64,000 nucleotides of DNA from Fuerstiella sp. (GTDB lineage Bacteria; Planctomycetota; Planctomycetia; Planctomycetales; Planctomycetaceae): assembly GCA_022843805.1 (NCBI GenBank), contig JALHMY010000020.1, positions 17,647-81,646 of the forward strand. Reading direction: 5' to 3'. The notes under the pieces were generated by a model. That model did no database searches and was not told the DNA's origin. It worked only from the letters and a program-made list of their open reading frames with translations. Of the stretch, positions 1 through 64,000 are shown one piece after another. Each line of letters opens with the position of its first letter. The stretch's first letter is position 1. The position numbers were made by a program, and so were the translations under genes.

Positions 1-199
1 CCCCCCGAAACCCAGGATTGGCTGGTTATGCTAAAGAGGTTTAAAAAGTGGCTTACTGACGAGCTCTTGTACCGGTCACGTCTTCAGATCGTTGTAGTCC
101 GCCATGAATGGCAAAGAGCAGGGACTCAGTCGGCAAATGTAAAAAGACGGAAATCGTTATTTACAGTGAGTTTGCCCCACTTTTCTGTGAGGATCTGCC

Positions 200-1228
200 A
201 TGAAAAGATTGTCCGGGTATCCGAGCAGAAATGCCGCATTCGTCCTCCTGGTACTCACTACTGTCCTGTATTGTCAGCAGACCGGATCCGCTAAGGTTAA
301 GGACGCGGACCGTACCATCCTGAAGGTTCTGGCCGCGGCCCAGCGTCAGCATGAGAAAGCTTTTCCGCGGGGCTCAATGAAAGCGACTGTGGAAATTGAG
401 AGTCGCCAGTATGTCGGTAAGCTGCACGCGATCTGGGATGGAGATCGATACTTTGTTGAGGCGGATTCCGCACAGCCGGAACTGCAGCGCGACGGCACTG
501 CGACCTCCAAAACACGGAACGAGCATGTCGTGTTGGTGTTTCGTCCCGGTGAACTGGGCATCTACAGTTCGGCCGCCCGTTATGCAGGTCACAATTTCCG
601 GAACCCTCGCGTTGAGGAACGTTATGAGGTTCGGCCGTTGTTTGTCTGGTATGTGACAGCAAGAGGTGGAACAGGAACATGGAGCGAGTTACTCGATCGC
701 CAACTGGCTGAAGACACTCCTTTTCAAATTTCTGTGATGGAATTGGAAGATGGACGGGTACACGTAACCAGCACTGACGTTGCGACGGGCGGTTCGTTTG
801 TGACGGTGTACTCCATGAAGCATGGAGGCAACGTTGTCGAGTATTACAGTATTCCGTCATCGAAGAGACGCACACGTGAACGAGGACGTTATCAGTGGCA
901 GGCAGTGGATGCCGATCGATGGGCTTTAAAGGAGTACGTGGAAGAAACAACCTCGGTCCACGATGAACAGTACCTTGATGCAAAGACGTATCGGCTGTTG
1001 GTGGAAGAGTTTGATCCGAACCCTGTCATTCCCCCGGATCGCTTTCAATTTTCTTCGCTGCAGATCCCGCCAAAAATCAAGGTTGAGGTGATCGGCCCTA
1101 AAAAAGAAGAGCATGGTTCTGCCCTTCCACCGAAGCCCGCTGCCGGAACAGCGATTCCCGAAGAGAAATTCCTGGAGCTGGCAGATATCCTGCGAACCAG
1201 TCAGTTTGGTCGACCGCGTCCGAAATGA
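200..1228 (+). CDS. secreted protein, LolA-like (hypothetical)
   Basis: A 342-residue protein with an N-terminal signal peptide: basic start, hydrophobic stretch at about residues 13-24, export to the periplasm inferred. The mature part reads as beta-strand-rich and vaguely resembles LolA/LolB-type lipoprotein carriers (strands around residues 60-90, then VVLVFRPGELGIY), but I cannot assign a family firmly. A GAGG about 8 bases before the ATG supports this start. The gene lies 24 bases upstream of a C39-like peptidase gene and heads a same-strand cluster that ends in a DUF1559 pseudopilin-like gene, so a role in envelope protein handling is possible. The frame is intact. Function is unknown. 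Confidence 0.75.
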   Translation: MKRLSGYPSRNAAFVLLVLTTVLYCQQTGSAKVKDADRTILKVLAAAQRQHEKAFPRGSMKATVEIESRQYVGKLHAIWDGDRYFVEADSAQPELQRDGTATSKTRNEHVVLVFRPGELGIYSSAARYAGHNFRNPRVEERYEVRPLFVWYVTARGGTGTWSELLDRQLAEDTPFQISVMELEDGRVHVTSTDVATGGSFVTVYSMKHGGNVVEYYSIPSSKRRTRERGRYQWQAVDADRWALKEYVEETTSVHDEQYLDAKTYRLLVEEFDPNPVIPPDRFQFSSLQIPPKIKVEVIGPKKEEHGSALPPKPAAGTAIPEEKFLELADILRTSQFGRPRPK

Positions 1229-1252
1229 TCCCCCTGCGGAAGGAATGCAGCG

Positions 1253-1897
1253 ATGCAGGTCACGTTCAACCGGTACACTCCAGTCTGTCATGCTGTCACG
1301 GGATTCCGCATCCTGCTGCTGTGTGCTGCTGTATCGGCGAGTTCGCTGAGCGGGCGGGCGGCAGATCAGACAGGTTCACGTCGCCAGCACTGTGGCAGTT
1401 ACTGTGTCTACACGGCCCTGAAACTTTTCGGAAAAGGACCGCCGCAGTTTGAGCAGTTTGAGAAAGCATTGGGACCGCCTCCTCCGGATGGATACAGTCT
1501 CGAACAGCTGAAGACCGGCGCCGAATCGGCTGGACTTTCAGCTCTGGCCGTCTCAACGACACTCGATGCGCTGAACGCACGAAGCCAGCCGTTTGCCTGT
1601 ATCGCCCATCTGAATGGCCGCCATTTTTCTCTGATTGCACAGGCCGATCCGGCATCCGTGATCCTTATTGACCCGCCGTACACATCCATCATCCCCCACG
1701 AGACGCTGCTCGCCCAGTGGGACGGAACCTGTCTGCTGTTGTCAGATTCCCCGCTGGAACAGGAAGAACAGCTGGCAGCCCGTTTGCAGCGCCAACGGGC
1801 CTATCGATACAGCGGCGGATTTCTCCTGACTGTCGCCGGGATTTGTCTGCTCACGTGGTTCCTGCGAACACGTTATTCGGGGTCGAAGGCCTCCTGA
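1253..1897 (+). CDS. C39-like cysteine peptidase, membrane anchored
   Basis: A 214-residue protein with an N-terminal signal or membrane segment (residues 18-35), a papain-like C39 core and a C-terminal transmembrane helix (about 190-207). The core carries Q45-H-C47-G, the usual oxyanion Gln and nucleophilic Cys of peptidase family C39, then H124 in the LNGRHFSLI strand and D140 in LIDPP, giving a plausible catalytic triad. C39 peptidases cut double-glycine leaders in bacteriocin exporters. Free-standing membrane-bound versions like this one are frequent beside DUF1573 and DUF1559 genes in planctomycetes, and their substrate is not known to me. AAGGAA 8 bases before the ATG supports the start. 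A DUF1573 remnant follows. Confidence 0.75.
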   Translation: MQVTFNRYTPVCHAVTGFRILLLCAAVSASSLSGRAADQTGSRRQHCGSYCVYTALKLFGKGPPQFEQFEKALGPPPPDGYSLEQLKTGAESAGLSALAVSTTLDALNARSQPFACIAHLNGRHFSLIAQADPASVILIDPPYTSIIPHETLLAQWDGTCLLLSDSPLEQEEQLAARLQRQRAYRYSGGFLLTVAGICLLTWFLRTRYSGSKAS

Positions 1898-1965
1898 CGC
1901 AAGCGTCATATTTTCCTCCCGGGGCACGGTGGAGATGTCATATGAATAGTGCGGGCAACTTAGAT

Positions 1966-2035
1966 CGTTTAACCCGTGGCCGACAGGCCAGGCTGTCTCC
2001 ACTTCACGCCTGGCCTGTCGGCCACGGGTTAAACG
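1966..2035. repeat. perfect 28-bp inverted repeat, REP/MITE-like
   Basis: Two 28-base arms at 1966-1993 and 2008-2035 are perfect reverse complements separated by a 14-base loop. They would form a very strong hairpin or cruciform. The arms begin CGTTTAACCCGTGGCC. There is no T-tract, so it is not a classic terminator, and it has no GTAG tetranucleotide, unlike the repeats near 48.8-50.2 kb. It sits exactly where the N-terminal part of the DUF1573 gene should be, which suggests a mobile palindromic element that accompanied loss of the 5' part of that gene. Confidence 0.9.
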
Positions 2036-2059
2036 AAGCGGATTGCCAGCGCGATTGCG

Positions 2060-2365
2060 GTGACTCCTGCAGCGTTGTTTATTGGAACAGTAACTCCATC
2101 GTCGCGTCTCCAGCGCGACATCGTGTTGAAGGTGCGGGATCGGCCGGAATTTACTCCCGAAGAGTTGCAATTAAGTTCTGACGAGAACAGAGTCAAAATT
2201 GTCAACACGTCACGGCTCAGCGATTCCCGGATTGCTGCTAAACTCGACATTATGGTTCCTGCCTCAGAAGGAGCATTTGAATGCAACATTACCCTGATTG
2301 CCGGGACAACGCCGGAGTTTCGCACATCGATTCTTCTTTCCGGATATGTAAAAGCCACACAATGA
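2060..2365 (+). pseudogene. 5'-truncated DUF1573-type gene remnant
   Basis: About 101 residues from a GTG; the frame stays open leftwards to the palindrome at 1966-2035. The sequence has the pattern of a terminal DUF1573 (Ig-like beta-sandwich) repeat: ITPAALFIG-type first strand, then RDIVLKVR, and closing strands ending in ILLSGYVKAT. Normal DUF1573 proteins are much longer and start with a signal peptide, which is missing here. Its stop overlaps the start of the downstream DUF1559 gene in an ATGA, so translation may still couple the two. It could be expressed as a short cytosolic fragment from GTG 2060, but a decayed gene is more likely. The DUF1573 assignment is from pattern only. Confidence 0.55.
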
Positions 2366-3396
2366 ATGGCCTGCGCCGTTCGGGTTTTTCATTGACGGAA
2401 CTGCTCGTCGCGATCACTGTCACAGGAGTGCTGGTGGCGTTGCTGGTCCCCGCCGTGCAGTCGGCTCGCGAATCCGCTCGACGGACGCAATGCAGTGCTC
2501 GAATGAACCAGATCGGCAGAGCCATTCATGCGTTTGAAACGGCCCGAGGAAGAATTCCGAAATACGACCCCCGCTTTGATCCCGAGTGGCGAAGCGGAGA
2601 GTCGTCTCACGTGCCACTCTTACCATGGCTGGATCAGGCATCGCTGTACGAAAAACTTGGACCTCCCTACCAGATTGTCGGCTTAAACAGGGGGCTGGTT
2701 GCTTTGGGAAACACTTCGCAGCTGATTTCCACGAAGCTGCCCATCTTTACCTGTCCCTCCGACAGCGGAAAAGGTCTGAACAGTTACTACTACAACTTTG
2801 GCAGTCTGATTGCAGCGCAGTTTGACGTTGATTACGACGACGCTCCAAAGAAATATGGACCGTTTGCACCGAATCCGAACGCCATAAAGAAGCTCACAGA
2901 GATTCGTGATGGTTTGAGCAATACCGCCGCTGTCAGTGAGCGATTGTTTGGAAGTTATGACGAGTCCGGTTTCGACCGGCGACGCGATGTCTGGTTTTCG
3001 GGTCTGGAATCCGTCCTGGCCCAGCGAACGCCGGAACTCATAGACACGGACTGGGCCATGAACCTGTGTCGGTCTGCGAATCCGGTCCCGGGCCAGTTTG
3101 CGATTTATGTGGGTGAAACATGGGCTTACGGCAGCTACGAAACGGCATGGTACAATCATGTTGCCGGTCCGAATTCGGATGTGCCGGCATGCTCCACTTA
3201 TTATCCTCAGTACTCCGGCGTTCCCGGGATCATGATGTCGAAACGCGGAATTTTCGCCGCAACCAGTGCTCATCGGGGTCGGGTGAATGTCCTTCTGGCC
3301 GACGGATCGGTGCGTGGGGTGAGCAGTCAGATTGATCTTCAGATCTGGCGAGAGTTTGGAACGGTGAACGGCGGGGAAACGACAGCCGACTTTTAG
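2362..3396 (+). CDS. DUF1559 pseudopilin-like protein
   Basis: A 344-residue protein starting at the ATG inside the ATGA overlap with the preceding remnant. The N-terminus has a type IV prepilin/type II secretion signature: two Arg, then G|FSLTELL with Glu at +5 and a hydrophobic helix, followed by SARESARRTQC. This is the N_methyl plus DUF1559 layout, a hugely expanded planctomycete family. The C-terminal box HRGRVNVLLADGSVRG matches the family's conserved His/Asp-Gly-Ser-Val motif. Expected processing is by a prepilin peptidase, giving an inner-membrane or pseudopilus-anchored protein with a large periplasmic domain. The exact role of the family is unknown. An upstream in-frame start exists but lies in the neighbouring gene. 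Confidence 0.92.
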   Translation: MNGLRRSGFSLTELLVAITVTGVLVALLVPAVQSARESARRTQCSARMNQIGRAIHAFETARGRIPKYDPRFDPEWRSGESSHVPLLPWLDQASLYEKLGPPYQIVGLNRGLVALGNTSQLISTKLPIFTCPSDSGKGLNSYYYNFGSLIAAQFDVDYDDAPKKYGPFAPNPNAIKKLTEIRDGLSNTAAVSERLFGSYDESGFDRRRDVWFSGLESVLAQRTPELIDTDWAMNLCRSANPVPGQFAIYVGETWAYGSYETAWYNHVAGPNSDVPACSTYYPQYSGVPGIMMSKRGIFAATSAHRGRVNVLLADGSVRGVSSQIDLQIWREFGTVNGGETTADF

Positions 3397-3449
3397 AACG
3401 GGACCACGAGCCTGCGTGGTGCAGAATTCCCGCTCCCGCGACTTCCCCT

Positions 3450-4754
3450 TTAGTCTGATGAACCGCCCCATTGAGCATAAGGGATGGGACTCAGGAACGC
3501 ATGATTCTCCAGGGGAGCTGCTTTCCCGAGTTCACTAATTGTTGGAGTAATGAACAGGAACATGGCGTACACCGCCAGGAGCGGCACCATCAGGATTCGG
3601 GCACTCCAGCGGAATCCGAACCATGCCGGTTGCTGAGATCGCGTTCCCCGGTGAAACGCCCATGCCAGCATTACCCTCGCCGGATACGTCAGCAAAATGA
3701 AAATCGGAGTGAGCACGAGAAATGCGTCCTCTGGCAACAATCGGATTTTGGTCAGATACAGGGGCAGTGTCAGCACATACAGCAATACTGTCGTCACCAT
3801 CCATGCGAAAGGTGCGTTTTGAATGACCTTCCGGGCTGCTCGAATCTCAAATATTGACCTGAACCGACCGGTCGCTGCCTGATGTACCTGAAGCATTGGC
3901 AGCCATGCGGCGACCGGTATCATCAGGACGCCGCCGAGAAACGAGAGTAGTCCGAATCCTCCGGACACTCGACCAGGTGCGGAAAATGCGACCAGCAGTC
4001 CTGTGGGAATCAGCAGCCAGCACGAAGCGCCGACGACCGCATTGAGCCCAAGACGAAAATGGCGCCATGGCTGCAGAGTCTGCAGTGCTTCGGCTCCCCA
4101 TCGATCCACCCTGTTCAGCCAGGCGCCACTTCTGATCTGCTGAAACAGCCACAACACATTTTTGAACGGCCGCAGAAAACATCCCAGGGATCCTCCTCGA
4201 GCGATGGCCAGCAGCAAATGCACAGCGACGGCGATCTTCAGGATCTTCAGAGACAGCAGCAGTCCTTCGCTGGAGATCTCAGCCCCATCTCGCACAATCA
4301 GTGCCGCACTCACCTGCACGGCCAGAAGCCGGATCGGGATCAGAAACAACAACACAAAAAAGCAGATGACCCCCAGCCTCGGTGCCAGCTTCAGCAGGGG
4401 AAAACCATCTCGCAGCCGCCCGCTTTCGGCAATACGCCGCTGCGCATCCAGCAGATAACCCAAAGCCAGAAGATTCAGAACGGGTATCGCCGCCAGAATT
4501 GCCAGAATAAGAATCAGACAGACAGTACCGAAAGCCACATGCACGGCCCAGAAGACGCTGCGAAATGGCTTCCAGAAGCCTGGAAACTGGCCAGGACCCG
4601 GGCAAACCGGACAATCTGAGGCCTCTGCAGACTTGTTGCTTCCTGCCGGATTTTCCTCAGCCAATTCACCCTGCAGTATGTCACGTGATGGCTGACCGAA
4701 AGATTCCGGCAATTCCCCATTTGCCGACTGCAATTCCTGAAGCAGTTGTGACAT
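3450..4754 (-). CDS. polytopic membrane protein (planctomycete hypothetical)
   Basis: Encodes 434 residues from the chosen ATG (MSQLLQELQSANGE). The open frame extends 34 codons further to 4856 and neither start has a convincing ribosome site. The first about 85 residues are soluble, polar and acidic with a CPVCPGPG motif. After that come about six to eight hydrophobic segments with a repeated pattern of paired helices, resembling DUF4013-type integral membrane proteins of planctomycetes; this assignment is tentative. No transport or catalytic motif is visible. It is divergent from the DUF1549 gene at 4990 and convergent with the DUF1559 gene, so it is probably monocistronic. Confidence 0.75.
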   Translation of the reverse strand: MSQLLQELQSANGELPESFGQPSRDILQGELAEENPAGSNKSAEASDCPVCPGPGQFPGFWKPFRSVFWAVHVAFGTVCLILILAILAAIPVLNLLALGYLLDAQRRIAESGRLRDGFPLLKLAPRLGVICFFVLLFLIPIRLLAVQVSAALIVRDGAEISSEGLLLSLKILKIAVAVHLLLAIARGGSLGCFLRPFKNVLWLFQQIRSGAWLNRVDRWGAEALQTLQPWRHFRLGLNAVVGASCWLLIPTGLLVAFSAPGRVSGGFGLLSFLGGVLMIPVAAWLPMLQVHQAATGRFRSIFEIRAARKVIQNAPFAWMVTTVLLYVLTLPLYLTKIRLLPEDAFLVLTPIFILLTYPARVMLAWAFHRGTRSQQPAWFGFRWSARILMVPLLAVYAMFLFITPTISELGKAAPLENHAFLSPIPYAQWGGSSD

Positions 4755-4989
4755 AGTTAGTAACCAGGCTGGAAAACAAGGCGAATTTGCTTCAGGAACA
4801 GAGGATGACAACGTTTCGGAAGCAGTCAATCCTTCCAATACGCTGTTCCCGAGCAAAAATTAGCAGACAGTTGCCAGGTTTCGGGCACATTCTTCGAATC
4901 AGTCTTCAGAATTCAAGGTGATGCGGCGGGTGGGATCGATCACACGGTATGCAGTCTGCCCAACATGTCAGTGAACGAGGTGAATCAAA

Positions 4990-6735
4990 ATGCGATCGCT
5001 TGCCGTCTTCTGCTTTGCATCATGTGTGGTCGCCCTGATTGTCCTGGCGGTTAATGCAGCCGGACGCATTGAAGTTGACACCGCCCCTCCACAGACAGCG
5101 TCGTTAAGCCCGCTGGCCGATGAAGATGTCACCGCGCTGAATGAGTATTTTCGAAAGAAATGGACGGATGAAGAGCTTCTGGCGGCTGAACCAGCCAGTG
5201 ACCTGACAATCCTGCGACGACTTTCTCTGGCTCTCCATGGGACAGTGCCATCGATGGAAGAGATCCGAAGGTTTGAAGCAGATGACCGCCCTGACCGACT
5301 GACCCACTGGACTCAACTGCTGCTGACCGATCAGCGATACTATGACTACTTCAGCGAACGCCTGGTGCGAAGCCTTGCCGGAACGGAAGAAGGGCCTTTT
5401 ATCCTCTTTCGTCGAGATCGCCTTGCAGCGTGGCTGAGCAGCCAGCTCAGGGATGACGTCCCCTGGGCAGACGTGGTCACACAGCTGATTTCCGCAGAAG
5501 GCCTTTGGACTGATCGGCCTGCCACCAACTTTATTACCGTGGCGCGTGTCAGTGACGAAGAAGGGATTGACGAAAATAAGCTCGCCGGACGCACGGTGCG
5601 CACATTCCTCGGTCAGCGTATTGACTGTGCTCAGTGTCACAACCATCCCTTTGACGAACGCTGGAAGCGAGCAGATTTTGAGGGACTGGCCGCATGGTTT
5701 TCTCAGGCAAGAGTCACGTTCGGCGGCATCACGGATCAGCATGCAGACGATGAGGAACCTGCTGTTTATCGCGTTATTGAACCGGGAACCGACGAGTCAG
5801 AAGGACGAGTCGTGGCCCCGGTCGTACCATTCCATCCGGAATGGCTGCCAAAAGAGGGATCTCTTCGAAAGCAACTGGCCGCGTGGGTTGTCCATCCCGA
5901 AAATCGCCGATTTGAACGAGCCACTGCCAATCGTATCTGGGGGCTGATGTTTGGCCGACCGCTGCATGATCCGGTCGACGATCTTCCGCATCCTGAAAAC
6001 AATGCTGAAAGGGATGCCCTGGATATTCTCGGAACCGGCTTCCGAAAATCCGGAGGGAGACTGAGCGATCTGATCCGGCTGATTTCACAGTCGTCCGTAT
6101 TTCGGTGCAGCTCTGAACATTCAGCAGAATCAGCGGAAGAATATGACCGAAGTGTACAGCAGTGGGCCGCGTTTCCTCTTGTGAGGCTTCGGCCTGAGCA
6201 GGTCATTGGATCCATGATTCAGGCAGGAAGTCTTCGCACAATTGATCAGAATTCCCATCTGCTGACTCGACTCATTCGATATGGAAACGAAAACGACTTC
6301 CTGAAAGAGTACGGAGATCTGGGCGAAGAAGAACTGTTACAGCATGCTGGTACGATTCCTCAGGCGCTTTTGCGAATGAATGGCCGGTTTACAAACGACC
6401 TCACGAAAGTCGATACGTTTACCGCACCGTCGCAAATCATGCAGTTTTCGAAGGACGACACGGCCATTATCGAAAACTGTTTTCTGGCGTGCCTGTCCCG
6501 TCGGCCGGATACGGAAGAACTGTCCTTTTTTTTGAAGAAGCTGGCTGGCGAAAAGTCTGCGGAATCGAATGGGGAAAGTGCGGAAGACGGGACAACCGCT
6601 CATGAAGAGATCTCAGAAGGAAACAACAGTTCCGACGAGACAGAGTCCGGCATAGCACGTCTGTCTCGGGAAGAGCTGATACAGGACCTGTACTGGACAC
6701 TTTTTAACACTCCGGAGTTTTCCTGGAATCATTGA
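4990..6735 (+). CDS. DUF1549/DUF1553 protein with CxxCH motif
   Basis: A 581-residue protein with an N-terminal signal peptide (about 1-24). The DUF1549 region (about 50-270) has the typical LRRLSLALHGTVPSMEE and LLLTDQRYYDYFSERL blocks and a C213-A-Q-C-H217 followed by NHPFDERW, a CxxCH that could bind c-type haem. The DUF1553 region (about 290-580) carries AAWVVHPENRRFERATANR and ends with the family-typical ELIQDLYWTLFNTPEFSWNH. These proteins pair with DUF1501 proteins, as here, one base before the next start. They are thought to act in the periplasm, perhaps in redox or polysaccharide metabolism, but the function is not established. A low-complexity acidic insert lies near residues 515-550. 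GAGGTGA 7 bases upstream fixes the ATG. Confidence 0.93.
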   Translation: MRSLAVFCFASCVVALIVLAVNAAGRIEVDTAPPQTASLSPLADEDVTALNEYFRKKWTDEELLAAEPASDLTILRRLSLALHGTVPSMEEIRRFEADDRPDRLTHWTQLLLTDQRYYDYFSERLVRSLAGTEEGPFILFRRDRLAAWLSSQLRDDVPWADVVTQLISAEGLWTDRPATNFITVARVSDEEGIDENKLAGRTVRTFLGQRIDCAQCHNHPFDERWKRADFEGLAAWFSQARVTFGGITDQHADDEEPAVYRVIEPGTDESEGRVVAPVVPFHPEWLPKEGSLRKQLAAWVVHPENRRFERATANRIWGLMFGRPLHDPVDDLPHPENNAERDALDILGTGFRKSGGRLSDLIRLISQSSVFRCSSEHSAESAEEYDRSVQQWAAFPLVRLRPEQVIGSMIQAGSLRTIDQNSHLLTRLIRYGNENDFLKEYGDLGEEELLQHAGTIPQALLRMNGRFTNDLTKVDTFTAPSQIMQFSKDDTAIIENCFLACLSRRPDTEELSFFLKKLAGEKSAESNGESAEDGTTAHEEISEGNNSSDETESGIARLSREELIQDLYWTLFNTPEFSWNH

Positions 6736-6736
6736 T

Positions 6737-8014
6737 ATGAATCACACAGCTCTCACAAGACGCGAACTACTGAGCATGATGTCGGCGCTGGGTCTCTCCT
6801 TGTCGCTTCCCGCGATGACCGCCCGAGCCGCTAATCGGCGAGGAACGGAGCGCCCTCGTTCACTGCTGACTCTGTGGATGGGTGGAGGAATGAGTCAGCT
6901 GGAAACCTGGGATCCACACCCAGGCACCCCATCCGGTGGCCAGGTGACGGCGATTCCGACCACGGTGAAAGACATACAGATCTCGAATCTGCTGCCTCAG
7001 GTGGCCGAACAAATGCATTCGGCGATGCTGATTCGCTCGCTCACCTCAAAGGAAGGCGATCACGAACGTGGAACCTCATTTGTGAGGACCGGTTACAGAC
7101 CGGAACCCACTCTGCGATATCCATCGCTCGGAGCCATCGCGGCTCATGAACTGCCGGATGATCGAGTTGAGATTCCTCCGCATGTCTCTCTGGCGGCCGA
7201 TCAGACTTTCTCCCACGGCGGGTATCTGGGAAACCAGTGGGATGCCTTTCGAGTGTTTGAACCAGGCAGCGGGCTCTCCAACCTGGAAACGGATCTGTCG
7301 GCAGCGAGGCAGAAGAATCGACTGGAAGGGTTGAGTGTCGTCAGTCGGAACTTTCGCAAACAACGAGAATTCGCAACGGACAGGACACTGCATCAGGATA
7401 CGCTGGATCGAGCACTCCGTATGATGTCATCAGACCAGTTGAAGGCTTTTCACATTGACGATGAACCCGCCGATGTCGTCAAGTCTTATGGAGACAGTCG
7501 TTTTGGACGCGGATGCCTCGTGGCACGTCGGCTTATTGAAACGGGTGTTCGGTCTGTTGAGGTGAGTCTTTCAGGGTTTGACACACATATCTCGAATCAT
7601 GAAGGACATGTGACTCAGTGCCTGACCCTCGACCCGGCATTGGCAACTCTGCTGAAGGAAATGCGGGAACGCGACCTGATGCAGTCCACGGTCATTCTGT
7701 GCATCAGTGAGTTCGGCAGAACTCCCGGAATCAATCCGGCGGGAGGACGTGACCACTGGCCAAACTGGTTCTCCTGCATGATCGCCGGGGGCGGATTCCG
7801 TGCCGGAACCGTGATTGGGGCCACACCTGGCGGAATTCCGACCGCAAAGGATATTATGCCCACCGAACCGCTCACAATTCCGCAGCTTTATGCGACCATA
7901 CTTTCGGTCATGGGAATTGACGGAGCCAAAGAAATCATGACACCCATCGGTCGCCCCATTCGCTTTGTCGATGCTGAACCGGCAGACTGGTTGCTGGAGA
8001 CCAAAGCACACTGA
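6737..8014 (+). CDS. DUF1501 protein, Tat-exported, sulfatase-like fold
   Basis: A 425-residue protein with a twin-arginine signal (LTRRELLSMM, then a hydrophobic stretch to about residue 33), so probable Tat export as a folded protein. The rest is DUF1501: LLTLWMGGGMSQLETWDPHPG at the N-terminal metal-site region, EGDHERGTSFVRTGYRP, then a C-terminal SEFGRTPGINPAGGRDHWP block. DUF1501 belongs to the alkaline phosphatase/sulfatase superfamily, and the Asp/His residues in these blocks are the expected metal ligands. It is translationally linked to the upstream DUF1549 gene (one-base gap), the standard planctomycete pair. Substrate unknown. Confidence 0.93.
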   Translation: MNHTALTRRELLSMMSALGLSLSLPAMTARAANRRGTERPRSLLTLWMGGGMSQLETWDPHPGTPSGGQVTAIPTTVKDIQISNLLPQVAEQMHSAMLIRSLTSKEGDHERGTSFVRTGYRPEPTLRYPSLGAIAAHELPDDRVEIPPHVSLAADQTFSHGGYLGNQWDAFRVFEPGSGLSNLETDLSAARQKNRLEGLSVVSRNFRKQREFATDRTLHQDTLDRALRMMSSDQLKAFHIDDEPADVVKSYGDSRFGRGCLVARRLIETGVRSVEVSLSGFDTHISNHEGHVTQCLTLDPALATLLKEMRERDLMQSTVILCISEFGRTPGINPAGGRDHWPNWFSCMIAGGGFRAGTVIGATPGGIPTAKDIMPTEPLTIPQLYATILSVMGIDGAKEIMTPIGRPIRFVDAEPADWLLETKAH

Positions 8015-8043
8015 GCCGAACGAGCCGGACGGAATTCGATGGA

Positions 8044-8083
8044 TTGAAATTTCATGGCTTGAATTTCATGGCTTGAATTTCAT
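8044..8083. repeat. short tandem repeat, 14-bp unit, almost three copies
   Basis: Units TTGAAATTTCATGGC, TTGAATTTCATGGC and a partial TTGAATTTCAT follow one another in the gap between the DUF1501 gene and tyrA. The number of units is too small and there are no spacers, so this is slippage-type repeat DNA rather than CRISPR. Confidence 0.85.
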
Positions 8084-8152
8084 CCTGAACCCTCCGGAAA
8101 TTGATGGTCTGACTGGTAATTTTTGTTGCCGGATCGCTTATCATCCTCCGTC

Positions 8153-9055
8153 ATGCAAACGGAGACACGAGGATTCAGGGAACATCATGTCGCGATTATC
8201 GGAGTCGGCCTGATTGGAGGTTCGATCGCGGCAGCTTTGCGCAAACGATTTCCCGAGTGTCGAGTCACAGGAATCGGACGCAGCCGGGAAAGACTGCAGC
8301 GGGCACAGGACGTCGGGCTGCTCGATGGGTTCTCCACCACAATTGACCGTGAATCGTGTCCTCCCGGCAGCTTAAGTATTGTCTGTCTGCCGGTCGGCCA
8401 CATCGCGGAAGCGGTTCGTGAAATCTCCGCATGCAGTTCTGATAACAGCCTGATCACGGATGCGGGAAGCGTCAAATCGCAAATCTACAGTGAACTTCAG
8501 GGAGACTCGATCGCTCTTCGCCGATATGTGGGGTCTCATCCGATTGCTGGCAGCGAGCACGTCGGTTTCGAACATGCACAGGAAAATCTGTTTGTCCGCC
8601 GAATGTGTGTGGTGACACCCGAGTCTGCCGAAAGATCGGATGTTGAACGAGTCTGTGCGCTTTGGCGGGGTATCGGCAGCCATGTCCAGATCATGACGGC
8701 TGCGGAACATGATCGAGTGCTGGCACTCACAAGTCATCTGCCCCATATTCTTGCTTCTGTTGGAGCAGGCTGTGTCACGACCGAACTCCTTCCGTTCACG
8801 GGCACAGGGTTTCGCGATACAACGCGAGTCGCAGCCGGTTCTGCAGACCTGTGGGCTCAGATACTCTGCGGAAACCGCCAGTTTGTCACTCAGGCTATAC
8901 AGACAGCCGAGCATCTTCTTCAGAGAATCCGAAGTGCAGTCGAGTGTGGGGACCAGCAAGTGCTTGAACAAACCCTGCAGACCGCTGCCGAAGTTCGAAG
9001 GCAGCTAAAACATCCCTCGAATGCCGATGGCAGCGAAAGCACAGGCAGCGACTGA
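8153..9055 (+). CDS. tyrA: prephenate dehydrogenase
   Basis: A 300-residue cytosolic enzyme oxidising prephenate to 4-hydroxyphenylpyruvate with NAD(P)+, in tyrosine synthesis. The Rossmann motif G17-V-G-L-I-G22 follows a short leader. The family blocks LITDAGSVKS, GSHPIAGSEHVGFEHA (substrate-binding His) and LTSHLPHILA are all present. No ACT regulatory domain or chorismate mutase domain is fused, and the length is typical of the stand-alone enzyme. I chose ATG 8153 over an upstream TTG at 8123; its ribosome site is weak. A cyclohexadienyl or arogenate specificity cannot be excluded from sequence alone. The upstream gap holds a short tandem repeat. Confidence 0.93.
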   Translation: MQTETRGFREHHVAIIGVGLIGGSIAAALRKRFPECRVTGIGRSRERLQRAQDVGLLDGFSTTIDRESCPPGSLSIVCLPVGHIAEAVREISACSSDNSLITDAGSVKSQIYSELQGDSIALRRYVGSHPIAGSEHVGFEHAQENLFVRRMCVVTPESAERSDVERVCALWRGIGSHVQIMTAAEHDRVLALTSHLPHILASVGAGCVTTELLPFTGTGFRDTTRVAAGSADLWAQILCGNRQFVTQAIQTAEHLLQRIRSAVECGDQQVLEQTLQTAAEVRRQLKHPSNADGSESTGSD

Positions 9056-9144
9056 GACCGCCCACTGATCGACAGACTCCTGCACAGCAGAGTGAGTGCA
9101 AAGCAGCGTGAGTGCAAAGCAATCCTGCGAGACAGCGACCCTGA

Positions 9145-9495
9145 TCAGGTTGTGCGAGGAGTAAAATGAGCGAGACCAAACTGATTCAGCAGATGGATCA
9201 GACGAATTCGGCGGGCTGCAGCATTCTGTCCGCCTCGAAGACCTTCTGCCAGACAACCCATCACGATTGTGGCCACTCTGGCAGTGCTTATCGGCAGCCC
9301 ATGAGGTTCAAGGTCAGCAAAGAATTCCGCGTCGCCGCAGACTTCACCGAATTTCAATCCCTGATACGTGAACTGAATCCCGTACAAATCAGCGCTCCAC
9401 TGATAATTGAACGGACCCCACCAGTGGTGATCTTCAATGACCCAAAAATCGTCATTGTCATCGAAGACAATCTCATTTTCTGCAATTGAAGCCAT
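9145..9495 (-). CDS. small Trp-rich hypothetical protein
   Basis: A 116-residue protein from ATG 9495; a GTG four codons upstream (9507) is an alternative. The N-terminal half is acidic and aromatic (DDNDDFWVIEDHHWWGPF), and the C-terminal half is more basic and helical. No signal peptide and no recognised domain. Codon usage resembles neighbouring genes and the residue pattern is protein-like, which is why I prefer it to the opposite-strand frame over the same bases. It is convergent with tyrA. Function unknown. Confidence 0.6.
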   Translation of the reverse strand: MASIAENEIVFDDNDDFWVIEDHHWWGPFNYQWSADLYGIQFTYQGLKFGEVCGDAEFFADLEPHGLPISTARVATIVMGCLAEGLRGGQNAAARRIRLIHLLNQFGLAHFTPRTT

Positions 9496-9754
9496 TTTGA
9501 GGACCACCGGTATGCCGGACGTCAGTATTTCAGAAGAAATGCCTCTAAACCGTTGTGCCCGGCAGTCCGAACATGCCTTTCCGGGAAGTCTATTCAGACC
9601 GATCAGTTCCGGGAACTGTCCGCGATGATGGAAAAAATTGCGTTAGGTCGAGTCGCTCGGTGGAGTTTGGGGAGAATTCATCCGAAAACACGACAAACAG
9701 TTTTCCCAGGGACGCGACGTCACCGTTTTATCACAATCCGGTCGTGGCAAGGGG

Positions 9755-9784
9755 TTGACAAGAGATTCCGTGTCTGATTATCAA
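9755..9784 (+). promoter_or_regulatory. candidate sigma-70-type promoter
   Basis: A perfect TTGACA at 9755-9760 is followed 18 bases later by TATCAA at 9779-9784, about 70 bases before the start of the acidic-protein gene at 9852. The -10 match is imperfect, so this remains a candidate. The rest of the 9496-9851 gap shows nothing else I can name. Confidence 0.4.
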
Positions 9785-9851
9785 TCGCGTCGGATCGAGA
9801 TTCTATTTCTCAAGGCATTAACGTTTCAGGACTTACGCGAGGTTGAATGTC

Positions 9852-10172
9852 ATGGTAATGACACTTGAAATTGGCGACGCACTCTTATTTTCAGAAGAGG
9901 AACTCGCGACTGCCGCCGAATTCTGTCTCGCTTCTGGCGGCACTTCGGCTCAGAATCCTCTGCTGAAAGGCGACGAGGATGAGGAATTTGGTGACGATGA
10001 TTTTGACGATGACGTAGAAGACGATCTTGAAGACGACGAAGAATTTGAAGAAGACGTCGACGATGAATTCGACGAATTTGAAGACGAAGAGGATGACGAC
10101 TTCGACGACGATGATGACTTCGACGACGATGAAGAAGAAGAAGAAGAATTCGAAGATGAAGAGGAATTCTGA
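9852..10172 (+). CDS. small highly acidic Asp/Glu-rich protein
   Basis: A 106-residue protein from ATG 9852, with GAGG 9 bases upstream; an upstream TTG is less likely. About 40 residues of ordinary composition (MVMTLEIGDALLFSEEELAT) precede a tail of about 60 residues that is almost entirely Asp, Glu and Phe. The tail is probably disordered, with a very low predicted pI; it could act as a metal- or cation-buffering or nucleic-acid-mimicking segment (inference). A hairpin terminator follows about 70 bases downstream, so it appears to be a monocistronic gene with its own promoter. Similar short acidic-tailed proteins occur in other planctomycetes, but I know of no function. Confidence 0.72.
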   Translation: MVMTLEIGDALLFSEEELATAAEFCLASGGTSAQNPLLKGDEDEEFGDDDFDDDVEDDLEDDEEFEEDVDDEFDEFEDEEDDDFDDDDDFDDDEEEEEEFEDEEEF

Positions 10173-10241
10173 TTGACTATTGTGCGCTGGTTCACCCGCA
10201 TGAATCCCGGCGTCTGAATCCACCATTGGCCGAACATCTCG

Positions 10242-10273
10242 AAAAGGCACTCCTGCACTGCGGAGTGCCTTTT
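10242..10273 (+). terminator. intrinsic terminator
   Basis: A perfect 12-bp stem (AAAAGGCACTCC / GGAGTGCCTTTT) with an 8-base loop sits 70 bases after the acidic gene and ends in TTTT. It separates this gene from the downstream nucleoside phosphorylase. Confidence 0.75.
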
Positions 10274-10350
10274 ACTGTTAAGAGAATTCACCACAATACG
10301 TGGGCATTTGACACTGTGATCAGCCATTGCTTTCGTTGTGGAGTTCGGTC

Positions 10351-11184
10351 ATGACCGGGTTGTGGGAACAAATCGCTGAGGCCACCACATGGATTCAGTC
10401 CCAGTGGAATGGTCGTCCTTCAGTTGGCCTGATTCTGGGCACCGGGCTCGGCGGGCTTGCGGCTCAAATCGAGGTTGAGGCGACGTTCTCCTACGCTCAG
10501 ATACCCCATTTCCCTCGTTCCACCGCTCCTTCACATGCAGGTCAGCTGGTGTGCGGCAGGTTGCATGGTGTGCCTGTGATGGCAATGGAGGGACGATTTC
10601 ACTATTACGAAGGATATTCGCTGCAGCAGGTTACGTTCCCTGTTCGCGTCATGAAAGCGCTGGGTGCGGGAATACTGGTCGTTACCAGCGCCGTCGGAGG
10701 AATGAATCCTCAGTACCAGCATGGCGATATTATCATCCTGGAAGATCACATTAATCTGATCCCCGACAATCCGCTGCGTGGCATCAATGACGACCGCCTC
10801 GGACCTCGATTTCCGGATATGAGCCAGCCCTACGATCGGGCACTTATTTCGCAGGCGAAGCAAATCGCTCTTCGACTGGGGATTGCATCACACACCGGGG
10901 TGCTGGTCGCAGTTCCAGGACCAAATCTGGAAACCCGCGCGGAGTATCGAATGCTTCGAACGATGGGTGCAGACGTTGTTGGAATGTCCACGGTCCCGGA
11001 AGTCATCGCCGCAAATCACGCAGGAATGCGGACCATTGCTTTTTCGATCGTTACGGATATGTGCCTGCCGGATGCACTCGAGCCAGCGGACATCAGCCGC
11101 ATCATTGCCATCGCGGGAGAAGGCGGTAAAAAACTGGAACAGATCCTGACTCAATTGTTTGAGACCGTCCTGAAGGATGCGTAG
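10351..11184 (+). CDS. purine nucleoside phosphorylase (trimeric class)
   Basis: A 277-residue cytosolic enzyme that cleaves purine (deoxy)nucleosides with phosphate to free base and (deoxy)ribose-1-phosphate in purine salvage. The class I trimeric PNP/MTAP pattern is complete: [10 protein letters not shown] (phosphate loop), the [11 protein letters not shown] block, [38 protein letters not shown] and [14 protein letters not shown]. The purine-specificity segment reads SIVTDM, with Asp where inosine/guanosine-specific PNPs usually have Asn; MTAP-like enzymes accepting 6-aminopurines carry Asp, so specificity is open. ATG 10351 has GGAG 7 bases upstream; an earlier TTG (10327) is unlikely. A bidirectional terminator follows. 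Confidence 0.9.
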
Positions 11185-11294
11185 CCCTTCGTGTCGCTGA
11201 CGGCTGGATGCGACGTTGCGCCGTAATCCATCGCTGCAGATTCTTCAGGAGGCTCTGTGCGAGGTTGCACGGCCACTCCGGAATCCGAAAAAGA

Positions 11295-11326
11295 AAAGGC
11301 CCGATACCAGCTGGTATCGGGCCTTT
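11295..11326. terminator. bidirectional intrinsic terminator
   Basis: A perfect 32-base palindrome (16-bp arms around AAAGGCCCGATACCAG) flanked by A-rich and T-rich sides. It lies between the convergent PNP gene and the minus-strand gene at 11377-12675 and can end transcription from both. Confidence 0.85.
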
Positions 11327-11376
11327 ATTTGTGAAATCAGTTCGCCGAAGACACCGGCAGCATCACTCGAGAAGCC

Positions 11377-12675
11377 TCAGGGGCTCACAGGAGGATTGTT
11401 GTTATCGTCGGCAATTGCCGCTCCAATACCGGCACCAACACCAGCCCCCAGCAGCGTTCCGAGCAGGCCACCACCGCCTCCGCCACCGCCAGCACCACCA
11501 CCGCCAAATCCGCCGCCACCACCACCAAACGGCATTCCCATGGGTACGCTGAGCGGCTGTTCTTCGCTAACTCCCGGGTCCGTAACACTGGTCGTAAAGT
11601 TGGATGGGTCAACAGGAGCACCCGATAACTGGAGTGACGCTGCAACAGACGTCAGCGAATATGTTCCATGCTTCAGCTGAAATGCAATGGGATCAATCAC
11701 CTCGACACCCATCGCCATAACCCCGTCATCACCGGAAGCGACGACGGAATAAAATCCACTCGACAAACCGGTGACAACAAAACTTCCATCAGCATTCACC
11801 TGCGACGAACCAACAATCGTGTTGTTGGATACAAAATAGACCATCAGGTTGCTCACCGGATACAGGCTTCCGCTGAGGGGATTCATGAGATTCACTTCTC
11901 CGCTGACCGAACCGCCCGGCTCAAGCTGCACCTGATGAGTGGCAATCGTTGTTGCAGGCTCGCCCTGACCAAATACACCTTTGACACCATCTTCCGTCGA
12001 CCACAGTTCCTGAATCGGGCGACTTCGATCGACCGGCACAAATCGTTCAGCAATCAGCCGCTTGACTGTTGCGAAATCTCTGGCCGGAACAACCACTGAA
12101 TTCACACCAGCGTCAAAGCCTGCTGCCGCTCCGCCAGCATCTGCATGAGACCGCAACCGAAATCCATAAACCCCATAACCATTGCTTCCGGATGCTATAA
12201 GTCCGTAAACACCGGGCTGCAGTCCAGGCACGACGAACATGCCCTCTTCGTTGGTTTGTGCAGTTGCCACAGACCGCCCATTTCGAGTTAACCTAACCAT
12301 TAGCCCGGAAGCGGGAATAGGATTTCCGTCAGCACTGCCCACACTGCTCAGGCGACCAGACAAACTGCCGTCAGCATTCAGAAAAACATCGTGCGAACGG
12401 TCTTGCAGAACAACGGGTGGCGAAACCGCGGTCTGTTCGGCGGGGGCTGGTTCAGCCACAGCAACCGATTCATTGATGGCCACATTCGTGGAAACCTCAG
12501 TTTGCACCGCCGGATCCGCCACAGAAACGGCCGAAGATGCAACCTGCTGCTGAGTTGCCTCAGATGACTGCTCGTCCACAGCAGCCGAAATTATTCCAAC
12601 ATATGCAGATCCAAAGGCTACCGTACCCGCCAGAGACAATACGGCCGCCGCCGGAACCATTCGTGATATCTTCAT
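11377..12675 (-). CDS. secreted Cna_B/carboxypeptidase-regulatory-like repeat protein with Gly-rich tail
   Basis: A 432-residue protein with a signal peptide or anchor in the first about 30 residues. After an Ala/Val/Thr-rich linker come two related beta-sandwich modules of the carboxypeptidase-regulatory or Cna_B type. The hallmark 'G.F.V.GL.pG.Y.l.As' strand appears as MFVVPGLQPGVYGLIASG near residue 145 and as SFVVTGLSSGFYSVVASG near residue 300. The C-terminus is a poly-Gly run followed by a glycine-zipper-like helix (GTLLGAGVGAGIGAAIAD). An envelope structural protein is likely, function unknown. GAGGGA precedes the ATG. Confidence 0.8.
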   Translation of the reverse strand: MKISRMVPAAAVLSLAGTVAFGSAYVGIISAAVDEQSSEATQQQVASSAVSVADPAVQTEVSTNVAINESVAVAEPAPAEQTAVSPPVVLQDRSHDVFLNADGSLSGRLSSVGSADGNPIPASGLMVRLTRNGRSVATAQTNEEGMFVVPGLQPGVYGLIASGSNGYGVYGFRLRSHADAGGAAAGFDAGVNSVVVPARDFATVKRLIAERFVPVDRSRPIQELWSTEDGVKGVFGQGEPATTIATHQVQLEPGGSVSGEVNLMNPLSGSLYPVSNLMVYFVSNNTIVGSSQVNADGSFVVTGLSSGFYSVVASGDDGVMAMGVEVIDPIAFQLKHGTYSLTSVAASLQLSGAPVDPSNFTTSVTDPGVSEEQPLSVPMGMPFGGGGGGFGGGGAGGGGGGGGLLGTLLGAGVGAGIGAAIADDNNNPPVSP

Positions 12676-13045
12676 GAGTCATTCCCTCTGCCCGAGGAGC
12701 ACACAATAATGAGCTTTGTGAGCCAGTTTTAAACGTCGAGTGTCATCACAGAATCGCGATAACACGCACCAACTTCCACACACTCCAAATCCCTGCTACC
12801 AACCCAAATTATCTGCATGCGGGGAAAGCCAACGCAACCGAAAACAGATTAAAATGGCAAAATCCCAAAAGTTACCCCAATTGCCCATTCCGCCGGAAGG
12901 AATCGGGGCGGAATTGCGGTTTTGAATCGCGATACCAGAATGATCCATGCTTCCTGACGAGGACGATTGCACGCAATGCCTGTTAAACTCCGCTACAGGA
13001 ATTTTCCGAATCCCTCGAGAATCTGATTGGCTCGTATTAAGTCCT
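12676..13045. other. intergenic region with one hairpin
   Basis: 370 bases between two divergent genes. The only structure seen is an 8-bp inverted repeat ATTCCGCC / GGCGGAAT at 12887-12894 and 12907-12914. No RNA gene recognised. Confidence 0.5.
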
Positions 13046-13819
13046 ATGAGAATCACGACATGGAATGTGAATGGCATTCGAGCAGCCATTCGAAAGGGCT
13101 TTTCGCGGCACATTAGCGAAATTCAGCCCGATGTTCTGCTCCTGCAGGAGATTCGCTGCACACCCGAACAGTTGCCTGAGGAAATTCGAAATCCGGATGG
13201 CTGGTATGTCACCTGGAACCCTGCCACAAAAAAAGGTTACTCGGGCACCGCCATCTGGTCGCGTTTTCCCTTTGAAGATGTTTCTGTGGGAATTGACTGT
13301 GATCCAGCCGACACGGAGGGTCGCGTCATTCGGTGTGTTGTGAAGGGTATTCACCTCGCTTCCGTTTATCTTCCGTCAGGATCATCCGGTCCACTCCGGC
13401 AGGAGGTCAAAGATCGCTGGCTGGGCGATTTTCAGACGTGGGTAACTCGGCACCAGCATTCGGCACCCTTCATTCTTGGCGGCGACTTAAATATCGCTCA
13501 TACCGAGAGTGATATCTTTTACGCGAAATCCAATGAAAATACGTCCGGATTCCTGCCGCACGAGAGACTCTGGTTTGGGCAGCTGCTGAATTCGGGGTGG
13601 CATGATCTTGTGCGTGAGCATTTTGGGGCCATGCAGGGTCCTTATACGTGGTGGTCCAACCGAGGAAAAGCCCGTGAACTGGATCGGGGCTGGCGGATTG
13701 ATTATCTGCTGAGCAACGTGACTGCCAGACCTTACCTGAAATCGGCTCAGATTCATCGGCAGGGGGGACTTGAGGTCAGTGACCACGCACCGGTATCCAT
13801 TGATCTGGATGTTTCGTGA
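13046..13819 (+). CDS. xth: exodeoxyribonuclease III
   Basis: A 257-residue AP endonuclease/3'-5' exonuclease of the ExoIII branch of the EEP superfamily, acting in base excision repair. Active-site blocks are in order: ITTWNVNGIRAA (Asn), LLLQEIRC (metal-binding Glu), KKGYSGTAIWSR, GGDLNIAHTESDI (Asp/Asn pair), WWSNRGKARELDRGWRIDY and the terminal SDHAPV (Asp/His). All catalytic residues are present and the length is normal. I start at ATG 13046 because homology begins there; the frame continues upstream without similarity. No operon partner is obvious. Confidence 0.95.
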   Translation: MRITTWNVNGIRAAIRKGFSRHISEIQPDVLLLQEIRCTPEQLPEEIRNPDGWYVTWNPATKKGYSGTAIWSRFPFEDVSVGIDCDPADTEGRVIRCVVKGIHLASVYLPSGSSGPLRQEVKDRWLGDFQTWVTRHQHSAPFILGGDLNIAHTESDIFYAKSNENTSGFLPHERLWFGQLLNSGWHDLVREHFGAMQGPYTWWSNRGKARELDRGWRIDYLLSNVTARPYLKSAQIHRQGGLEVSDHAPVSIDLDVS

Positions 13820-13964
13820 GATCGAAAAACGATTCACAGCCCGTTAGAATACGGTAAATGACATTCCGAACTTTGATTTCTGTCTTACCTGAATTCTGTC
13901 CTGCGTGACAGCGTTAGCGCAATTTCGGCGGCTATCAGGCCCTTAATAAGCCCAGCAACTACTC

Positions 13965-16900
13965 ATGACCTTTCAACCTGTTTCCGACAGCAGTTTTGTC
14001 CCCGGCGAACATTCCGTCCTGCGATTCTGGTCACAGCACCAGACGTTTCGGCGACTGCGGCGAAAAATCTCTGGCCGCAAACGATGGAGTTTCCTTGATG
14101 GCCCCATTACCGCCAATAACCCAATGGGGGTCCACCACGCATGGGGTCGTACTTATAAAGATACGTATCAGCGATTTTTTGCGATGACCGGCCACGACCA
14201 GCGATTCCAGAATGGATTCGACTGTCAGGGGCTGTGGGTTGAAGTGGAAGTTGAAAAGCAGCTCGGGCTGGGCACAAAAGGGGCCGTGCTGGAATACGGA
14301 ATCGACAATTTCGTCAATGAGTGCAAGCGCCGGGTACTTCGTTTTGCGGCTCGACAAACCGAACAGTCACAGCGGCTCGGGTACTGGATGGACTGGGATG
14401 ACCCTGATCAGCTGCGTCAGCTGGCCGAACATCTGGGGACTGATGCCGATGTATCGATCACAACTCCCAGCGGAAAGACGGAAACGGCCAAAGCCCATCA
14501 GCTTGTGGAAAGACTGGGAAACCCGGAATGGGGCGGAAGTTATTTTACGTTCAGCACAGAAAACAATGAAACAATCTGGACGTTTCTGAAGAAGTGTTTT
14601 GAACGCGGCAAGATCTACCAGGGTCACGACGTTATGCCGTGGTCCGGTCGGGGCGGCAGTGCGTATTCTCAGATGGAGATCGCCGAAGGCAGAAAGCTGA
14701 CAACACATAAGTCGGTCTTCGTTCGATTCCCTCTTCGTGGCCGCACGAATGAATTCCTGCTGGTCTGGACCACGACACCATGGACGCTCACCAGTAATGT
14801 GGCGGCCGCCGTGAATCCTGATCTCGACTATCTGAAGATCCAGGCAAAACGCGATTCAGCCATTTATTACCTTGCGAAGGACAACCTCAATTATCAGCGT
14901 CTGGCGACTGAGTTTCGTGACGGATTTGGCCGTCCGGAATGGAAGTGGCCTGAAGGCGTCGGCAAGCTGAAAACCATTGCGCAGATCTTTAAGGAACAGG
15001 GTGGTTTTGAGGAACTGGAAACCCTGAAGGGTTCTGCTCTGGTTGGTCTCTCATACGATGGTCCGTTTGATGAACTTCCAGCTCAGCAGCAGCCTGGCGG
15101 AGTTCCAGTGGACGAAAACCTTTCCCATCGCACAGGAGCTGGAAGCCATCTGGTTATTGATGGCGGCCGCGATTCACGTGGCAATGCCAATGTTGTCGCC
15201 GGAGAAGGAACCGGTATTGTCCATGTCGCTCCCGGTTGTGGCGACATCGACCACAAGCTGGGCGTTTCTCTCGACCTGCCAGTCATTGCTCCTCTGCGCG
15301 AAGACGGCACCTACACGGAGGAATTCGGCGAATTTGCCGGTCGTGAAGCCATTTCCCCGGAAACTGCGGAACTGGTTTTCGAACGACTCCGCGAAAAAGG
15401 TCTGCTCGTCGCCACGGAAATCTATCCTCACATTTACCCGCACTGCTGGCGAACGGGTGATGAACTGGTATTTCGACTCGTCGACGAATGGTTCATCAAT
15501 ATGGACTGGCGGGAAGAGATTAAGGATGTCACTCGTCAGATCACATGGCTGCCCGATTCCATTGACGGGCAGAAACGTGAGCTCGAATGGTTGTCCGGCA
15601 TGGGCGACTGGATGATCAGCAAGAAACGATTCTGGGGACTCGCCCTGCCCATCTGGGTCAACGAAAACGATCCGACGGACTTTGAGGTCATTGGATCACT
15701 TGCCGAACTGAAGGAACGAGCGATTGAAGGCTGGGGTGATTTCGAGGGCAATACGCCGCACCGACCATGGATTGATGGCGTCATCATTGAGAGTCAGGCA
15801 GAAGGCAGGGAAGGCCAGCGAATGCGTCGCATTCCAGACGTCGGCAACCCGTGGCTGGACGCCGGGATCGTGCCCTTCAGCACCATGGGCTACAACAGCA
15901 ACCGTGAGGAATGGCAAAAATGGTATCCCGCCGATCTGGTTACGGAATGTTTCCCGGGTCAGTTTCGCAACTGGTTCTATTCCATGCTGTCGCTGTCCAC
16001 TATGATGCGTTACGACGAAGCGGAGAACGCTGACGACAAAAAACCGTTCCGCACCCTGCTCGGCCACCGACTGGTACAAAACGAACATGGCAAACCCATG
16101 CACAAGTCGGATGGTACGGCGATCTGGTTTGAAGAGGCAGCAGAGCAGCTGGGAGTGGACACCATGCGCTGGATGTACCTCGCCCAAAATCCGGCTGCCG
16201 ATCTTCGCTTCGGAACGCGTCATCCCGACAAACCTGTCACTCTGCAAACACCCGGCGGCCCGACGGATAAGACGCGAGAAGGTATCCCGACATGCACAGT
16301 GACCAGTTCTCCTGCGGATGAAACTCGTCGACAAATCCTCATTCCACTCTGGAACTGTTACAAGTTTTTTATCGACTATGCCATTGCAGACGGTTTTGTT
16401 GCCAGCGATCTGCTGCGTCAGCGAGTTGCCCTTGGAAGTTCGTTCAATGCGACATCCTCTGCGACGGAAGCTGGCACAGGTACTTCATCCGGAGTGGCCG
16501 ATCGACCGGAGATTGACCGCTGGATCCTGTCCAATCTTCAGTCACTGATTGAAGTCGCGCATCGCGAACTGCCGCAGTACAACGCCCCTGCGTTCTGCGC
16601 TGCCGCTGCTGGATTTATTGATGACCTCAGCAACTGGTACATCCGCCGCAATCGGCGTCGTTTCTGGCGTACAAAAGATGCCAGCGATACGGACAAAGTT
16701 GCTGCTTACGAAACACTGTATGAAGTCCTGGTGACTCTCTGCAGACTCCTTGCACCCTGCATTCCGTTCCTTACCGAACGAATGTATCAGAACCTGATCT
16801 TTGGCAGAGAACTTTCCGTCGAATCGCAACTGCAGTCTGCCGGAACTGATGAATCCAGCGGCCAGCAATTCGATGCCAGCCTTCCCGAATCGGTGCACCT

Positions 16901-17690
16901 GTGCGACTACCCTGTTGCTGAAACCTCTTTGCTGGATTCAGCTCTGAATCTCCGCATGGCAGCCGCACAAAAAGTTGTTCGACTGGGACACAAGCTGCGG
17001 GAAGAATCCAACCTGCGAGTTCGTCAGCCACTGGCTGAACTGCGATTCGCTGCGAACTCGGTCGAAACTGCGGAAGCCATTCAGCAGCTCGCAGAAGTGA
17101 TTGGCGAAGAGCTGAACATTCACAGCGTCGCTCGTCAGGACAATCTGGATTCACTGGTCAGCTATGCATACAAGCCCAATCTGAAAACGCTGGGACCAAA
17201 GTATGGCAAACTGCTGAATACTCTCCGGACGCGATTACCGGAACTGGGCGATGCAGTACTGGCCCCCCTCCGACGCGGCGGAAACGTGACTGTTCAACTG
17301 GATGGCCAGACCGTTGACCTCACACCGGAAGATGTGCTGATCAGTACAGAACAGGCTGCCGCATGGGTGTGCTCGGACGACTCCGGAATTCAGGTCGCCA
17401 TCAGCACGGTTCTGACACCCGAACTCATTCGCGAGGGAATGTCCCGCGACTTTGTCCGTCAGGTTCAGCAGCTTCGAAAAGACGCCGGTTTGAACATTCA
17501 GGACCGAATTCGGATTCAGTTTCATGCGTCCGACAATTCGGTTCTGGCAATGGTCGCAGAATGGGGCGACTATATTCGCGGTGAAACTCTGGCCGATTCG
17601 ATCGAATCTCAGAGCAGCCCGGGAGTACAGACGAGAAGTGCGAATGTCGGCGACACAGAAGCAACCATCTGGATTGTACAGCTCACCTGA
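13965..17690 (+). CDS. ileS: isoleucyl-tRNA synthetase
   Basis: A 1241-residue class I synthetase charging tRNA-Ile, longer than the about 940 residues of E. coli IleS and closer to the long IleRS type. The HIGH motif is present as G-V-H-H within [11 protein letters not shown] (about 55-62). The editing CP1 region includes [38 protein letters not shown] is the block preceding the KMSKS loop, with Met where many IleS have Cys. The KMSKS loop reads K-P-M-H-K-S (about 710-715). The anticodon-binding domain follows near residue 855 ([12 protein letters not shown]), and the C-terminal extension (about 1000-1241) lacks an obvious zinc finger. Convergent with the HDOD gene, 25 bases apart. Confidence 0.95.
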
Positions 17691-17715
17691 ATGTCACCCC
17701 GCGATTTCAGCCTGC

Positions 17716-19344
17716 TCAAAGTGCATTGCCCACGGATTCCGGTACCGAGCGTTCAGCAGTCGATTTACTAAACTGCAGCTTTACCGGTTTTCCGTTTTCC
17801 AGTGCAATGACCTCCGTGTTGTGCTGACCGGAACGCCGTGCGCTCTGCAATGCTTTTTCGACTTCCTTAATCAGGACCGGTCCGGTACAGGGACGACTGA
17901 CGTCAGGCTGATAAAAGACGGCACCAATGCTGCACAACGGAGCATCCGCAGAATGCTCTTCTCGAACCGCTTCCCGTTCTATCCGACGATAGAGATGGTC
18001 GGCCACCAGATGCAGCATGTCGACATTGATATCCGTCATCAGCACGAGAAACTCGCCTGGAGAAAAACGGCCCACGGTATCCGAGACCCGCACCGACATC
18101 TTCAGAGTATTGGCTACGCTTCGCAACACTTCACACCCGGTACCCGCCGGATCAGTACAGTCTCCCAAAGTGTCGTTCATGCCAATCAGCAACAACCCCA
18201 GAGGTAATCGCTGGTCATGAACATTCTGCAGCGTTGCAGTCAGTGACTGATCCAGATACTGTCGTGAGAACGTCTGGCTCTGCGGATCTGTCCACCGTGA
18301 CTGTTCAGCCTGCTGAGCAGACTCCTGACCTGCTGGCCGGGCTTTGACGGGCTGCTGGGTATCTGTCTGCATATGCGCATTGACCAGCCGCAACTGACTG
18401 CTGACTGCAATCTGCGACAGGACCTCCTGCGCGTCGGCCAGTATGGATTCCAGAGGCTGCGTGTGGCCAATATCGACTGAGAATGCAGCCGCTATTTCGC
18501 CAACTCGTGAATCGATATCTGCAAGGAGTCGGAATACTTCATTCGCCTGCAGAGCAAATACCTGCAGCAGCAGCCGTTCAAAGTTTTGTCGACTTCGACC
18601 CAGATTGTGGCTGACTTCTTCCAGATACTCGGCAATATGCCCCGACGTAATCAGACCAGCCACCAGCGAGGTGCCGGATACAAAACGCAGTGGTACCATG
18701 CGATGGGCATCAGCATGATGTGCACCGATCGCGTGAACGATCGAATCGTCCAGATTCCATTTTTTGCACAATGCTGCACTGACATCAGCGTGTGTGAAAC
18801 CAAAGTACTCCTGTTCAAGCTCCAGGACCGCGCGTTCACCCTGCTTTTCCAGCACATTCTCAATATATTCATCCTGACAAACACTCAGCATTGCCAGCCG
18901 ACCCACATCCTGCAATAACCCGGCCAGGAACCAGTTTGCCGGATCAACCTGACCCTTCTGTCGTTCTGCAAGTGCTTCCGCCGTGGCCGCCTGAATCAAT
19001 GCTTCCCGCCACAATCGCTGATACCATGTTCGGAGTGTTACCGACTTGCTCTTTTGAGAATCGGCAAGGCAAAAGCCCAGCACCAGCGCTCGAACCATTG
19101 TGGTTCCAAGTCGAGGCACAGCCGATTCAATTGAGGATGCCCGGGTGCGCATTCCCAGCAGCGCTGAATTGGCGGTCTTCAGAATTCTTCCTGCGATTGC
19201 CGGATCCATTCGAATCGTTTCGACGAGATCCATGAAATCAGGATCCGGCGATCGAGCGATCTCGACAACTCGAAGAGCGACTTCCGGCAGGCTTGGCAGA
19301 CGATCTGAAGACAGAATCTTTTCAATGGATGATGGCACAGCCAT
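17716..19344 (-). CDS. HDOD signalling protein with degenerate GGDEF domain
   Basis: A 542-residue cytosolic protein. Residues about 15-270 form an HDOD domain (LPSLPEVALRVVEIARSPD, DPAIAGRILKTANSALLGM, GTTMVRALVLGFCLA, ALCKKWNLDDSIVHAIGAHH), an HD-related fold used in bacterial signalling that usually lacks phosphodiesterase activity. Residues about 370-505 align with a diguanylate cyclase (LGLLLIGMNDTLGDC, VLRSVANTLKMSVRVSDTVGRF), but the signature loop is SPGEF instead of GGDEF. It is therefore probably not a c-di-GMP synthase and may act as a binding or regulatory domain. Convergent with ileS. Target unknown. Confidence 0.88.
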   Translation of the reverse strand: MAVPSSIEKILSSDRLPSLPEVALRVVEIARSPDPDFMDLVETIRMDPAIAGRILKTANSALLGMRTRASSIESAVPRLGTTMVRALVLGFCLADSQKSKSVTLRTWYQRLWREALIQAATAEALAERQKGQVDPANWFLAGLLQDVGRLAMLSVCQDEYIENVLEKQGERAVLELEQEYFGFTHADVSAALCKKWNLDDSIVHAIGAHHADAHRMVPLRFVSGTSLVAGLITSGHIAEYLEEVSHNLGRSRQNFERLLLQVFALQANEVFRLLADIDSRVGEIAAAFSVDIGHTQPLESILADAQEVLSQIAVSSQLRLVNAHMQTDTQQPVKARPAGQESAQQAEQSRWTDPQSQTFSRQYLDQSLTATLQNVHDQRLPLGLLLIGMNDTLGDCTDPAGTGCEVLRSVANTLKMSVRVSDTVGRFSPGEFLVLMTDINVDMLHLVADHLYRRIEREAVREEHSADAPLCSIGAVFYQPDVSRPCTGPVLIKEVEKALQSARRSGQHNTEVIALENGKPVKLQFSKSTAERSVPESVGNAL

Positions 19345-19930
19345 TCCTCGCGATATTGGTCACAGGCGACAGGGAGATCCAGGACGCAGCTCGCATTCAG
19401 TGTTCTTCTCGGCCGGATGCTGCACGGCTGATGCTGCCGTTCGGGTCGAGTCGGATGATGCTGGCGGGCTGTTCCCTATCCTGGCTCACAGCGGCAACAA
19501 AGCGATGCCGATCCACCACAGATCAAACCAGTTTGCACGAACTTGCCAATCATAAACATTCGAATTCAACGCATGATCATCACTCATCGACTGTAATGAT
19601 CCTGAGGAGATCAACAAACACGACATCAAAGGTGCGGTCGTTTCGTCTGCGCATGGGCAATTTTACCAGGGGCGCTCTCCCCAATGGCGTGAACTTAGTG
19701 TCGCCTTTCGCTCCGCGAAAGCAGCGTTTTTGCGTTTTTTCGCGGAGCGAAAAACGACTATGGAAATCCGCACGATGCTTAAATCCACGCCATTGGACGC
19801 TCTCCCAGGGCGTTCCCGGAATGGCTCAGACTGGTATTCTGATGTTTTTCGAACACAATCTGTGCGAAGCAGCATTCAATCGGAATCGTCAGGTGAACCT
19901 GATCAGAAACCCTCTCAGGAAGTTTTACTC
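19345..19930. other. intergenic region with a palindromic element
   Basis: 586 bases between divergent genes. The right half contains a nested inverted-repeat element (19681-19796, listed separately). The left half (19345-19680) shows no gene, RNA or clear regulatory motif. Confidence 0.5.
19681..19796. repeat. MITE-like element with nested palindrome
   Basis: Outer imperfect inverted arms CCAATGGCGTGAACTTAG (19681-19698) and CTTAAATCCACGCCATTGG (19778-19796) enclose an inner palindrome. The inner part begins TCGCCTTTCGCTCCGCGAAA (19701-19720) and ends GCGGAGCGAAAAACGAC (to 19757). The inner part is related to the element at 61648-61729 in the opposite orientation, showing a dispersed family. 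No transposase is nearby. Confidence 0.8.
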
Positions 19931-21559
19931 ATGTCGCGTCCCCCGCGTTTTGGCTGCCCGACTAACTGCGCGGCGATCTGCAGCCTGTTAACGATTTGCA
20001 GCGTCCTGTTTTCCGGGAATATCCGGGCAGATGAACCAGTATCAGCAGACACCATCAAGTTTCCAGGCAGTCGCAGTGAATGGAATGGCTTTGTACGCCA
20101 CGATTTTCTGGTCGATGAACGAAAAGTGCTGGTTGTGGAACCGAAGCGTGCGGCAGCCGGGCGTCCGTGGGTCTGGCATGGGGAATTCTTTGGACATAAG
20201 CCAGCTCCGGACATCGCATTGCTTCATCGGGGATTTCACATCGTCTATCTGGAAGTTCCCGATCTGCTCGGATCTCCTCAGGCAGTTGCTCACTGGAACA
20301 GACTCTACCAGGAACTGACGGAAAAGTACCATCTTGCTCATAAGGCAGCACTGGTGGGACTAAGCCGCGGTGGACTGTATTGTTACAACTGGGCCATCGC
20401 AAATCCTGATAAGGTTGCATGCATCTATGCCGATGCAGCCGTTTGTGATTTTAAGAGCTGGCCCGGGGGAAAGGGGAAAGGAAAAGGAAGTGACCGGGAC
20501 TGGAAGCTGGTCATGCAGTGTTATGAGTTCTCGAACGAAGCGGAAGCACTGGCCTGGCCCAATAATCCCGTTGATCGTCTCGAACCGCTGGCAAAAGCCG
20601 GTGTGCCTCTGCTGCACGTCTATGGCGATGCGGACGATGTCGTCCCCTGGGATGAAAATACGGGGCTGGTTGCCGACCGATACCGAAAGCTGGGAGGCAG
20701 CATTCAGCTGATCGCCAAACCGGGGGTTGGCCACCATCCGCATGGTCTTGAAGATTCCACTCCCATTGTGGAATTCATCGCACTTCATTCGATTGCACGT
20801 AACACCGTCTCAGATGCGACCGGCCAAACGCTCAGGGTGCTCAGTTACAACATTCATCATGCCGAGGGCGTGGATGGAAAACTGGATGTTGAAAGAATTG
20901 CCCAGGTTATCAGCAGCGTCAGTCCGGACATCGTGTCTCTTCAGGAAGTCGACAACAGAGTGGCCCGAACAAACTCTGTGAGTCAGCCGGAGGAACTTGC
21001 GCGGCTGACCGGAATGTCGGTCGCTTTTGGCGGCAACATCAAACTTCAGGGCGGCGAGTATGGGAATGTGGTATTGTCACGGTATCCTGTAACCATGCAC
21101 CGCAACCATTTGCTGCCATGCCTGGATAATGGTGAACAGCGAGGCGTTCTGGAGTGCGAAATTCAGGTTGCGGAAAACCAGTCCGTCCGGTTTCTGGCAA
21201 CACATCTGGATCATCGTCGAAGCCCGGATGAACGAATTGCATCTGCCGGAATGATCTGTCAGCTGTTTGGTAACACCGAGTCATTGCCCGCTGTACTGGC
21301 AGGTGATCTGAATGATGGGCCGGACAGCGAACCACTGCGCATTCTGGGAAGTGCCTGGACTCGGACCAATGGCCCTGCTCTGCCCACCATTCCTGTCGAC
21401 AAACCGCAACGACAGATTGACTTTATCCTGGTCCAGCCCACAGACAGGTGGAAGATTCTGGAAACCCGAGTTCTGGATGAAGCCATTGCGTCCGATCACC
21501 GCGCTATCCTCGCGATTCTGACACTCCAGGCCAGGCCCGCTTCGCCGCGCAGCGAATGA
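19931..21559 (+). CDS. fusion of alpha/beta hydrolase and EEP phosphodiesterase
   Basis: A 542-residue exported protein from ATG 19931 (AGGAAG upstream) with a signal peptide in about the first 35 residues. The N-terminal half is an alpha/beta hydrolase: nucleophile elbow G143-L-S145-R-G-G, acid region HVYGDADDVVPW and a likely catalytic His in GVGHHPHGL. From about residue 300 an endonuclease/exonuclease/phosphatase domain begins: LRVLSYNIHH, IVSLQEVD, FLATHLDHR, LAGDLND, IDFILVQP and SDHRAIL, so its metal and catalytic residues are all present. Each half looks active. A role in scavenging an ester- and phosphodiester-containing substrate outside the cytoplasm is possible but unproven. No frameshift at the junction. 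Confidence 0.9.
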   Translation: MSRPPRFGCPTNCAAICSLLTICSVLFSGNIRADEPVSADTIKFPGSRSEWNGFVRHDFLVDERKVLVVEPKRAAAGRPWVWHGEFFGHKPAPDIALLHRGFHIVYLEVPDLLGSPQAVAHWNRLYQELTEKYHLAHKAALVGLSRGGLYCYNWAIANPDKVACIYADAAVCDFKSWPGGKGKGKGSDRDWKLVMQCYEFSNEAEALAWPNNPVDRLEPLAKAGVPLLHVYGDADDVVPWDENTGLVADRYRKLGGSIQLIAKPGVGHHPHGLEDSTPIVEFIALHSIARNTVSDATGQTLRVLSYNIHHAEGVDGKLDVERIAQVISSVSPDIVSLQEVDNRVARTNSVSQPEELARLTGMSVAFGGNIKLQGGEYGNVVLSRYPVTMHRNHLLPCLDNGEQRGVLECEIQVAENQSVRFLATHLDHRRSPDERIASAGMICQLFGNTESLPAVLAGDLNDGPDSEPLRILGSAWTRTNGPALPTIPVDKPQRQIDFILVQPTDRWKILETRVLDEAIASDHRAILAILTLQARPASPRSE

Positions 21560-21573
21560 CTGGCCGACATCTG

Positions 21574-22482
21574 CTATTTTTTCTGCAGATATCCGTTCAC
21601 CGCCATCCAGTCGCTGAGCCGGGCAGGCCAGGATGACAGGATAGGATCATCTTTGGCCAGTCCAACACCGTGACGGCCTTTCTGGTAGATATGCAGTTCC
21701 GAGGCATTGACACCATGGGCTCTCAAAGCGGAATAAAAGCGAACGGCGTTCTCGACAGGGACCGCCTGATCTTCTGTTGTGTGGAAGATAAACGCTGGAG
21801 GAGTGCCACTGGTGACCTGTTTTTCGTTCGAGAGCAGTTCCACAAGTGCCGCGTCGTCAAATTTTTCCGGCCCGAACAGATTTCGGCGAGAACCCTGATG
21901 AGTAAAATCCTTTTCCATCGTGATGACCGGATAACAAAGGACTGCAAAATCCGGTCGGCTGCTGACTCTGTCGATGGGATCTGGTGCGTTTGCATCCCCC
22001 GAATCAAAATGAGTGGCAGCCGTTGAGGCGAGGTGCCCGCCGGCAGAAAAGCCCCATACACCAATTCGCGAAGCATCCACACCATTGGCTTCGGCTCCAT
22101 GGCGGACTGTACGAATCGCTCTCAGCACATCACCCTTCTGAATAGGATGATGGTATCCTTTTGAGCCGAGTCGATAGCGAAGAATCCATGCTGAGATTCC
22201 CCGTTCATTCAGCCACGCAACGATCTGATGGCCTTCATGGTCCATGGCCAGCCCACCATAACCACCGCCAGGACAAACGACCACGGCGCATCCATTGGCT
22301 GTGTCTTTTGGTGCCGGAAACGCGAGCAGCGCCGGGATGTCGGTATCCGCTGTTCCGTTAGCACCCGGAGCCCCGTCCGGCCAAAGTGGCTTCCACTCAT
22401 CTGCAACTGACACATCGGAAGAAACGACCGCAGCCGCATTTATCAGCAGGAACAGAGTCAACAGAGTTCCGGATCGCAACAT
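21574..22482 (-). CDS. alpha/beta hydrolase (BD-FAE/acetylesterase-like)
   Basis: A 302-residue protein with a signal peptide (about 1-27, hydrophobic core TLLTLFLLINAAAVV), so periplasmic or surface exposed. Family landmarks are the oxyanion segment VVCPGGGYGGLAMDHEG, the nucleophile elbow G-F-S-A-G-G in RIGVWGFSAGGHLAS, an acidic region TTEDQAVPVENAV and a C-terminal His in KGRHGVGL. This is the arrangement of BD-FAE/acetyl-xylan-esterase-like carbohydrate esterases common in planctomycetes. The substrate is probably an acetylated or feruloylated polysaccharide (inference). Convergent with the preceding hydrolase-EEP gene (14 bases apart). Confidence 0.9.
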   Translation of the reverse strand: MLRSGTLLTLFLLINAAAVVSSDVSVADEWKPLWPDGAPGANGTADTDIPALLAFPAPKDTANGCAVVVCPGGGYGGLAMDHEGHQIVAWLNERGISAWILRYRLGSKGYHHPIQKGDVLRAIRTVRHGAEANGVDASRIGVWGFSAGGHLASTAATHFDSGDANAPDPIDRVSSRPDFAVLCYPVITMEKDFTHQGSRRNLFGPEKFDDAALVELLSNEKQVTSGTPPAFIFHTTEDQAVPVENAVRFYSALRAHGVNASELHIYQKGRHGVGLAKDDPILSSWPARLSDWMAVNGYLQKK

Positions 22483-22517
22483 CGTTCATGTTCCCCGACT
22501 GAGAAGAATGCTCTGGC

Positions 22518-22555
22518 AAAAAAAACACTCAGGAGCCAGGTACAGGTCTCCTGAG
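22518..22555 (-). terminator. intrinsic terminator of the parvulin gene
   Basis: Read on the minus strand, CTCAGGAG and CTCCTGAG form an 8-bp stem (22548-22555 with 22528-22535) and are followed by TG and eight T residues. It lies 45 bases beyond the parvulin stop. Confidence 0.85.
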
Positions 22556-22599
22556 ATCATACACTGGTTGCCGTTCGAAAACGTGACGTTCGAAACGGC

Positions 22600-22881
22600 T
22601 CAGTTACTTCGAGCAGTTATCTCCAGCAGGTGATAGCCAAACTGTGTTTTGACCGGTCCATGCACGGTATTCAGTGCATCGTTGAAGACCACTTTATCAA
22701 ATTCAGGCACCATCTGCCCCTGACGAAACGTACCGAGGTCCCCGCCGCTTCTGCCCGATGGACACTGACTGTGTTCTTTGGCCACAGCAGCAAAGTCAGC
22801 CCCCTCTTCGATCTTCTTTTTCAGTTCGAGGCACTTTGCTTCTTCTTTCACCAGAATGTGACGCGCACTGGCTGTCGCCAT
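22600..22881 (-). CDS. ppiC: parvulin-type peptidyl-prolyl isomerase
   Basis: A 93-residue single-domain rotamase, the same length as E. coli PpiC, catalysing cis-trans isomerisation of X-Pro bonds. The fold motifs are all present: SARHILVKEEAKC, FAAVAKEHSQCPSGRSGGDLG, FDKVVFNDALNTVHGPVKT and FGYHLLEI, including the active-site His and Cys positions. No signal peptide, so probably cytosolic. The open frame runs 103 codons further upstream but only the last 93 residues look like protein; ATG 22881 is chosen on homology. A strong terminator follows. Confidence 0.92.
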   Translation of the reverse strand: MATASARHILVKEEAKCLELKKKIEEGADFAAVAKEHSQCPSGRSGGDLGTFRQGQMVPEFDKVVFNDALNTVHGPVKTQFGYHLLEITARSN

Positions 22882-23237
22882 AACTCTAACCCTGTCCGTA
22901 AACAACCCGAAAATTGACGCATCCGACGACAGTTGCCACCGGACAAAACGAAAACACAGGATAGTGAGCACCGGTCTGAAAACAAGTTTGCGATCCGTGG
23001 CATCCCTGACAATCCTCGCTGAAGGGTCCCCGCGACAAAGATGAATGGCTGTGGTAAAGGTCATCTTCATGAAGCACGCAAATCGGCTTTTTGCAGCAAA
23101 TCCAGCATCTGGAATCCAGTCGAACCATGAAAACAGAGGAAAAAGGCTCAACAAATGGTCTTGGCCCGTTTTGGCCGTTCCGGATACCATTCCGCTGTAC
23201 GTTTTTTGCTATTCATTGCCTCCGTGACAGCATTGCC

Positions 23238-23642
23238 ATGTGGCACCGACTGCCTGCCGTTTTAATCGCAATCCTTTGCACCTGCCAGACTGGCTGTGTG
23301 CATCGACGCTTTACGGTCTATTCAAACCCCCCAGGCGCGCTGGTCAAGGTCGATGGACGTGATATTGGCTATACCCCGGCGTCGATCGACTTTACCTGGT
23401 ACGGTACTCGCGAAATTCAGCTTCTCAAGGATGGTTTCGAAACCCACACGGAACTTGTCAGCATCAGGGCACCGTGGTACCAGACATTTCCTCTGGATTT
23501 CTTCAGCGATAACTTCCTCGGAACTCATGCGTCTGATCATCGGCAGTTCAGCTTCCAGATGCAGCCCAAACGCACGGACAATTCCACCGAAGTGATTCAG
23601 AGAGGCCGGTCACTTCGCAGTGAAGCACTTCACGGTCGCTGA
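23238..23642 (+). CDS. PEGA-domain lipoprotein
   Basis: A 134-residue protein starting at ATG 23238. The N-terminus (LPAVLIAILCTCQTGC) is a lipoprotein-type signal with Cys as the probable lipidated residue. Residues about 25-75 form a PEGA domain: FTVYSNPPGALVKVDGRDIG and YTPASIDFTWYGTREIQLLKDGF, the usual surface-layer-associated beta-sandwich. The C-terminus is polar. It is probably anchored in a membrane facing the periplasm. No partner gene is evident. The upstream part of the frame is not protein-like. Confidence 0.85.
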   Translation: MWHRLPAVLIAILCTCQTGCVHRRFTVYSNPPGALVKVDGRDIGYTPASIDFTWYGTREIQLLKDGFETHTELVSIRAPWYQTFPLDFFSDNFLGTHASDHRQFSFQMQPKRTDNSTEVIQRGRSLRSEALHGR

Positions 23643-23939
23643 TCTCGGGATGGCATTGTCGAAATACGCATTCCGCCAAACTGCCCTCTCCCGGCCGCAT
23701 TTTTGCAGGCAAACAGTCCTCTGAAGGCCCGTGCCGCAGAAATACAGAAGCTCAGACCAAAGTCAACAGTCAACTTGCGAACAACTCTCAAATCCGAAGT
23801 CACTGATACTCCTTTGTCCAGGTGATTGCACTGCCGACCAAATCTGCCTAATCTCCTCAGATAAGCGATGCCTTGTTGAGCCTCGCGAAACGTGGTTTAC
23901 GTGTGGATGAATTGGCAGTTGAATAATTCGAGGTGCGTC

Positions 23940-24983
23940 ATGAAGTTGGCCGGAACGCTTCTTTTTGTCATGTTGTCTTCCAGCGTGGCGGTGGCTTATC
24001 AGGAAACTGCTGAAGTGGATCAGCAGCTGGTGCAGGCCGTGCAAAATGCCGGCGGCCAGGCAATGCCTCTTGCAAAAAACGATGCAAGACTGTCAATTTC
24101 CTTTCACCTGTCAGACAAGGAAATTGGAAATGATATTCTGGCAATGCTGGCCGGAAAGACGAATGTGCACACGCTGAATCTGCGTGGAACAAAAATCACG
24201 GATGAAGGACTCGCACATTTGTCCGGTCTCAAAGGACTGACGCGGCTTCACCTTGAACGAACGGCAGTGACGGACGCCGGACTGCCTCATCTGACCGGCA
24301 TTGAGACTCTGGAATACCTGAACCTTTACGATACAAAGGTCACTGACGCCGGGCTGACACATTTGCATGGCCTGAAGAATCTGAAGAAGCTGTTTGTCTG
24401 GCAGACCGCTGTGACAGAAGCCGGTGAAGAACCTCTCAAGTCCGCCCTGCCGCAGATTGAGATCGTTCCCGACTTCCGTAAGGATCGGGAAAAAGCCAAA
24501 GTGGAAGCAGCCCGTGCTGCTGAAGATGCAGCCAAAGAGGTTGAAGAACTTGCTGCAAAAATCACTGAACAGGAAAAAGCGATTGAAACCACAGCTGCCG
24601 CCAGCACTTCGGCGGCCACTCAGCAGCAGCTGACCAAAGCCGCTCAGGATTCGGCCGGAGAAGTTCTGAAAGCGGAAACAGCGAATTTGGAAACGCTGAC
24701 AAAACTGCTGGAAGAGATCAAGAAGAATCCCGCAGCAGCGAAAGAAGCGGTTGAAGCCGCTGAAAAATCCGTTGCTGAAGCCAAGGCGGAAGTTGAAAAG
24801 TCGCTGGCGAAAACAGAGGCCGCAAAGAAACCGGCTGAAGACGCTGCCAAGGCTGCTGAAGAGGCCAAAAAGAAAGCCGATGAAGCGACCAAGGCTCTTG
24901 AGGATCTGAAGAAGAAGTCTGAAGAAACCATCAAGAAGGCAGCCGAACTGAAGACGAAATCTGAAGAACTGCAAAAGCAGTAA
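23940..24983 (+). CDS. secreted leucine-rich-repeat protein with long coiled coil
   Basis: A 347-residue protein from ATG 23940 (GAGG upstream) with a signal peptide in residues 1-20 (LLFVMLSSSVAVAYQ). Residues about 60-175 hold about four LRR units of the pattern LxLxxTxITDxGLxHL (for example LNLRGTKITDEGLAHLSG). From about residue 180 to the end there is a continuous Ala/Lys/Glu-rich coiled coil without Pro. Similar LRR modules occur in planctomycete secreted proteins. The coiled coil suggests a filamentous or oligomeric periplasmic protein. Function unknown. Confidence 0.85.
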   Translation: MKLAGTLLFVMLSSSVAVAYQETAEVDQQLVQAVQNAGGQAMPLAKNDARLSISFHLSDKEIGNDILAMLAGKTNVHTLNLRGTKITDEGLAHLSGLKGLTRLHLERTAVTDAGLPHLTGIETLEYLNLYDTKVTDAGLTHLHGLKNLKKLFVWQTAVTEAGEEPLKSALPQIEIVPDFRKDREKAKVEAARAAEDAAKEVEELAAKITEQEKAIETTAAASTSAATQQQLTKAAQDSAGEVLKAETANLETLTKLLEEIKKNPAAAKEAVEAAEKSVAEAKAEVEKSLAKTEAAKKPAEDAAKAAEEAKKKADEATKALEDLKKKSEETIKKAAELKTKSEELQKQ

Positions 24984-25066
24984 ATTTATCTGCAAATGGG
25001 TCTCAACCGGGGAAACGGTTTTCAGCCGCCGGAAAGAAGCCATCCGCTGCAGAGTCGCACTGGAAA

Positions 25067-25097
25067 CAGGCTCGGCATCATCAAGGTGCTGAGCCTG
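25067..25097. terminator. probable hairpin terminator between convergent genes
   Basis: CAGGCTC and GAGCCTG flank an inner extension that gives an 11-bp stem with one G-U pair (25067-25077 with 25087-25097), between the convergent LRR gene and queG. There is no strong T-tract. Confidence 0.5.
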
Positions 25098-25143
25098 TAT
25101 TCATTAAGCCGTCTTCGTTTCTTATCGGTATCTGTTTGGGACA

Positions 25144-26295
25144 TCAGCCAGGCTGATCCGCGAGACCCTGGAAATCCAAAGCCTGTAGCGCATCCCGGAT
25201 TTCCTGCTGCACCTGAGCATCAGTTTCCTCGTGCAGCCGCTGACGCAATGCGGTGCGGGAACAATCCGAAGGCAACCGTCCCAGTGCCCATGCCGCTGCA
25301 CCGCGAATCAAAGGCTCGCCATCCTGAAGTGCAGCTGTCAGTTCAGCAGCAGCCTCACCACAACGCATGTTCCCCAGTACGATGGCCGCATTCCTCAGCA
25401 GCCCTGCTCTCCCGGAACGCAGCAAGGGGGTACCGCGAAAACGCCGCAGAAAATCCGGTTCTGAAAGTCTCAGCAGTTCCCGGCAATCAATCGGATTTGA
25501 ATCCGCTCGTGGCTGCAGTGAAGGATCGCTGGCCTGCGGAGCAAAGCGATTCCATGGACACACATCCTGGCAAATATCACAGCCAAACAACCACTGTCCC
25601 ATGCCATCCCGAAGTTCCGATGGAATCGGATCCCGACGACGTTCAATTGTCAGGTAGCTGATGCAGCGACTGGCATCCAGAACGTGCGGTTCAGGAAATG
25701 CGTGCGTTGGGCACGCGTCCAGGCACCTTGTACACGTGCCGCAGTGATCTGACTCGAACGTTTCATCGCACTCCAGCACAACATCTGTCAGGATTGCACC
25801 AAGGAAAAACCAGCTGCCAATGCGGCGACTGATCAGCATGGTGTTTTTTCCGACCCACCCGATCCCGGCCAGCCTGCCGAAATCTCTTTCCATAAGGGGT
25901 GCCGTATCAACAACCGCCCGTGTCCTCGCGCCCGGACTCGATTTATGGATGACTTCGGCCAGCTCCTTCAGTCGCGGACGCATCAGATTGTGATAATCAG
26001 CGTCTCCCCAGGCATATCGCGACACACGACCACCGTCCCGGTGGGGCGTCCCTTCGTGATAGTTCAGTGCGACCATAATCACGCTGGCGGTCCCGGACAT
26101 TACGCTGGAGGGATGCTCACGTGCGTCGCGGTGCGTGTCCAGCCATGTCATATCGGCCGCATAACCTGACGCCAGCCATTCAAGAAAGCGATGGTAGCCT
26201 GGAGGCGAAACAGCAGCGGCAATGCCAATGGCATCAAACCCGAGACGTTCTGACTCCGTCCGCAGTTGTTTCGAAAGTTCTGCTGCCGCACTCAC
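25144..26295 (-). CDS. queG: epoxyqueuosine reductase
   Basis: A 383-residue cobalamin- and iron-sulfur-dependent enzyme that performs the last step of queuosine synthesis on tRNA. The catalytic Asp and cobalamin-binding regions appear as VVDTAPLMERDF and GRLAGIGWVGKNTMLIS. Two [4Fe-4S] motifs are CGTCTRCLDACP and CDICQDVCPWN, with the linking Cys in DASRCISYLTIE. A C-terminal HEAT-like repeat (AAAELTAALQDGEPLIRGAA) matches full-length QueG. The start is GTG at 26295. It lies 81 bases after the PhyH-type gene and may be co-transcribed with it. Confidence 0.95.
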   Translation of the reverse strand: MSAAAELSKQLRTESERLGFDAIGIAAAVSPPGYHRFLEWLASGYAADMTWLDTHRDAREHPSSVMSGTASVIMVALNYHEGTPHRDGGRVSRYAWGDADYHNLMRPRLKELAEVIHKSSPGARTRAVVDTAPLMERDFGRLAGIGWVGKNTMLISRRIGSWFFLGAILTDVVLECDETFESDHCGTCTRCLDACPTHAFPEPHVLDASRCISYLTIERRRDPIPSELRDGMGQWLFGCDICQDVCPWNRFAPQASDPSLQPRADSNPIDCRELLRLSEPDFLRRFRGTPLLRSGRAGLLRNAAIVLGNMRCGEAAAELTAALQDGEPLIRGAAAWALGRLPSDCSRTALRQRLHEETDAQVQQEIRDALQALDFQGLADQPG

Positions 26296-26376
26296 GATTG
26301 GTCCATCGTCAGTCGAGCGTTACTGGTCACGTTATCATTCCCATGGAGAATCGAGGTCGGCATGCGGACTGCAGTT

Positions 26377-27168
26377 TCAGGCTGATTCCAGTTTCAGCAG
26401 ATGCCTCTGCCCGGCTTTAGCCACTTCCCCTGCACTAATGCGATCCAGGGGGCTGTATCGCGGGTGACGACCTTCCTTATAAGGATTGTTGGAACGAGTA
26501 TTATAGCAGCAGATAAACGCCCAGCGTGGAAACTCACTTCGATTCTGGTCCGAACGGTGCAGCGTATTGCCGTGAAACAGGACCGCCGAACCCGGAGTCA
26601 TCTCGACGTAAACAAGCTCCATCCGTTCCAGGGCAACATCAACACGCTCCATATCCGCGCCGGTCTGATCTCCTCGCTTCACGTGGTCAATTCGCCCCAT
26701 CCGATGGGAACCACGAATAACCTGCAGACAGCCATTTTCCTTTGTGGCTTTATCCACAGCAAACATGCAGCTTGCCATGTCCGGAAACAGACAGCCATTG
26801 TTGTACCAGTAGCCATAATCCTGATGCCATGTCCATGCACCGCCGGTTCCTGGCTCTTTAAGGATCATTTTGTGGTGATAGTGATAAACTTCATCACCCA
26901 GCAAAGTCTCCATGGCGGTTACCAGTGGCTCAGCCTGAACAATGGCCGAATAAATCGAATCGGATGGAAGCTCGTTTTCCACGACCAGTTCCACGGCCCC
27001 GCCTTCACCATCAGCTCGCGAAGTTCTCATCGCGGTGATCATCTGATCTCGGCGGGCGATGGTTCTGAGCAGATCGCTTTCCTCCTGATCGAGCAGATCG
27101 GGGACGATAATGTACCCGTTCCGATGAAACGATTCGATGACTTCCTGTGTCAGAAAATTGTCTCTCAT
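26377..27168 (-). CDS. phytanoyl-CoA dioxygenase (PhyH) family protein
   Basis: A 263-residue Fe(II)/2-oxoglutarate-dependent oxygenase. The facial triad is visible: H-x-D in WTWHQDYGYWYNNG and the distal His in LFHGNTLHRSDQNRS, whose nearby Arg should bind 2-oxoglutarate. The N-terminal FHRNGYIIVPDLLDQEE is typical of the family. The substrate cannot be read from sequence. It begins 3 bases after hisA ends and precedes queG, so it is probably in the same transcript. The histidine context does not clearly suggest a substrate. Confidence 0.92.
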   Translation of the reverse strand: MRDNFLTQEVIESFHRNGYIIVPDLLDQEESDLLRTIARRDQMITAMRTSRADGEGGAVELVVENELPSDSIYSAIVQAEPLVTAMETLLGDEVYHYHHKMILKEPGTGGAWTWHQDYGYWYNNGCLFPDMASCMFAVDKATKENGCLQVIRGSHRMGRIDHVKRGDQTGADMERVDVALERMELVYVEMTPGSAVLFHGNTLHRSDQNRSEFPRWAFICCYNTRSNNPYKEGRHPRYSPLDRISAGEVAKAGQRHLLKLESA

Positions 27169-27171
27169 GAT

Positions 27172-27924
27172 TCACGAGTCCGATGATCGCAGAAACCTGA
27201 TCGCTTCCCGCACACGAATTGTTCCCTCATAGATCGCACGTCCCGTGATCGCGCCGATCAGATTGGGTTCTTCTTCCGAGATGGCTTTCAATGCCGCAAG
27301 ATCAGCCATGGTGGTGACACCCCCTGAAGCAATCACAGGCAATCCCATCGAAGCGAGAACACGAAAATCGTTCAGTGTGCCCGCATCAATTCCCTGCATC
27401 ATCCCATCGTTAGCGATGTTTGTATAGATCACTGCGGAAAGAGGAACCGAAAGGAACGAGCGAGCCAGCTCCAGTACAGAAATTCCTGACACTTCGAGCC
27501 ATCCGTCGACGGCCACCATGGAGTCTCTGGCATCCAGCCCCAATGCCAGCTGTCCGGGATACTTCTGACACATCTCACGAAACCACTCAGGCTCCCGAAG
27601 TGCCTTCGTTCCAATGATCACTCGATCCACACCGGCATCCAGAAGAGCAGCGCGAATAGAATCCTCATTGCGAATTCCACCGCCCAGCTGACATGGCAAT
27701 CCTGTGGCCTCAGAAATCCGGCGAACGACCTCCGTATTGACGGGTCGTCCGGCTCGAGCTCCATCCAGGTCAACGAGATGCAGGCGCTCCGCACCTTCAT
27801 CTCGCCACCGAGCTGCCATTTCGACGGGATCGTCAGCAAAGATCGTGCTGTCGTCGTAGTTTCCCTGTCGAAGTCGTACACAACGACCTTCAAGCAAATC
27901 AATGGCTGGCAATAACTGAATCAT
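27172..27924 (-). CDS. hisA: phosphoribosylformimino-AICAR ribotide isomerase
   Basis: A 250-residue TIM-barrel enzyme for the fourth step of histidine synthesis (ProFAR to PRFAR). The two catalytic Asp regions are IQLLPAIDLLEGRCVRL (N-terminal) and VIYTNIANDGMMQGID (TD-equivalent region reads TNIANDG). Phosphate-binding loops QLGGGIRNEDSI and VIASGGVTTMADL are present. Length is typical. hisH ends 3 bases upstream and the PhyH gene starts 3 bases downstream. A bifunctional PriA role cannot be excluded without trpF information. Confidence 0.95.
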   Translation of the reverse strand: MIQLLPAIDLLEGRCVRLRQGNYDDSTIFADDPVEMAARWRDEGAERLHLVDLDGARAGRPVNTEVVRRISEATGLPCQLGGGIRNEDSIRAALLDAGVDRVIIGTKALREPEWFREMCQKYPGQLALGLDARDSMVAVDGWLEVSGISVLELARSFLSVPLSAVIYTNIANDGMMQGIDAGTLNDFRVLASMGLPVIASGGVTTMADLAALKAISEEEPNLIGAITGRAIYEGTIRVREAIRFLRSSDS

Positions 27925-27927
27925 TCT

Positions 27928-28572
27928 TTAGGGCCTGTCCGGAACTAAGTTACTCAGCGACAGAAAATTGCTCAGTAATCTGAGTCCCGCAAGCTGACTC
28001 TTTTCGGGATGAAACTGAGTAGCCATAACCTGACCTCGGGAAACCACCGAGACGAATGCCCCGCCATAGTCTGTTGTCGCAGCAATCCAGCCTGCATCCG
28101 CCGGGTCCACGTAATAGCTGTGAACGAAATAGAACCAGCTATCCGTCGACAGTCCCTCCAGCAGTGGTACCAGAGGACGTCCGCTGACCGGCTGAAGCTG
28201 ATTCCATCCCATATGAGGGATCTTGTAGTCGACAGGCAGATCAAATCGTCGTACGGCGCCTGGAATAATACCCAGACCTTCGTGCTGGCCGTCTTCGAAC
28301 GACACTTCCATCAGAAGCTGCAACCCCAGGCAGATTCCCAGAAATGGGCGGTCTGCTGAGATGTGGTCGGTAATGACTCCCGTCAGATCATGCTGGCGCA
28401 ACGCAGCGGCCGCATCCCGGAATGCGCCCACGCCTGGCAATACAAGCCTTGCAGCTGATGCAATCTCCCTGGGACAGGAGCTGATCGAAGCAGGCTCACC
28501 AATCTTTTCAAAGGCCTTCTGAACACTTCGAAGGTTCCCCATTCCATAGTCAATGATCACAGTCGACGACAT
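27928..28572 (-). CDS. hisH: imidazole glycerol phosphate synthase glutaminase subunit
   Basis: A 214-residue class I glutamine amidotransferase that supplies ammonia to HisF. It shows the nucleophile elbow LGICLGLQLLME (Cys), the oxyanion region LVLPGVGAFRDA and the C-terminal His-Glu pair in ATQFHPEKSQ. ATG 28572 (MSSTVIIDYGMGNLRS) is chosen; the longer frame adds 22 non-homologous residues. It is followed at once by hisA; hisF is not in the window. The gene follows the zinc-ribbon membrane protein gene by 52 bases. Confidence 0.95.
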   Translation of the reverse strand: MSSTVIIDYGMGNLRSVQKAFEKIGEPASISSCPREIASAARLVLPGVGAFRDAAAALRQHDLTGVITDHISADRPFLGICLGLQLLMEVSFEDGQHEGLGIIPGAVRRFDLPVDYKIPHMGWNQLQPVSGRPLVPLLEGLSTDSWFYFVHSYYVDPADAGWIAATTDYGGAFVSVVSRGQVMATQFHPEKSQLAGLRLLSNFLSLSNLVPDRP

Positions 28573-28624
28573 ATCAGCCTGCCGGACCCTTTCGGGAGCC
28601 CGGCTTCCTGTCAGGAAAAGCCAT

Positions 28625-29854
28625 TTAGGGAAGATCAATTCGCAGTGATTCGATACCTTCGGGCGGTACCGTCTGATTTACATACTGCTCAGGCACGACA
28701 ACGCCAAGTCCATCGGGGTTCAGAAGTTCAAGCTTATGATCTCCAATCGATGCACCAAAATCCTGGATTGTATACATGATCACAAACTTACCCTCCCCAT
28801 CAGTAAGACCAGACGCGGTGGATCGACCTGGCGGACTGTCCTTCTCGCCACTGTCGCTCAGCTCCGCATCAGATAAGACGGGGACGAGTCGAACCTGATA
28901 ACCGGAGAGAGGTTCGCCACTGCGAGTCAGCTGACCTGCAACAGGCGCCAGAGGAGCTCCCGTGTAGACCCTGCGATTGACAAAGCTGTAAAGACCAATT
29001 CCCAGAGCGATGGCAAACAGGATCACCGGAATCGTTCGAATCGCCCAGGCAATGAACAACTCACGCTGCTCATTTACCTCCGGCTCCTTCATCTTCGGAT
29101 TCATGATATTTTCACGTTTTGCCTGATAAGCACGTGAAATCGCTTCTGCCGCAGTTCCGGCGGTCTGAGCTGTGCTGACGACGGGCCGTGGCACTGACTC
29201 ACTCGACTTCTTGTCTTTTCTTTTGGTTGCTTCAAATTCCCTCATCATGTCGGCAACCGACGCCTTGCGCTCAGCCGCAGCGGCAGCTGACATTCCACGT
29301 CCTGAACCAGAGTTCCCCAGGACGTCGGAAGGATCAAACGCATCGGAAACGGGAGCAGCCGGAGTCAGTTCAAGAGGCATATCGGGCGATTCTGAATCGT
29401 CATCCTGAAGCGAGATCCGCTCGTCCCCATCGTCGTCCTCGCCCAGGTCGTCTTCCTCATTTTCCTCATCGTCATCCTCATCGATTTCCTCATCGTCGTC
29501 AGAGGCTTCGACGTCGGAATCGATTTCCTCATCATCGGACTCGTCATCAACAGACGATTGTTCTTCCTCATCGTCGTCTTCATCGGCCCTCGCCTCCGCG
29601 ATCTTCTTCCGCTTACGTGACGACGTCACTCGCTCAGACGGTGCCGCACGTTCCAGCGGCACGTCGTCCTCATCCGGAGGCTCAGCAGCTTCAGCAGCCG
29701 GCTTTTCAAACTCAATCTCTCCGTCCCAGGCTTCTTCGAGTGCAGGTACGACAAAGGCAGTCCCACATTTCGGACATTTGGCACTGCTGCCAGCCTTATC
29801 ATCCTTGATCTTCATGACCGCACCACACTTGGTGCAGGAATATCGAATGGTCAT
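28625..29854 (-). CDS. zinc-ribbon, acidic, single-pass membrane protein
   Basis: A 409-residue protein in four parts. Residues 6-35 are a zinc ribbon (YSCTKCGAVMK, then KCPKCGTAF: two CxxC pairs). Residues about 45-165 are Asp/Glu-rich and interrupted by a basic RKRKK patch. Residues about 272-290 are a transmembrane helix (TIPVILFAIALGIGLYSF). The C-terminal part is a small beta-sandwich similar to carboxypeptidase-regulatory modules (LTRSGEPLSGYQVRLVP). The topology implied is cytosolic zinc ribbon and acidic region, outside beta-domain. Such zinc-ribbon plus membrane proteins are common in planctomycetes. Function unknown. Confidence 0.82.
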   Translation of the reverse strand: MTIRYSCTKCGAVMKIKDDKAGSSAKCPKCGTAFVVPALEEAWDGEIEFEKPAAEAAEPPDEDDVPLERAAPSERVTSSRKRKKIAEARADEDDDEEEQSSVDDESDDEEIDSDVEASDDDEEIDEDDDEENEEDDLGEDDDGDERISLQDDDSESPDMPLELTPAAPVSDAFDPSDVLGNSGSGRGMSAAAAAERKASVADMMREFEATKRKDKKSSESVPRPVVSTAQTAGTAAEAISRAYQAKRENIMNPKMKEPEVNEQRELFIAWAIRTIPVILFAIALGIGLYSFVNRRVYTGAPLAPVAGQLTRSGEPLSGYQVRLVPVLSDAELSDSGEKDSPPGRSTASGLTDGEGKFVIMYTIQDFGASIGDHKLELLNPDGLGVVVPEQYVNQTVPPEGIESLRIDLP

Positions 29855-30045
29855 TGGAAGGACTCAGGAATGTCAGTAAACAGGATGTTCAGGAATCAGC
29901 GGTTGTCAGACGGGACAACACTTCCCGAAACATAAATGGTATTTTCAGGCAGAAAAAGGAAGACGCCGAAGGCGACCGAGTTCTCAGAGCGAGAATTCCG
30001 GTCTTCGGGAACTCTGAAGCCTCATTGTACAGAAGTCGGCAAGAA

Positions 30046-30086
30046 CAAAAAATCGCCAGGCGGGGCATCAACCCTCCGCCTGGCGA
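30046..30086 (-). terminator. intrinsic terminator of DUF1559 gene
   Basis: On the minus strand an 11-bp stem (TCGCCAGGCGG / CCGCCTGGCGA, 30053-30063 with 30076-30086) is followed by TTTTTT, 50 bases past the stop of the DUF1559 gene. Confidence 0.9.
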
Positions 30087-30135
30087 ACCTGTTCACTGAA
30101 TCCGGTCAGCGAATTCCTTTCAGCAAATCACCGAA

Positions 30136-31257
30136 TCAGAAGCCACCGCCAGGGGCGACCCCCTGTGCACGATTGCCCAGTCGCTGCCATACCTGCTCAC
30201 CAATGTTTTCACTGATGGCCCGTGCGGAGCCGTCAACAAGTGCAACCTGAACAAGCCCCGGATGTGAACTTCCGGAAAATTCCCAGAACTGTCGCTTATT
30301 GGGACCCTCAAGAGTGGAAAACATGGTCGATGGTCCTCCCCATGCCCAGCCGTCACTTGCCCTCTGGAAGTCGGTTCGGGCTGCAGCAGCCAGATTCTTC
30401 ATCACATCGCCGCCAAACCGTTCTGCTTCGCCAATTAGAATCGTGTGCGATGTACCGTCAGAGACGTCAGCAATTCGAACGGAACTATTCGCAAAAAACA
30501 TACCAAGATTACCGGACAAGGCATTCATATTGTTGGTTGCCGTAGGCGCAGACCGTGTCAGAAAATCCAGCTGTGGACCTGTTGGATCCAGCAACGCACG
30601 AAACTGTCGGGCAAACATCAGACCAGAGCCACCACATCCCGCGTAGTCATTTCCCCCACCGACAACACCTGTCGACAGTTTCACGGTGACAAGGTTGGAA
30701 GAGTCCAGAGTATAGTTCTGACTGAACTTCTGCCGATCAAAGTCACCACGTCGTGTCGGACAGTAGAACAAAGGAACTTCCGTCTGCGCTGGCGCATTTC
30801 CAACAGCTCGCCACGGCGACGGAACAGCAATAATGTCGTATGTGATTTCCGAGTTTCCGAAGACATTGAAGTCCTGACGCCAGACATCGTAGACCGGCTT
30901 CTGTTCCACAAATGGCAGAATGTGCAGCATCCAGCTGGCACCATGCAGCCCAAGATTCTGCAGACTGTTCATCGGCTCAAACGGATCAACATATCGTGGC
31001 AGCAAAGCAGTGGGAGTCAGGTCCCCGGCCCAGCGAGTGACGATCTGGCCTGGCGGAAACACCAGATGAGCATCATGATAATTGTGCAGCGCCAACGCCA
31101 GCTGCTTCAGGTTGTTCTGGCATTGCGAACGACGAGCAGATTCTCGCGCCTGCTGAATCGCAGGCAACAGCAGCGCCACCAAAATGGCAATAATGGCAAT
31201 AACCACGAGCAACTCGATCAGCGTAAAACCGCTCGATCTTCCACGAAGAGTTCGCAT
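30136..31257 (-). CDS. DUF1559 pseudopilin-like protein
   Basis: A 373-residue protein from ATG 31257, preceded by a strong AAGGAAAG. The N-terminus is a textbook prepilin-like signal: RSSGFTLIELLVVIAIIAIL with Glu at +5, then ARESARRSQCQNNLKQLALALHNYHDAH, the standard DUF1559 opening. The C-terminal family box is HPGLVQVALVDGSARAIS. The upstream part of the open frame is excluded. The protein should sit in the inner membrane with its bulk outside. It is isolated, with its own terminator. Confidence 0.95.
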   Translation of the reverse strand: MRTLRGRSSGFTLIELLVVIAIIAILVALLLPAIQQARESARRSQCQNNLKQLALALHNYHDAHLVFPPGQIVTRWAGDLTPTALLPRYVDPFEPMNSLQNLGLHGASWMLHILPFVEQKPVYDVWRQDFNVFGNSEITYDIIAVPSPWRAVGNAPAQTEVPLFYCPTRRGDFDRQKFSQNYTLDSSNLVTVKLSTGVVGGGNDYAGCGGSGLMFARQFRALLDPTGPQLDFLTRSAPTATNNMNALSGNLGMFFANSSVRIADVSDGTSHTILIGEAERFGGDVMKNLAAAARTDFQRASDGWAWGGPSTMFSTLEGPNKRQFWEFSGSSHPGLVQVALVDGSARAISENIGEQVWQRLGNRAQGVAPGGGF

Positions 31258-31570
31258 AATTCTTTCCTTCTTATGAAACCGGAAAAGATGTATCCGGAAC
31301 CAACACCGCAGATTCCTCTTTTGTAACAACCCCTTGAACAGGTAATATTGTTCAGTCTTTTTCAGTTAAATCCCAGACCATTCAGATAAATTCCACCCAG
31401 TCACCGCTAAAAACAACGACTGCAACGGACGGTACAAAATTCCCTGAAATACCATCCCCCTCAACACACCATAAAATCTATACAAGCGAACACATCTGCG
31501 GTGATTGGGCGGAAATTCGGGATTCTCGGGGATCTGACAACAGCATGACCGACTTCACGTCTGTCATTGT
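31258..31570. other. intergenic region upstream of DUF1559 gene
   Basis: 313 bases between the DUF1559 start and the end of the aminotransferase gene. A short perfect inverted repeat TGAACA / TGTTCA with an 8-base spacer (31335-31354) could be an operator, but nothing ties it to a known regulator. No gene seen. Confidence 0.4.
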
Positions 31571-32701
31571 TCAGGTTTGCAAACTGGAAGGAGGGTTACG
31601 AGCCAATCGACAAAGAATCTCTGCTCCCTCGCGTAATACATCGTCTTCCGCTGCAAACGACAGGCGAAAATGCGTGTCCGCCGGACTGAACACATTCCCG
31701 GGAATGATCAGCAGATTATTTCGAATCGCTTCTGTCACGAATTCTGTACCAGTCCCCCACGGAGTTTTCAAAAACAGATAAAATGCACCTTGACCTCCGA
31801 CAATCCGGAAATCGTTCTTCAGCAGACTGACCATCAGATCTCGCTTTTGACGGTAGTCGGCCTGATATCCTGACAAATCCTGTTCCCACGCCGTCACGCC
31901 AGCCCACTGGACAGGGTGAGGAGCACACACAAATGTAAACTGCTGTAATTTGGTCATCTGCTGAATCAGGTACTGAGGCCCATGTAAATATCCCAGCCGA
32001 AGCCCGGTCATCGAATGTGATTTGCTGAAACCATCGATGACAATGGTGCGATCGTTCCATTCGGCCGGACTTCTGAAAGGCTCGTCGTAACAAAATGCCC
32101 GGTAGATTTCGTCACTAATCAGGGCGATATCGTGCCGAGCTGCGATTTCGGCGAGCATCTGCACTTCTTCCGCGGAAGCAACAGCACCTGTGGGGTTGCC
32201 GGGACTATTGAAGAGAATGACCTTCGTCCGGTCGCTGATCGCAGCTTCCACTGCTTCTGCCCGAATCCGAAAGTCCGGATAAGTCGAAACCTGCACGACC
32301 GTACCTCCAGCCAGCGTCGTCAGGTGCTTATACATTACGAACCACGGATCAAAGATGATCACCTCATCACCTGGATTCAACAGCGTGCACAGGGCCAGCA
32401 TCAGTCCGCCACTGGTTCCCGACGTCACGAAGACCCGACGATCCGAATGTCCATACTTCTGATCAACATCACTCTGCAAAACCCTGAGCAGCGGAGCAAT
32501 ACCCTGTGTCTGACTGTAGGCGTTTTTTCCCTCCTGCACAGCCTGGCACAAAGCATCTTTGACCGGCTGAGGCGTATCAAAGTGGGGCTGACCAATGCTC
32601 AGATTGATCGGCCTCTTCATCGTGGCAGCCAGATCAAACACCTTTCGAATTCCAGAAGCGTCAATTCGATGCATCCGATCGGCAATCCACTTTTCACTCA
32701 C
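31571..32701 (-). CDS. PLP-dependent aminotransferase (class I/II)
   Basis: A 376-residue fold-type I enzyme. Landmarks are SQTQGIAPLLRVL, the cofactor-binding VTSGTSGGLMLAL, the NPTG segment FNSPGNPTGAVAS, LISDEIYRAFCYDE, the Schiff-base lysine in GFSKSHSMTGLRLGYLHG, and a substrate-carboxylate Arg in DTHFRLSFA. This pattern matches aspartate/aromatic aminotransferase-like enzymes; the amino donor cannot be fixed. The start is GTG 32701 with AAGGCG upstream. It appears to be monocistronic. Confidence 0.92.
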   Translation of the reverse strand: MSEKWIADRMHRIDASGIRKVFDLAATMKRPINLSIGQPHFDTPQPVKDALCQAVQEGKNAYSQTQGIAPLLRVLQSDVDQKYGHSDRRVFVTSGTSGGLMLALCTLLNPGDEVIIFDPWFVMYKHLTTLAGGTVVQVSTYPDFRIRAEAVEAAISDRTKVILFNSPGNPTGAVASAEEVQMLAEIAARHDIALISDEIYRAFCYDEPFRSPAEWNDRTIVIDGFSKSHSMTGLRLGYLHGPQYLIQQMTKLQQFTFVCAPHPVQWAGVTAWEQDLSGYQADYRQKRDLMVSLLKNDFRIVGGQGAFYLFLKTPWGTGTEFVTEAIRNNLLIIPGNVFSPADTHFRLSFAAEDDVLREGAEILCRLARNPPSSLQT

Positions 32702-32857
32702 GTCATTCGCCTTTTTTTACTTCGATGAAATTTAAAACACGGGCCTTACTGAGGGCCTGGTTTCATGATCCGCCGCCGTATTCTGGAATACATCCGGTTC
32801 CGGAACAAGGTTGAAGGGTTTTCAGCACTTCCAGGTTGCAGGCCGCTTCAGCGGGTT

Positions 32858-33562
32858 TCAGGCCGCTTCAACTGGTCGCCGCCTTTTCCGCCGCACAATT
32901 CGATAGACCATGGAATTGCCCTGCTTATCACAAACATCAAAAATGCCCATGTTGCGAAAACACCAGGCCGCTTTTTGACAAAGCCACCGGGGATAGCCCG
33001 AGATATCGGCCAGCTCATGTGTTGTAAATCGCTCCGGGACAACAAGCTCCAAAGCGTCCCACAACTGAGCGGGTGTGGTAAACTGAAAGTGCTGCGATAC
33101 AGTCACCAGGCAGCGATCCTGCACACTATGTTTTTTTCGCCAGGAACTCCGATCCGTCGGAGGTATCCGAACTTCCGTCTGATCTGTCAGCAATACGTCC
33201 AGACGCAGTCGCCGATTCGGAAAAACACCGGCAAAATGCACGAGGTCCTGAAATACATGCATCAGGCTTTGTCGCAGTGGACTATACCTCGAACTGACGA
33301 TCTCCCCATCTCTTCGATCCATCCGAACAATCAGTTTTCGACTGGCAAGCGGCTTGACGACGATGACTCGGTGGGACTTCAGCAGATCCTGGACCTTGCG
33401 ACGAATCGCCGAGAGCGAAGCACACTGAATCTCAATCAGTCGGTCGCCCGAATCAATACAGTCAATTCGGTATCCGCCAACAGTAACCTCATGCAACTCG
33501 CTATTGCTTACATAATGCTCTTTGAGCTGCTGATGCAATGATGTGGCCAATGCTGAATTCAT
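32858..33562 (-). CDS. possible PD-(D/E)XK-fold protein with C-terminal wHTH-like region
   Basis: A 234-residue cytosolic protein. The N-terminal half reads as a restriction-endonuclease-like core: an Asp in YRIDCIDSGDRL followed by L-I-E-I-Q, then KVQDLLKSHRVIVVKPL, matching the D...E-x-Q variant of PD-(D/E)XK. The C-terminal 70 residues (FTTHELADISGYPRWLCQKAAWCFRNMGIFD) look like a winged helix. The terminus is basic (RRKRRRP). I know no characterised member; similar uncharacterised proteins occur in planctomycetes. DNA or RNA processing is an inference. ATG start. Confidence 0.72.
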   Translation of the reverse strand: MNSALATSLHQQLKEHYVSNSELHEVTVGGYRIDCIDSGDRLIEIQCASLSAIRRKVQDLLKSHRVIVVKPLASRKLIVRMDRRDGEIVSSRYSPLRQSLMHVFQDLVHFAGVFPNRRLRLDVLLTDQTEVRIPPTDRSSWRKKHSVQDRCLVTVSQHFQFTTPAQLWDALELVVPERFTTHELADISGYPRWLCQKAAWCFRNMGIFDVCDKQGNSMVYRIVRRKRRRPVEAA

Positions 33563-34084
33563 CCCTGATCGAGGTGACGCCCCGGAATCCCTCGGTGGCG
33601 AACCGTTCCCCGATAATCTTCCACCGAATCTTTAGCCGCAGCCGGTGGCCGCGATTCTTTCGACATCCTTAATCTTATGAGCTTTCGGAAATCGCCTGCT
33701 ACCCCAACTCGCTGCCAGCAAGTCGTTTCGTAATCGTTTTGCCACAAGGCTGCCACAACTGAACGCATGAACCCTTATGTGGCAGAAAATGAGTCCGTTG
33801 ATATGTTGCCAAAACACAGCATTTGTCGCTCGCCGGCAACCACCAGTGTTGCATTCCGGCATCAAATGTTGCCGGAATTCCCCATGGGTGGCATCACCCA
33901 TGTTGCATTTTCGAAACAAGTCGATCTGACCCACCACAATTCCTGTTGCTGTTGAGTTTCTGCTGCAGATTGCGGCCGTCATCCTGCAACTCTGAGCAAC
34001 GTTTGAGTGATGTTGAGGCAATTCGCCTCCTCTTCATGACAATTCAAACAGCGCCGATCAGGCGGTCAGTTCCAGCAAAAAGAA
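33563..34084. other. intergenic region with two adjacent hairpins
   Basis: 522 bases without a convincing gene. It contains two close palindromes at 33853-33902 (separate entry); the short open frames here have no protein-like composition. Confidence 0.5.
33853..33902. repeat. two adjacent short palindromes
   Basis: First stem ATTCCGGCA / TGCCGGAAT (33853-33861 with 33870-33878), second CATGGGTG / CACCCATG (33883-33890 with 33895-33902). Both are perfect, five bases apart, and lie in the centre of a 522-base gap. TGTTGC-type words recur around them. They could be a structured RNA, operator pair or mobile relic. Confidence 0.6.
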
Positions 34085-35389
34085 ATGATGCTCAATCCGT
34101 ATTCACAGGTTTTCCGGACGCAGGCCTTTGGCTCAGCCAGCGCCGTCAGCAACAGCAGCATATCATCAGGATGGCGGGCTGTGATGATGATCGCGATACT
34201 GACCATTGTCATCACTCCGGTGTCGGAATGTCTGGCTGGTTCGCAACCTCGCCTGATCGAAGTCTCCGCTGACTCAGCGCAATACGTCGGCCGCGTGATT
34301 GCGGTAGACAGTGATTTTTGTCACCTCATGGATCGTTTCGGAAGAATAGATCAGTTGCCCGTCGCATCGGTAAAGACGATGAAAGTTGTTTCCGAGCAGT
34401 TCCGGACCGCCACGCCAGGAGAAATGCGGGAAAAACTGCGACGTGAATTCCCCGGCTACGAAACATCCGGATCCACACATTACCTTGTTGTGGCGCCACG
34501 AGATCGAGTGGCTGACTACGCGACACTTTTCGAAGGCGTTTTCCGGCAGGTCGAACAATTCTTCAGGGTCCGAGGTTTTCGGGTTACCACTCCGGACAAC
34601 ATCCTTGTCGCCGTCGTGTTTGGAACCAGAGAAGAGTTCGAAGAATATTGCCGCCGTGACGATGTTGCTTCTCCCTCGTCACTCCGAGGTTATTACTCAC
34701 TTCGTTCGAACAGAGTTGCCCTTTTCGATGATTCCCGTCTGCTTTCTGCCGTGACCGAAAAACCAGCAGGCCAAACACCCGGTCCGGATGTTTTGCCGGG
34801 AATGCCCGGGACTTCCGACAACCTCGCAGTCACGGCATTGCTCAATGGCAAATCTGTGCAACTCGGCCTGAATCAGGCAGCCGCTATGTCCAGCGAAACA
34901 GCCAATGTGATCATCCATGAGGCGACTCATCAGGTCGGTCACAACATCGGCATCCACTCGCGGATGAATCGCACCCCGTCGTGGCTGATGGAGGGACTTG
35001 CTACCGTACTGGAAGCACCAGGCATGCGTGATAAATCCTCACATCCGGGATTAGAATCCCGTCTGAACAGCGAGCGTCTGCACTGGTTTCAAACACAATA
35101 TGAGTCTCGCCGCAGGCTCGGCGACATTGCCCGTATCGTAGCCGACGAGGAAATGTTCAGCACCCAGGTCCTTGATGCGTATAGTGCCGCATGGGCTCTG
35201 ACCTATTTCATGTCAGAGAATCCGGCCCGCACAACTCAGTTCGCCCGCTACATCCGGATCGTGGAAAGCCGGGATCCGACAAAGCTGTATTCGCCTGAAG
35301 ATCGCCTCAGGGATTTTCAGACAGCCTTCGGTGATATTGCGAGACTTGAAGTTGAGTTTCTGCGATTCATGGATCGTATGTCGGAATAA
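34085..35389 (+). CDS. DUF1570 zinc-metallopeptidase-like protein
   Basis: A 434-residue secreted protein. The signal peptide core is IAILTIVITPVSECLAG; the reported ATG gives a long polar lead, so the true start may be ATG 34184 or 34187. A short beta-module follows (YVGRVIAVDSDFCHLMDRFG). The catalytic block is I-I-H278-E-A-T-H282 with a downstream Glu in SWLMEGLATVLE, a gluzincin-like zinc site, as in the DUF1570 family. All putative ligands are present. Function is unknown; a cell-surface protease is plausible. A hairpin follows the stop. Confidence 0.88.
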   Translation: MMLNPYSQVFRTQAFGSASAVSNSSISSGWRAVMMIAILTIVITPVSECLAGSQPRLIEVSADSAQYVGRVIAVDSDFCHLMDRFGRIDQLPVASVKTMKVVSEQFRTATPGEMREKLRREFPGYETSGSTHYLVVAPRDRVADYATLFEGVFRQVEQFFRVRGFRVTTPDNILVAVVFGTREEFEEYCRRDDVASPSSLRGYYSLRSNRVALFDDSRLLSAVTEKPAGQTPGPDVLPGMPGTSDNLAVTALLNGKSVQLGLNQAAAMSSETANVIIHEATHQVGHNIGIHSRMNRTPSWLMEGLATVLEAPGMRDKSSHPGLESRLNSERLHWFQTQYESRRRLGDIARIVADEEMFSTQVLDAYSAAWALTYFMSENPARTTQFARYIRIVESRDPTKLYSPEDRLRDFQTAFGDIARLEVEFLRFMDRMSE

Positions 35390-35393
35390 GAGC

Positions 35394-35420
35394 CAGTCCG
35401 GGAACGAGCTGCCCGGACTG
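35394..35420. terminator. hairpin terminator between convergent genes
   Basis: A perfect 9-bp stem CAGTCCGGG / CCCGGACTG (35394-35402 with 35412-35420), with CCCTTTTC downstream, lies between the convergent DUF1570 gene and the MreB-like gene. Confidence 0.65.
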
Positions 35421-35453
35421 CCGGATTCCCTTTTCGAACAAGTTGACAACGGG

Positions 35454-36509
35454 CTATGCGGCCACGCTTTCCCCTGCCCTCGATCGTGCCTCAAGTTCCG
35501 CAAAAATCAACGCGCCTCTGACGACGGCAATGTCCGGATCCGGAGCAATTCGCACGGCAAGAATACGATCGGCGATCTGATGTTCTATCAGACGCTCTGT
35601 CAGCAGACTTGCGAATCCGGCCGTCTTGACCGCACCTCCGCTCAGCATGATTCCAAGTCGCTGATTCTGCAGGCTGCCTCGCAGTGATTCTGCGGACAAC
35701 AGCTGTACTATGGCTCGCGTCACCCGATCCAGTACCACGGTATATAGTTTCAGCATCATTCGTTCACGTTCACCCATCGCATGCCGCAGATTGATTTCAC
35801 TGCGCTGCTTCCATGCGCGAACATTTTCAAGATCCAGATAGCAGGCCCCGTCTTCATCCCACGAGTGGACTCGAAACTGCCTCGAAATCTCAGAATCAAT
35901 CCAGTTACTTCCCACATCCAGCGACAATGTTCCGAGCGCACGTCCCAGCCTCGAAATACAAATTTCGGTACTTTCCGCACCCATCACGATGCTGATCCCG
36001 CTAAACGCCGTACTGCTGCCCGCCGCCAGATTTGCAGCTTCTGCCGGATTGACAATCAGCGGCTCATATCCGGCCATTTGCACAAGCCGACACAAAAATT
36101 CTCGATTCCTGATCGCATAAGGTGTCTCATCAGCGGTGCCGGGAAGAGTAATGGCACACAGATTGAGACTTCCTGACGGCTCCGGAAGAATCGCCTGCAC
36201 AAGCAGATGCACCATCTGCCTCGCCGGAGGATCATCCGCTGGAATGACCCCGTCACAAATCAAAGGAGTACATGGAAGGCGACTGAGCCATCTCACCTGC
36301 TCAGCCTGATTGCCCACAACAGCAAGCGAATCTTCACAGACGGCATAAGAGATCTGCCGTTCTTCGAGCGTTCGTCGGTGAGGCTCTGTATTCCGGAGCA
36401 AAGCATATTCACAGCGTTCCGCAAAAAGCGACAGCCTCTCCGGATGTTCAGGATTGCGAAATGCTGATCGGATTCTGCTGCATCCAAAATCTATTGCTGT
36501 AATCATCAT
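35454..36509 (-). CDS. MreB-like actin-family ATPase paralogue
   Basis: A 351-residue cytosolic protein of the actin/Hsp70 ATPase superfamily. Phosphate-1 reads AIDFGCSRIRSAF (residues 5-17). The phosphate-2 region (171-190, GISIVMGAESTEICISRLG) is followed by GTLSLDVGSNWIDSEISRQF, which parallels the MreB 'VDIGGGTTE...R.GGD.FD..I' block, but the D-x-G-x-G core is replaced by M-G-A-E-S. The adenosine motif is GIMLSGGAVKTAGFASLLTE (286-305), followed by PDIAVVRGALIFAE. Nucleotide hydrolysis may be reduced; this is inferred from the altered loop. Its ATG overlaps the stop of the SLBB-like membrane protein gene (ATGA). It could be a polymerising or switch-like partner of that protein. It is not a canonical mreB: no mreC/mreD nearby. 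Confidence 0.8.
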   Translation of the reverse strand: MMITAIDFGCSRIRSAFRNPEHPERLSLFAERCEYALLRNTEPHRRTLEERQISYAVCEDSLAVVGNQAEQVRWLSRLPCTPLICDGVIPADDPPARQMVHLLVQAILPEPSGSLNLCAITLPGTADETPYAIRNREFLCRLVQMAGYEPLIVNPAEAANLAAGSSTAFSGISIVMGAESTEICISRLGRALGTLSLDVGSNWIDSEISRQFRVHSWDEDGACYLDLENVRAWKQRSEINLRHAMGERERMMLKLYTVVLDRVTRAIVQLLSAESLRGSLQNQRLGIMLSGGAVKTAGFASLLTERLIEHQIADRILAVRIAPDPDIAVVRGALIFAELEARSRAGESVAA

Positions 36510-38557
36510 TCGCCCTGTTCATGCAGAAAGTTGAGCGCCCGGTCAAGACTTGCCATACCTTTAACAGGTTCCGAAATCCCCGGCCCTGCTTCCAGCTTCT
36601 CTTTCGATTCACTCGGGTGAGCACTGCCAGCCTGCGTGCCTGTGTTCAACCCACCGGCAGACAATCCGCCAGCAGACGATGCAACAGTCGCCGTGACGCT
36701 GTGATTAGATCGACGCCGGTCCGCGTTCATTGACATGTGCGGACCAGCCAGCTGAGTGTGCCCCGCATCAATCCTCAGTCGTCGCGGCCCAGCCGGGCGG
36801 CCAAACAGTGAGACTCGCAGAGGAAGCCTTGCTTCACACAAATCAACAGGCAGACGATTGGCAATCAGATCGTTCAGATCCGAAAAAATCTCTGTTGCCT
36901 GACCTTCCGCCGAAACCGGCAACGGAACCGCGGCCATTTGTGTCGTCACCGTGGATACTGACTGGTGCGATACTGGCGAAACGGACACTGGCGGAACAGA
37001 CACTGGCTGCACCTGAGCGATCGAGACCTCTGAAGCAATGGCGGCCTCCTGCCTGCTGCCATCACCGCCTGCATTCGGCGTTACTGGTTGTGAGGAAGGC
37101 CGTATCCAGTCACCGCCAAACCATTCCGATTTCTGCACAAGCTCCACTGCAGTCGGCTCTGAGACAACAATACCTTCCCGTTTGCTGAGCTGGACTGGCG
37201 GTTCGGTATCAATTTTCGGAGACGCTGGCTTTTGAGAATGGTCCACAGATTCCGAGTCCTTTCCTGACACAGCTTTCAGCGGTTGAATCTGGCTTAGAGA
37301 TCTGCTGTGATTGTCCGCGACTGAGACACTTTCCGGCGAACTGCCTCGCAGAGTATTCATACTCACGGTTCGCTGTGCCCGCATCTCGGCCTCCGATTTC
37401 AACCAGCCGAATACAATCAAACCACCGGCAACCAGAAGACCTCCGATAAATGCAAGGCTCCAGCCGTTCATGCCGGTCGCGACTTCCGCAGCGGCCGGAG
37501 TTTCCCGCGGCGGAACCGGGGCATTCTCCTGCAGGGATGCAGCAACGGGCAGGATCGAAGAAAGTTCAGCGATATCAGCCCCGGACGAGATTGAAGGAAA
37601 TGCCTTTCCTGATTTTTTCTCGTACTGGCTGCTGACCATTTGCACGGACAAGTCGCCCGACACGGATTCCTGCTGGTCAGGATGATCTGGCTCCAGCTCC
37701 GGATCACCGGCCGATCCACCCGCAGACCCGCTGAATGCCGCTGGAAACGGCTGAGGTATTGCTAAAGCGGGCGAAGACGTCGAAAGGACTCCACCAGCGT
37801 CGACCGGCCCAGGCGTCTCCGGGATACCAGGGGACATTGATGCAGAAGCATCCAAAGAACTCTGCAACTCGGGATTCACCGAAGCCTCAGCGGTCCTGTT
37901 TTCAGCAGCCCCTGAATTCTCTCCGGACCACTCACTCACCATCGGCCGAAAACCAGTTCCGGCGCGGGTCGGGCGGATACTCGCAGCGGCAAGCATCAGC
38001 ACGTCACCGTGTTCAACTTCAAATGCGGGCTGAACAGAACGTCGTGATCGGCCTGGTTTTGCTGAAATCAGCTGAACATCCACAACCCTGTTCAGTGGCA
38101 GCTGGCAGTTCAAAAGTACGTCAGCAACGACAACAGGAACCGAACTGCTGGTCTGCAGAGCAAGTACAACAGGCCGCCCCTCTTCAATCAGCACGGCATT
38201 GGGCTGAAACCCCGTCCTTGTCTGCCCGACAGCACTGACGACGATTACGTCGCCCCGCATCAGTACCGGGCCAGCAACCGTCGAACCCCGTGACACGACT
38301 TCGGTCCACTGCTGACTTCCTGAAGCACGGATCAGGAGGACATTTGAGTTCTCCGAAATCATTTGTGCAGCGTCGAGTGCAGCGTTCAGACTCAGTGGCT
38401 GATCGGCCTCACAACGAAACGTGTTTGGCCTCGCCACATCCCCAATTACGGCACAGGTATCCTCGCTCCGGCCGTCATTCGCCAGCGCGCTAATTGTCAC
38501 TGCTGGCATCAGACAGAAGATTGCCACAATGCCCGTGAATTTCCTGAGCCCATCCAT
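36506..38557 (-). CDS. secreted SLBB-like one-pass membrane protein
   Basis: A 683-residue protein. Signal peptide 1-27; residues about 35-195 hold two related beta-grasp modules resembling SLBB domains of polysaccharide exporters (VIGDVARPNTFRCEADQPLS with LMRGDVIVVSAVG, and LLNCQLPLNRVVDVQLISA with VEHGDVLMLAAASI). A long Pro/Ser/Gly-rich linker is followed by one transmembrane helix (about 367-386, SLAFIGGLLVAGGLIVFGW). A 297-residue tail, predicted cytosolic, ends in SLDRALNFLHEQGE. It is translationally coupled to the MreB-like gene. The combination suggests an outside-inside link between an envelope ligand and an actin-like protein (inference). The SLBB assignment is tentative. Confidence 0.72.
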   Translation of the reverse strand: MDGLRKFTGIVAIFCLMPAVTISALANDGRSEDTCAVIGDVARPNTFRCEADQPLSLNAALDAAQMISENSNVLLIRASGSQQWTEVVSRGSTVAGPVLMRGDVIVVSAVGQTRTGFQPNAVLIEEGRPVVLALQTSSSVPVVVADVLLNCQLPLNRVVDVQLISAKPGRSRRSVQPAFEVEHGDVLMLAAASIRPTRAGTGFRPMVSEWSGENSGAAENRTAEASVNPELQSSLDASASMSPGIPETPGPVDAGGVLSTSSPALAIPQPFPAAFSGSAGGSAGDPELEPDHPDQQESVSGDLSVQMVSSQYEKKSGKAFPSISSGADIAELSSILPVAASLQENAPVPPRETPAAAEVATGMNGWSLAFIGGLLVAGGLIVFGWLKSEAEMRAQRTVSMNTLRGSSPESVSVADNHSRSLSQIQPLKAVSGKDSESVDHSQKPASPKIDTEPPVQLSKREGIVVSEPTAVELVQKSEWFGGDWIRPSSQPVTPNAGGDGSRQEAAIASEVSIAQVQPVSVPPVSVSPVSHQSVSTVTTQMAAVPLPVSAEGQATEIFSDLNDLIANRLPVDLCEARLPLRVSLFGRPAGPRRLRIDAGHTQLAGPHMSMNADRRRSNHSVTATVASSAGGLSAGGLNTGTQAGSAHPSESKEKLEAGPGISEPVKGMASLDRALNFLHEQGE

Positions 38558-38844
38558 GGTCCCAACCCTATTCCGACTAAACTGCGACCGTCCTGGTCAT
38601 GCGTTTCGGCAGAATCCGCGCGTCGGCTGGCACGCAACAGTACTGCTCTTCTAATCAGAATCGGCATTCCCTCATTCCGTCATCATAGTTTCCGCACCTC
38701 CTGAAAATTCTGTGCAGCTATCCTGAATTTCGGAGCTTATCTGCGTACCTTAATTGTACGTCATTTACGCGGCACACTCGAAAAGCATTTCGCCACGCTG
38801 ACATGCCACCGAGGCCTGACGGGCACTCTCCGAGAATAAGGGGA

Positions 38845-41358
38845 TTACTCCAGCAACTTCAGCTTGTCGATCAGATTTCGCTTCTGAAGGGCCTTGATTT
38901 CTTCCTGCAATTTCTGCTGGTCTTCAAGAATGGCTTTCAGATCCCGCAGCGCTTCATGGAACTCAGCAAGGTCGCGAACGTTCTCCAGAATCACCTTAAG
39001 CTGCGAAATCACCAGCTCCACACGTTCAAGGGACGTATCAACCAGAAGTCTGACTTTTTTCCCGGACTGAGCTGCCACGCCGAACTCACTCAGCACACGA
39101 TCGGCATCTGCCATTGGCTTGTCTGCAATATCCGTCAGAGGATTCAGGATCTCGTCCCGCATGTTCTGCGCGAGCTGCTGAGGAGGAATTGCATTGTTAA
39201 TCAGTTGCTGAATAATTTCATCAAAACCCTCCACAATCGAACGGATTTCATTCGTCTGCCGTCGCAGATTGCTGCCGCTTCTGGCCGCACAGGTGGATAC
39301 TCCCATCCGATCCTGTGGCAGAATGATCGAGTTGTCTCCGGAATCGAGACGGTCAGCAGGTTCCCGATGAAAGACCAGATCCTCGCGAATCTGCTCCAGC
39401 TGGGCAATCACTTCTTCCATCCTGCGCCGCAGTGTGATTTCGCGTGTGTACAGCAGTGATAACAGATCTTCATTGCTGACGATTCGAAACAACATTGGTT
39501 CACTTCGGGTCATCCCGGGCCCCGGTCGCGAATTACCATCCACAGCCGCCACGGCAAGCGTGAGTGTCTGACCTTCCGAAAGATCAAGTGGCTTTACGTC
39601 AAAAACCTCCGTCGGCTCGTCATCGCTTCTTCGCAGCTCAAATTCCGTCTGCCCGGCCTGCGGAAGCTGATGGAACGGGCGAGGACGCCATTCGGATTCA
39701 TCATCGACCAGAAACTGGAACCCGGCTGAGGCCAGACCATAGTCGTCCCTGATGGTTCCGGTCACAGGTATCCGCGCAAATCGCGTCACAGCATTATCGA
39801 TTCCCACACCTCTGGCCACGATCACCGGCGGTTTGTCCTCGACACCGCGAATTCGCAATACCTCAGGATTCACCGACATTACGCCGTCGTCGTCATGCAG
39901 GAAAAACCTGAGAGGTGTATTGGAAACGACAGGCAATGCTCCATCCCCGGGATCCGCTGCTGACAGACCGGATGATGAAGAGTCAACGACTGAAGCCTGC
40001 CGAGTCTCACCGGATGAACCATCATCTCCCGCATCCCCGGTCTCTGCAGCAATCACCTGAAACACCGCGGAAAGCGTCATTCCATCGGCTGAAATGAGAG
40101 GCTGCCGCCCAGTGGATATCGCATGGACACCTCGTCGACCCACAACATGAGACGACTCACGATCTCCCGACAGTTCAAATTCACCCGAAACAATTCTTGC
40201 AGACTGCAACGGCTTGGCGGAAAGTGCATTCAGGCGAAACTCGGTCCAGACAGGCAATGCAACTTCGCTGCCTGTGACTTCAATTTGGGTCTCACGCAGC
40301 TGATTCCAGCCGGTATACTCGGGGTACTGGCACTCCAGTTTGATCGCATCCAGCCGGGGAATGCTGACCGGTTCGATTCGCCATGGCTGCACGCTGCGAT
40401 AGTCGCCAGCCAGCAATTCGATGGTGATCGGTTCCTGCAGTCGGGTCATCACAAAGCGCCAGGTTCGATCCGATGTGGGTGACACAAACGTCCGACTCAG
40501 ACTGCCGTCGCTGCGAATCACGTCAACCCGAATTCGATCAGGAACAACCCAGGCAACACCTTCCCGAGGGCCACCTTCCGGCACTGTAATTTCCATTTCA
40601 AAATCGGCGCCGCGGGGGTGCAGATAAATCCTGTCATTATCCCGCTGACGAAACTCCACTCGCCGATCGCCAGGCTGTGCAACCACAAGCACCTGAAGAT
40701 CCGTCGATCTCTGATAATAGGAAACGTCACACCGAATGAAAGCATTCCACCAGCGTTGCAGTGAACCGGGCTGCACCAAAGCAAAACCGGTTACGGACAT
40801 GACTGCGATCGCCGCATAAACGGCAAGCCGCCGGATCGAACGCACATCAAAAACCTCATCGGCCGACAGCGAACCGGTCAGTTCCCCGGCTTCAACAGCC
40901 GCCCTCTGAAGCATGTCTGCCACCAGAGGACCATCCAGTGGATATCCGCCCGCGGCTTCCACTGAGATGATCAGCCGATCCTGAAACTGTGGAAACCGAC
41001 GTTCCAGCAATACGGCCAGATCAATATCCCTGACCGTGCGCACAAGCGGAAACACGATTCGAGAGCCGAGTACCCACATGGTCCCCGGCAGCAGCACCGA
41101 CAGAAAGATGGCTCGCAGTCCAACAGGAAGTTCAAGCTTCTGGATGGCAAACCAGCCCAGATCGATTCCCGTCGTTACCCAGAACACGATTCCTGCAAGA
41201 CAAATGAGCAGCAGAATGCCTGACACCATGGCATCACGCCGCAGCCGAACCCTGACATCGGTCAGTAACTGCTGGACGGCCTGCGGAAGAGAAATCCGTG
41301 TCGTCGACAATCGGGAGTGATGAGATTCACTTAACATGGAAGAAGCGTCAGCAAACAA
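38845..41358 (-). CDS. DUF4175-like membrane protein
   Basis: An 837-residue protein with two N-terminal transmembrane helices (GILLLICLAGIVFWVTTGI and AIFLSVLLPGTMWVLGS), a third after about residue 190, the block DIDLAVLLERRFPQFQDRLI, and a large beta-rich periplasmic part. The last about 150 residues are a predicted coiled coil (VISQLKVILENVRDLAEFHEALRDL) ending KLLE. This is the layout of DUF4175-type proteins that accompany MoxR/VWA clusters. It starts 33 bases after the second VWA gene and closes the operon. The 287-base gap to the next gene has no strong terminator. Confidence 0.8.
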   Translation of the reverse strand: MFADASSMLSESHHSRLSTTRISLPQAVQQLLTDVRVRLRRDAMVSGILLLICLAGIVFWVTTGIDLGWFAIQKLELPVGLRAIFLSVLLPGTMWVLGSRIVFPLVRTVRDIDLAVLLERRFPQFQDRLIISVEAAGGYPLDGPLVADMLQRAAVEAGELTGSLSADEVFDVRSIRRLAVYAAIAVMSVTGFALVQPGSLQRWWNAFIRCDVSYYQRSTDLQVLVVAQPGDRRVEFRQRDNDRIYLHPRGADFEMEITVPEGGPREGVAWVVPDRIRVDVIRSDGSLSRTFVSPTSDRTWRFVMTRLQEPITIELLAGDYRSVQPWRIEPVSIPRLDAIKLECQYPEYTGWNQLRETQIEVTGSEVALPVWTEFRLNALSAKPLQSARIVSGEFELSGDRESSHVVGRRGVHAISTGRQPLISADGMTLSAVFQVIAAETGDAGDDGSSGETRQASVVDSSSSGLSAADPGDGALPVVSNTPLRFFLHDDDGVMSVNPEVLRIRGVEDKPPVIVARGVGIDNAVTRFARIPVTGTIRDDYGLASAGFQFLVDDESEWRPRPFHQLPQAGQTEFELRRSDDEPTEVFDVKPLDLSEGQTLTLAVAAVDGNSRPGPGMTRSEPMLFRIVSNEDLLSLLYTREITLRRRMEEVIAQLEQIREDLVFHREPADRLDSGDNSIILPQDRMGVSTCAARSGSNLRRQTNEIRSIVEGFDEIIQQLINNAIPPQQLAQNMRDEILNPLTDIADKPMADADRVLSEFGVAAQSGKKVRLLVDTSLERVELVISQLKVILENVRDLAEFHEALRDLKAILEDQQKLQEEIKALQKRNLIDKLKLLE

Positions 41359-41391
41359 CAGGAATTATTTGGTTCATAGTCAGCACGAAAC

Positions 41392-43950
41392 TTACGAAAG
41401 TCGCATCAGTCGTCTTAATGACCATTCAAAGGCCAGCAGTCCAATTAATGTATACATCAGCCAATGTCGATCCCACAGTGTTCTCAGCTGCTCATCCACC
41501 ACAACCGGCTCACTTCGGTCCGGAAGCAGACCCGGCAGTTCCGCCACCATCTGCGGCAATGACAGATAACGGCCTTCCGAATCCACTGTGAGGCGAGTCA
41601 GCAGATCCACGTTCCGAGCAGGATTTTGCGATTCCAGATTCGGCAGCACCACTTCTACAGCAGCCTGCAGGACATCACCCGACTCAGGAACCGGCACCGT
41701 GATCCGATAAACTCCTGGACGAACCGGACGGAAGTTATTCACGTACTGACCAGCTCCGCGACCATCAGCATTTAACCGATCCGGTACGGTCAGTGGACGA
41801 CCATCCGCGTCAACTACCGAAACACTTACCGATTCCGTCTGCAATGGCTGAAGTCTCGCATCATACAGCTGAGCACGAATATTGACGGCCTGTCCGGGAA
41901 CAGCCTCAGTACGGTCAAGCAGCAGACGTCCGCGAGCTGAACCGCGATCACGCCTGCCCTGCCCTGCCTCACGAATCAGCCCTGTCCAGAATCGCTGATG
42001 TCCCTGCGGCGAAATTTCCCGCAGCCGCCATGTCTCTGCCGATCCCAGAAACATTGTACGACCCGTTCCATAAATCTGAGATGCCAGAAACGGCGGCTGC
42101 CCAATTTCCGTTCGAGCACGCGGATTGCCATATTCAAGCAAAGCCACGGCCCCATCCCGCAATGCTCGCACCGGATAAGACCGATAAATCCCTTTAAACG
42201 TCTGCCAGAGATCGTTTCGAGTATTTCCGGCAGCGTCTGCAATCTTCAAAAACTCGGCCGAAGCACCTTCCTGCGTCAGCGCCAGCTGCCATGGCTGATC
42301 GGCTCGCTGACTCAGCTGAAGTTCCGGCACCATGCGATTCAGCAACACCGGGTAAAGCACACTGATATCGCGAAACGAATCCACGTCCTGCGCCAGCTTC
42401 GGAGTAAAAATTTCGCCGGCCACAACAATCAGCCCCCCGGAGTGCTCCGAAACCCAGCGATTCAGATATTGCCTCTCATCTGCAGTGAGCCGACTCCAGT
42501 CCGGATCAAATGCGATGATTACGTCGTATTCAAACAATGCAGCCTCAGTGGCCGGAAAACGGGTCAGCAGCCGCCGCGCTTCCTGCGAAACAAACTCGAC
42601 ATTCTCGTCACCGACGGTCTGCAGCCAGACGTCCGATTCAATTCCACTGTGCCGATAAAGCGTATTCCGAACAAACTGGTAATCACGCATGGGGCCACTG
42701 GAAATCAGAAGCACACGAATCCTGCGATCAGTCACCTCAAGTTCCCGCATTCGCTCATTGTCATCCATAGTGATTTCAGCGACTTTGCCCTCATCCGACT
42801 CTACTCTCGCTATGTATTCAAACTTGCCGGGTATCGGCAGCTGGTGACTGAATTTAACTGTGACGGGAATTGCATCCTGAACCAGCAGCACCTGCTGCTC
42901 AGATACCAGCTTTCTGTCGTTCCCATCCGTACCTGCCGACTGCTGATACAGCCGTACAACTGCTTTCCGGCCGCTGACCCCGTTTCCCTGTATACTGACG
43001 CTGATGTCAAACGGATCTCCCTTGTGAACGTCGGTGGGAGACTGCATTCCGGAAATCCACCAGTTCATCTGAGGTCGCTCGCTGCCAACCCCCACTGTGA
43101 TCAATCGCGTTCCAGTTCGAGCAGCCCGAGTCTGGGCAACTTCTGCACTCAGCCCGGCATTCATCCGACCGTCTGATATGACAACAAGTCCACTGAGCGT
43201 GCGGCCGGAAGTTTGTCCGATTAGCTGATGCAGAGCCTCGCCAAGGCGAGTCTCACTTCCGGATGGCTGCATTACGGACTTCAACCGTTCACGAACAGTC
43301 GGATCGTCAATTGCAGCAGAAGCTGAAGACCCGTTCAAAGAATTTTCCGATGCACCAGCTGCGACGACAGTGGCGCTGCGATCACCCGGGGCACCTGCCA
43401 CTCCATCGTCAGTAAACCGAACCCCCTGCTCAGACACAACTGCAGCAGGCCCGGACAAACTGGAATCAAAAGTATACAGAGACACCTGATGTTTCTGAGC
43501 CAGCTGTTTCAACAAGCCCGATTCAATCAGTCCCTGCGCTACCGCTTCCGAGCGCGAAACTTCAGTCGGCACTGCGGCATTATCGCCAGCATCGTCCGAT
43601 GGATAGGCCATCGACAAGGACGTATCGATCAGAATTCCTACCTGAGATTTCTCGATGCGGCTGATTTGAGTGCGTTCCCGTGGATTGAGCACGATCACCA
43701 GAATCAGGAGCAGCACAATGATCCGGGGAATCGTCAGCAGAGTCCGCCATGTCGGCTTCAGAAATCGGGAGTCACGTAACGCAGTCCGCAGAGTCAGTCC
43801 CAGCAGAAACACAATTGCGGCGGCCATGAACAGAATTCCGGCTGTCGATTCCGGCAAATCCAGTTCAGTCGCCCTGAAAGACTGAGTTTCAGTCTGGGCG
43901 ATGGTGGGTAACCCGCGCGCTGTCAGCTGAAGTAAATTCTCCGGAGTCAT
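41392..43950 (-). CDS. VWA-domain membrane protein with GATase-like region
   Basis: An 852-residue protein. N-terminal helices (AGILFMAAAIVFLLGLTL and IVLLLILVIVL) precede a VWA domain with the MIDAS motif D-T-S-L-S in VGILIDTSLSMAY. The central part (about 410-700) resembles the class I glutamine-amidotransferase fold seen in planctomycete VWA proteins (RVLLISSGPMRDYQFVRNTL, YDVIIAFDPDW), but no catalytic Cys triad is obvious. A C-terminal helix (LMYTLIGLLAFEWSL) follows a beta-domain. Its start overlaps the preceding gene (ATGA). It is a likely periplasmic metal-dependent adhesion or assembly factor. Confidence 0.85.
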   Translation of the reverse strand: MTPENLLQLTARGLPTIAQTETQSFRATELDLPESTAGILFMAAAIVFLLGLTLRTALRDSRFLKPTWRTLLTIPRIIVLLLILVIVLNPRERTQISRIEKSQVGILIDTSLSMAYPSDDAGDNAAVPTEVSRSEAVAQGLIESGLLKQLAQKHQVSLYTFDSSLSGPAAVVSEQGVRFTDDGVAGAPGDRSATVVAAGASENSLNGSSASAAIDDPTVRERLKSVMQPSGSETRLGEALHQLIGQTSGRTLSGLVVISDGRMNAGLSAEVAQTRAARTGTRLITVGVGSERPQMNWWISGMQSPTDVHKGDPFDISVSIQGNGVSGRKAVVRLYQQSAGTDGNDRKLVSEQQVLLVQDAIPVTVKFSHQLPIPGKFEYIARVESDEGKVAEITMDDNERMRELEVTDRRIRVLLISSGPMRDYQFVRNTLYRHSGIESDVWLQTVGDENVEFVSQEARRLLTRFPATEAALFEYDVIIAFDPDWSRLTADERQYLNRWVSEHSGGLIVVAGEIFTPKLAQDVDSFRDISVLYPVLLNRMVPELQLSQRADQPWQLALTQEGASAEFLKIADAAGNTRNDLWQTFKGIYRSYPVRALRDGAVALLEYGNPRARTEIGQPPFLASQIYGTGRTMFLGSAETWRLREISPQGHQRFWTGLIREAGQGRRDRGSARGRLLLDRTEAVPGQAVNIRAQLYDARLQPLQTESVSVSVVDADGRPLTVPDRLNADGRGAGQYVNNFRPVRPGVYRITVPVPESGDVLQAAVEVVLPNLESQNPARNVDLLTRLTVDSEGRYLSLPQMVAELPGLLPDRSEPVVVDEQLRTLWDRHWLMYTLIGLLAFEWSLRRLMRLS

Positions 43951-46277
43951 CTTCTGTCCTCCGGATGGTAACTCATGTGCAGAGCCAGCAGTTGTTCGGC
44001 CGTCAGCACTGCGACCAGCAGCCCCAGAAGCAGCCAGCGAAGCTCTCGCCCCGATTCGTTACCTCCCAGCGATGCCACCGCGGCAGATTCCAGTACTCTC
44101 ACATGATCCATTCCCGCCTGGCTCGTAATCTGTTCAGGCTCCGCCACCGCCAGACGGCTTTCTGTATTCACGACATTTAATGCAATCCACGTGTCGACGG
44201 TGCTGCCATCCGCAGTGAACCGACGAATCCGGCAAAGCCCCGGACGATTTGCCTGAGTCACCGTCACGGACATAAGCGACTCACCAGCGTCAGACTGGGT
44301 GTCTTCTTCAGACTTTTCTGACGCAGATTCTGGTGGGCTCTCCTTAACGGCCGTCGCCTGCATTCGAACGAACGACTCCAGCGCAGCATCCTCATCAGTT
44401 TCTGCTTCCGGAAGGAAGACTTCAACATTCTCCTGAAACTTGCCCGCCGGCCACTGCAGCACAAGTGGTTCTGCAAGTTCGCGAATCTCGATCCCGTCCG
44501 CCGGTTTCTGCAACCACGGATGAATCAGTAAATGCATCACAACATAGCCCGGAGCCGCCGGTGCAATGGGCCAGTTACTCCATCTTCGCCCGGCTCCGGT
44601 CAGAAATGTCAGTATGCGACCTTTTCCCAGCTGGTGCTGAAAGGCAACCGGATCCCCGTTTTTCATTCTGACTAATGTCCTGACTCCATCATTCCTCTGT
44701 GAATCATCTTTCACCCAGTCTTCCGATACCTGCAACCATCGATCCATGCGTATCGCATCTGCAAACGGACTGTCCGGCACATTGTAGACCATGAAAATCG
44801 GATGCTGCTCAAAAACGGGCGACTGAAAAGTGTCGTTGGCTGCAGATTCAGAGGCCGCTGCAGAATCGGTCAGCCGACCGCCGCTGACAGGCACACGAAG
44901 CACGCCCAGCGGGACCGGAAACAGCTGCAGCTGCGGCTCACGGAGCGTGCCACTGTACCACTGAGTATTCGCCTGCTCGCCCGGGAACCAGATAATCCCG
45001 CCGCCTTCACGCACATAGTCGGCCAGCAAGATCGACGTATCCGCCGGCAGGTCTCGAATATTCAGCAGATAGATGCAGTCATATCCGGACAAATTCAGAC
45101 CGGACAAACTTTGAGATGTGCGAATATCGACTGAAAGCCCCGTCAGCTTTTCGTCCGCACTCAGTGCAGCCGCCACATAGCCAGCATCTTCCTGCTGTCC
45201 TTCATCATCCACGATCAGCACAGGTCGCCTGTCGGTAACTTCAACCGCAATAAATCGGCGATTATCCTCGACCAGCGAATCCTCATTCAGTCGCACCTCC
45301 ACCTGATGCCGCCCCTCGATCTGAAAGGTCACATCGTGGGAAACGGTGACCGAGGTATCAGGTTCCAGCTCGGGAATCAGCACGCTGGCAGGCAGAGGCG
45401 TGCCATCCACCAGCACCGTGCCGCGAAGTTCACTAACTCGATTCGTTCCGTAGTTTCTCAGTACAAGATTCATTCTCCAGGGAACTCCCTGGGCGATCGC
45501 CAGTGAATCGCTCGTCAGTGCTTCCAAAGCCACATTATTGTGAGATTCCCGGGCCACGCGAACAAGCGAAACGTCTGCATCAATGCTCTTCAGGGCATCC
45601 AGCGCGGCCGCCACTTCCGGCCGTCCAGTCCAGTCTGTGGTGCGAAGATCGGTAATGACATGCACCTGAGGTGAGACTCCGCCGTCCGCCGCGAGAATAT
45701 CCTGAGCAGTCGTCAGAGCAGCAACCGGAGAAGCCCCACGGAATGAACATCGCAATCCTCGCAGCCGACCGGTGATCTCCTGCAGCAGCCCGCTGTCGAG
45801 CTGCCGGTCCGAGACAATCGCACGAGAAGGATCTGTCATTGTCAGCACGGTCACTCTGGCAGCGCCCGAGCGTTCGCCTCCCTGTGCCAGCATCTGCTCC
45901 AGAGTTCGTATCGCCTCAGAAAAAACAGTCTCGCTGTCGACGCGATCCCTCATGGAAAGCGAATCGTCCAGTATCACAATATGATGCACACTGGCTCCTC
46001 GCAGCATCAACAGCCGCGAGGGATCCAGAATCAGCCGTGCCAGCAGAAACATGATCAGCAACACAGCCAGTATACGCAGCAGCAGCAGCAACAGCTGTTC
46101 AAGGATGAGCCGCCTTCGGTTCAGTTCATCACTCTGAAGCAGAAACTCCATCGCGGCAAAACGAATTTTTCGATATCGCAGCCGGCTGAGGATATGAATA
46201 ATGATGGGTATCGACGCCAGCGCAAGTCCCGGGATCACAAACCCGGGATTCAGAAAGTATTGCGCTAGCCACGACAT
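43947..46277 (-). CDS. BatA-like VWA membrane protein
   Basis: A 776-residue protein from ATG 46277 (an upstream GTG adds five residues). The N-terminus is the BatA opening: MSWLAQYFLNPGFVIPGLAL, SIPIIIHILSRLRYRKIRFAAMEFL and a second helix. The VWA domain carries D-D-S-L-S (MIDAS) in HHIVILDDSLSMRD. Further on is a GATase-like/CARDB-like part (GYDCIYLLNIRDLPADTSIL, GGGIIWFPGEQ) and a C-terminal transmembrane helix (LRWLLLGLLVAVLTAEQLLAL). Third gene of the MoxR operon, 38 bases after DUF58. Confidence 0.88.
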   Translation of the reverse strand: MSWLAQYFLNPGFVIPGLALASIPIIIHILSRLRYRKIRFAAMEFLLQSDELNRRRLILEQLLLLLLRILAVLLIMFLLARLILDPSRLLMLRGASVHHIVILDDSLSMRDRVDSETVFSEAIRTLEQMLAQGGERSGAARVTVLTMTDPSRAIVSDRQLDSGLLQEITGRLRGLRCSFRGASPVAALTTAQDILAADGGVSPQVHVITDLRTTDWTGRPEVAAALDALKSIDADVSLVRVARESHNNVALEALTSDSLAIAQGVPWRMNLVLRNYGTNRVSELRGTVLVDGTPLPASVLIPELEPDTSVTVSHDVTFQIEGRHQVEVRLNEDSLVEDNRRFIAVEVTDRRPVLIVDDEGQQEDAGYVAAALSADEKLTGLSVDIRTSQSLSGLNLSGYDCIYLLNIRDLPADTSILLADYVREGGGIIWFPGEQANTQWYSGTLREPQLQLFPVPLGVLRVPVSGGRLTDSAAASESAANDTFQSPVFEQHPIFMVYNVPDSPFADAIRMDRWLQVSEDWVKDDSQRNDGVRTLVRMKNGDPVAFQHQLGKGRILTFLTGAGRRWSNWPIAPAAPGYVVMHLLIHPWLQKPADGIEIRELAEPLVLQWPAGKFQENVEVFLPEAETDEDAALESFVRMQATAVKESPPESASEKSEEDTQSDAGESLMSVTVTQANRPGLCRIRRFTADGSTVDTWIALNVVNTESRLAVAEPEQITSQAGMDHVRVLESAAVASLGGNESGRELRWLLLGLLVAVLTAEQLLALHMSYHPEDRR

Positions 46278-46315
46278 GATTACAAAATCCACATCTGCAA
46301 AATTATTTCGACGAA

Positions 46316-47218
46316 CTATTTCTTGTGAAAGCCCATTCTTGCATTCAATAGATGAGCAAGAGCGGCGTCAAGGTTTTCACTGGTTCGAACCAGACGATAA
46401 TCAACCACACTGCCGGCACACCGACGACGAATCGTCTCCAGAAAGGTTTCGAGTGCCTTCATATATCCGGCCCGCAGAGCAGCCGGATCGCAGGTCAGCC
46501 TTCCGGCGTCCTCAAGCCCCTCGAATCGCAATGTGCCTGAATACTGAAAATCCAGCTCCTGATCATCCATTACATGCATCATCAGCACTTCGTGTTTTCG
46601 CTGTCGAAGCAGCTGCAGGCCCCTGAACAGCTCGTCCCGATCACAGAACAGATCGGAAATCAGAATCACGATACTGCGGTGTGAAAGAGATTCGGCAACC
46701 CTGCGAAGCACGCTCTTAATGTCCGTTTTCCCCCCGGCCGTCTCCACCGACAACCCCGCCAGCACGGCCTGAAGATGATTGTGCCGACTGCTGGCCGGAA
46801 CCAGACTGCGAACAGAAGAATCAAATACCGACACACCGACAGAATCGTTCTGCTTGAGCACCAGCATGCTCAGCGCTGCGGCGATTGTGCTGCCATAGTC
46901 AAACTTTGTCAGAGCACCGGATCCGAACTGCATCGATTCACTGCCGTCCAGCAGCAGCATCACTCGAACGTTGGTATCCTCTTCAAACTGCTTCAGGTAG
47001 TAGCGGTCTGATCGCGACCACAATTTCCAGTCAATTCGGCGCGTGTCATCCCCGGCAACGTATTCCCGGTGCTGTACGAACTCCAGCGACTGGCCGAAAT
47101 ACGGACTTCTGTGCAAACCAGAAACAAAGCCTTCAACCACCCGGCGTGCACGCAGCTCAAGACGAGAGATCCGCGCAATCTCGTCAGGCCGCAAATATCT
47201 TTCCAAATCGTGGGTCAC
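46316..47218 (-). CDS. DUF58 protein (VWA-like)
   Basis: A 300-residue cytosolic protein. The signature DUF58 block is [36 protein letters not shown] split around the MIDAS-like D-G-S-E-S-M. The N-terminus [20 protein letters not shown] and the C-terminus with helix bundles fit the family. DUF58 proteins act with MoxR AAA+ ATPases, probably as adaptor-like partners. It overlaps the moxR gene by 35 bases, a strong sign of co-translation. Confidence 0.95.
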
Positions 47219-48239
47219 TCGAAAGTTCGCTTTCTCGTGCTGGCGTTTCCTGAATTAGTCGCTCAATCACCCGGTCCGAAGTAATTCCTTCACTCTCGGC
47301 CGTGAAGTTCGGAACAATGCGATGCCTCAAAACGGGAGCTGCCAGTTTCTGAATATCATCCGTGGAAACGACAGTACGACCACTCAGCAGTGCCCGGGTT
47401 TTTGCCCCCAGCAACAGGTTCTGAACAGCTCGTGGTCCCGCTCCCCACGCCAGCCACTGATTAATCCATTCCGGCGTTCCAGGTTCACCAACGCGAGTCT
47501 GACGAACCAGGGCCAGCGTGTAATTGATCACATGGTCAGAAATCGGAACCTGACGTACGGTCGTCTGAATCTCCGTCACCTGCTCAGCCGTCAGCACGCC
47601 CTCAACGTCAAATTTCATATTGGAAGTCGTCTGCCGGGCAATCATCCGCTCTTCTTCGAAACTGGGATACCTGACAAACACCTTGAACATAAAGCGGTCC
47701 TGCTGAGCTTCAGGCAGCGAATAGGTACCTTCCTGTTCAATGGGATTCTGTGTTGCCAGTACGAAAAACGGCACGCTGAGCTTATGAATTGTCTGTCCGA
47801 CCGTCACCTGACGTTCCTGCATCGCCTCCAGCAATGCGGCCTGAGTCTTGGGGGGCGTACGATTAATTTCATCCGCCAGCACCACATTGTGGAACAGCGG
47901 GCCCGGAATAAAACGAAATTCCCGCTGGCCTGTGCTGCGATTTTCCTGTAACACATCGGTCCCTGTAATGTCGGCGGGCATCAGGTCCGGTGTAAACTGA
48001 ATGCGGGAAAAGGTCATCGACAGGCTGCGTGCCAACGTACTGATCATCAGCGTCTTGGCGAGCCCCGGAACACCTTCCAGCAGACAATGTCCCTGACTAA
48101 ACAACGCAATCAGCAGCTGCTCAATCACGTCATCCTGACCAACAATAACTTTGCGAATTTGCCCCTTCAGTCGGCCGTATGCCTGATGCAACAGGTCTAC
48201 CGACTGCGAGGAAATCTCATTCGACGAATTGTCTGACAT
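47184..48239 (-). CDS. MoxR family AAA+ ATPase
   Basis: A 351-residue cytosolic AAA+ chaperone-like ATPase from ATG 48239 (GGGGATGG upstream). Walker A is [11 protein letters not shown], Walker [21 protein letters not shown], sensor-1 region [20 protein letters not shown] and the arginine-finger region QQDRFMFKV. MoxR proteins remodel or metallate partner proteins with VWA domains. It heads the moxR-DUF58-VWA-VWA-DUF4175 operon. The longer open frame upstream is not protein-like and its first 40 codons are discarded. Confidence 0.95.
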
Positions 48240-48511
48240 GCACCATCCCCGGCCTTTTGATCGGGCCGTTTCCTCAGTTGCTGAGTACACTTTTCCGCCT
48301 GTACCACGACGATCATAACAAACACACGGGTCTTGAGAATCGTACGCGAAAAATCCGGGTTTCAATCACAAAACCCCTTCGATGTACGTCCGATGCCGCC
48401 AATTCAGCAATATTTCTTTACGCATTGCCATCCGCCAGTGCCGTGGACTCCCGGGCGAACGGTGGATGTGAATCCCCCGATGCTGTGGCAAAAGACAGTA
48501 AATCAGAGCCC

Positions 48512-48800
48512 TCAAGCACGACCGCCCGCCAAATCCTTTGTCTCCAGGTCATTGGCAGCTGACCCAAGGTCCGAAAACAGCAGCAGATGTACACTCATTG
48601 CCCCACTTCTTTGCGATTCGGTCCCAATGCTGGGGTCGTCAACGCTGGTGACGTTGCCAAAGCCATCGTATTCCACATGATTGCGAACGGACGCCTGACT
48701 GCCAGCCGTCGTGGATGCGTACTTCGCTACGTCTCGTACGCTGTTCTGCTGGTCCGACAAATACCACAGCACCTGATTGCCAGTCCCGGAACCTTCATTG
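48512..48800 (-). pseudogene. RHS core-region fragment
   Basis: Minus-strand frame reading GTGNQVLWYLSDQQNSVRDV, then NHVEYDGFGNVTSVDDPS, the hallmark of the RHS repeat-associated core (LxWLxDxQGSVRDV). It is cut on one side by the palindromic element at 48805 and has no start or downstream tip domain that I can recognise. Relic of a large RHS polymorphic toxin or wall protein gene. Confidence 0.8.
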
Positions 48801-48804
48801 CAAA

Positions 48805-48944
48805 CACGTAGGCGAGTCTCTCCGAGACTCGCGGTTCCGGCGTCTCGCAGAGACGCCGGAACAGACGCTTAACCCGCAAACTGCGCCGCCTGGTAGCGAC
48901 TCCGGGCGCAGAGTTTGCGAGTCTCGGAGAGACTCGCCTACGTG
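48805..48944. repeat. 140-bp REPIN-like palindromic element
   Basis: The outer 28 bases (48805-48832 and 48917-48944) are perfect inverted copies beginning CACGTAGGCGAGTCTC. Each contains its own hairpin GCGAGTCTC-TCC-GAGACTCGC preceded by GTAG. Between them lies a further perfect 12-bp hairpin TTCCGGCGTCTC-GCA-GAGACGCCGGAA (48835-48861) and a looser GCAAACT / AGTTTGC pair. A GTAG next to a hairpin, in inverted pairs, is the hallmark of REP sequences mobilised by RAYT transposases. No RAYT is present here. Confidence 0.88.
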
Positions 48945-49113
48945 TGATTCCGGAGCAATTGCCGACAGCATTGCCTCCGGATTGCTGGTCGGTCTGACCA
49001 GCCAGAATACCCGCTCATCCAGCACCAGTAATATGGTTTGAATGAGGGATCGCAGCCTGGGATGACAGGGAATCGCAATGCATCACTCGGAGAGTGATGG
49101 CTACTTTGGTCAC
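48945..49113. repeat. dispersed repeat, copy 1
   Basis: About 170 bases similar along their length to 50057-50226. It contains CCGGAGCAATTGCCGACAGC (48951-48970), a hairpin CATCACTC-GGA-GAGTGATG and a CTAC (GTAG on the minus strand) at 49101-49104. It interrupts an RHS fragment. The hairpin pairing is kept in the second copy by compensatory changes. Confidence 0.75.
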
Positions 49114-49350
49114 GCGGTTGTATTGGCCGATGACGACTCCGGAACCCGTTCGGTTTCCGTTCTTATCGAACTGATACGCCTCGGCGGTCTGAGTTCCACC
49201 GGTGGCACCGGTCAGCTGATCAAATGAGTCATACGAATAACTGCGAGTCCCGGCCGGTGACGTGAATGAAGATACTCGACCGTGATCATCGTACCCGTAC
49301 GAGTAAACCACATTGCCGCCAGTCAGCACGCTCTGAGTGATCGTCGCCAT
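49108..49350 (-). pseudogene. RHS/YD-repeat fragment
   Basis: About 80 residues of YD-repeat sequence: VVYSYGYDDHGRVSSF, RSYSYDSFDQLTGATGG, YQFDKNGNRTGSG and GQYNRV, after which the frame runs into the dispersed repeat. This is the middle of an RHS protein with no full-length frame on either side. Confidence 0.8.
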
Positions 49351-49579
49351 CCGGCCTTTCGGCGATACTCATTGGCAGAAAAAACCGCTGCTTCGCTCGG
49401 TCTTGAATCACCGCTTTGACCCAGAGGCAGACCTAATCAGAAGGAAAAGTAGAATGTCTCCTTTCGCGATTCCCTAAACGTCGGAAAAAAAGTCTGGCCG
49501 GATGCTGTGATGACTGTAAAAACGGGGATTTATGCGAACGCACAAAGTCGGCTGACGAAACAGCTGACGCTCGCTATTG

Positions 49580-49664
49580 AACAGGAGGAAGCAGAGGAAA
49601 CGGAGTTCAACAATGACTCAGCGTATTCCCGGTGACTCCTCCGTTTCCTCAGTGACCTCCTGTT
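49580..49664. repeat. imperfect long inverted repeat
   Basis: AACAGGAGG plus GAGGAAACGGAG (49580-49605) pairs with CTCCGTTTCCTC plus CCTCCTGTT (49639-49664), with 5-base internal loops. It lies just upstream of the maturase remnant and is probably a separate inserted palindrome. Confidence 0.75.
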
Positions 49665-49669
49665 GGAAT

Positions 49670-50047
49670 CAAATTGTGGGCTCACGCGAGAAGAGTTTCG
49701 CATTTCCTGGCTACTCTTTTCGGGGGAAACTTCGGTTTCCACGCGGAAAGAGCGTTGAGAAGGTCCGGGACCGGATCCTCGCCCTAACTCCGCGCCGGTC
49801 AGGTTGCTCTCAGGAGTGCATGATCGCATGCCTCAACTCGAGCCTTCGCGGATGGTTTGCGTACTTCCGTCACTGTCACTGGAGTATCTTTGACGAAATG
49901 GATCGAACGGTTCGTGTTCGACTGCGGCGTCTGCTGTTGAAGCGACACCGGGTGAACCGGAAACGGCAACCCCGTACCCAGCGCCGGCCTAATCAATTCT
50001 TTGCGGATCGTGGGCTCCCCTGCCTCAGTCGATCGCGTGCAAACTGA
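49670..50047 (+). pseudogene. group II intron maturase C-terminal remnant
   Basis: About 125 residues resembling the maturase (domain X) end of a group II intron reverse transcriptase: LRFPRGKSVEKVRDRILALT, SLRGWFAYFRHCHWSIFDEM, VRVRLRRLLLKRH and PNQFFADRGLPCL. The catalytic YADD part and the N-terminus are absent. The start is unclear; the frame opens near 49577 but only the later part matches. It sits inside the RHS relics. Confidence 0.75.
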
Positions 50048-50056
50048 ACAGCATTG

Positions 50057-50240
50057 CGAATGCCGGAGCAATCGGCGACGGCCATGCCTCCGGATCACTG
50101 GGCGGTCCACCATACCGGAGACCAGCTCATTCAGAACCAGTAAGAAGGCTTGAACAAGAGGTCGACGCCGGGGGTGACAGGGAATCGCAATGCGTCACTC
50201 GGAGAGTGACGGCTACTTTGGTGACGGCTACTTTGCTCAC
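50057..50240. repeat. dispersed repeat, copy 2
   Basis: Second copy of the repeat at 48945-49113, starting ten bases after the maturase remnant. Its hairpin reads CGTCACTC-GGA-GAGTGACG, so both arms changed together relative to copy 1. The end carries a duplicated unit related to GACGGCTACTTTG (GTAG on the minus strand). Confidence 0.75.
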
Positions 50241-50310
50241 CGTCCGCCGAATGCGGCGGTCAAGGCTGTCGTATTCGTAAATCACCGCCTGCAGCAACAA
50301 GTTGGCCGAG
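50241..50310 (-). pseudogene. short RHS fragment
   Basis: The minus-strand frame reads LLLQAVIYEYDSLDRRIRR before running into the repeat: a YD-repeat fragment. It abuts the 3' end of the beta-propeller gene, which stops at 50317. Confidence 0.6.
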
Positions 50311-50316
50311 CCACTC

Positions 50317-53300
50317 CTATTCCGCGACAGGAACACGGCTGACTTCGATGGCATGCAGTCGAGTTGTTCCCTGCTTGGGCAGCAGTCGGACTGTCAGATT
50401 GTCACTGACAGCAACGCCGGGGACGTCATGGATCAATGCGGTCGCTGCTCCATCGCCACCGACTTCAGGCAGAGTGACATTTTCCAGAACGACCCTGCCC
50501 TGCAGTTCCACGTCGAAGATAATCGGGTTGTCGCCGTCCGCCCTGTTGCGTGCGAAATGCAGGCGAACATCGTAGTTTGACGGCTGATCGCCTGCTCCCA
50601 GCAGAGGTATGGTCATCTGCTGAAGACCCTGCGCCCAGGACGAGTACACCCACGGAATACCGGGTCCGGCCATCGTCAGACTCTTTTCACTGACTCCGTC
50701 AAACCCGCCGCCGTCCGCAAACACGGGCTGAAAATCCAGAGCGACATCCAGAGTCGTTTCCTGATAGGCTTTTCGACGAGGATACGACAGCCACAGCTTG
50801 CCGTCTGCATCCTTGCGATCCCCCGGAGCTCCCAGGTTGATGGACATCGATTTTACCGGCGTTCGAGCTCCCGCGGCACTCTGGATCATCCATTCACGCC
50901 GCATTTTTTCACGCGGTTCGAGCACTATCGTCGAGGCGATCGAGAACTGACAAACACATCCGGCACTGGCCTCCGGGATCATGATCAGACCATTGGCGGC
51001 AATCGCGTTGATCCAGCACCCCAGCCGATGTCCGGCAAAGTGACGAGTTCCTCCGTCCGTCTCCAGATCGTAGAACGCAGTGTCACCCGAACGGAACAGC
51101 AGCATTCCCGAATCGGAACCCGTCAGAATTCCGCAGTGGTGCCCGGTCCGCATCAGACTCCATGGAACCTGCTCTCCCGTCAGAGGGTGCTGTCGCATCT
51201 GCTGCACTCCGCTCTGCAGATCAAAGGCCCAGGGTTCCGCAAGTACTTTTTCTCCCATGATGATCGGGCGACCCTTATAGTTGGCATCTTTGGCCCACAG
51301 CTTGTATCCATCCGCTGCTGACAGAGCGACCAGTCGCCTTCGGGAAAATTCGCCCGCGACAAACTGCTTCCAGTAGTGTCCGTTGGCGTTAGCGCCCCCC
51401 AGGATCAGTACACCATTCTGAACCATCAGCGAAAGCTTGCCGCCGCCAGCGCCGATGTCGCTGCAGTCCGTCACGTCAACTGACGTCTCCCATAACTTCT
51501 TTCCAGAGCGGCTTTCCAGCGCCACGGCTCTGCGAACATCGGCAGCCTTCGCTCGCTCTTCTGCAAGCTCAAGCTCCTTACCTGTCAGCTGCTCGAGATG
51601 CGATTTGTCTTCGCGAAGAAGAGCTTCCCTCTGCTCACTGCTGATCGAACTGTCAATGAAAAAGATGCTGTCCTGACCCACCGCGATCGTATGGTGAGAA
51701 ATGCTCTTTCCGGTGTATTGCCAGAGATGTTTTCCGGTTTCCAGATCGATCGCAAACAAAACATCGGTCGAATCATTCGTTTTTCGGCCACGCCGCCGCT
51801 GGCGAGCTTCCAGTTCATTTCGAACTGTTGCAGCACCAAACAGCAGACCATTTTGAGTTGCCACGTAGCCCCAATGATGCTGACCATCATCTTTTTCAGC
51901 CGGCAGCCGATGAACTCGAAGAGTCCTGCCCGTTGCGGCGTCCAGTTCCAGACACTGATCTTTGACAAAATGAAAGAGTCGATCATCACTTGCTGCCAGA
52001 TTCGCCGGATTCTGGTTCTGGAAAACTCCCGTGCGCAGGGCTTCCGGATTTTCGTGTTTCCACAGGAACAACCCGTTGTACGCATCATAGGCCATAATGG
52101 ACCATTCGCCCTGAACATACAGTCGCCCATTTGTCGCCAGCGGCCCTACAGCGCCTTCATGACGATTCACCATCTCACCCGGTCCCGGATCTCCATACCA
52201 AAGAACTCCCAGATCCGTTCTGACTCGGGTATCTCTGCTGACTGCCGTGTTTGAAGGCGTTCCATACTGATGTGACCAGTCGCCGGCACCCGGCAGACCA
52301 TGACGGGTCAGGGTATTCCACGTCCCCTCTGTTTTCAGAGACGACTGATCCTGAAGACCAGTCTTTTCAAACAATGTCCATACCGCCTGAGGATCTGCGG
52401 GAACCGGCGAAACCGCTGGCTGCCCGAGTACAAGTTTTCCCCCAAGAGGTTTGATATGTCGAGTCAGCAGTTCCGGATCCGCGGGAAGACGACCGGTACG
52501 AAGATATGTGTCCGACACCACCAGATTGGCGAAATAATTTGAATACGGAATCTTTGAAGCGTCCGTCTGGTGAATCACAATTCGGTGTCCGTAATGGCCG
52601 GACGAAATCAGCAGCCTGCGAGCTCGCGCTGCCTTTTCGGGATCATTCTCTATTCCGTAAATCTGCAATTCGCTGCGTTTGGCAAGTTCAAAGGCCAGTC
52701 GCCCGTCCTCACTTCCGGCAATCAGACAGAATCCACGCCGATCACCGGCCTGTTGCAGGATATCTTCAGCTGCCTGCTCGTAAAAGGTCGTCCATTCATC
52801 AGCCGGGTACGGATTCTGAACCAGCTGAGGGGTTTCCGGAATTGCCACCGACGGGCTGTCAGCAGCCGCAAACGCGTAAATGTGACCGGCGTTCGTGCTG
52901 ACCAGCAAATGACCACCCCCGGCAACCAGACCTCTGGCTTCTCCCTCAACAGCTGCCTGCCATTTCTGTTCGCCCGTATCAACGGCAAACGCTGTCACTC
53001 GACCGGGTCCGCCAACAAACACGAGATTTCGAGTTGTGATCAGACAGGCATCGTCTGTTGATGGGACTTTCCAGTCGATACCGATATCTTCGATCGCCTT
53101 AAGTTCTTTTTCTGCATCGGCAATCTTCTCACGCAGTGACGCGGCCTGATCGCCCGCACCGGAGAGCTTGCGAGTCGTATCGTAGACGATCATCTCCAGT
53201 TCATGTCGGCGGCGACTGTTGACAGCATATTTCAGGCGGTCCATGCGAACGAGTGACTGACCAGTTAACGCATACGCCTGATCGCCTTGAACCACAATCT

Positions 53301-54288
53301 GCCGACCGTCGAACCAGCCGAATCCGACATCTCCCGTTTTTTGCTCCATGGCAAGCCAGTGATGCGGACCACTTGCATACAGCTGCTCGTCGGCGACCAG
53401 AGATTGTACTCCTCCAACAACCCCTCCGGCCGTTGTGCGCCACGAATGGGTTCGTTTATGAACAAATTCGCCCGTCCGGCGATCAAAAGCTGCCGGCAGA
53501 GAACGGCCGGAAGGCACGAACAGCAGATCATCACCGGCCAGCAAATATCCCTGCGGTGAAAGATCGTTTCGCCCGGCATCCTGAACACTGATATTGTCCT
53601 GCTGCCAGATCAGAGTTCCATCCGCGGCATTGACCGCATACAGGAAAACGTCCTCGTGAGGAAAGATGCCTGCCCCGAAAAAGGCGACCCCCTGATCAAC
53701 AAGCACTCCGGTTCGAACCGGCCATCGGGAAATCATCTCACCCCGGGCCAGCAGCCATTCACTGTCGGTCGGACCCGCCAAATGTTTCCAGATCAGCGAG
53801 CCATCCTGTGCTGACAGGCAGTAGGCATAACCATCATCCGATCCGAAGTAGACTCGCCCCTGATCAACTGATGGAGCCAGCCGAATCGGTCCGCCGGATG
53901 CAAACGACCAGACTTCCTGGCCGGTCGCAATGTTGAAACAATGGAGGTGATGATCGACCGATGATCCAATATACGCATGCTGCCCGGCAACGACCGGATG
54001 AATCGCATCATCGTATTTGACAAGATGACCGATCAGATGGTTTTCTATTACTCGACCCTCCGCACTGGACCAGGCCATTCTGGGAGGCGCCGGAGCACGA
54101 TAAACCCATCGAGCAGTGGCTTCCGGAAGCAGTTCGGCCGATGTGGAACCAACGCGTGCCGGTCCGTTGCGATAAGACGGCCAGTCTTCAGCCACGGCGG
54201 AACCAGAAGAACCACAAAGCATCACGATGCCCGCACATCTGGCAACTGCAAACAGCCAAATGGACATTCTCTTTGCTGCCTGTCGCAT
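50317..54288 (-). CDS. PQQ-type beta-propeller protein with inserted methyltransferase-like domain
   Basis: A 1323-residue exported protein. ATG 54288 (GGAG upstream) opens a signal peptide ending near AVAEDWPSYRNGPARVG, the usual start of planctomycete PQQ-like proteins. Residues about 70-500 are BamB/PQQ-type blades (GQEVWSFASGGPIRLAPSV, DGSLIWKH, DTGEQKWQAAVEG). Around 510-630 is a Rossmann domain like SAM-dependent methyltransferases (LIAGSEDGRLAFELA, IYGIENDPEKAARARRLL, ASKIPYSNYFANLVVSDTYL). A second propeller follows to about 1090, then a C-terminal beta-sandwich possibly of the NPCBM or DUF1080-like type. Cofactor and substrate are unknown. The relic RHS fragment lies next to its stop. 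Confidence 0.88.
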   Translation of the reverse strand: MRQAAKRMSIWLFAVARCAGIVMLCGSSGSAVAEDWPSYRNGPARVGSTSAELLPEATARWVYRAPAPPRMAWSSAEGRVIENHLIGHLVKYDDAIHPVVAGQHAYIGSSVDHHLHCFNIATGQEVWSFASGGPIRLAPSVDQGRVYFGSDDGYAYCLSAQDGSLIWKHLAGPTDSEWLLARGEMISRWPVRTGVLVDQGVAFFGAGIFPHEDVFLYAVNAADGTLIWQQDNISVQDAGRNDLSPQGYLLAGDDLLFVPSGRSLPAAFDRRTGEFVHKRTHSWRTTAGGVVGGVQSLVADEQLYASGPHHWLAMEQKTGDVGFGWFDGRQIVVQGDQAYALTGQSLVRMDRLKYAVNSRRRHELEMIVYDTTRKLSGAGDQAASLREKIADAEKELKAIEDIGIDWKVPSTDDACLITTRNLVFVGGPGRVTAFAVDTGEQKWQAAVEGEARGLVAGGGHLLVSTNAGHIYAFAAADSPSVAIPETPQLVQNPYPADEWTTFYEQAAEDILQQAGDRRGFCLIAGSEDGRLAFELAKRSELQIYGIENDPEKAARARRLLISSGHYGHRIVIHQTDASKIPYSNYFANLVVSDTYLRTGRLPADPELLTRHIKPLGGKLVLGQPAVSPVPADPQAVWTLFEKTGLQDQSSLKTEGTWNTLTRHGLPGAGDWSHQYGTPSNTAVSRDTRVRTDLGVLWYGDPGPGEMVNRHEGAVGPLATNGRLYVQGEWSIMAYDAYNGLFLWKHENPEALRTGVFQNQNPANLAASDDRLFHFVKDQCLELDAATGRTLRVHRLPAEKDDGQHHWGYVATQNGLLFGAATVRNELEARQRRRGRKTNDSTDVLFAIDLETGKHLWQYTGKSISHHTIAVGQDSIFFIDSSISSEQREALLREDKSHLEQLTGKELELAEERAKAADVRRAVALESRSGKKLWETSVDVTDCSDIGAGGGKLSLMVQNGVLILGGANANGHYWKQFVAGEFSRRRLVALSAADGYKLWAKDANYKGRPIIMGEKVLAEPWAFDLQSGVQQMRQHPLTGEQVPWSLMRTGHHCGILTGSDSGMLLFRSGDTAFYDLETDGGTRHFAGHRLGCWINAIAANGLIMIPEASAGCVCQFSIASTIVLEPREKMRREWMIQSAAGARTPVKSMSINLGAPGDRKDADGKLWLSYPRRKAYQETTLDVALDFQPVFADGGGFDGVSEKSLTMAGPGIPWVYSSWAQGLQQMTIPLLGAGDQPSNYDVRLHFARNRADGDNPIIFDVELQGRVVLENVTLPEVGGDGAATALIHDVPGVAVSDNLTVRLLPKQGTTRLHAIEVSRVPVAE

Positions 54289-54575
54289 ACGGATCGCTCC
54301 GGGAGTAAAATCTGCAAATATTCTGCGTAATCGAAAGACTGCAGCAGTGTAATGATCACCAATTTCCATGAATACCTGCGAATGATGAGTATCTGATGAA
54401 GATGAATAGTTCGTGAGGATCATCTTCGGCAGACTTGCATTGGGCCTGAAGTTTGGTCAGTTTGATGTCTGTTTCCAACGTTTCCGCCATCGCCTGTTTT
54501 GAGCAGCGACCGGCTGATTTCGCGATACTGCAAAAGCAAATCGGAATTCCACTCGGTTTCGACTGAGGTACTGCC

Positions 54576-55910
54576 ATGTTAAACAAGTCGTTCTATTGCC
54601 TTCCGGCGATACTCCTGTGTGGAGTGTGGCTGAAGCCGGAAGCATGCAAAGCCTGTACGGTTCCCGTGTTTCGTTATGCTCTGGAAAAGTGGCAGCCTGA
54701 CAAATATGAGGTTCTGCTGTTTCATCGCGGGGCGCTGACTGCAGAACAATCTGTACTTCTTCAGCGAATCACTGGCCAGGATGACCGTCAGCCGGGACTG
54801 GCCAACGTCCGGGTCACTCAGGTGGACCTGGACGCTAACCCATCCGCCGAACATCTGGCCGCGTTTGAGCCCCACAGTTCAGCATCGCTTCCTTTTATGG
54901 TTGTGCGTACTCCCGGCCGTTCCGGGCCTCCTTCAGTGGTTCGGGCGGAATCCTTCAGTCAGCAGTCGGTGGACAGCTTGCTGGATTCTCCCCTGCGAAA
55001 GGAGATCGCGGAGCGAATCCTGCGAGGCGACTCCGTGGTGTGGATTCTGCTGGAAAGCGGAAATAAAGAGCAGGATGATGCCGCCTTCACCCGACTTACA
55101 CTGGAACTGGATCGACTGCAGAAGACCATCAAGCTGCCCGAACTCGCCGCTGAGGATGCAAAGGAACTGGGAATTGAATCCGGTTCCGTCAAACTGGCGT
55201 TTTCCGCAATCCGACTGGCAAGGAATGACCCGAGTGATCAGTTTCTGGCAGATATGCTGCTCAGAGTTGAACCGGATTTGCTGGACGAGGAATTCCGCAA
55301 CAAGACGATGGCTTTTCCGGTCTTTGGACGCGGACGGGCACTGCATGCTCTTGTGGGAGATGGCGTTTCCGCTGAAATGATCGAGGATGCCTCTCGCTTT
55401 CTGACGGGAGAATGCCAGTGCACGGTGAAGGCTGAAAACCCGGGTGTCGACCTTCTGATGGCTGTTGACTGGGACGGACTTGTGGAACCGACTCCTCAGA
55501 AGGAAACTGAACTGCCACCACTCGCTGGTCTGGCAGGCTTTGCCGAGCCCGCTGCTTCCGCCGAATCCAAAGCAGGCTTGCCGGATCAGCAAGCCCAGGG
55601 CGACAGCGTGGCTGCGTTGACCAGCCAAACATCTGAGGGCATGCCTGCAAAATCTGCTGGCCCCGCATCTTCAACCGAAACGTCACCGTCTGTCGCAACA
55701 ACCGACAATGCAACCGCGATGGCTGTAGCAAACAAGTTTCCAGGAAGCTCAGACACATCAGGACCAGCGATGGCCGCCGCAGAGACCACACAGTCCGAGT
55801 CGGAGAAATCTCCCATTCTTCGCAACGTTCTTCTTGTGGTGGCGGCGGTGGTGCTGATCGTTTTTGCCGGCAGTCTGCTCATTGGCAAAAAACAGCCCGA
55901 CAATGGCTGA
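54576..55910 (+). CDS. secreted CxxC protein with C-terminal membrane anchor
   Basis: A 444-residue protein; GAGG sits 7 bases before the ATG. The signal peptide leads to a mature part that starts with A-C-K-A-C-T-V-P-V-F, a CxxC near residue 27, and EVLLFHRG-type strands that vaguely recall a thioredoxin-like fold. A linker rich in Ala/Ser/Thr (about 300-410) ends in one transmembrane helix (VLLVVAAVVLIVFAGSLLIG). It is the first gene of a three-gene set with an FtsX-type permease and an ATPase. An outer partner of that transporter is likely. Confidence 0.78.
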   Translation: MLNKSFYCLPAILLCGVWLKPEACKACTVPVFRYALEKWQPDKYEVLLFHRGALTAEQSVLLQRITGQDDRQPGLANVRVTQVDLDANPSAEHLAAFEPHSSASLPFMVVRTPGRSGPPSVVRAESFSQQSVDSLLDSPLRKEIAERILRGDSVVWILLESGNKEQDDAAFTRLTLELDRLQKTIKLPELAAEDAKELGIESGSVKLAFSAIRLARNDPSDQFLADMLLRVEPDLLDEEFRNKTMAFPVFGRGRALHALVGDGVSAEMIEDASRFLTGECQCTVKAENPGVDLLMAVDWDGLVEPTPQKETELPPLAGLAGFAEPAASAESKAGLPDQQAQGDSVAALTSQTSEGMPAKSAGPASSTETSPSVATTDNATAMAVANKFPGSSDTSGPAMAAAETTQSESEKSPILRNVLLVVAAVVLIVFAGSLLIGKKQPDNG

Positions 55911-55980
55911 CGAGGCAATTCTCGTTTCTCGCCTTTTTCTGCCCCCTTAATTCAGTTCCAAACAATTCAGGTCAAAACCG

Positions 55981-57327
55981 ATGAATATCTGGCGACTTGT
56001 GTTCCGGGAAATTCGGCACCGCCGACTGAATTTCTTTCTTGGGATGCTCTCCGTTGCAATCGCTGTCGCAAGTGTGATTGCTGCAGACGTACTGCTCAGC
56101 GGTGATCGCGCAGCCACAGCGGAAATTCTGAATCAAAAGCAGGAGACTGTCGAAAAGGCTGTAGCTGCCCGACAGGAAGCTGTGAACAAAGCCGGCGCCG
56201 AACTGCAGGATATCATGCGGAAGACAATGCGCGAGCTGGGCTTTAACATTCTGATTCTCCCGGAGGATCAGGACCTGTCCGAGCTTCATCTGAACGGAAC
56301 ACTGTCAAAGACCATGCCGGAAGAGTATGTCGCGAAGCTGGCAGCGACCAGCATTGTGACGGTCAACCATCTCCTGCCGAGCGTTACCAAACGAATTCAG
56401 TGGCCGGAAAAGGACATGGAGATTATTCTTTTCGGGACTCGGGGCGAGGTTCCGATTATGCATTCATCGGAAAAGAAACCACTCCTTGACGCGGTCGCGC
56501 CGGGAACCATGGTGGTTGGACATCAGATTCACACCAGACTTGGGCTCAAAAAGGGCGATCGGCTGACGCTGCTTGGGCGAGAGTTTACGGTTGCCACCCT
56601 GCATCCCGAACGCGGTTCCAGTGACGATGTCACCGTCTGGATCGACCTCGCACAGGCCCAGGAATTGCTCGGGCTGCAAAACCTGATCCATGCAATTCTG
56701 GCACTCGAATGTGAATGTGCAGGTGATCGCATTACACAGATTCGCAGCGAAATCAGTCGCATTCTTCCGGGAACTCAGATTATTGAGCGATACTCTCAGG
56801 CACTGACAAGAGCGGAGGCTCGCGGCAAAGCCAAAGTGGTTGCCGAAAAGGCGCTGGAAGATGAAAAGGCCGCTGGTGCGATCACACTGAAGGAAGAACA
56901 GGAAGGACGCCGGGCAATTGAAATGCGACATGAGCAATTTGCCGCAGTTCTCGTGCCGCTGGCGATTCTTGCGGCTTCGCTTTGGGTAGCCCTGCTGGCA
57001 TTCGGAAATGCCCGACAGCGCACTTCAGAAATTGGCATCCTGCGGGCCATAGGCCTGCGAGCAGGTCAGATTCAAACTGCGTTTCTGACAAGGGCCGCGT
57101 GTATCGGACTGTTCGGAGCGGTCTGCGGAGCTCTTCCCGGTATCGCTGTCGGCAGAATGCTTTCAACATCATCGATCGAGGGCGGACAGGCGGCGATGCA
57201 AACGGGCAGTTTCACAGTGCTGGTCCTTGTGATGGTGCTGGCTCCGCTGCTGTCCATCGTGGCCAGCTGGCTGCCGGCAATGGCCGTTTCCCGCATGGAC
57301 CCTGCCCTGATTCTGCAGTCCGAATAG
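55981..57327 (+). CDS. ABC transporter permease, MacB/LolC (FtsX) type
   Basis: A 448-residue inner-membrane protein with one N-terminal helix (FFLGMLSVAIAVASVIAADVL), a coiled-coil stretch (about 55-85), a MacB-like periplasmic domain and three C-terminal helices (VPLAILAASLWVALLAFGNA, TRAACIGLFGAVCGALPGIAV, VLVLVMVLAPLLSIVASWL). The cytosolic FtsX signature RQRTSEIGILRAIGLRAGQI is present. It works with the ATPase 95 bases downstream as a mechanotransmission-type transporter or lipoprotein/envelope complex. Cargo unknown. Confidence 0.92.
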   Translation: MNIWRLVFREIRHRRLNFFLGMLSVAIAVASVIAADVLLSGDRAATAEILNQKQETVEKAVAARQEAVNKAGAELQDIMRKTMRELGFNILILPEDQDLSELHLNGTLSKTMPEEYVAKLAATSIVTVNHLLPSVTKRIQWPEKDMEIILFGTRGEVPIMHSSEKKPLLDAVAPGTMVVGHQIHTRLGLKKGDRLTLLGREFTVATLHPERGSSDDVTVWIDLAQAQELLGLQNLIHAILALECECAGDRITQIRSEISRILPGTQIIERYSQALTRAEARGKAKVVAEKALEDEKAAGAITLKEEQEGRRAIEMRHEQFAAVLVPLAILAASLWVALLAFGNARQRTSEIGILRAIGLRAGQIQTAFLTRAACIGLFGAVCGALPGIAVGRMLSTSSIEGGQAAMQTGSFTVLVLVMVLAPLLSIVASWLPAMAVSRMDPALILQSE

Positions 57328-57421
57328 CGGAAACATCGTCACGAATTCAAAGTCAGCGCGTCGGGTACAGAGGTCCCTCCTTCTGCCCTCCACCGCTAAA
57401 GTCACGAAGGTATACCTGATC

Positions 57422-58105
57422 ATGTTGCTGGAACTGGAACGAGTGAACCGAAGTTATGTGGGCACCGCCGGTACAGTCAGGGCCGTGACGGATGTTTCTC
57501 TGCAGGTAGACTCTGGCCAGTTCATTGCAGTCTGTGGCCCCAGCGGATGTGGAAAATCGACATTGATGCTGATGGCGGGTGGACTCCTGAGACCGGACAG
57601 TGGTGAAGTCCGTGTATGCGGCCAGAATCCCTATCACATGTCGCCTGATGCTCGTGCATTGTTTCGGGGTCAGTCAATTGGTTTTGTCTTCCAGCAGTTT
57701 CATCTGGTTCCCTATTTGAGTGTTATAGATAACGTGCTGGCACCTTCTCTGGCCGTGGATCTGCCCGATGCCCATGAGAGAGCCCTTCAGCTTCTGAAAC
57801 GATTTGGCATGCAGCACCGCCTGAATCATGTTCCAGGAGAACTGAGCAGCGGCGAACGACAGCGCACTGCGCTGGCCAGGGCTCTCCTGAACCGTCCGAA
57901 ACTGGTGCTTGCCGACGAACCAACGGGAAATCTGGACCCGGACAACGCCGTCGCGGTACTGGACTTCCTGCAACAGTATTCTGACGAAGGAGGAGCGGTA
58001 CTGCTGGTCACTCACGATGCGGCCGCGGCCGGGCGAGCACATCATATAGTTCGAATGTCAGAAGGAAGGGCTGAGGTTCAGGAATTGCTGACAAGTCCTG
58101 CGTGA
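57422..58105 (+). CDS. ABC transporter ATPase, LolD/MacB type
   Basis: A 227-residue ATPase. Walker A VCGPSGCGKSTLMLMAGG, Q-loop FVFQQFHLVPYLSVIDNV, signature LSSGERQRTAL, Walker B LVLADEPTGNLDPD and switch His in LLVTHDAAAA are all intact. The length is standard for LolD/MacB nucleotide-binding subunits. It pairs with the permease gene upstream. Confidence 0.95.
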   Translation: MLLELERVNRSYVGTAGTVRAVTDVSLQVDSGQFIAVCGPSGCGKSTLMLMAGGLLRPDSGEVRVCGQNPYHMSPDARALFRGQSIGFVFQQFHLVPYLSVIDNVLAPSLAVDLPDAHERALQLLKRFGMQHRLNHVPGELSSGERQRTALARALLNRPKLVLADEPTGNLDPDNAVAVLDFLQQYSDEGGAVLLVTHDAAAAGRAHHIVRMSEGRAEVQELLTSPA

Positions 58106-58442
58106 TCATCGCCGGTTGTCCACTTGTTTCCGGCAGACTGAGACAAAGAAACGGGACGCATCAGCGTTCTTCAGCTTTCCATTGAGATGAATTCCCCGTT
58201 AATCCCGGTTCAGGGTTCGCACGACTCGGTTGAGTACTCAGTTCTCCCGGCTTATGCTGTCGGTTTACGGGATCTCGGCAGTCCCGATCCAGAAATCTTC
58301 CGATTGGATCCGCTCAATGACCCTGCAATCAAAGCAATGGCACGGGCTGGCAAGCTCAGGCCGGGATTGCCGCCAAATGCGACGCACAGCCTGCTTCCGC
58401 GGTTCAGACAAAAACGTGCGGCGGTCAGGTCGGTTGAACATC
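58106..58442. other. inter-operon gap with an uncertain small ORF
   Basis: 337 bases before the binding-protein gene. An ATG at 58187 opens a 111-codon frame whose first about 65 codons look protein-like (AYAVGLRDLGSPDPEIFRLD) and which overlaps the next gene out of phase. I cannot decide whether it is a real small gene or the remains of an N-terminus. Confidence 0.35.
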
Positions 58443-60008
58443 ATGTGGCTGATGCTGCTGGGTGCTGTGTCGCTGGTCATCCTGCTGACAGCGATGCTGA
58501 GGCAGAGTGGTCCAGGAAATGACAAGACTGTCCAGCCATTGAAGGTTTACTGTGCCGCAGGCCTCAGAGGCCCAATGGAGAAGATTGCCGATCAGTACCG
58601 CAGGGAATACGGAGTAGAAATCAATCTGCAGTTTGGCGGCTCAAATTCGCTGCTGAACCAGATTGAAGTCAATAAATTTGACACGGGCGACCTCTTTCTG
58701 GCTGCTGACGGAATCTATACGGAACAGGCCGTCGCGAAGGGGCTGGCGGCAGAAACCATCCCTGTTGCTGCGATGCAGGTCGTGGTGGTGGTTAAAAAGG
58801 GGAACCCGCTGAAGATCACTTCACTGGATGATCTGGTCAGGGAAGAAATCACTGTGTCCGTTCCTGATCCTGATCAGGCCGCTGTGGGAATGGCGGCGAA
58901 AAAGCTTCTGATGGAACTTCCAATTAATGGCACAAATCGCTGGCAGCAGCTGGAACAGCAGGTCACTCGCTCCGGAGTGTTTAAGCCAACAGTGAATGAT
59001 GTGGCGAATGATGTCAAAATTGGAGCAGCAGACGCGGGTGTCATCTGGGACTTTCTGGCAGCGTCTCCCGGTTTTCGCAGTGATCTGGAAATCGTGCCTC
59101 TGCCTGAGCTTCAGGGGGAAGGCAGTCTTGTTCAAATTGCCGTCCTGAAATCCAGCCTGCAACCGACCGCCGCACTGCGATTTGCTCGCTATATGACTGC
59201 CAGCGATCGCGGAATGGCTGAATTTAAGGAAGCCGGTCTCACTCCCGCTGAAAGTGACCAATGGGAAGAACGCCCCTCCATCACGTTCTTTTGCGGAGCC
59301 GTCAATCGCCGGGTTGTGGATCAGCTGATTCGCGAATTCAGTGAGCGTGAGGGAGTTGAAGTCAACACGATTTATGACGGGTGCGGAACGCTGACGGGAC
59401 GAATGAAGACTATCGAAGGTCAGAGAACTGACCTTGGCTTTCCGGATGTGTATATGGCCTGCGATCGATACTATCTGGATAACGTGGCAGACTGGTTTCA
59501 GGAAGCTGCGAATGTCTCGTCGGCCGAAATTGTCATCGTAGTGCCCAAAGGCAGCAACAAGGTAACCGCACTTGCCGATCTGGTCAAACCGGGAATTCGG
59601 GTCGCCATCGGTGAACCTGATCAGTGCACAATTGGTGCTCTCACTCGTCGATTGCTGGTCAACGAAGGACTATACGACAGCCTGAAGAAGAAACAGACAG
59701 ACCCAAATGAAGTCGTGGTGGAAAAACCATCGTCGGCCCTGCTGATTCCTGATGTTCTGTCAGGCCATGCCGACGCAGCCGTGGCTTACATCACAGACAC
59801 GTTATCAAACCGGGAACAGATCGATATCGTACACATTGGCTCTTCGCAGAACATGGCCATACAGCCGCTGAGCATCGCCCGCACCAGTGCTCATAAGGTT
59901 CTGGTGCGACGCCTGTACAATCGGATCACAGGTTCCCCGGAAGCATTTCGCAACGCCGGGTTCGAGTTTAAGTTCGCAACTTCTGTTGAAAAGGCCGCCG
60001 GGCGATGA
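58443..60008 (+). CDS. tandem-duplicated molybdate-type substrate-binding protein
   Basis: A 521-residue periplasmic protein starting at ATG 58443 with a membrane-spanning signal (MLLGAVSLVILLTAML). Two successive ModA/TupA-like domains: the first from about residue 33 (VYCAAGLRGPMEKIADQYRR, EINLQFGGSNSLLNQIE), the second from about 279 (FFCGAVNRRVVDQLIREFSE, VNTIYDGCGTLTGRMK, VPKGSNKVTALADLV). ModA proteins normally have one such domain of about 230 residues. Oxyanion binding (molybdate, tungstate, sulfate) is expected. An alternative TTG start at 58230 would add 71 doubtful residues. ATGA overlap with the permease gene. Confidence 0.88.
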   Translation: MWLMLLGAVSLVILLTAMLRQSGPGNDKTVQPLKVYCAAGLRGPMEKIADQYRREYGVEINLQFGGSNSLLNQIEVNKFDTGDLFLAADGIYTEQAVAKGLAAETIPVAAMQVVVVVKKGNPLKITSLDDLVREEITVSVPDPDQAAVGMAAKKLLMELPINGTNRWQQLEQQVTRSGVFKPTVNDVANDVKIGAADAGVIWDFLAASPGFRSDLEIVPLPELQGEGSLVQIAVLKSSLQPTAALRFARYMTASDRGMAEFKEAGLTPAESDQWEERPSITFFCGAVNRRVVDQLIREFSEREGVEVNTIYDGCGTLTGRMKTIEGQRTDLGFPDVYMACDRYYLDNVADWFQEAANVSSAEIVIVVPKGSNKVTALADLVKPGIRVAIGEPDQCTIGALTRRLLVNEGLYDSLKKKQTDPNEVVVEKPSSALLIPDVLSGHADAAVAYITDTLSNREQIDIVHIGSSQNMAIQPLSIARTSAHKVLVRRLYNRITGSPEAFRNAGFEFKFATSVEKAAGR

Positions 60009-60892
60009 GCAGACCATCCCCGGACGAATCCGGTTATCCAGTCAATGCAGCCAGCATTCGACTGTCGAACGCCGTTTTCTTTATCTCGCTTGGCATTCTG
60101 GCCGGGGCTTACGTACTGTTGATCGTCGGTATGCTGGTGGCCGACACATACTATATGACCAGCCATACAGCCAGTGCGGCTGCTGACGCTGACGCTGACG
60201 CTGGCTGGTACGCAGGACTCGTCCGAGGCCCTCTTGGCAGGGCTCTGGCTGACAGCAAAATCCGATATTCGATCTGGCTGAGCCTCATTACATGTACTTT
60301 GTCGGCTGTACTTTCACTGCTCGTCGCGGTTCCGGCCGGCTATCTGATGTCGCGGCATCGGTTCCCCGGTCGACGGCTGCTGGATGCAGTGCTCGATGTT
60401 CCCATTGTTCTTCCTCCACTGGTCATTGGACTCAGCCTTCTGATTCTGTTTCAGTATCCGCCGCTGAGTTATCTTGCCCGACAGATTGTTTATCAGATTC
60501 CGGCCGTTGTGCTGGCTCAGTTTTCTGTCGCCTGCGCGTTTGCGGTCAGAACCATGAAGGCAACGTTTGATCATATTGATCCCCGGTGCGAGCAGGTTGC
60601 CATTTCTCTTGGATGCAGTCGAGTCCAGGCGTTCGGCTGGGTCGTTCTTCCGGAGGCAGGCCGAGGCATGATGACAGCCTTTACGCTCGCCTGGGCAAGG
60701 TCTCTGGGTGAGTTTGGACCACTGCTGATCTTTGCCGGAGCCACACGCATGAAAACCGAAGTTTTATCCACGTCGGTCTTCCTGGAAATGAATGTGGGAA
60801 ACATTGACATGGCGGTGGCGGTCTCCATGATCATGGTTGTCGCCGCTATGCTTGTACTGATTCTGACCCGGCTGTGTGGAACTCCCGCGTGA
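60005..60892 (+). CDS. modB: molybdate-type ABC permease
   Basis: A 295-residue inner-membrane protein, ModB/CysT type, with about six helices. The EAA loop reads EQVAISLGCSRVQAFGWVVLP and the family block SLGEFGPLLIFAGATRMKTE is present. A short Ala-Asp repeat (ADADADAG, encoded by a GCTGAC tandem repeat at 60181-60203) lies in the first periplasmic loop. Start ATG overlaps the binding-protein stop. The gene symbol reflects family, not proven substrate. Confidence 0.92.
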   Translation: MSRPSPDESGYPVNAASIRLSNAVFFISLGILAGAYVLLIVGMLVADTYYMTSHTASAAADADADAGWYAGLVRGPLGRALADSKIRYSIWLSLITCTLSAVLSLLVAVPAGYLMSRHRFPGRRLLDAVLDVPIVLPPLVIGLSLLILFQYPPLSYLARQIVYQIPAVVLAQFSVACAFAVRTMKATFDHIDPRCEQVAISLGCSRVQAFGWVVLPEAGRGMMTAFTLAWARSLGEFGPLLIFAGATRMKTEVLSTSVFLEMNVGNIDMAVAVSMIMVVAAMLVLILTRLCGTPA

Positions 60893-60961
60893 CCGCCGAG
60901 CCGATCCCTGACCGAACTGAGATTTTATCTTCCTGCCTGCAGGCACACGTCAGACACCTCT

Positions 60962-61609
60962 ATGATTAGTATCGAAAACGTCTGTATTCATGCAGGAAAG
61001 TTTCGACTTGAGAATATCTGCCTCTCAATTCCGTCAGGGCAGTTCGGCGTGCTGATGGGACGCACCGGCTGCGGCAAGACGACCATCCTTGAATCCATTA
61101 TTGGTCTGCGTCGCATTCAAAGCGGTCGAATTCGTCTGTTTGACCAGGATGTGACCGACATGAATCCCGCAGCCCGCGGAGTAGGATATGTGCCTCAGGA
61201 TGGGGCTCTGTTTTCGGGCATGACGGTTCGTGATCATCTGGCTTTTGCCCTGATGATTCGCCGGGCTGGCAGCCGTCAGATTCAGCAGCGAGTGGACGAA
61301 CTGGCCGACCTGCTGGGTATTTCACACCTGCTGAAGCGAACGCCCGCAGGACTTAGCGGAGGTGAACGTCAGCGAGTTGCTCTGGGGCGAGCACTGTCAT
61401 TTCGTCCCCGGGTCCTGTGCCTCGATGAACCGCTCAGCGCTTTGGACGCAGAAACTCGGAGCCAGATGTGCGAACTGCTGAAATCGGTGAGCCGAAAGAC
61501 TCACGTGACAACTCTGCATGTCACGCACAACCCGGAGGAAGCAGAATTGCTGGGCGAATGTCGGTTGCAGTTTGCTGACGGAAAAATTGAATGTCTGACA
61601 AAGGCCTGA
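60962..61609 (+). CDS. modC: ABC ATPase of molybdate-type importer
   Basis: A 215-residue ATPase: Walker A LMGRTGCGKTTILESI, Q-loop VGYVPQDGALFSGMTV, signature LSGGERQRVALGRAL, Walker B VLCLDEPLSALDAE, His-loop LHVTHNPEEAE. It lacks the C-terminal MOP (molybdate-binding) domain of typical ModC, so regulation by ligand is missing or elsewhere. Last gene of the importer operon, 69 bases after modB. Confidence 0.9.
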   Translation: MISIENVCIHAGKFRLENICLSIPSGQFGVLMGRTGCGKTTILESIIGLRRIQSGRIRLFDQDVTDMNPAARGVGYVPQDGALFSGMTVRDHLAFALMIRRAGSRQIQQRVDELADLLGISHLLKRTPAGLSGGERQRVALGRALSFRPRVLCLDEPLSALDAETRSQMCELLKSVSRKTHVTTLHVTHNPEEAELLGECRLQFADGKIECLTKA

Positions 61610-61647
61610 TTCGAACGCAAAACGGGTTTCAGAACTAAGAACCTGGA

Positions 61648-61729
61648 AAACAATAAGTTACCGCCATAGTCGCCTTTCGCTCCGCGAAAGTGCATCCTTT
61701 TGCGGAGCAAAAGGCGACACTTATTGTTT
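61648..61729. repeat. MITE-like palindromic element
   Basis: Outer arms AAACAATAAGT / ACTTATTGTTT (61648-61658 with 61719-61729) enclose an inner palindrome GTCGCCTTTCGCTCCGCGAA to GCGGAGCAAAAGGCGAC (61669-61718). The core matches the element at 19681-19796 in inverted orientation. It follows the importer operon and could also work as a terminator. Confidence 0.8.
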
Positions 61730-61788
61730 GACAGCGCCTAAGAACCTCTGACAAACCTGCGTGCGCCACCGAGGTTTCGTCAGGCGTT

Positions 61789-62793
61789 CTAAATCATTTC
61801 ACGCTGAAAGAGAGCATCCACATCAACCCAGCCCCACAGGTATCGCGTTCCGGCGTCCGGCTGAAACCTGCTCGATCCCATACCCAAAAGGGTCATCGTT
61901 CCAGTCTGCGAATTGAATGCTCGCGGCTGGTAACAGGATCCAAACCCGTCACCCTGACCGGAATCGGCTGTCTTCCAAACCGGTGTGGAAGCATCAATCA
62001 CGATCCCCACATGGCCAAAGTCACTGCCACCGGAAGATTTTCGCAGCACATAGATATCGCCTGGCAGAGGAAACCCGCATCCGTATCGAAACGGATGCCA
62101 GATTGCTCCTCTGGAACCTCGGGCAACTTCGAGTGCTTCGGCATACTCCTTCCACTGAGTCAGGGAGGGTTTTGCTGCAAACTGCTGTCCGTTAACCTTG
62201 ATTCCAACCGTCATGTCGGCAGGTTTGTCACCTCCCACACGTTCAAGCACGTAGCCGGGCAACTCCCCACAGTTGGTTGTTTTGCCCTTGTACACAGGAG
62301 GTTCTTTTCCTGGGTTCTGCTTGCGGTACAGATCCGCAACGGCCTTCTTTAATGCGTCTGACGGAGGGCCGTTCGGAAAGTTGGACTTATCGGCCGGATT
62401 GGATGTCAGTCCCAGTCCCTGAACCACATTCAGAATTTCCTGACGCAGTGCGGTCAGTCCGGGAACTCTCCATTCGATTCTGGCGTTAGAAAAATCCGTG
62501 CTGTTTCCGGATCTCATTTCGCCCCTGCCGCAAACATTGGCCGTATCGTTTGCGAACCAGGGAGCGTTGAACAATTTGATCCCATGCCCGTCACCAAATC
62601 TCGCCGTATCCTGGTTTTCAATGTAGACAACACCTGTGGAAGGTGATCTCCAAAACGTGCCTTTTATGGCCATTCCCGTTCTGTGCCAGTCAGCGGCAGC
62701 AGAGATGATTGCTTCCTGGTTATGGAAATCCAGAAACAGGCGTGCTCGTGTAAATGCCCCGTTACTTCCCCGAACACCGATCTTTAGCAACAT
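61789..62793 (-). CDS. NlpC/P60-like cysteine hydrolase without signal peptide
   Basis: A 334-residue protein from ATG 62793, preceded by an A/G-rich stretch. Residues about 170-290 look like an NlpC/P60 or CHAP-type amidase: Cys175 in TTNCGELPGYVLERVG, His261 in SDFGHVGIVIDAS, and GDIYVLRKS just before it. A possible third residue is Asp267. The N-terminal about 110 residues form a separate unknown domain (MLLKIGVRGSNGAFTRARLF). No signal or transmembrane segment, so it is cytosolic or exported by a dedicated system. Peptidoglycan is a likely substrate (inference). Confidence 0.7.
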   Translation of the reverse strand: MLLKIGVRGSNGAFTRARLFLDFHNQEAIISAAADWHRTGMAIKGTFWRSPSTGVVYIENQDTARFGDGHGIKLFNAPWFANDTANVCGRGEMRSGNSTDFSNARIEWRVPGLTALRQEILNVVQGLGLTSNPADKSNFPNGPPSDALKKAVADLYRKQNPGKEPPVYKGKTTNCGELPGYVLERVGGDKPADMTVGIKVNGQQFAAKPSLTQWKEYAEALEVARGSRGAIWHPFRYGCGFPLPGDIYVLRKSSGGSDFGHVGIVIDASTPVWKTADSGQGDGFGSCYQPRAFNSQTGTMTLLGMGSSRFQPDAGTRYLWGWVDVDALFQREMI

Positions 62794-62909
62794 ACCTTTT
62801 TCTCTAAAAACAGGGACAACAGCTCCAATATCACCCTATTATCCGCAAATCAGGTTTTCGGTTGCGTGAAATCCGGACGAAATCGCAGAACCAGGTTTAT
62901 CTGCGTGTT

Positions 62910-63965
62910 TCATCTTTTACTGAACACCAGGAATTCGGTCGCCTGAAGAATTTGTTCAGTAAATTCCCGCCTTTCGGTATGGCTGGCACTGATGGAGATA
63001 TGGCGGGCCAGCGAGAGAGCCGTCCAGATTTCAAGTTCGGATTCTCGGGCCTGATTCGCCTGCCAGTCCTCAGCCATCTTCGAAGCGAACAGTCGCAGGT
63101 TGCGTGCCACGCTGGAACGACGAATTGACTGTTCCAGGACATGAGCAACAAAATTCCCGACGTCCAGCAGGGATGGTCCACGACAGCACAAATCCAGATC
63201 CAGGATCCACAGCCGACCGTCGTCAACGAGAATCTGGTCGGGGTACAGATCCCTGTGAATACAGCGACTTTCCTGCACTTCAATTCGTTCGGACAGCACG
63301 TGGCATCGATCAAACACTCGGTCGATTCGCAGCCTCAGATCCGGTCGCTTCATACCGGCAGCCACAAGACGGTCTCGAAGAATTGTCAGCTCGTCCGTTA
63401 AAGTGTGACATCGTTCCATCCGAATACTGGCATGATGCAGCTTTCGCACGGCCGCATTCACCCGACTCGCCAGTACATCACTGTTGTCCTCTTCAATGAC
63501 TGAAGTCAGTGCCCGACCGCTGACCATTGGCTGCAGCCACATGTGCAGTTCCGGGATAACGCCCAGAGGCCGGGGCACGCTGATGCCGTCTGCACTTTCG
63601 CTGTCAAATCCCATATCGTGCAGCTGAACCTGAGTATCGCAGCTGCGAACGTCAAGCCCGCGAGCTCGCACCTTTCCCAGAATGGTTCGATATCCGCCGG
63701 GCATGGAATCGTCACAAAGTTCATAAGCAATCAGACAGCGACGTCCCGGCTTATGTCTTAACAGCTTCACAGACTGAACCCTGAATTCTGATCTGCTGAT
63801 ATGGCGCATCGCTTTTGTAATAGCGATACTCATCGCTGCGAGATCAAACGCAGGACCCAGGAATAACAACTTCTCGTCTTTGGAGATCTCCTGCCAGCCA
63901 GTCACTTCCGGCGAAGCTGAGCGAAGTGCGTCAGTGGGTCGATGTGCCCTGTCAATTTTTCGCAC
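62910..63965 (-). CDS. aminoglycoside phosphotransferase (APH)-family kinase
   Basis: At least 351 residues of an APH/choline-kinase-like fold. The catalytic loop is CIHRDLYPDQILVDDGR and the DFG-equivalent is LWILDLDLCCRGPSLLDVGN; the Lys-region precedes as RTILGKVRARG. These kinases phosphorylate small hydroxylated molecules; true resistance is not implied. The GTG at 63965 is the last in-frame start in the window, but the frame stays open to the edge, so the N-terminus may be incomplete. Confidence 0.85.
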   Translation of the reverse strand: MRKIDRAHRPTDALRSASPEVTGWQEISKDEKLLFLGPAFDLAAMSIAITKAMRHISRSEFRVQSVKLLRHKPGRRCLIAYELCDDSMPGGYRTILGKVRARGLDVRSCDTQVQLHDMGFDSESADGISVPRPLGVIPELHMWLQPMVSGRALTSVIEEDNSDVLASRVNAAVRKLHHASIRMERCHTLTDELTILRDRLVAAGMKRPDLRLRIDRVFDRCHVLSERIEVQESRCIHRDLYPDQILVDDGRLWILDLDLCCRGPSLLDVGNFVAHVLEQSIRRSSVARNLRLFASKMAEDWQANQARESELEIWTALSLARHISISASHTERREFTEQILQATEFLVFSKR

Positions 63966-64000
63966 ACTGACGGACCCGGAAAACCGGGACGCCGGATTTG

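Follow-up and report, generated by a model that had tools for sequence, protein, structure and literature searches.

RodZ is the single-pass membrane partner of MreB, and in PilM-PilN and FtsA a membrane-associated actin-fold protein grips a membrane or linker protein by a short peptide. Wza-type OPX exporters carry the SLBB fold. The actin family to which the present locus belongs is that of volactin (VolA, HVO_2015) of Haloferax volcanii, which is described in the accessible part of PMC10869688 as a cell-shape actin forming dynamic filaments with their tips bound to the membrane. BeeR of the Verrucomicrobiota retains the residues for ATP binding and hydrolysis, according to the available text of PMC11929497. 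Planctomycetia, presumably the class of the window, divide asymmetrically and all planctomycetes are without ftsZ, as given in the available portion of PMC10632474. Volactin figures in print as a haloarchaeal protein, and in the accessible text of the literature searched no link was found between volactin and planctomycetes. It was observed here that 136 of 392 sampled Planctomycetota genomes have a volactin above cut-off. An actin family hitherto known from haloarchaea, as a cell-shape protein, is common among planctomycetes as well.

The present study concerns two genes in a window of 64,000 nucleotides, which is the whole stretch of Fuerstiella sp. DNA that was analysed. The first, P0001 (positions 35454-36509, minus strand, 351 aa), matches the Pfam family PF25216 (Volactin) with 150.5 bits against a cut-off of 35, and the match covers the profile at full length (1-321 of 321). 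The predicted structure is an actin fold over the whole chain (pLDDT 89.5); the closest solved structures to the model are MamK (Z 27.7, rmsd 3.0 over 298 residues) and BeeR (Z 27.0), and MreB gives Z 26.2. The original prediction had called P0001 an MreB-like member of the actin family. The actin fold holds but the likeness to MreB does not, because the MreB_Mbl profile (PF06723) scores 21.7 bits, below its cut-off of 27, and a separate true MreB gene (397.5 bits) is present elsewhere in the same genome. P0001 is thus a divergent PF25216 volactin member and not MreB. The BeeR model NF053558 (cut-off 530 bits) gave no match to P0001 up to E 1, and BeeR is the best PDB sequence match (E 2.8e-6) of a profile made from the volactins of the window's own, Planctomycetaceae-like family. 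These volactins are highly divergent, with a median identity of 28.8% among themselves, which would also fit weak constraint, and of 21% to volactins outside the family. Viral contigs were searched with P0001 and no relative was found.

The predicted change in the phosphate-2 loop was confirmed. The loop MGAES (residues 176-180, positions 35970-35984, minus strand, by alignment to MreB) is part of VMGAES, whereas MreB of the same organism has DIGGGT, and the residue preceding MGAES, aligned to the phosphate-2 Asp of MreB, is Val in P0001. The MreB-type D-x-G-G-G-T loop is absent from P0001 (V-M-G-A-E-S), and so is the pattern S-x-G-[GA]-G-M of the canonical-loop volactins, a subgroup named in this analysis for which there is no published criterion. 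Outside the family, 38 of 39 volactins carry Ser at the position of the Asp, namely all 33 of other planctomycetes, both haloarchaeal ones, both phage ones and one of two fused to a PilT-type ATPase, the other having Cys; this comparison counts the two fusions separately and omits one further volactin (L100, in an ORF of more than 480 aa). Within the family the Asp is retained in 11 of 114 volactins and the third Gly of the loop in 9 of 114, whereas all 33 volactins of other planctomycetes have this Gly. Family members form one clade in a tree that was used for this point only, since it contains five mislabelled duplicates of the family (L119-L123) and a very long MreB branch; the placement of the haloarchaeal sequences in it is weakly supported (91/60). 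Judged from the aligned sequences, the altered loop is a trait of the clade. Its erosion suggests that the clade carries out little or no ATP hydrolysis, and in this P0001 would differ from BeeR, which keeps its hydrolysis residues. The volactins also offer a natural gradation, with the Ser loop at one end and an actin with an eroded loop at the other.

The second gene, P0002 (positions 36506-38557, minus strand, 683 aa), encodes an SLBB-like single-pass membrane protein. Its N-terminus, judged by eye, resembles a signal peptide. The SLBB-like domain (residues 32-110, positions 38228-38464, minus strand), which is predicted to be extracytosolic, matches the Wza structure 7xfd with Z 9.3 and rmsd 2.5 over 76 residues, and Foldseek of the model gave Wza at E 1.7e-6, so the structure backs the predicted fold. 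The Pfam SLBB scan has no match to P0002 up to E 1, and it finds the domain in 4 of 16 whole partner homologues (P0002 being among the 16) and in 31 of 55 homologous N-termini. A second beta-grasp domain follows (residues 117-194, positions 37976-38209, minus strand), predicted with high pLDDT and giving ubiquitin-like matches, all with Z below 8. The helix and tail also proved as predicted: there is one strong membrane segment (residues about 368-386, positions 37400-37456, minus strand, hydropathy 2.25), after which come about 297 residues. A membrane-like segment precedes the tail box described below in 106 of 111 partners in the family, and K/R is richer after the helix in 76 of these 106, the positive-inside pattern being missing in 30. 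Like MreB with RodZ, P0001 has the actin fold and a single-pass membrane partner, but in P0002 the folded domain would lie outside and the tail inside, which is the reverse of RodZ. Unlike Wza-type OPX exporters, P0002 has one membrane helix, in the middle of the chain, and an extended tail in the cytosol, and no Poly_export domain was listed for P0002, the 16 whole partners or the 55 N-termini.

Two elements of the tail are conserved. A box of about 50 aa (positions 36728-36883, minus strand) is present in 110 of 111 testable partners of the family; its profile was built from these same partners, and the independent test is the comparison of genomes with and without volactin. The C-terminal peptide SLDRALNFLHEQGE (positions 36509-36550, minus strand) belongs to a motif found in 93 of 110 C-termini of the family, as compared with 33 of 1430 control windows (2.3%) and 56 of 2200 shuffles (2.5%). 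A first, stricter pattern fitted only 36 of 111 and was loosened to give this one. Both patterns, like the one used below for the adaptors of other planctomycetes, were written post hoc on the same sequences; windows and shuffles control for composition only. Some of the 17 partners without the motif as written have near variants and others have none. The peptide is proposed to dock on volactin.

The two open reading frames overlap by four bases, as had been predicted: the stop of P0002 and the start of P0001 share ATGA (positions 36506-36509, both on the minus strand). The junction reads ATGATG, and use of the second start would shorten the overlap to one base. Of the 111 testable loci of the family, 110 have a partner homologue directly upstream of volactin; these 111 were left after 7 of 118 loci had been dropped as startless fragments (L041, L042, L221) or for having less than 900 bases upstream (L039, L189, L190, L194). 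Homologues of the pair are therefore not scattered, and actin and SLBB-like protein together are a conserved unit beyond chance, because all testable loci but one share it. The sole locus without the tail box (L218) is on a contig of only 3,734 bases. The overlap is exactly four bases in 96 of the 111 loci. Such overlaps are not rare per se, as 29 of 186 same-strand neighbours in part of the family's loci, volactin pairs included, have one, and this counts against giving the overlap much weight. The tail box was found in 20 of 20 volactin-positive genomes of the family, chosen among good assemblies, and in 1 of 20 volactin-negative ones, taken from 35; in that one genome the locus is cut off by the end of the contig, some 80 bases away. 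A scan for promoters and terminators gave no more matches than shuffled sequence.

The surroundings of the pair are less constant. A DUF1570/Peptidase-MA-like HExxH protein (positions 34085-35389, plus strand, PF07607 at 87.8 bits) is the convergent neighbour, and its gene adjoins volactin in 32 of 115 loci of the family and in 6 of 35 loci of other planctomycetes; it is kept as an association only, because it is recurrent but in a minority of loci. The original prediction had also described an upstream MoxR/VWA/DUF4175 block that might be related to the pair. BatA/VWA, DUF58 and a MoxR-type ATPase were detected there, and no DUF4175 match was listed up to E 1. The relation to the pair was rejected, as no more than 2 of the 38 loci compared, that of the window among them, have block genes next to the pair, although many of these contigs are too short to show a block at a distance of 10 kb. 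All neighbour families listed for the 38 loci, apart from volactin and its partner, occur in at most 8, and the recurrent ones include no recognisable pilus or fts operon. One family, present in 4 loci (positions 30136-31329 in the window), has by eye a pilin-like N-terminus; proteins of this kind have many paralogues in planctomycetes.

Our preferred reading, to which we give a probability of about 0.6, is that the pair is a translationally coupled, membrane-tethered volactin scaffold under an extracytoplasmic domain, like FtsA or PilM. These two serve as a working analogy, their own models being far below cut-off on P0001 (FtsA, TIGR01174, 17.4 bits against 175.85; PilM is given below). Translation of the two genes would be coupled, and their products would form a complex at the cytoplasmic membrane. 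In it the partner would hold its SLBB-like and second beta-grasp domains outside the cytosol, cross the membrane by one helix and extend a low-complexity tail inside, whose box and helix-like C-terminal peptide would dock on the volactin-family actin. Docking would fix the actin to the membrane under the extracytoplasmic binding domain, as a scaffold or a short filament. The input is likely to be the state of envelope glycan or of glycan export machinery, because the nearest solved SLBB folds are those of polysaccharide exporters (Wza). The folds, adjacency, co-occurrence, conserved tail elements and loop erosion are directly supported; we infer physical binding, orientation, polymerisation, ligand and output of the pair. 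An outside state may in this way be coupled to an actin polymer. The adaptor genes upstream of volactins elsewhere count in favour of a tethered scaffold, and so do the membrane-bound filament tips of Haloferax volactin, as far as the available text of PMC10869688 describes them.

Membership of P0001 in the volactin family could also point to a dynamic, ATP-driven filament that shapes the cell, with the partner as an anchor or nucleator without sensing. The dynamic Haloferax filaments with membrane-bound tips (accessible part of PMC10869688) are the model for this, and if Haloferax volactin has Ser for Asp like 38 of the 39 volactins outside the family, loss of the Asp alone need not stop the dynamics. 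We find this doubtful, since the loop in the window's family is eroded further, to the third Gly, and the SLBB domains recognisable in 31 of 55 partners would be superfluous for a plain anchor. It is improbable that the pair serves a polysaccharide or pilus/secretion apparatus, with the actin acting like PilM on the cytosolic side and the SLBB protein docked on an export or pilus channel of the outer membrane. No listed neighbour family besides the pair exceeds 8 of 38 loci, Poly_export is unlisted in the whole partners and N-termini, and the PilM model TIGR01175 gives P0001 16.4 bits with a cut-off of 133, even though the SLBB fold is nearest to Wza, the family's volactin profile has weak similarity to PilM (E 0.004) and two natural fusions of volactin with a PilT/PilU-family ATPase (425.7 and 431.7 bits, cut-off 319.1) occur in other planctomycete families.

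The original prediction had further connected the pair with division in the absence of FtsZ. An actin fold with a membrane anchor would suit a division or budding scaffold, and in planctomycetes ftsZ is lost and mreB is reported as non-essential in the available portion of PMC10632474. However, in the class of the window 78 of 297 genomes are over the volactin cut-off, every one of them in the window's family, and within this family 35 of 170 genomes have no volactin match. Because the matches are so confined, sampled genomes of other families in the class manage without volactin. The connection was not borne out; a division role for the pair is unlikely, and that of a scaffold replacing FtsZ is very remote.

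Volactins elsewhere also tend to have an adaptor gene in front of them. In 22 of 35 planctomycete loci outside the family, coiled-coil-like upstream proteins carry a recurrent C-terminal motif; a different small protein is encoded upstream in 4 loci, the volactin is part of a long ORF in 5, and L094, L101, L117 and L124 do not fit. A docking motif common to the window's family and these adaptors was not borne out: the two look alike by eye, but the C-terminal motif scored at best 0.7 bits on the adaptor profile and reversed controls scored 2.0. Among 185 targets, in which upstream proteins are listed twice, the best match of the adaptor profile was the Natrinema upstream protein (E 0.0014). 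That of phage L241 (E 0.029) was the only other one to stand out; that of Haloarcula gave E 2.4, which is not significant, and that of phage L242 was not listed. The haloarchaeal plasmid volactins (PF25216 at 447-466 bits) are 36-44% identical to planctomycete volactins outside the family, and the two compared have a DUF7139 membrane protein gene, not an SLBB protein, as upstream neighbour. P0001 is far more divergent than these relatives, lacks the S-x-G-x-G-M loop and has the SLBB membrane partner instead. It is possible, and we propose it tentatively, that volactin is a mobile actin system common to planctomycetes, haloarchaea and huge phages, in which each lineage has its own adaptor, encoded directly upstream, with a short docking peptide in its tail. 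In the window's family the adaptor would have evolved into an SLBB receptor that spans the membrane, while the actin, having lost its ATPase loop, would have changed from a cytomotive filament to a receptor-coupled scaffold, and DUF7139 would be the haloarchaeal membrane anchor. Such a rule names candidate membrane partners in two lineages, the SLBB protein and DUF7139. The pair was also found in a genome taken to be that of Planctopirus limnophila, and it is thus directly testable, as deletion mutants of this species have been made according to the accessible text of PMC10632474.

P0001, the 351-residue actin encoded on the minus strand at 35454-36509, belongs to the volactin family. It matches the Pfam family Volactin (PF25216) over its whole length with 150.5 bits at a cut-off of 35. 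The match to Pfam MreB_Mbl (21.7 bits) falls short of the cut-off of 27, and the NCBIfam matches, which are to FtsA, PilM, MamK, salactin and syringactin, all lie far below their cut-offs. The structure model, built from 18 sequences, reached a pLDDT of 89.5 and a pTM of 0.88. Foldseek ranked MreB first with this model (E 3.8e-16), and VIA-align gave Z scores of 27.7 for MamK, 27.0 for BeeR, 26.6 for crenactin and 26.2 for MreB. Volactin is present as a single copy in the organism, which has a separate MreB (397.5 bits).

The partner P0002 (36506-38557, minus strand, 683 residues) has no Pfam match over cut-off and no NCBIfam match of any kind. A structure model of residues 1-229 (pLDDT 76.9 overall, but above 85 in 13 of 16 ten-residue blocks from residue 31 to 190) shows two beta-grasp domains. 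The first resembles the Wza SLBB domain (76 residues superposed with an rmsd of 2.5, Z 9.3; Foldseek E 1.7e-6). The Pfam SLBB domain was recognized in 31 of 55 homologous N-termini, taken as every second one of 110 loci of the window's own planctomycete family (f1), and in 4 of 16 whole partner proteins. After these domains P0002 continues with a membrane segment, a linker of low complexity and a box some 50 residues long, and it ends in a SLDRAL-like peptide.

The original observation that the two genes overlap by four bases was confirmed, and the adjacency proposed as a check was found in related genomes. The two open reading frames have ATGA in common. Of 118 f1 loci, 111 offered a volactin start with at least 900 bases upstream, and in 110 of these 111 the partner, identified through its tail box, lies directly upstream of volactin. 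The genes overlap by four bases in 96 loci and by one base in 6, and are separated by 39-111 bases in 8; for comparison, a four-base overlap was seen in 29 of 186 same-strand neighbours from part of the f1 loci, the volactin pairs being counted among them. Of 111 partners, 106 have a membrane-like segment ahead of the tail box; in 76 of these 106 lysine and arginine are enriched on the side after the segment. The C-terminal motif, a proposed docking peptide for volactin, occurs in 93 of 110 f1 partners, compared with 33 of 1430 control windows cut from these tails and 56 of 2200 shuffled sequences. The tail box was found in all 20 chosen volactin-positive f1 genomes, in 1 of 20 volactin-negative ones and in none of 10 genomes outside f1. 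In the single volactin-negative genome that has it, the box lies about 80 bases from a contig end, and therefore volactin may just be absent from the assembly.

Because of this translational coupling and co-occurrence, the data point to P0001 and P0002 making a complex. The SLBB-like binding domain would lie outside and the peptide-bearing tail inside the cell, and therefore the tail would most likely bring the actin to the membrane. There the actin would most likely serve as a scaffold, or as a short filament, in a state that depends on the ligand of the outer domain. This mode of working would resemble that of FtsA and PilM, although P0001 belongs to neither family according to NCBIfam. Haloferax volactin is dynamic with tips that contact the membrane, and the authors of that study consider that its polymerisation may be controlled by as yet unknown factors that bind volactin (PMC10869688). 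The adaptor genes described here would be natural candidates for such factors. In the literature searched, a single paper mentions both volactin and planctomycetes, in passages that make no connection between the two, and none mentions DUF7139, PF25216 or PF23600. The engulfing planctomycete 'Ca. Uab amorphum' has an actin-like protein grouped with eukaryotic and Asgard actins (PMC6906331).

It had also been supposed that a MoxR/VWA/DUF4175 block upstream might be related to the pair. The block starts 287 bases upstream of P0002 on the same strand. Pfam recognized BatA/VWA, DUF58 and a MoxR-type AAA ATPase in it, but DUF4175 was not among the matches listed, and the first gene (38845-41358) and the next one behind it had no match over cut-off. 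The supposed relation was not supported, as the block genes occur beside the pair in at most 2 of 38 f1 loci, the window counted, many contigs ending too early to show the block. Wide conservation in these 38 neighbourhoods is confined to volactin and its partner. The most widespread other family among those listed was DUF1570 (8 of 38 loci). In the window a DUF1570 protein with a HEATH motif is encoded at 34085-35389, convergent with the pair and downstream of it. In a profile search DUF1570/Peptidase-MA genes adjoin volactin convergently in 32 of 115 f1 loci and on the same strand in 6 of 35 other planctomycete loci, counts that are lower bounds because of contig ends. The organism's own genome has three DUF1570 matches. 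HExxH is present in all three DUF1570/Peptidase-MA members inspected.

The f1 volactins are far more divergent than other volactins. Median pairwise identity is 28.8% within f1 and 50.0% among other planctomycetes, and non-f1 planctomycete and haloarchaeal volactins share a median of 40.9%. In a tree whose rooting is unreliable and in which five rows are mislabelled, f1 forms a single, long-branched clade. Where MreB has its phosphate-2 aspartate, serine is found in all 33 non-f1 planctomycete, both haloarchaeal and both phage volactins; one of the two PilT fusions has serine and the other cysteine. The 114 f1 sequences mostly have valine (45), serine (25), aspartate (11), tyrosine (11) or threonine (10). 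The third glycine of the loop is retained in 33 of 33 non-f1 planctomycete volactins versus 9 of 114 in f1, and the phosphate-1 aspartate in 33 of 33 versus 97 of 114. Judged from sequence, the loop changes in f1 could have a bearing on ATP hydrolysis.

An adaptor gene lies upstream of volactin in f1, and such an arrangement is frequent outside f1. In 22 of 35 non-f1 planctomycete loci the C-terminus of the upstream ORF matches a G-I-x-x-x-L-x-R-L-K-x-L-like pattern, another kind of small upstream protein is found in 4 (L102, L114, L118, L125), volactin lies within a long ORF in 5 (L109-L112, L129), and 4 have none of these arrangements. The small proteins of the second kind start with MWI and carry a short L-L-S-like motif at the end. 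Two of the long ORFs, from different planctomycete families, join volactin to a PilT/PilU-family pilus ATPase (L109, 1224-4202; L110, 8928-12317; 425.7 and 431.7 bits). In L111, L112 and L129, all from family f30, the ORF has a long, acidic and charged N-terminal region and ends in the volactin domain. In both haloarchaeal plasmid loci read (L239, 3992-6047; L240, 3920-6023) the gene upstream encodes a membrane protein of the DUF7139 family whose long C-terminal tail is hydrophilic, a candidate anchor of archaeal volactin. A profile made from the C-termini of planctomycete adaptors ranked the Natrinema upstream protein top of 185 targets (E 0.0014) and that of phage locus L241 second (E 0.029); the Haloarcula protein reached E 2.4, and f1 partners scored no higher than reversed controls. 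A docking peptide common to the lineages is therefore suggested at most, and for f1 the profile lends it no support.

PF25216 is present in 135 of 170 f1 genomes. In a sample of the window's class 78 of 297 genomes were over cut-off, every one from f1; in the phylum sample there were 136 of 392, many from other families. Four genomes of f3, another family of the class (G043, G562, G632, G680), gave weak matches that stay under cut-off at 20.8-23.1 bits; they lie in open reading frames some 360-390 residues long, possibly another actin-like family. Two of 14 control genomes, those of E. coli and Haloferax volcanii, gave PF25216 matches, and one of the two was over cut-off. The pair is present with a four-base overlap in genome G369, taken as Planctopirus limnophila. 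A search with a non-f1 planctomycete volactin found plasmid genes of haloarchaea that share about 41% identity with it (four records, three from Haloarcula and one from Natrinema; best E 2e-83) and also two huge uncultured phages; four proteins from these matches scored 228-466 bits with PF25216. The phages, of 485 and 595 kb, carry their volactins at L241, 3971-5014, and L242, 3992-5011, and in L241 an upstream ORF of 207 residues overlaps the volactin gene.
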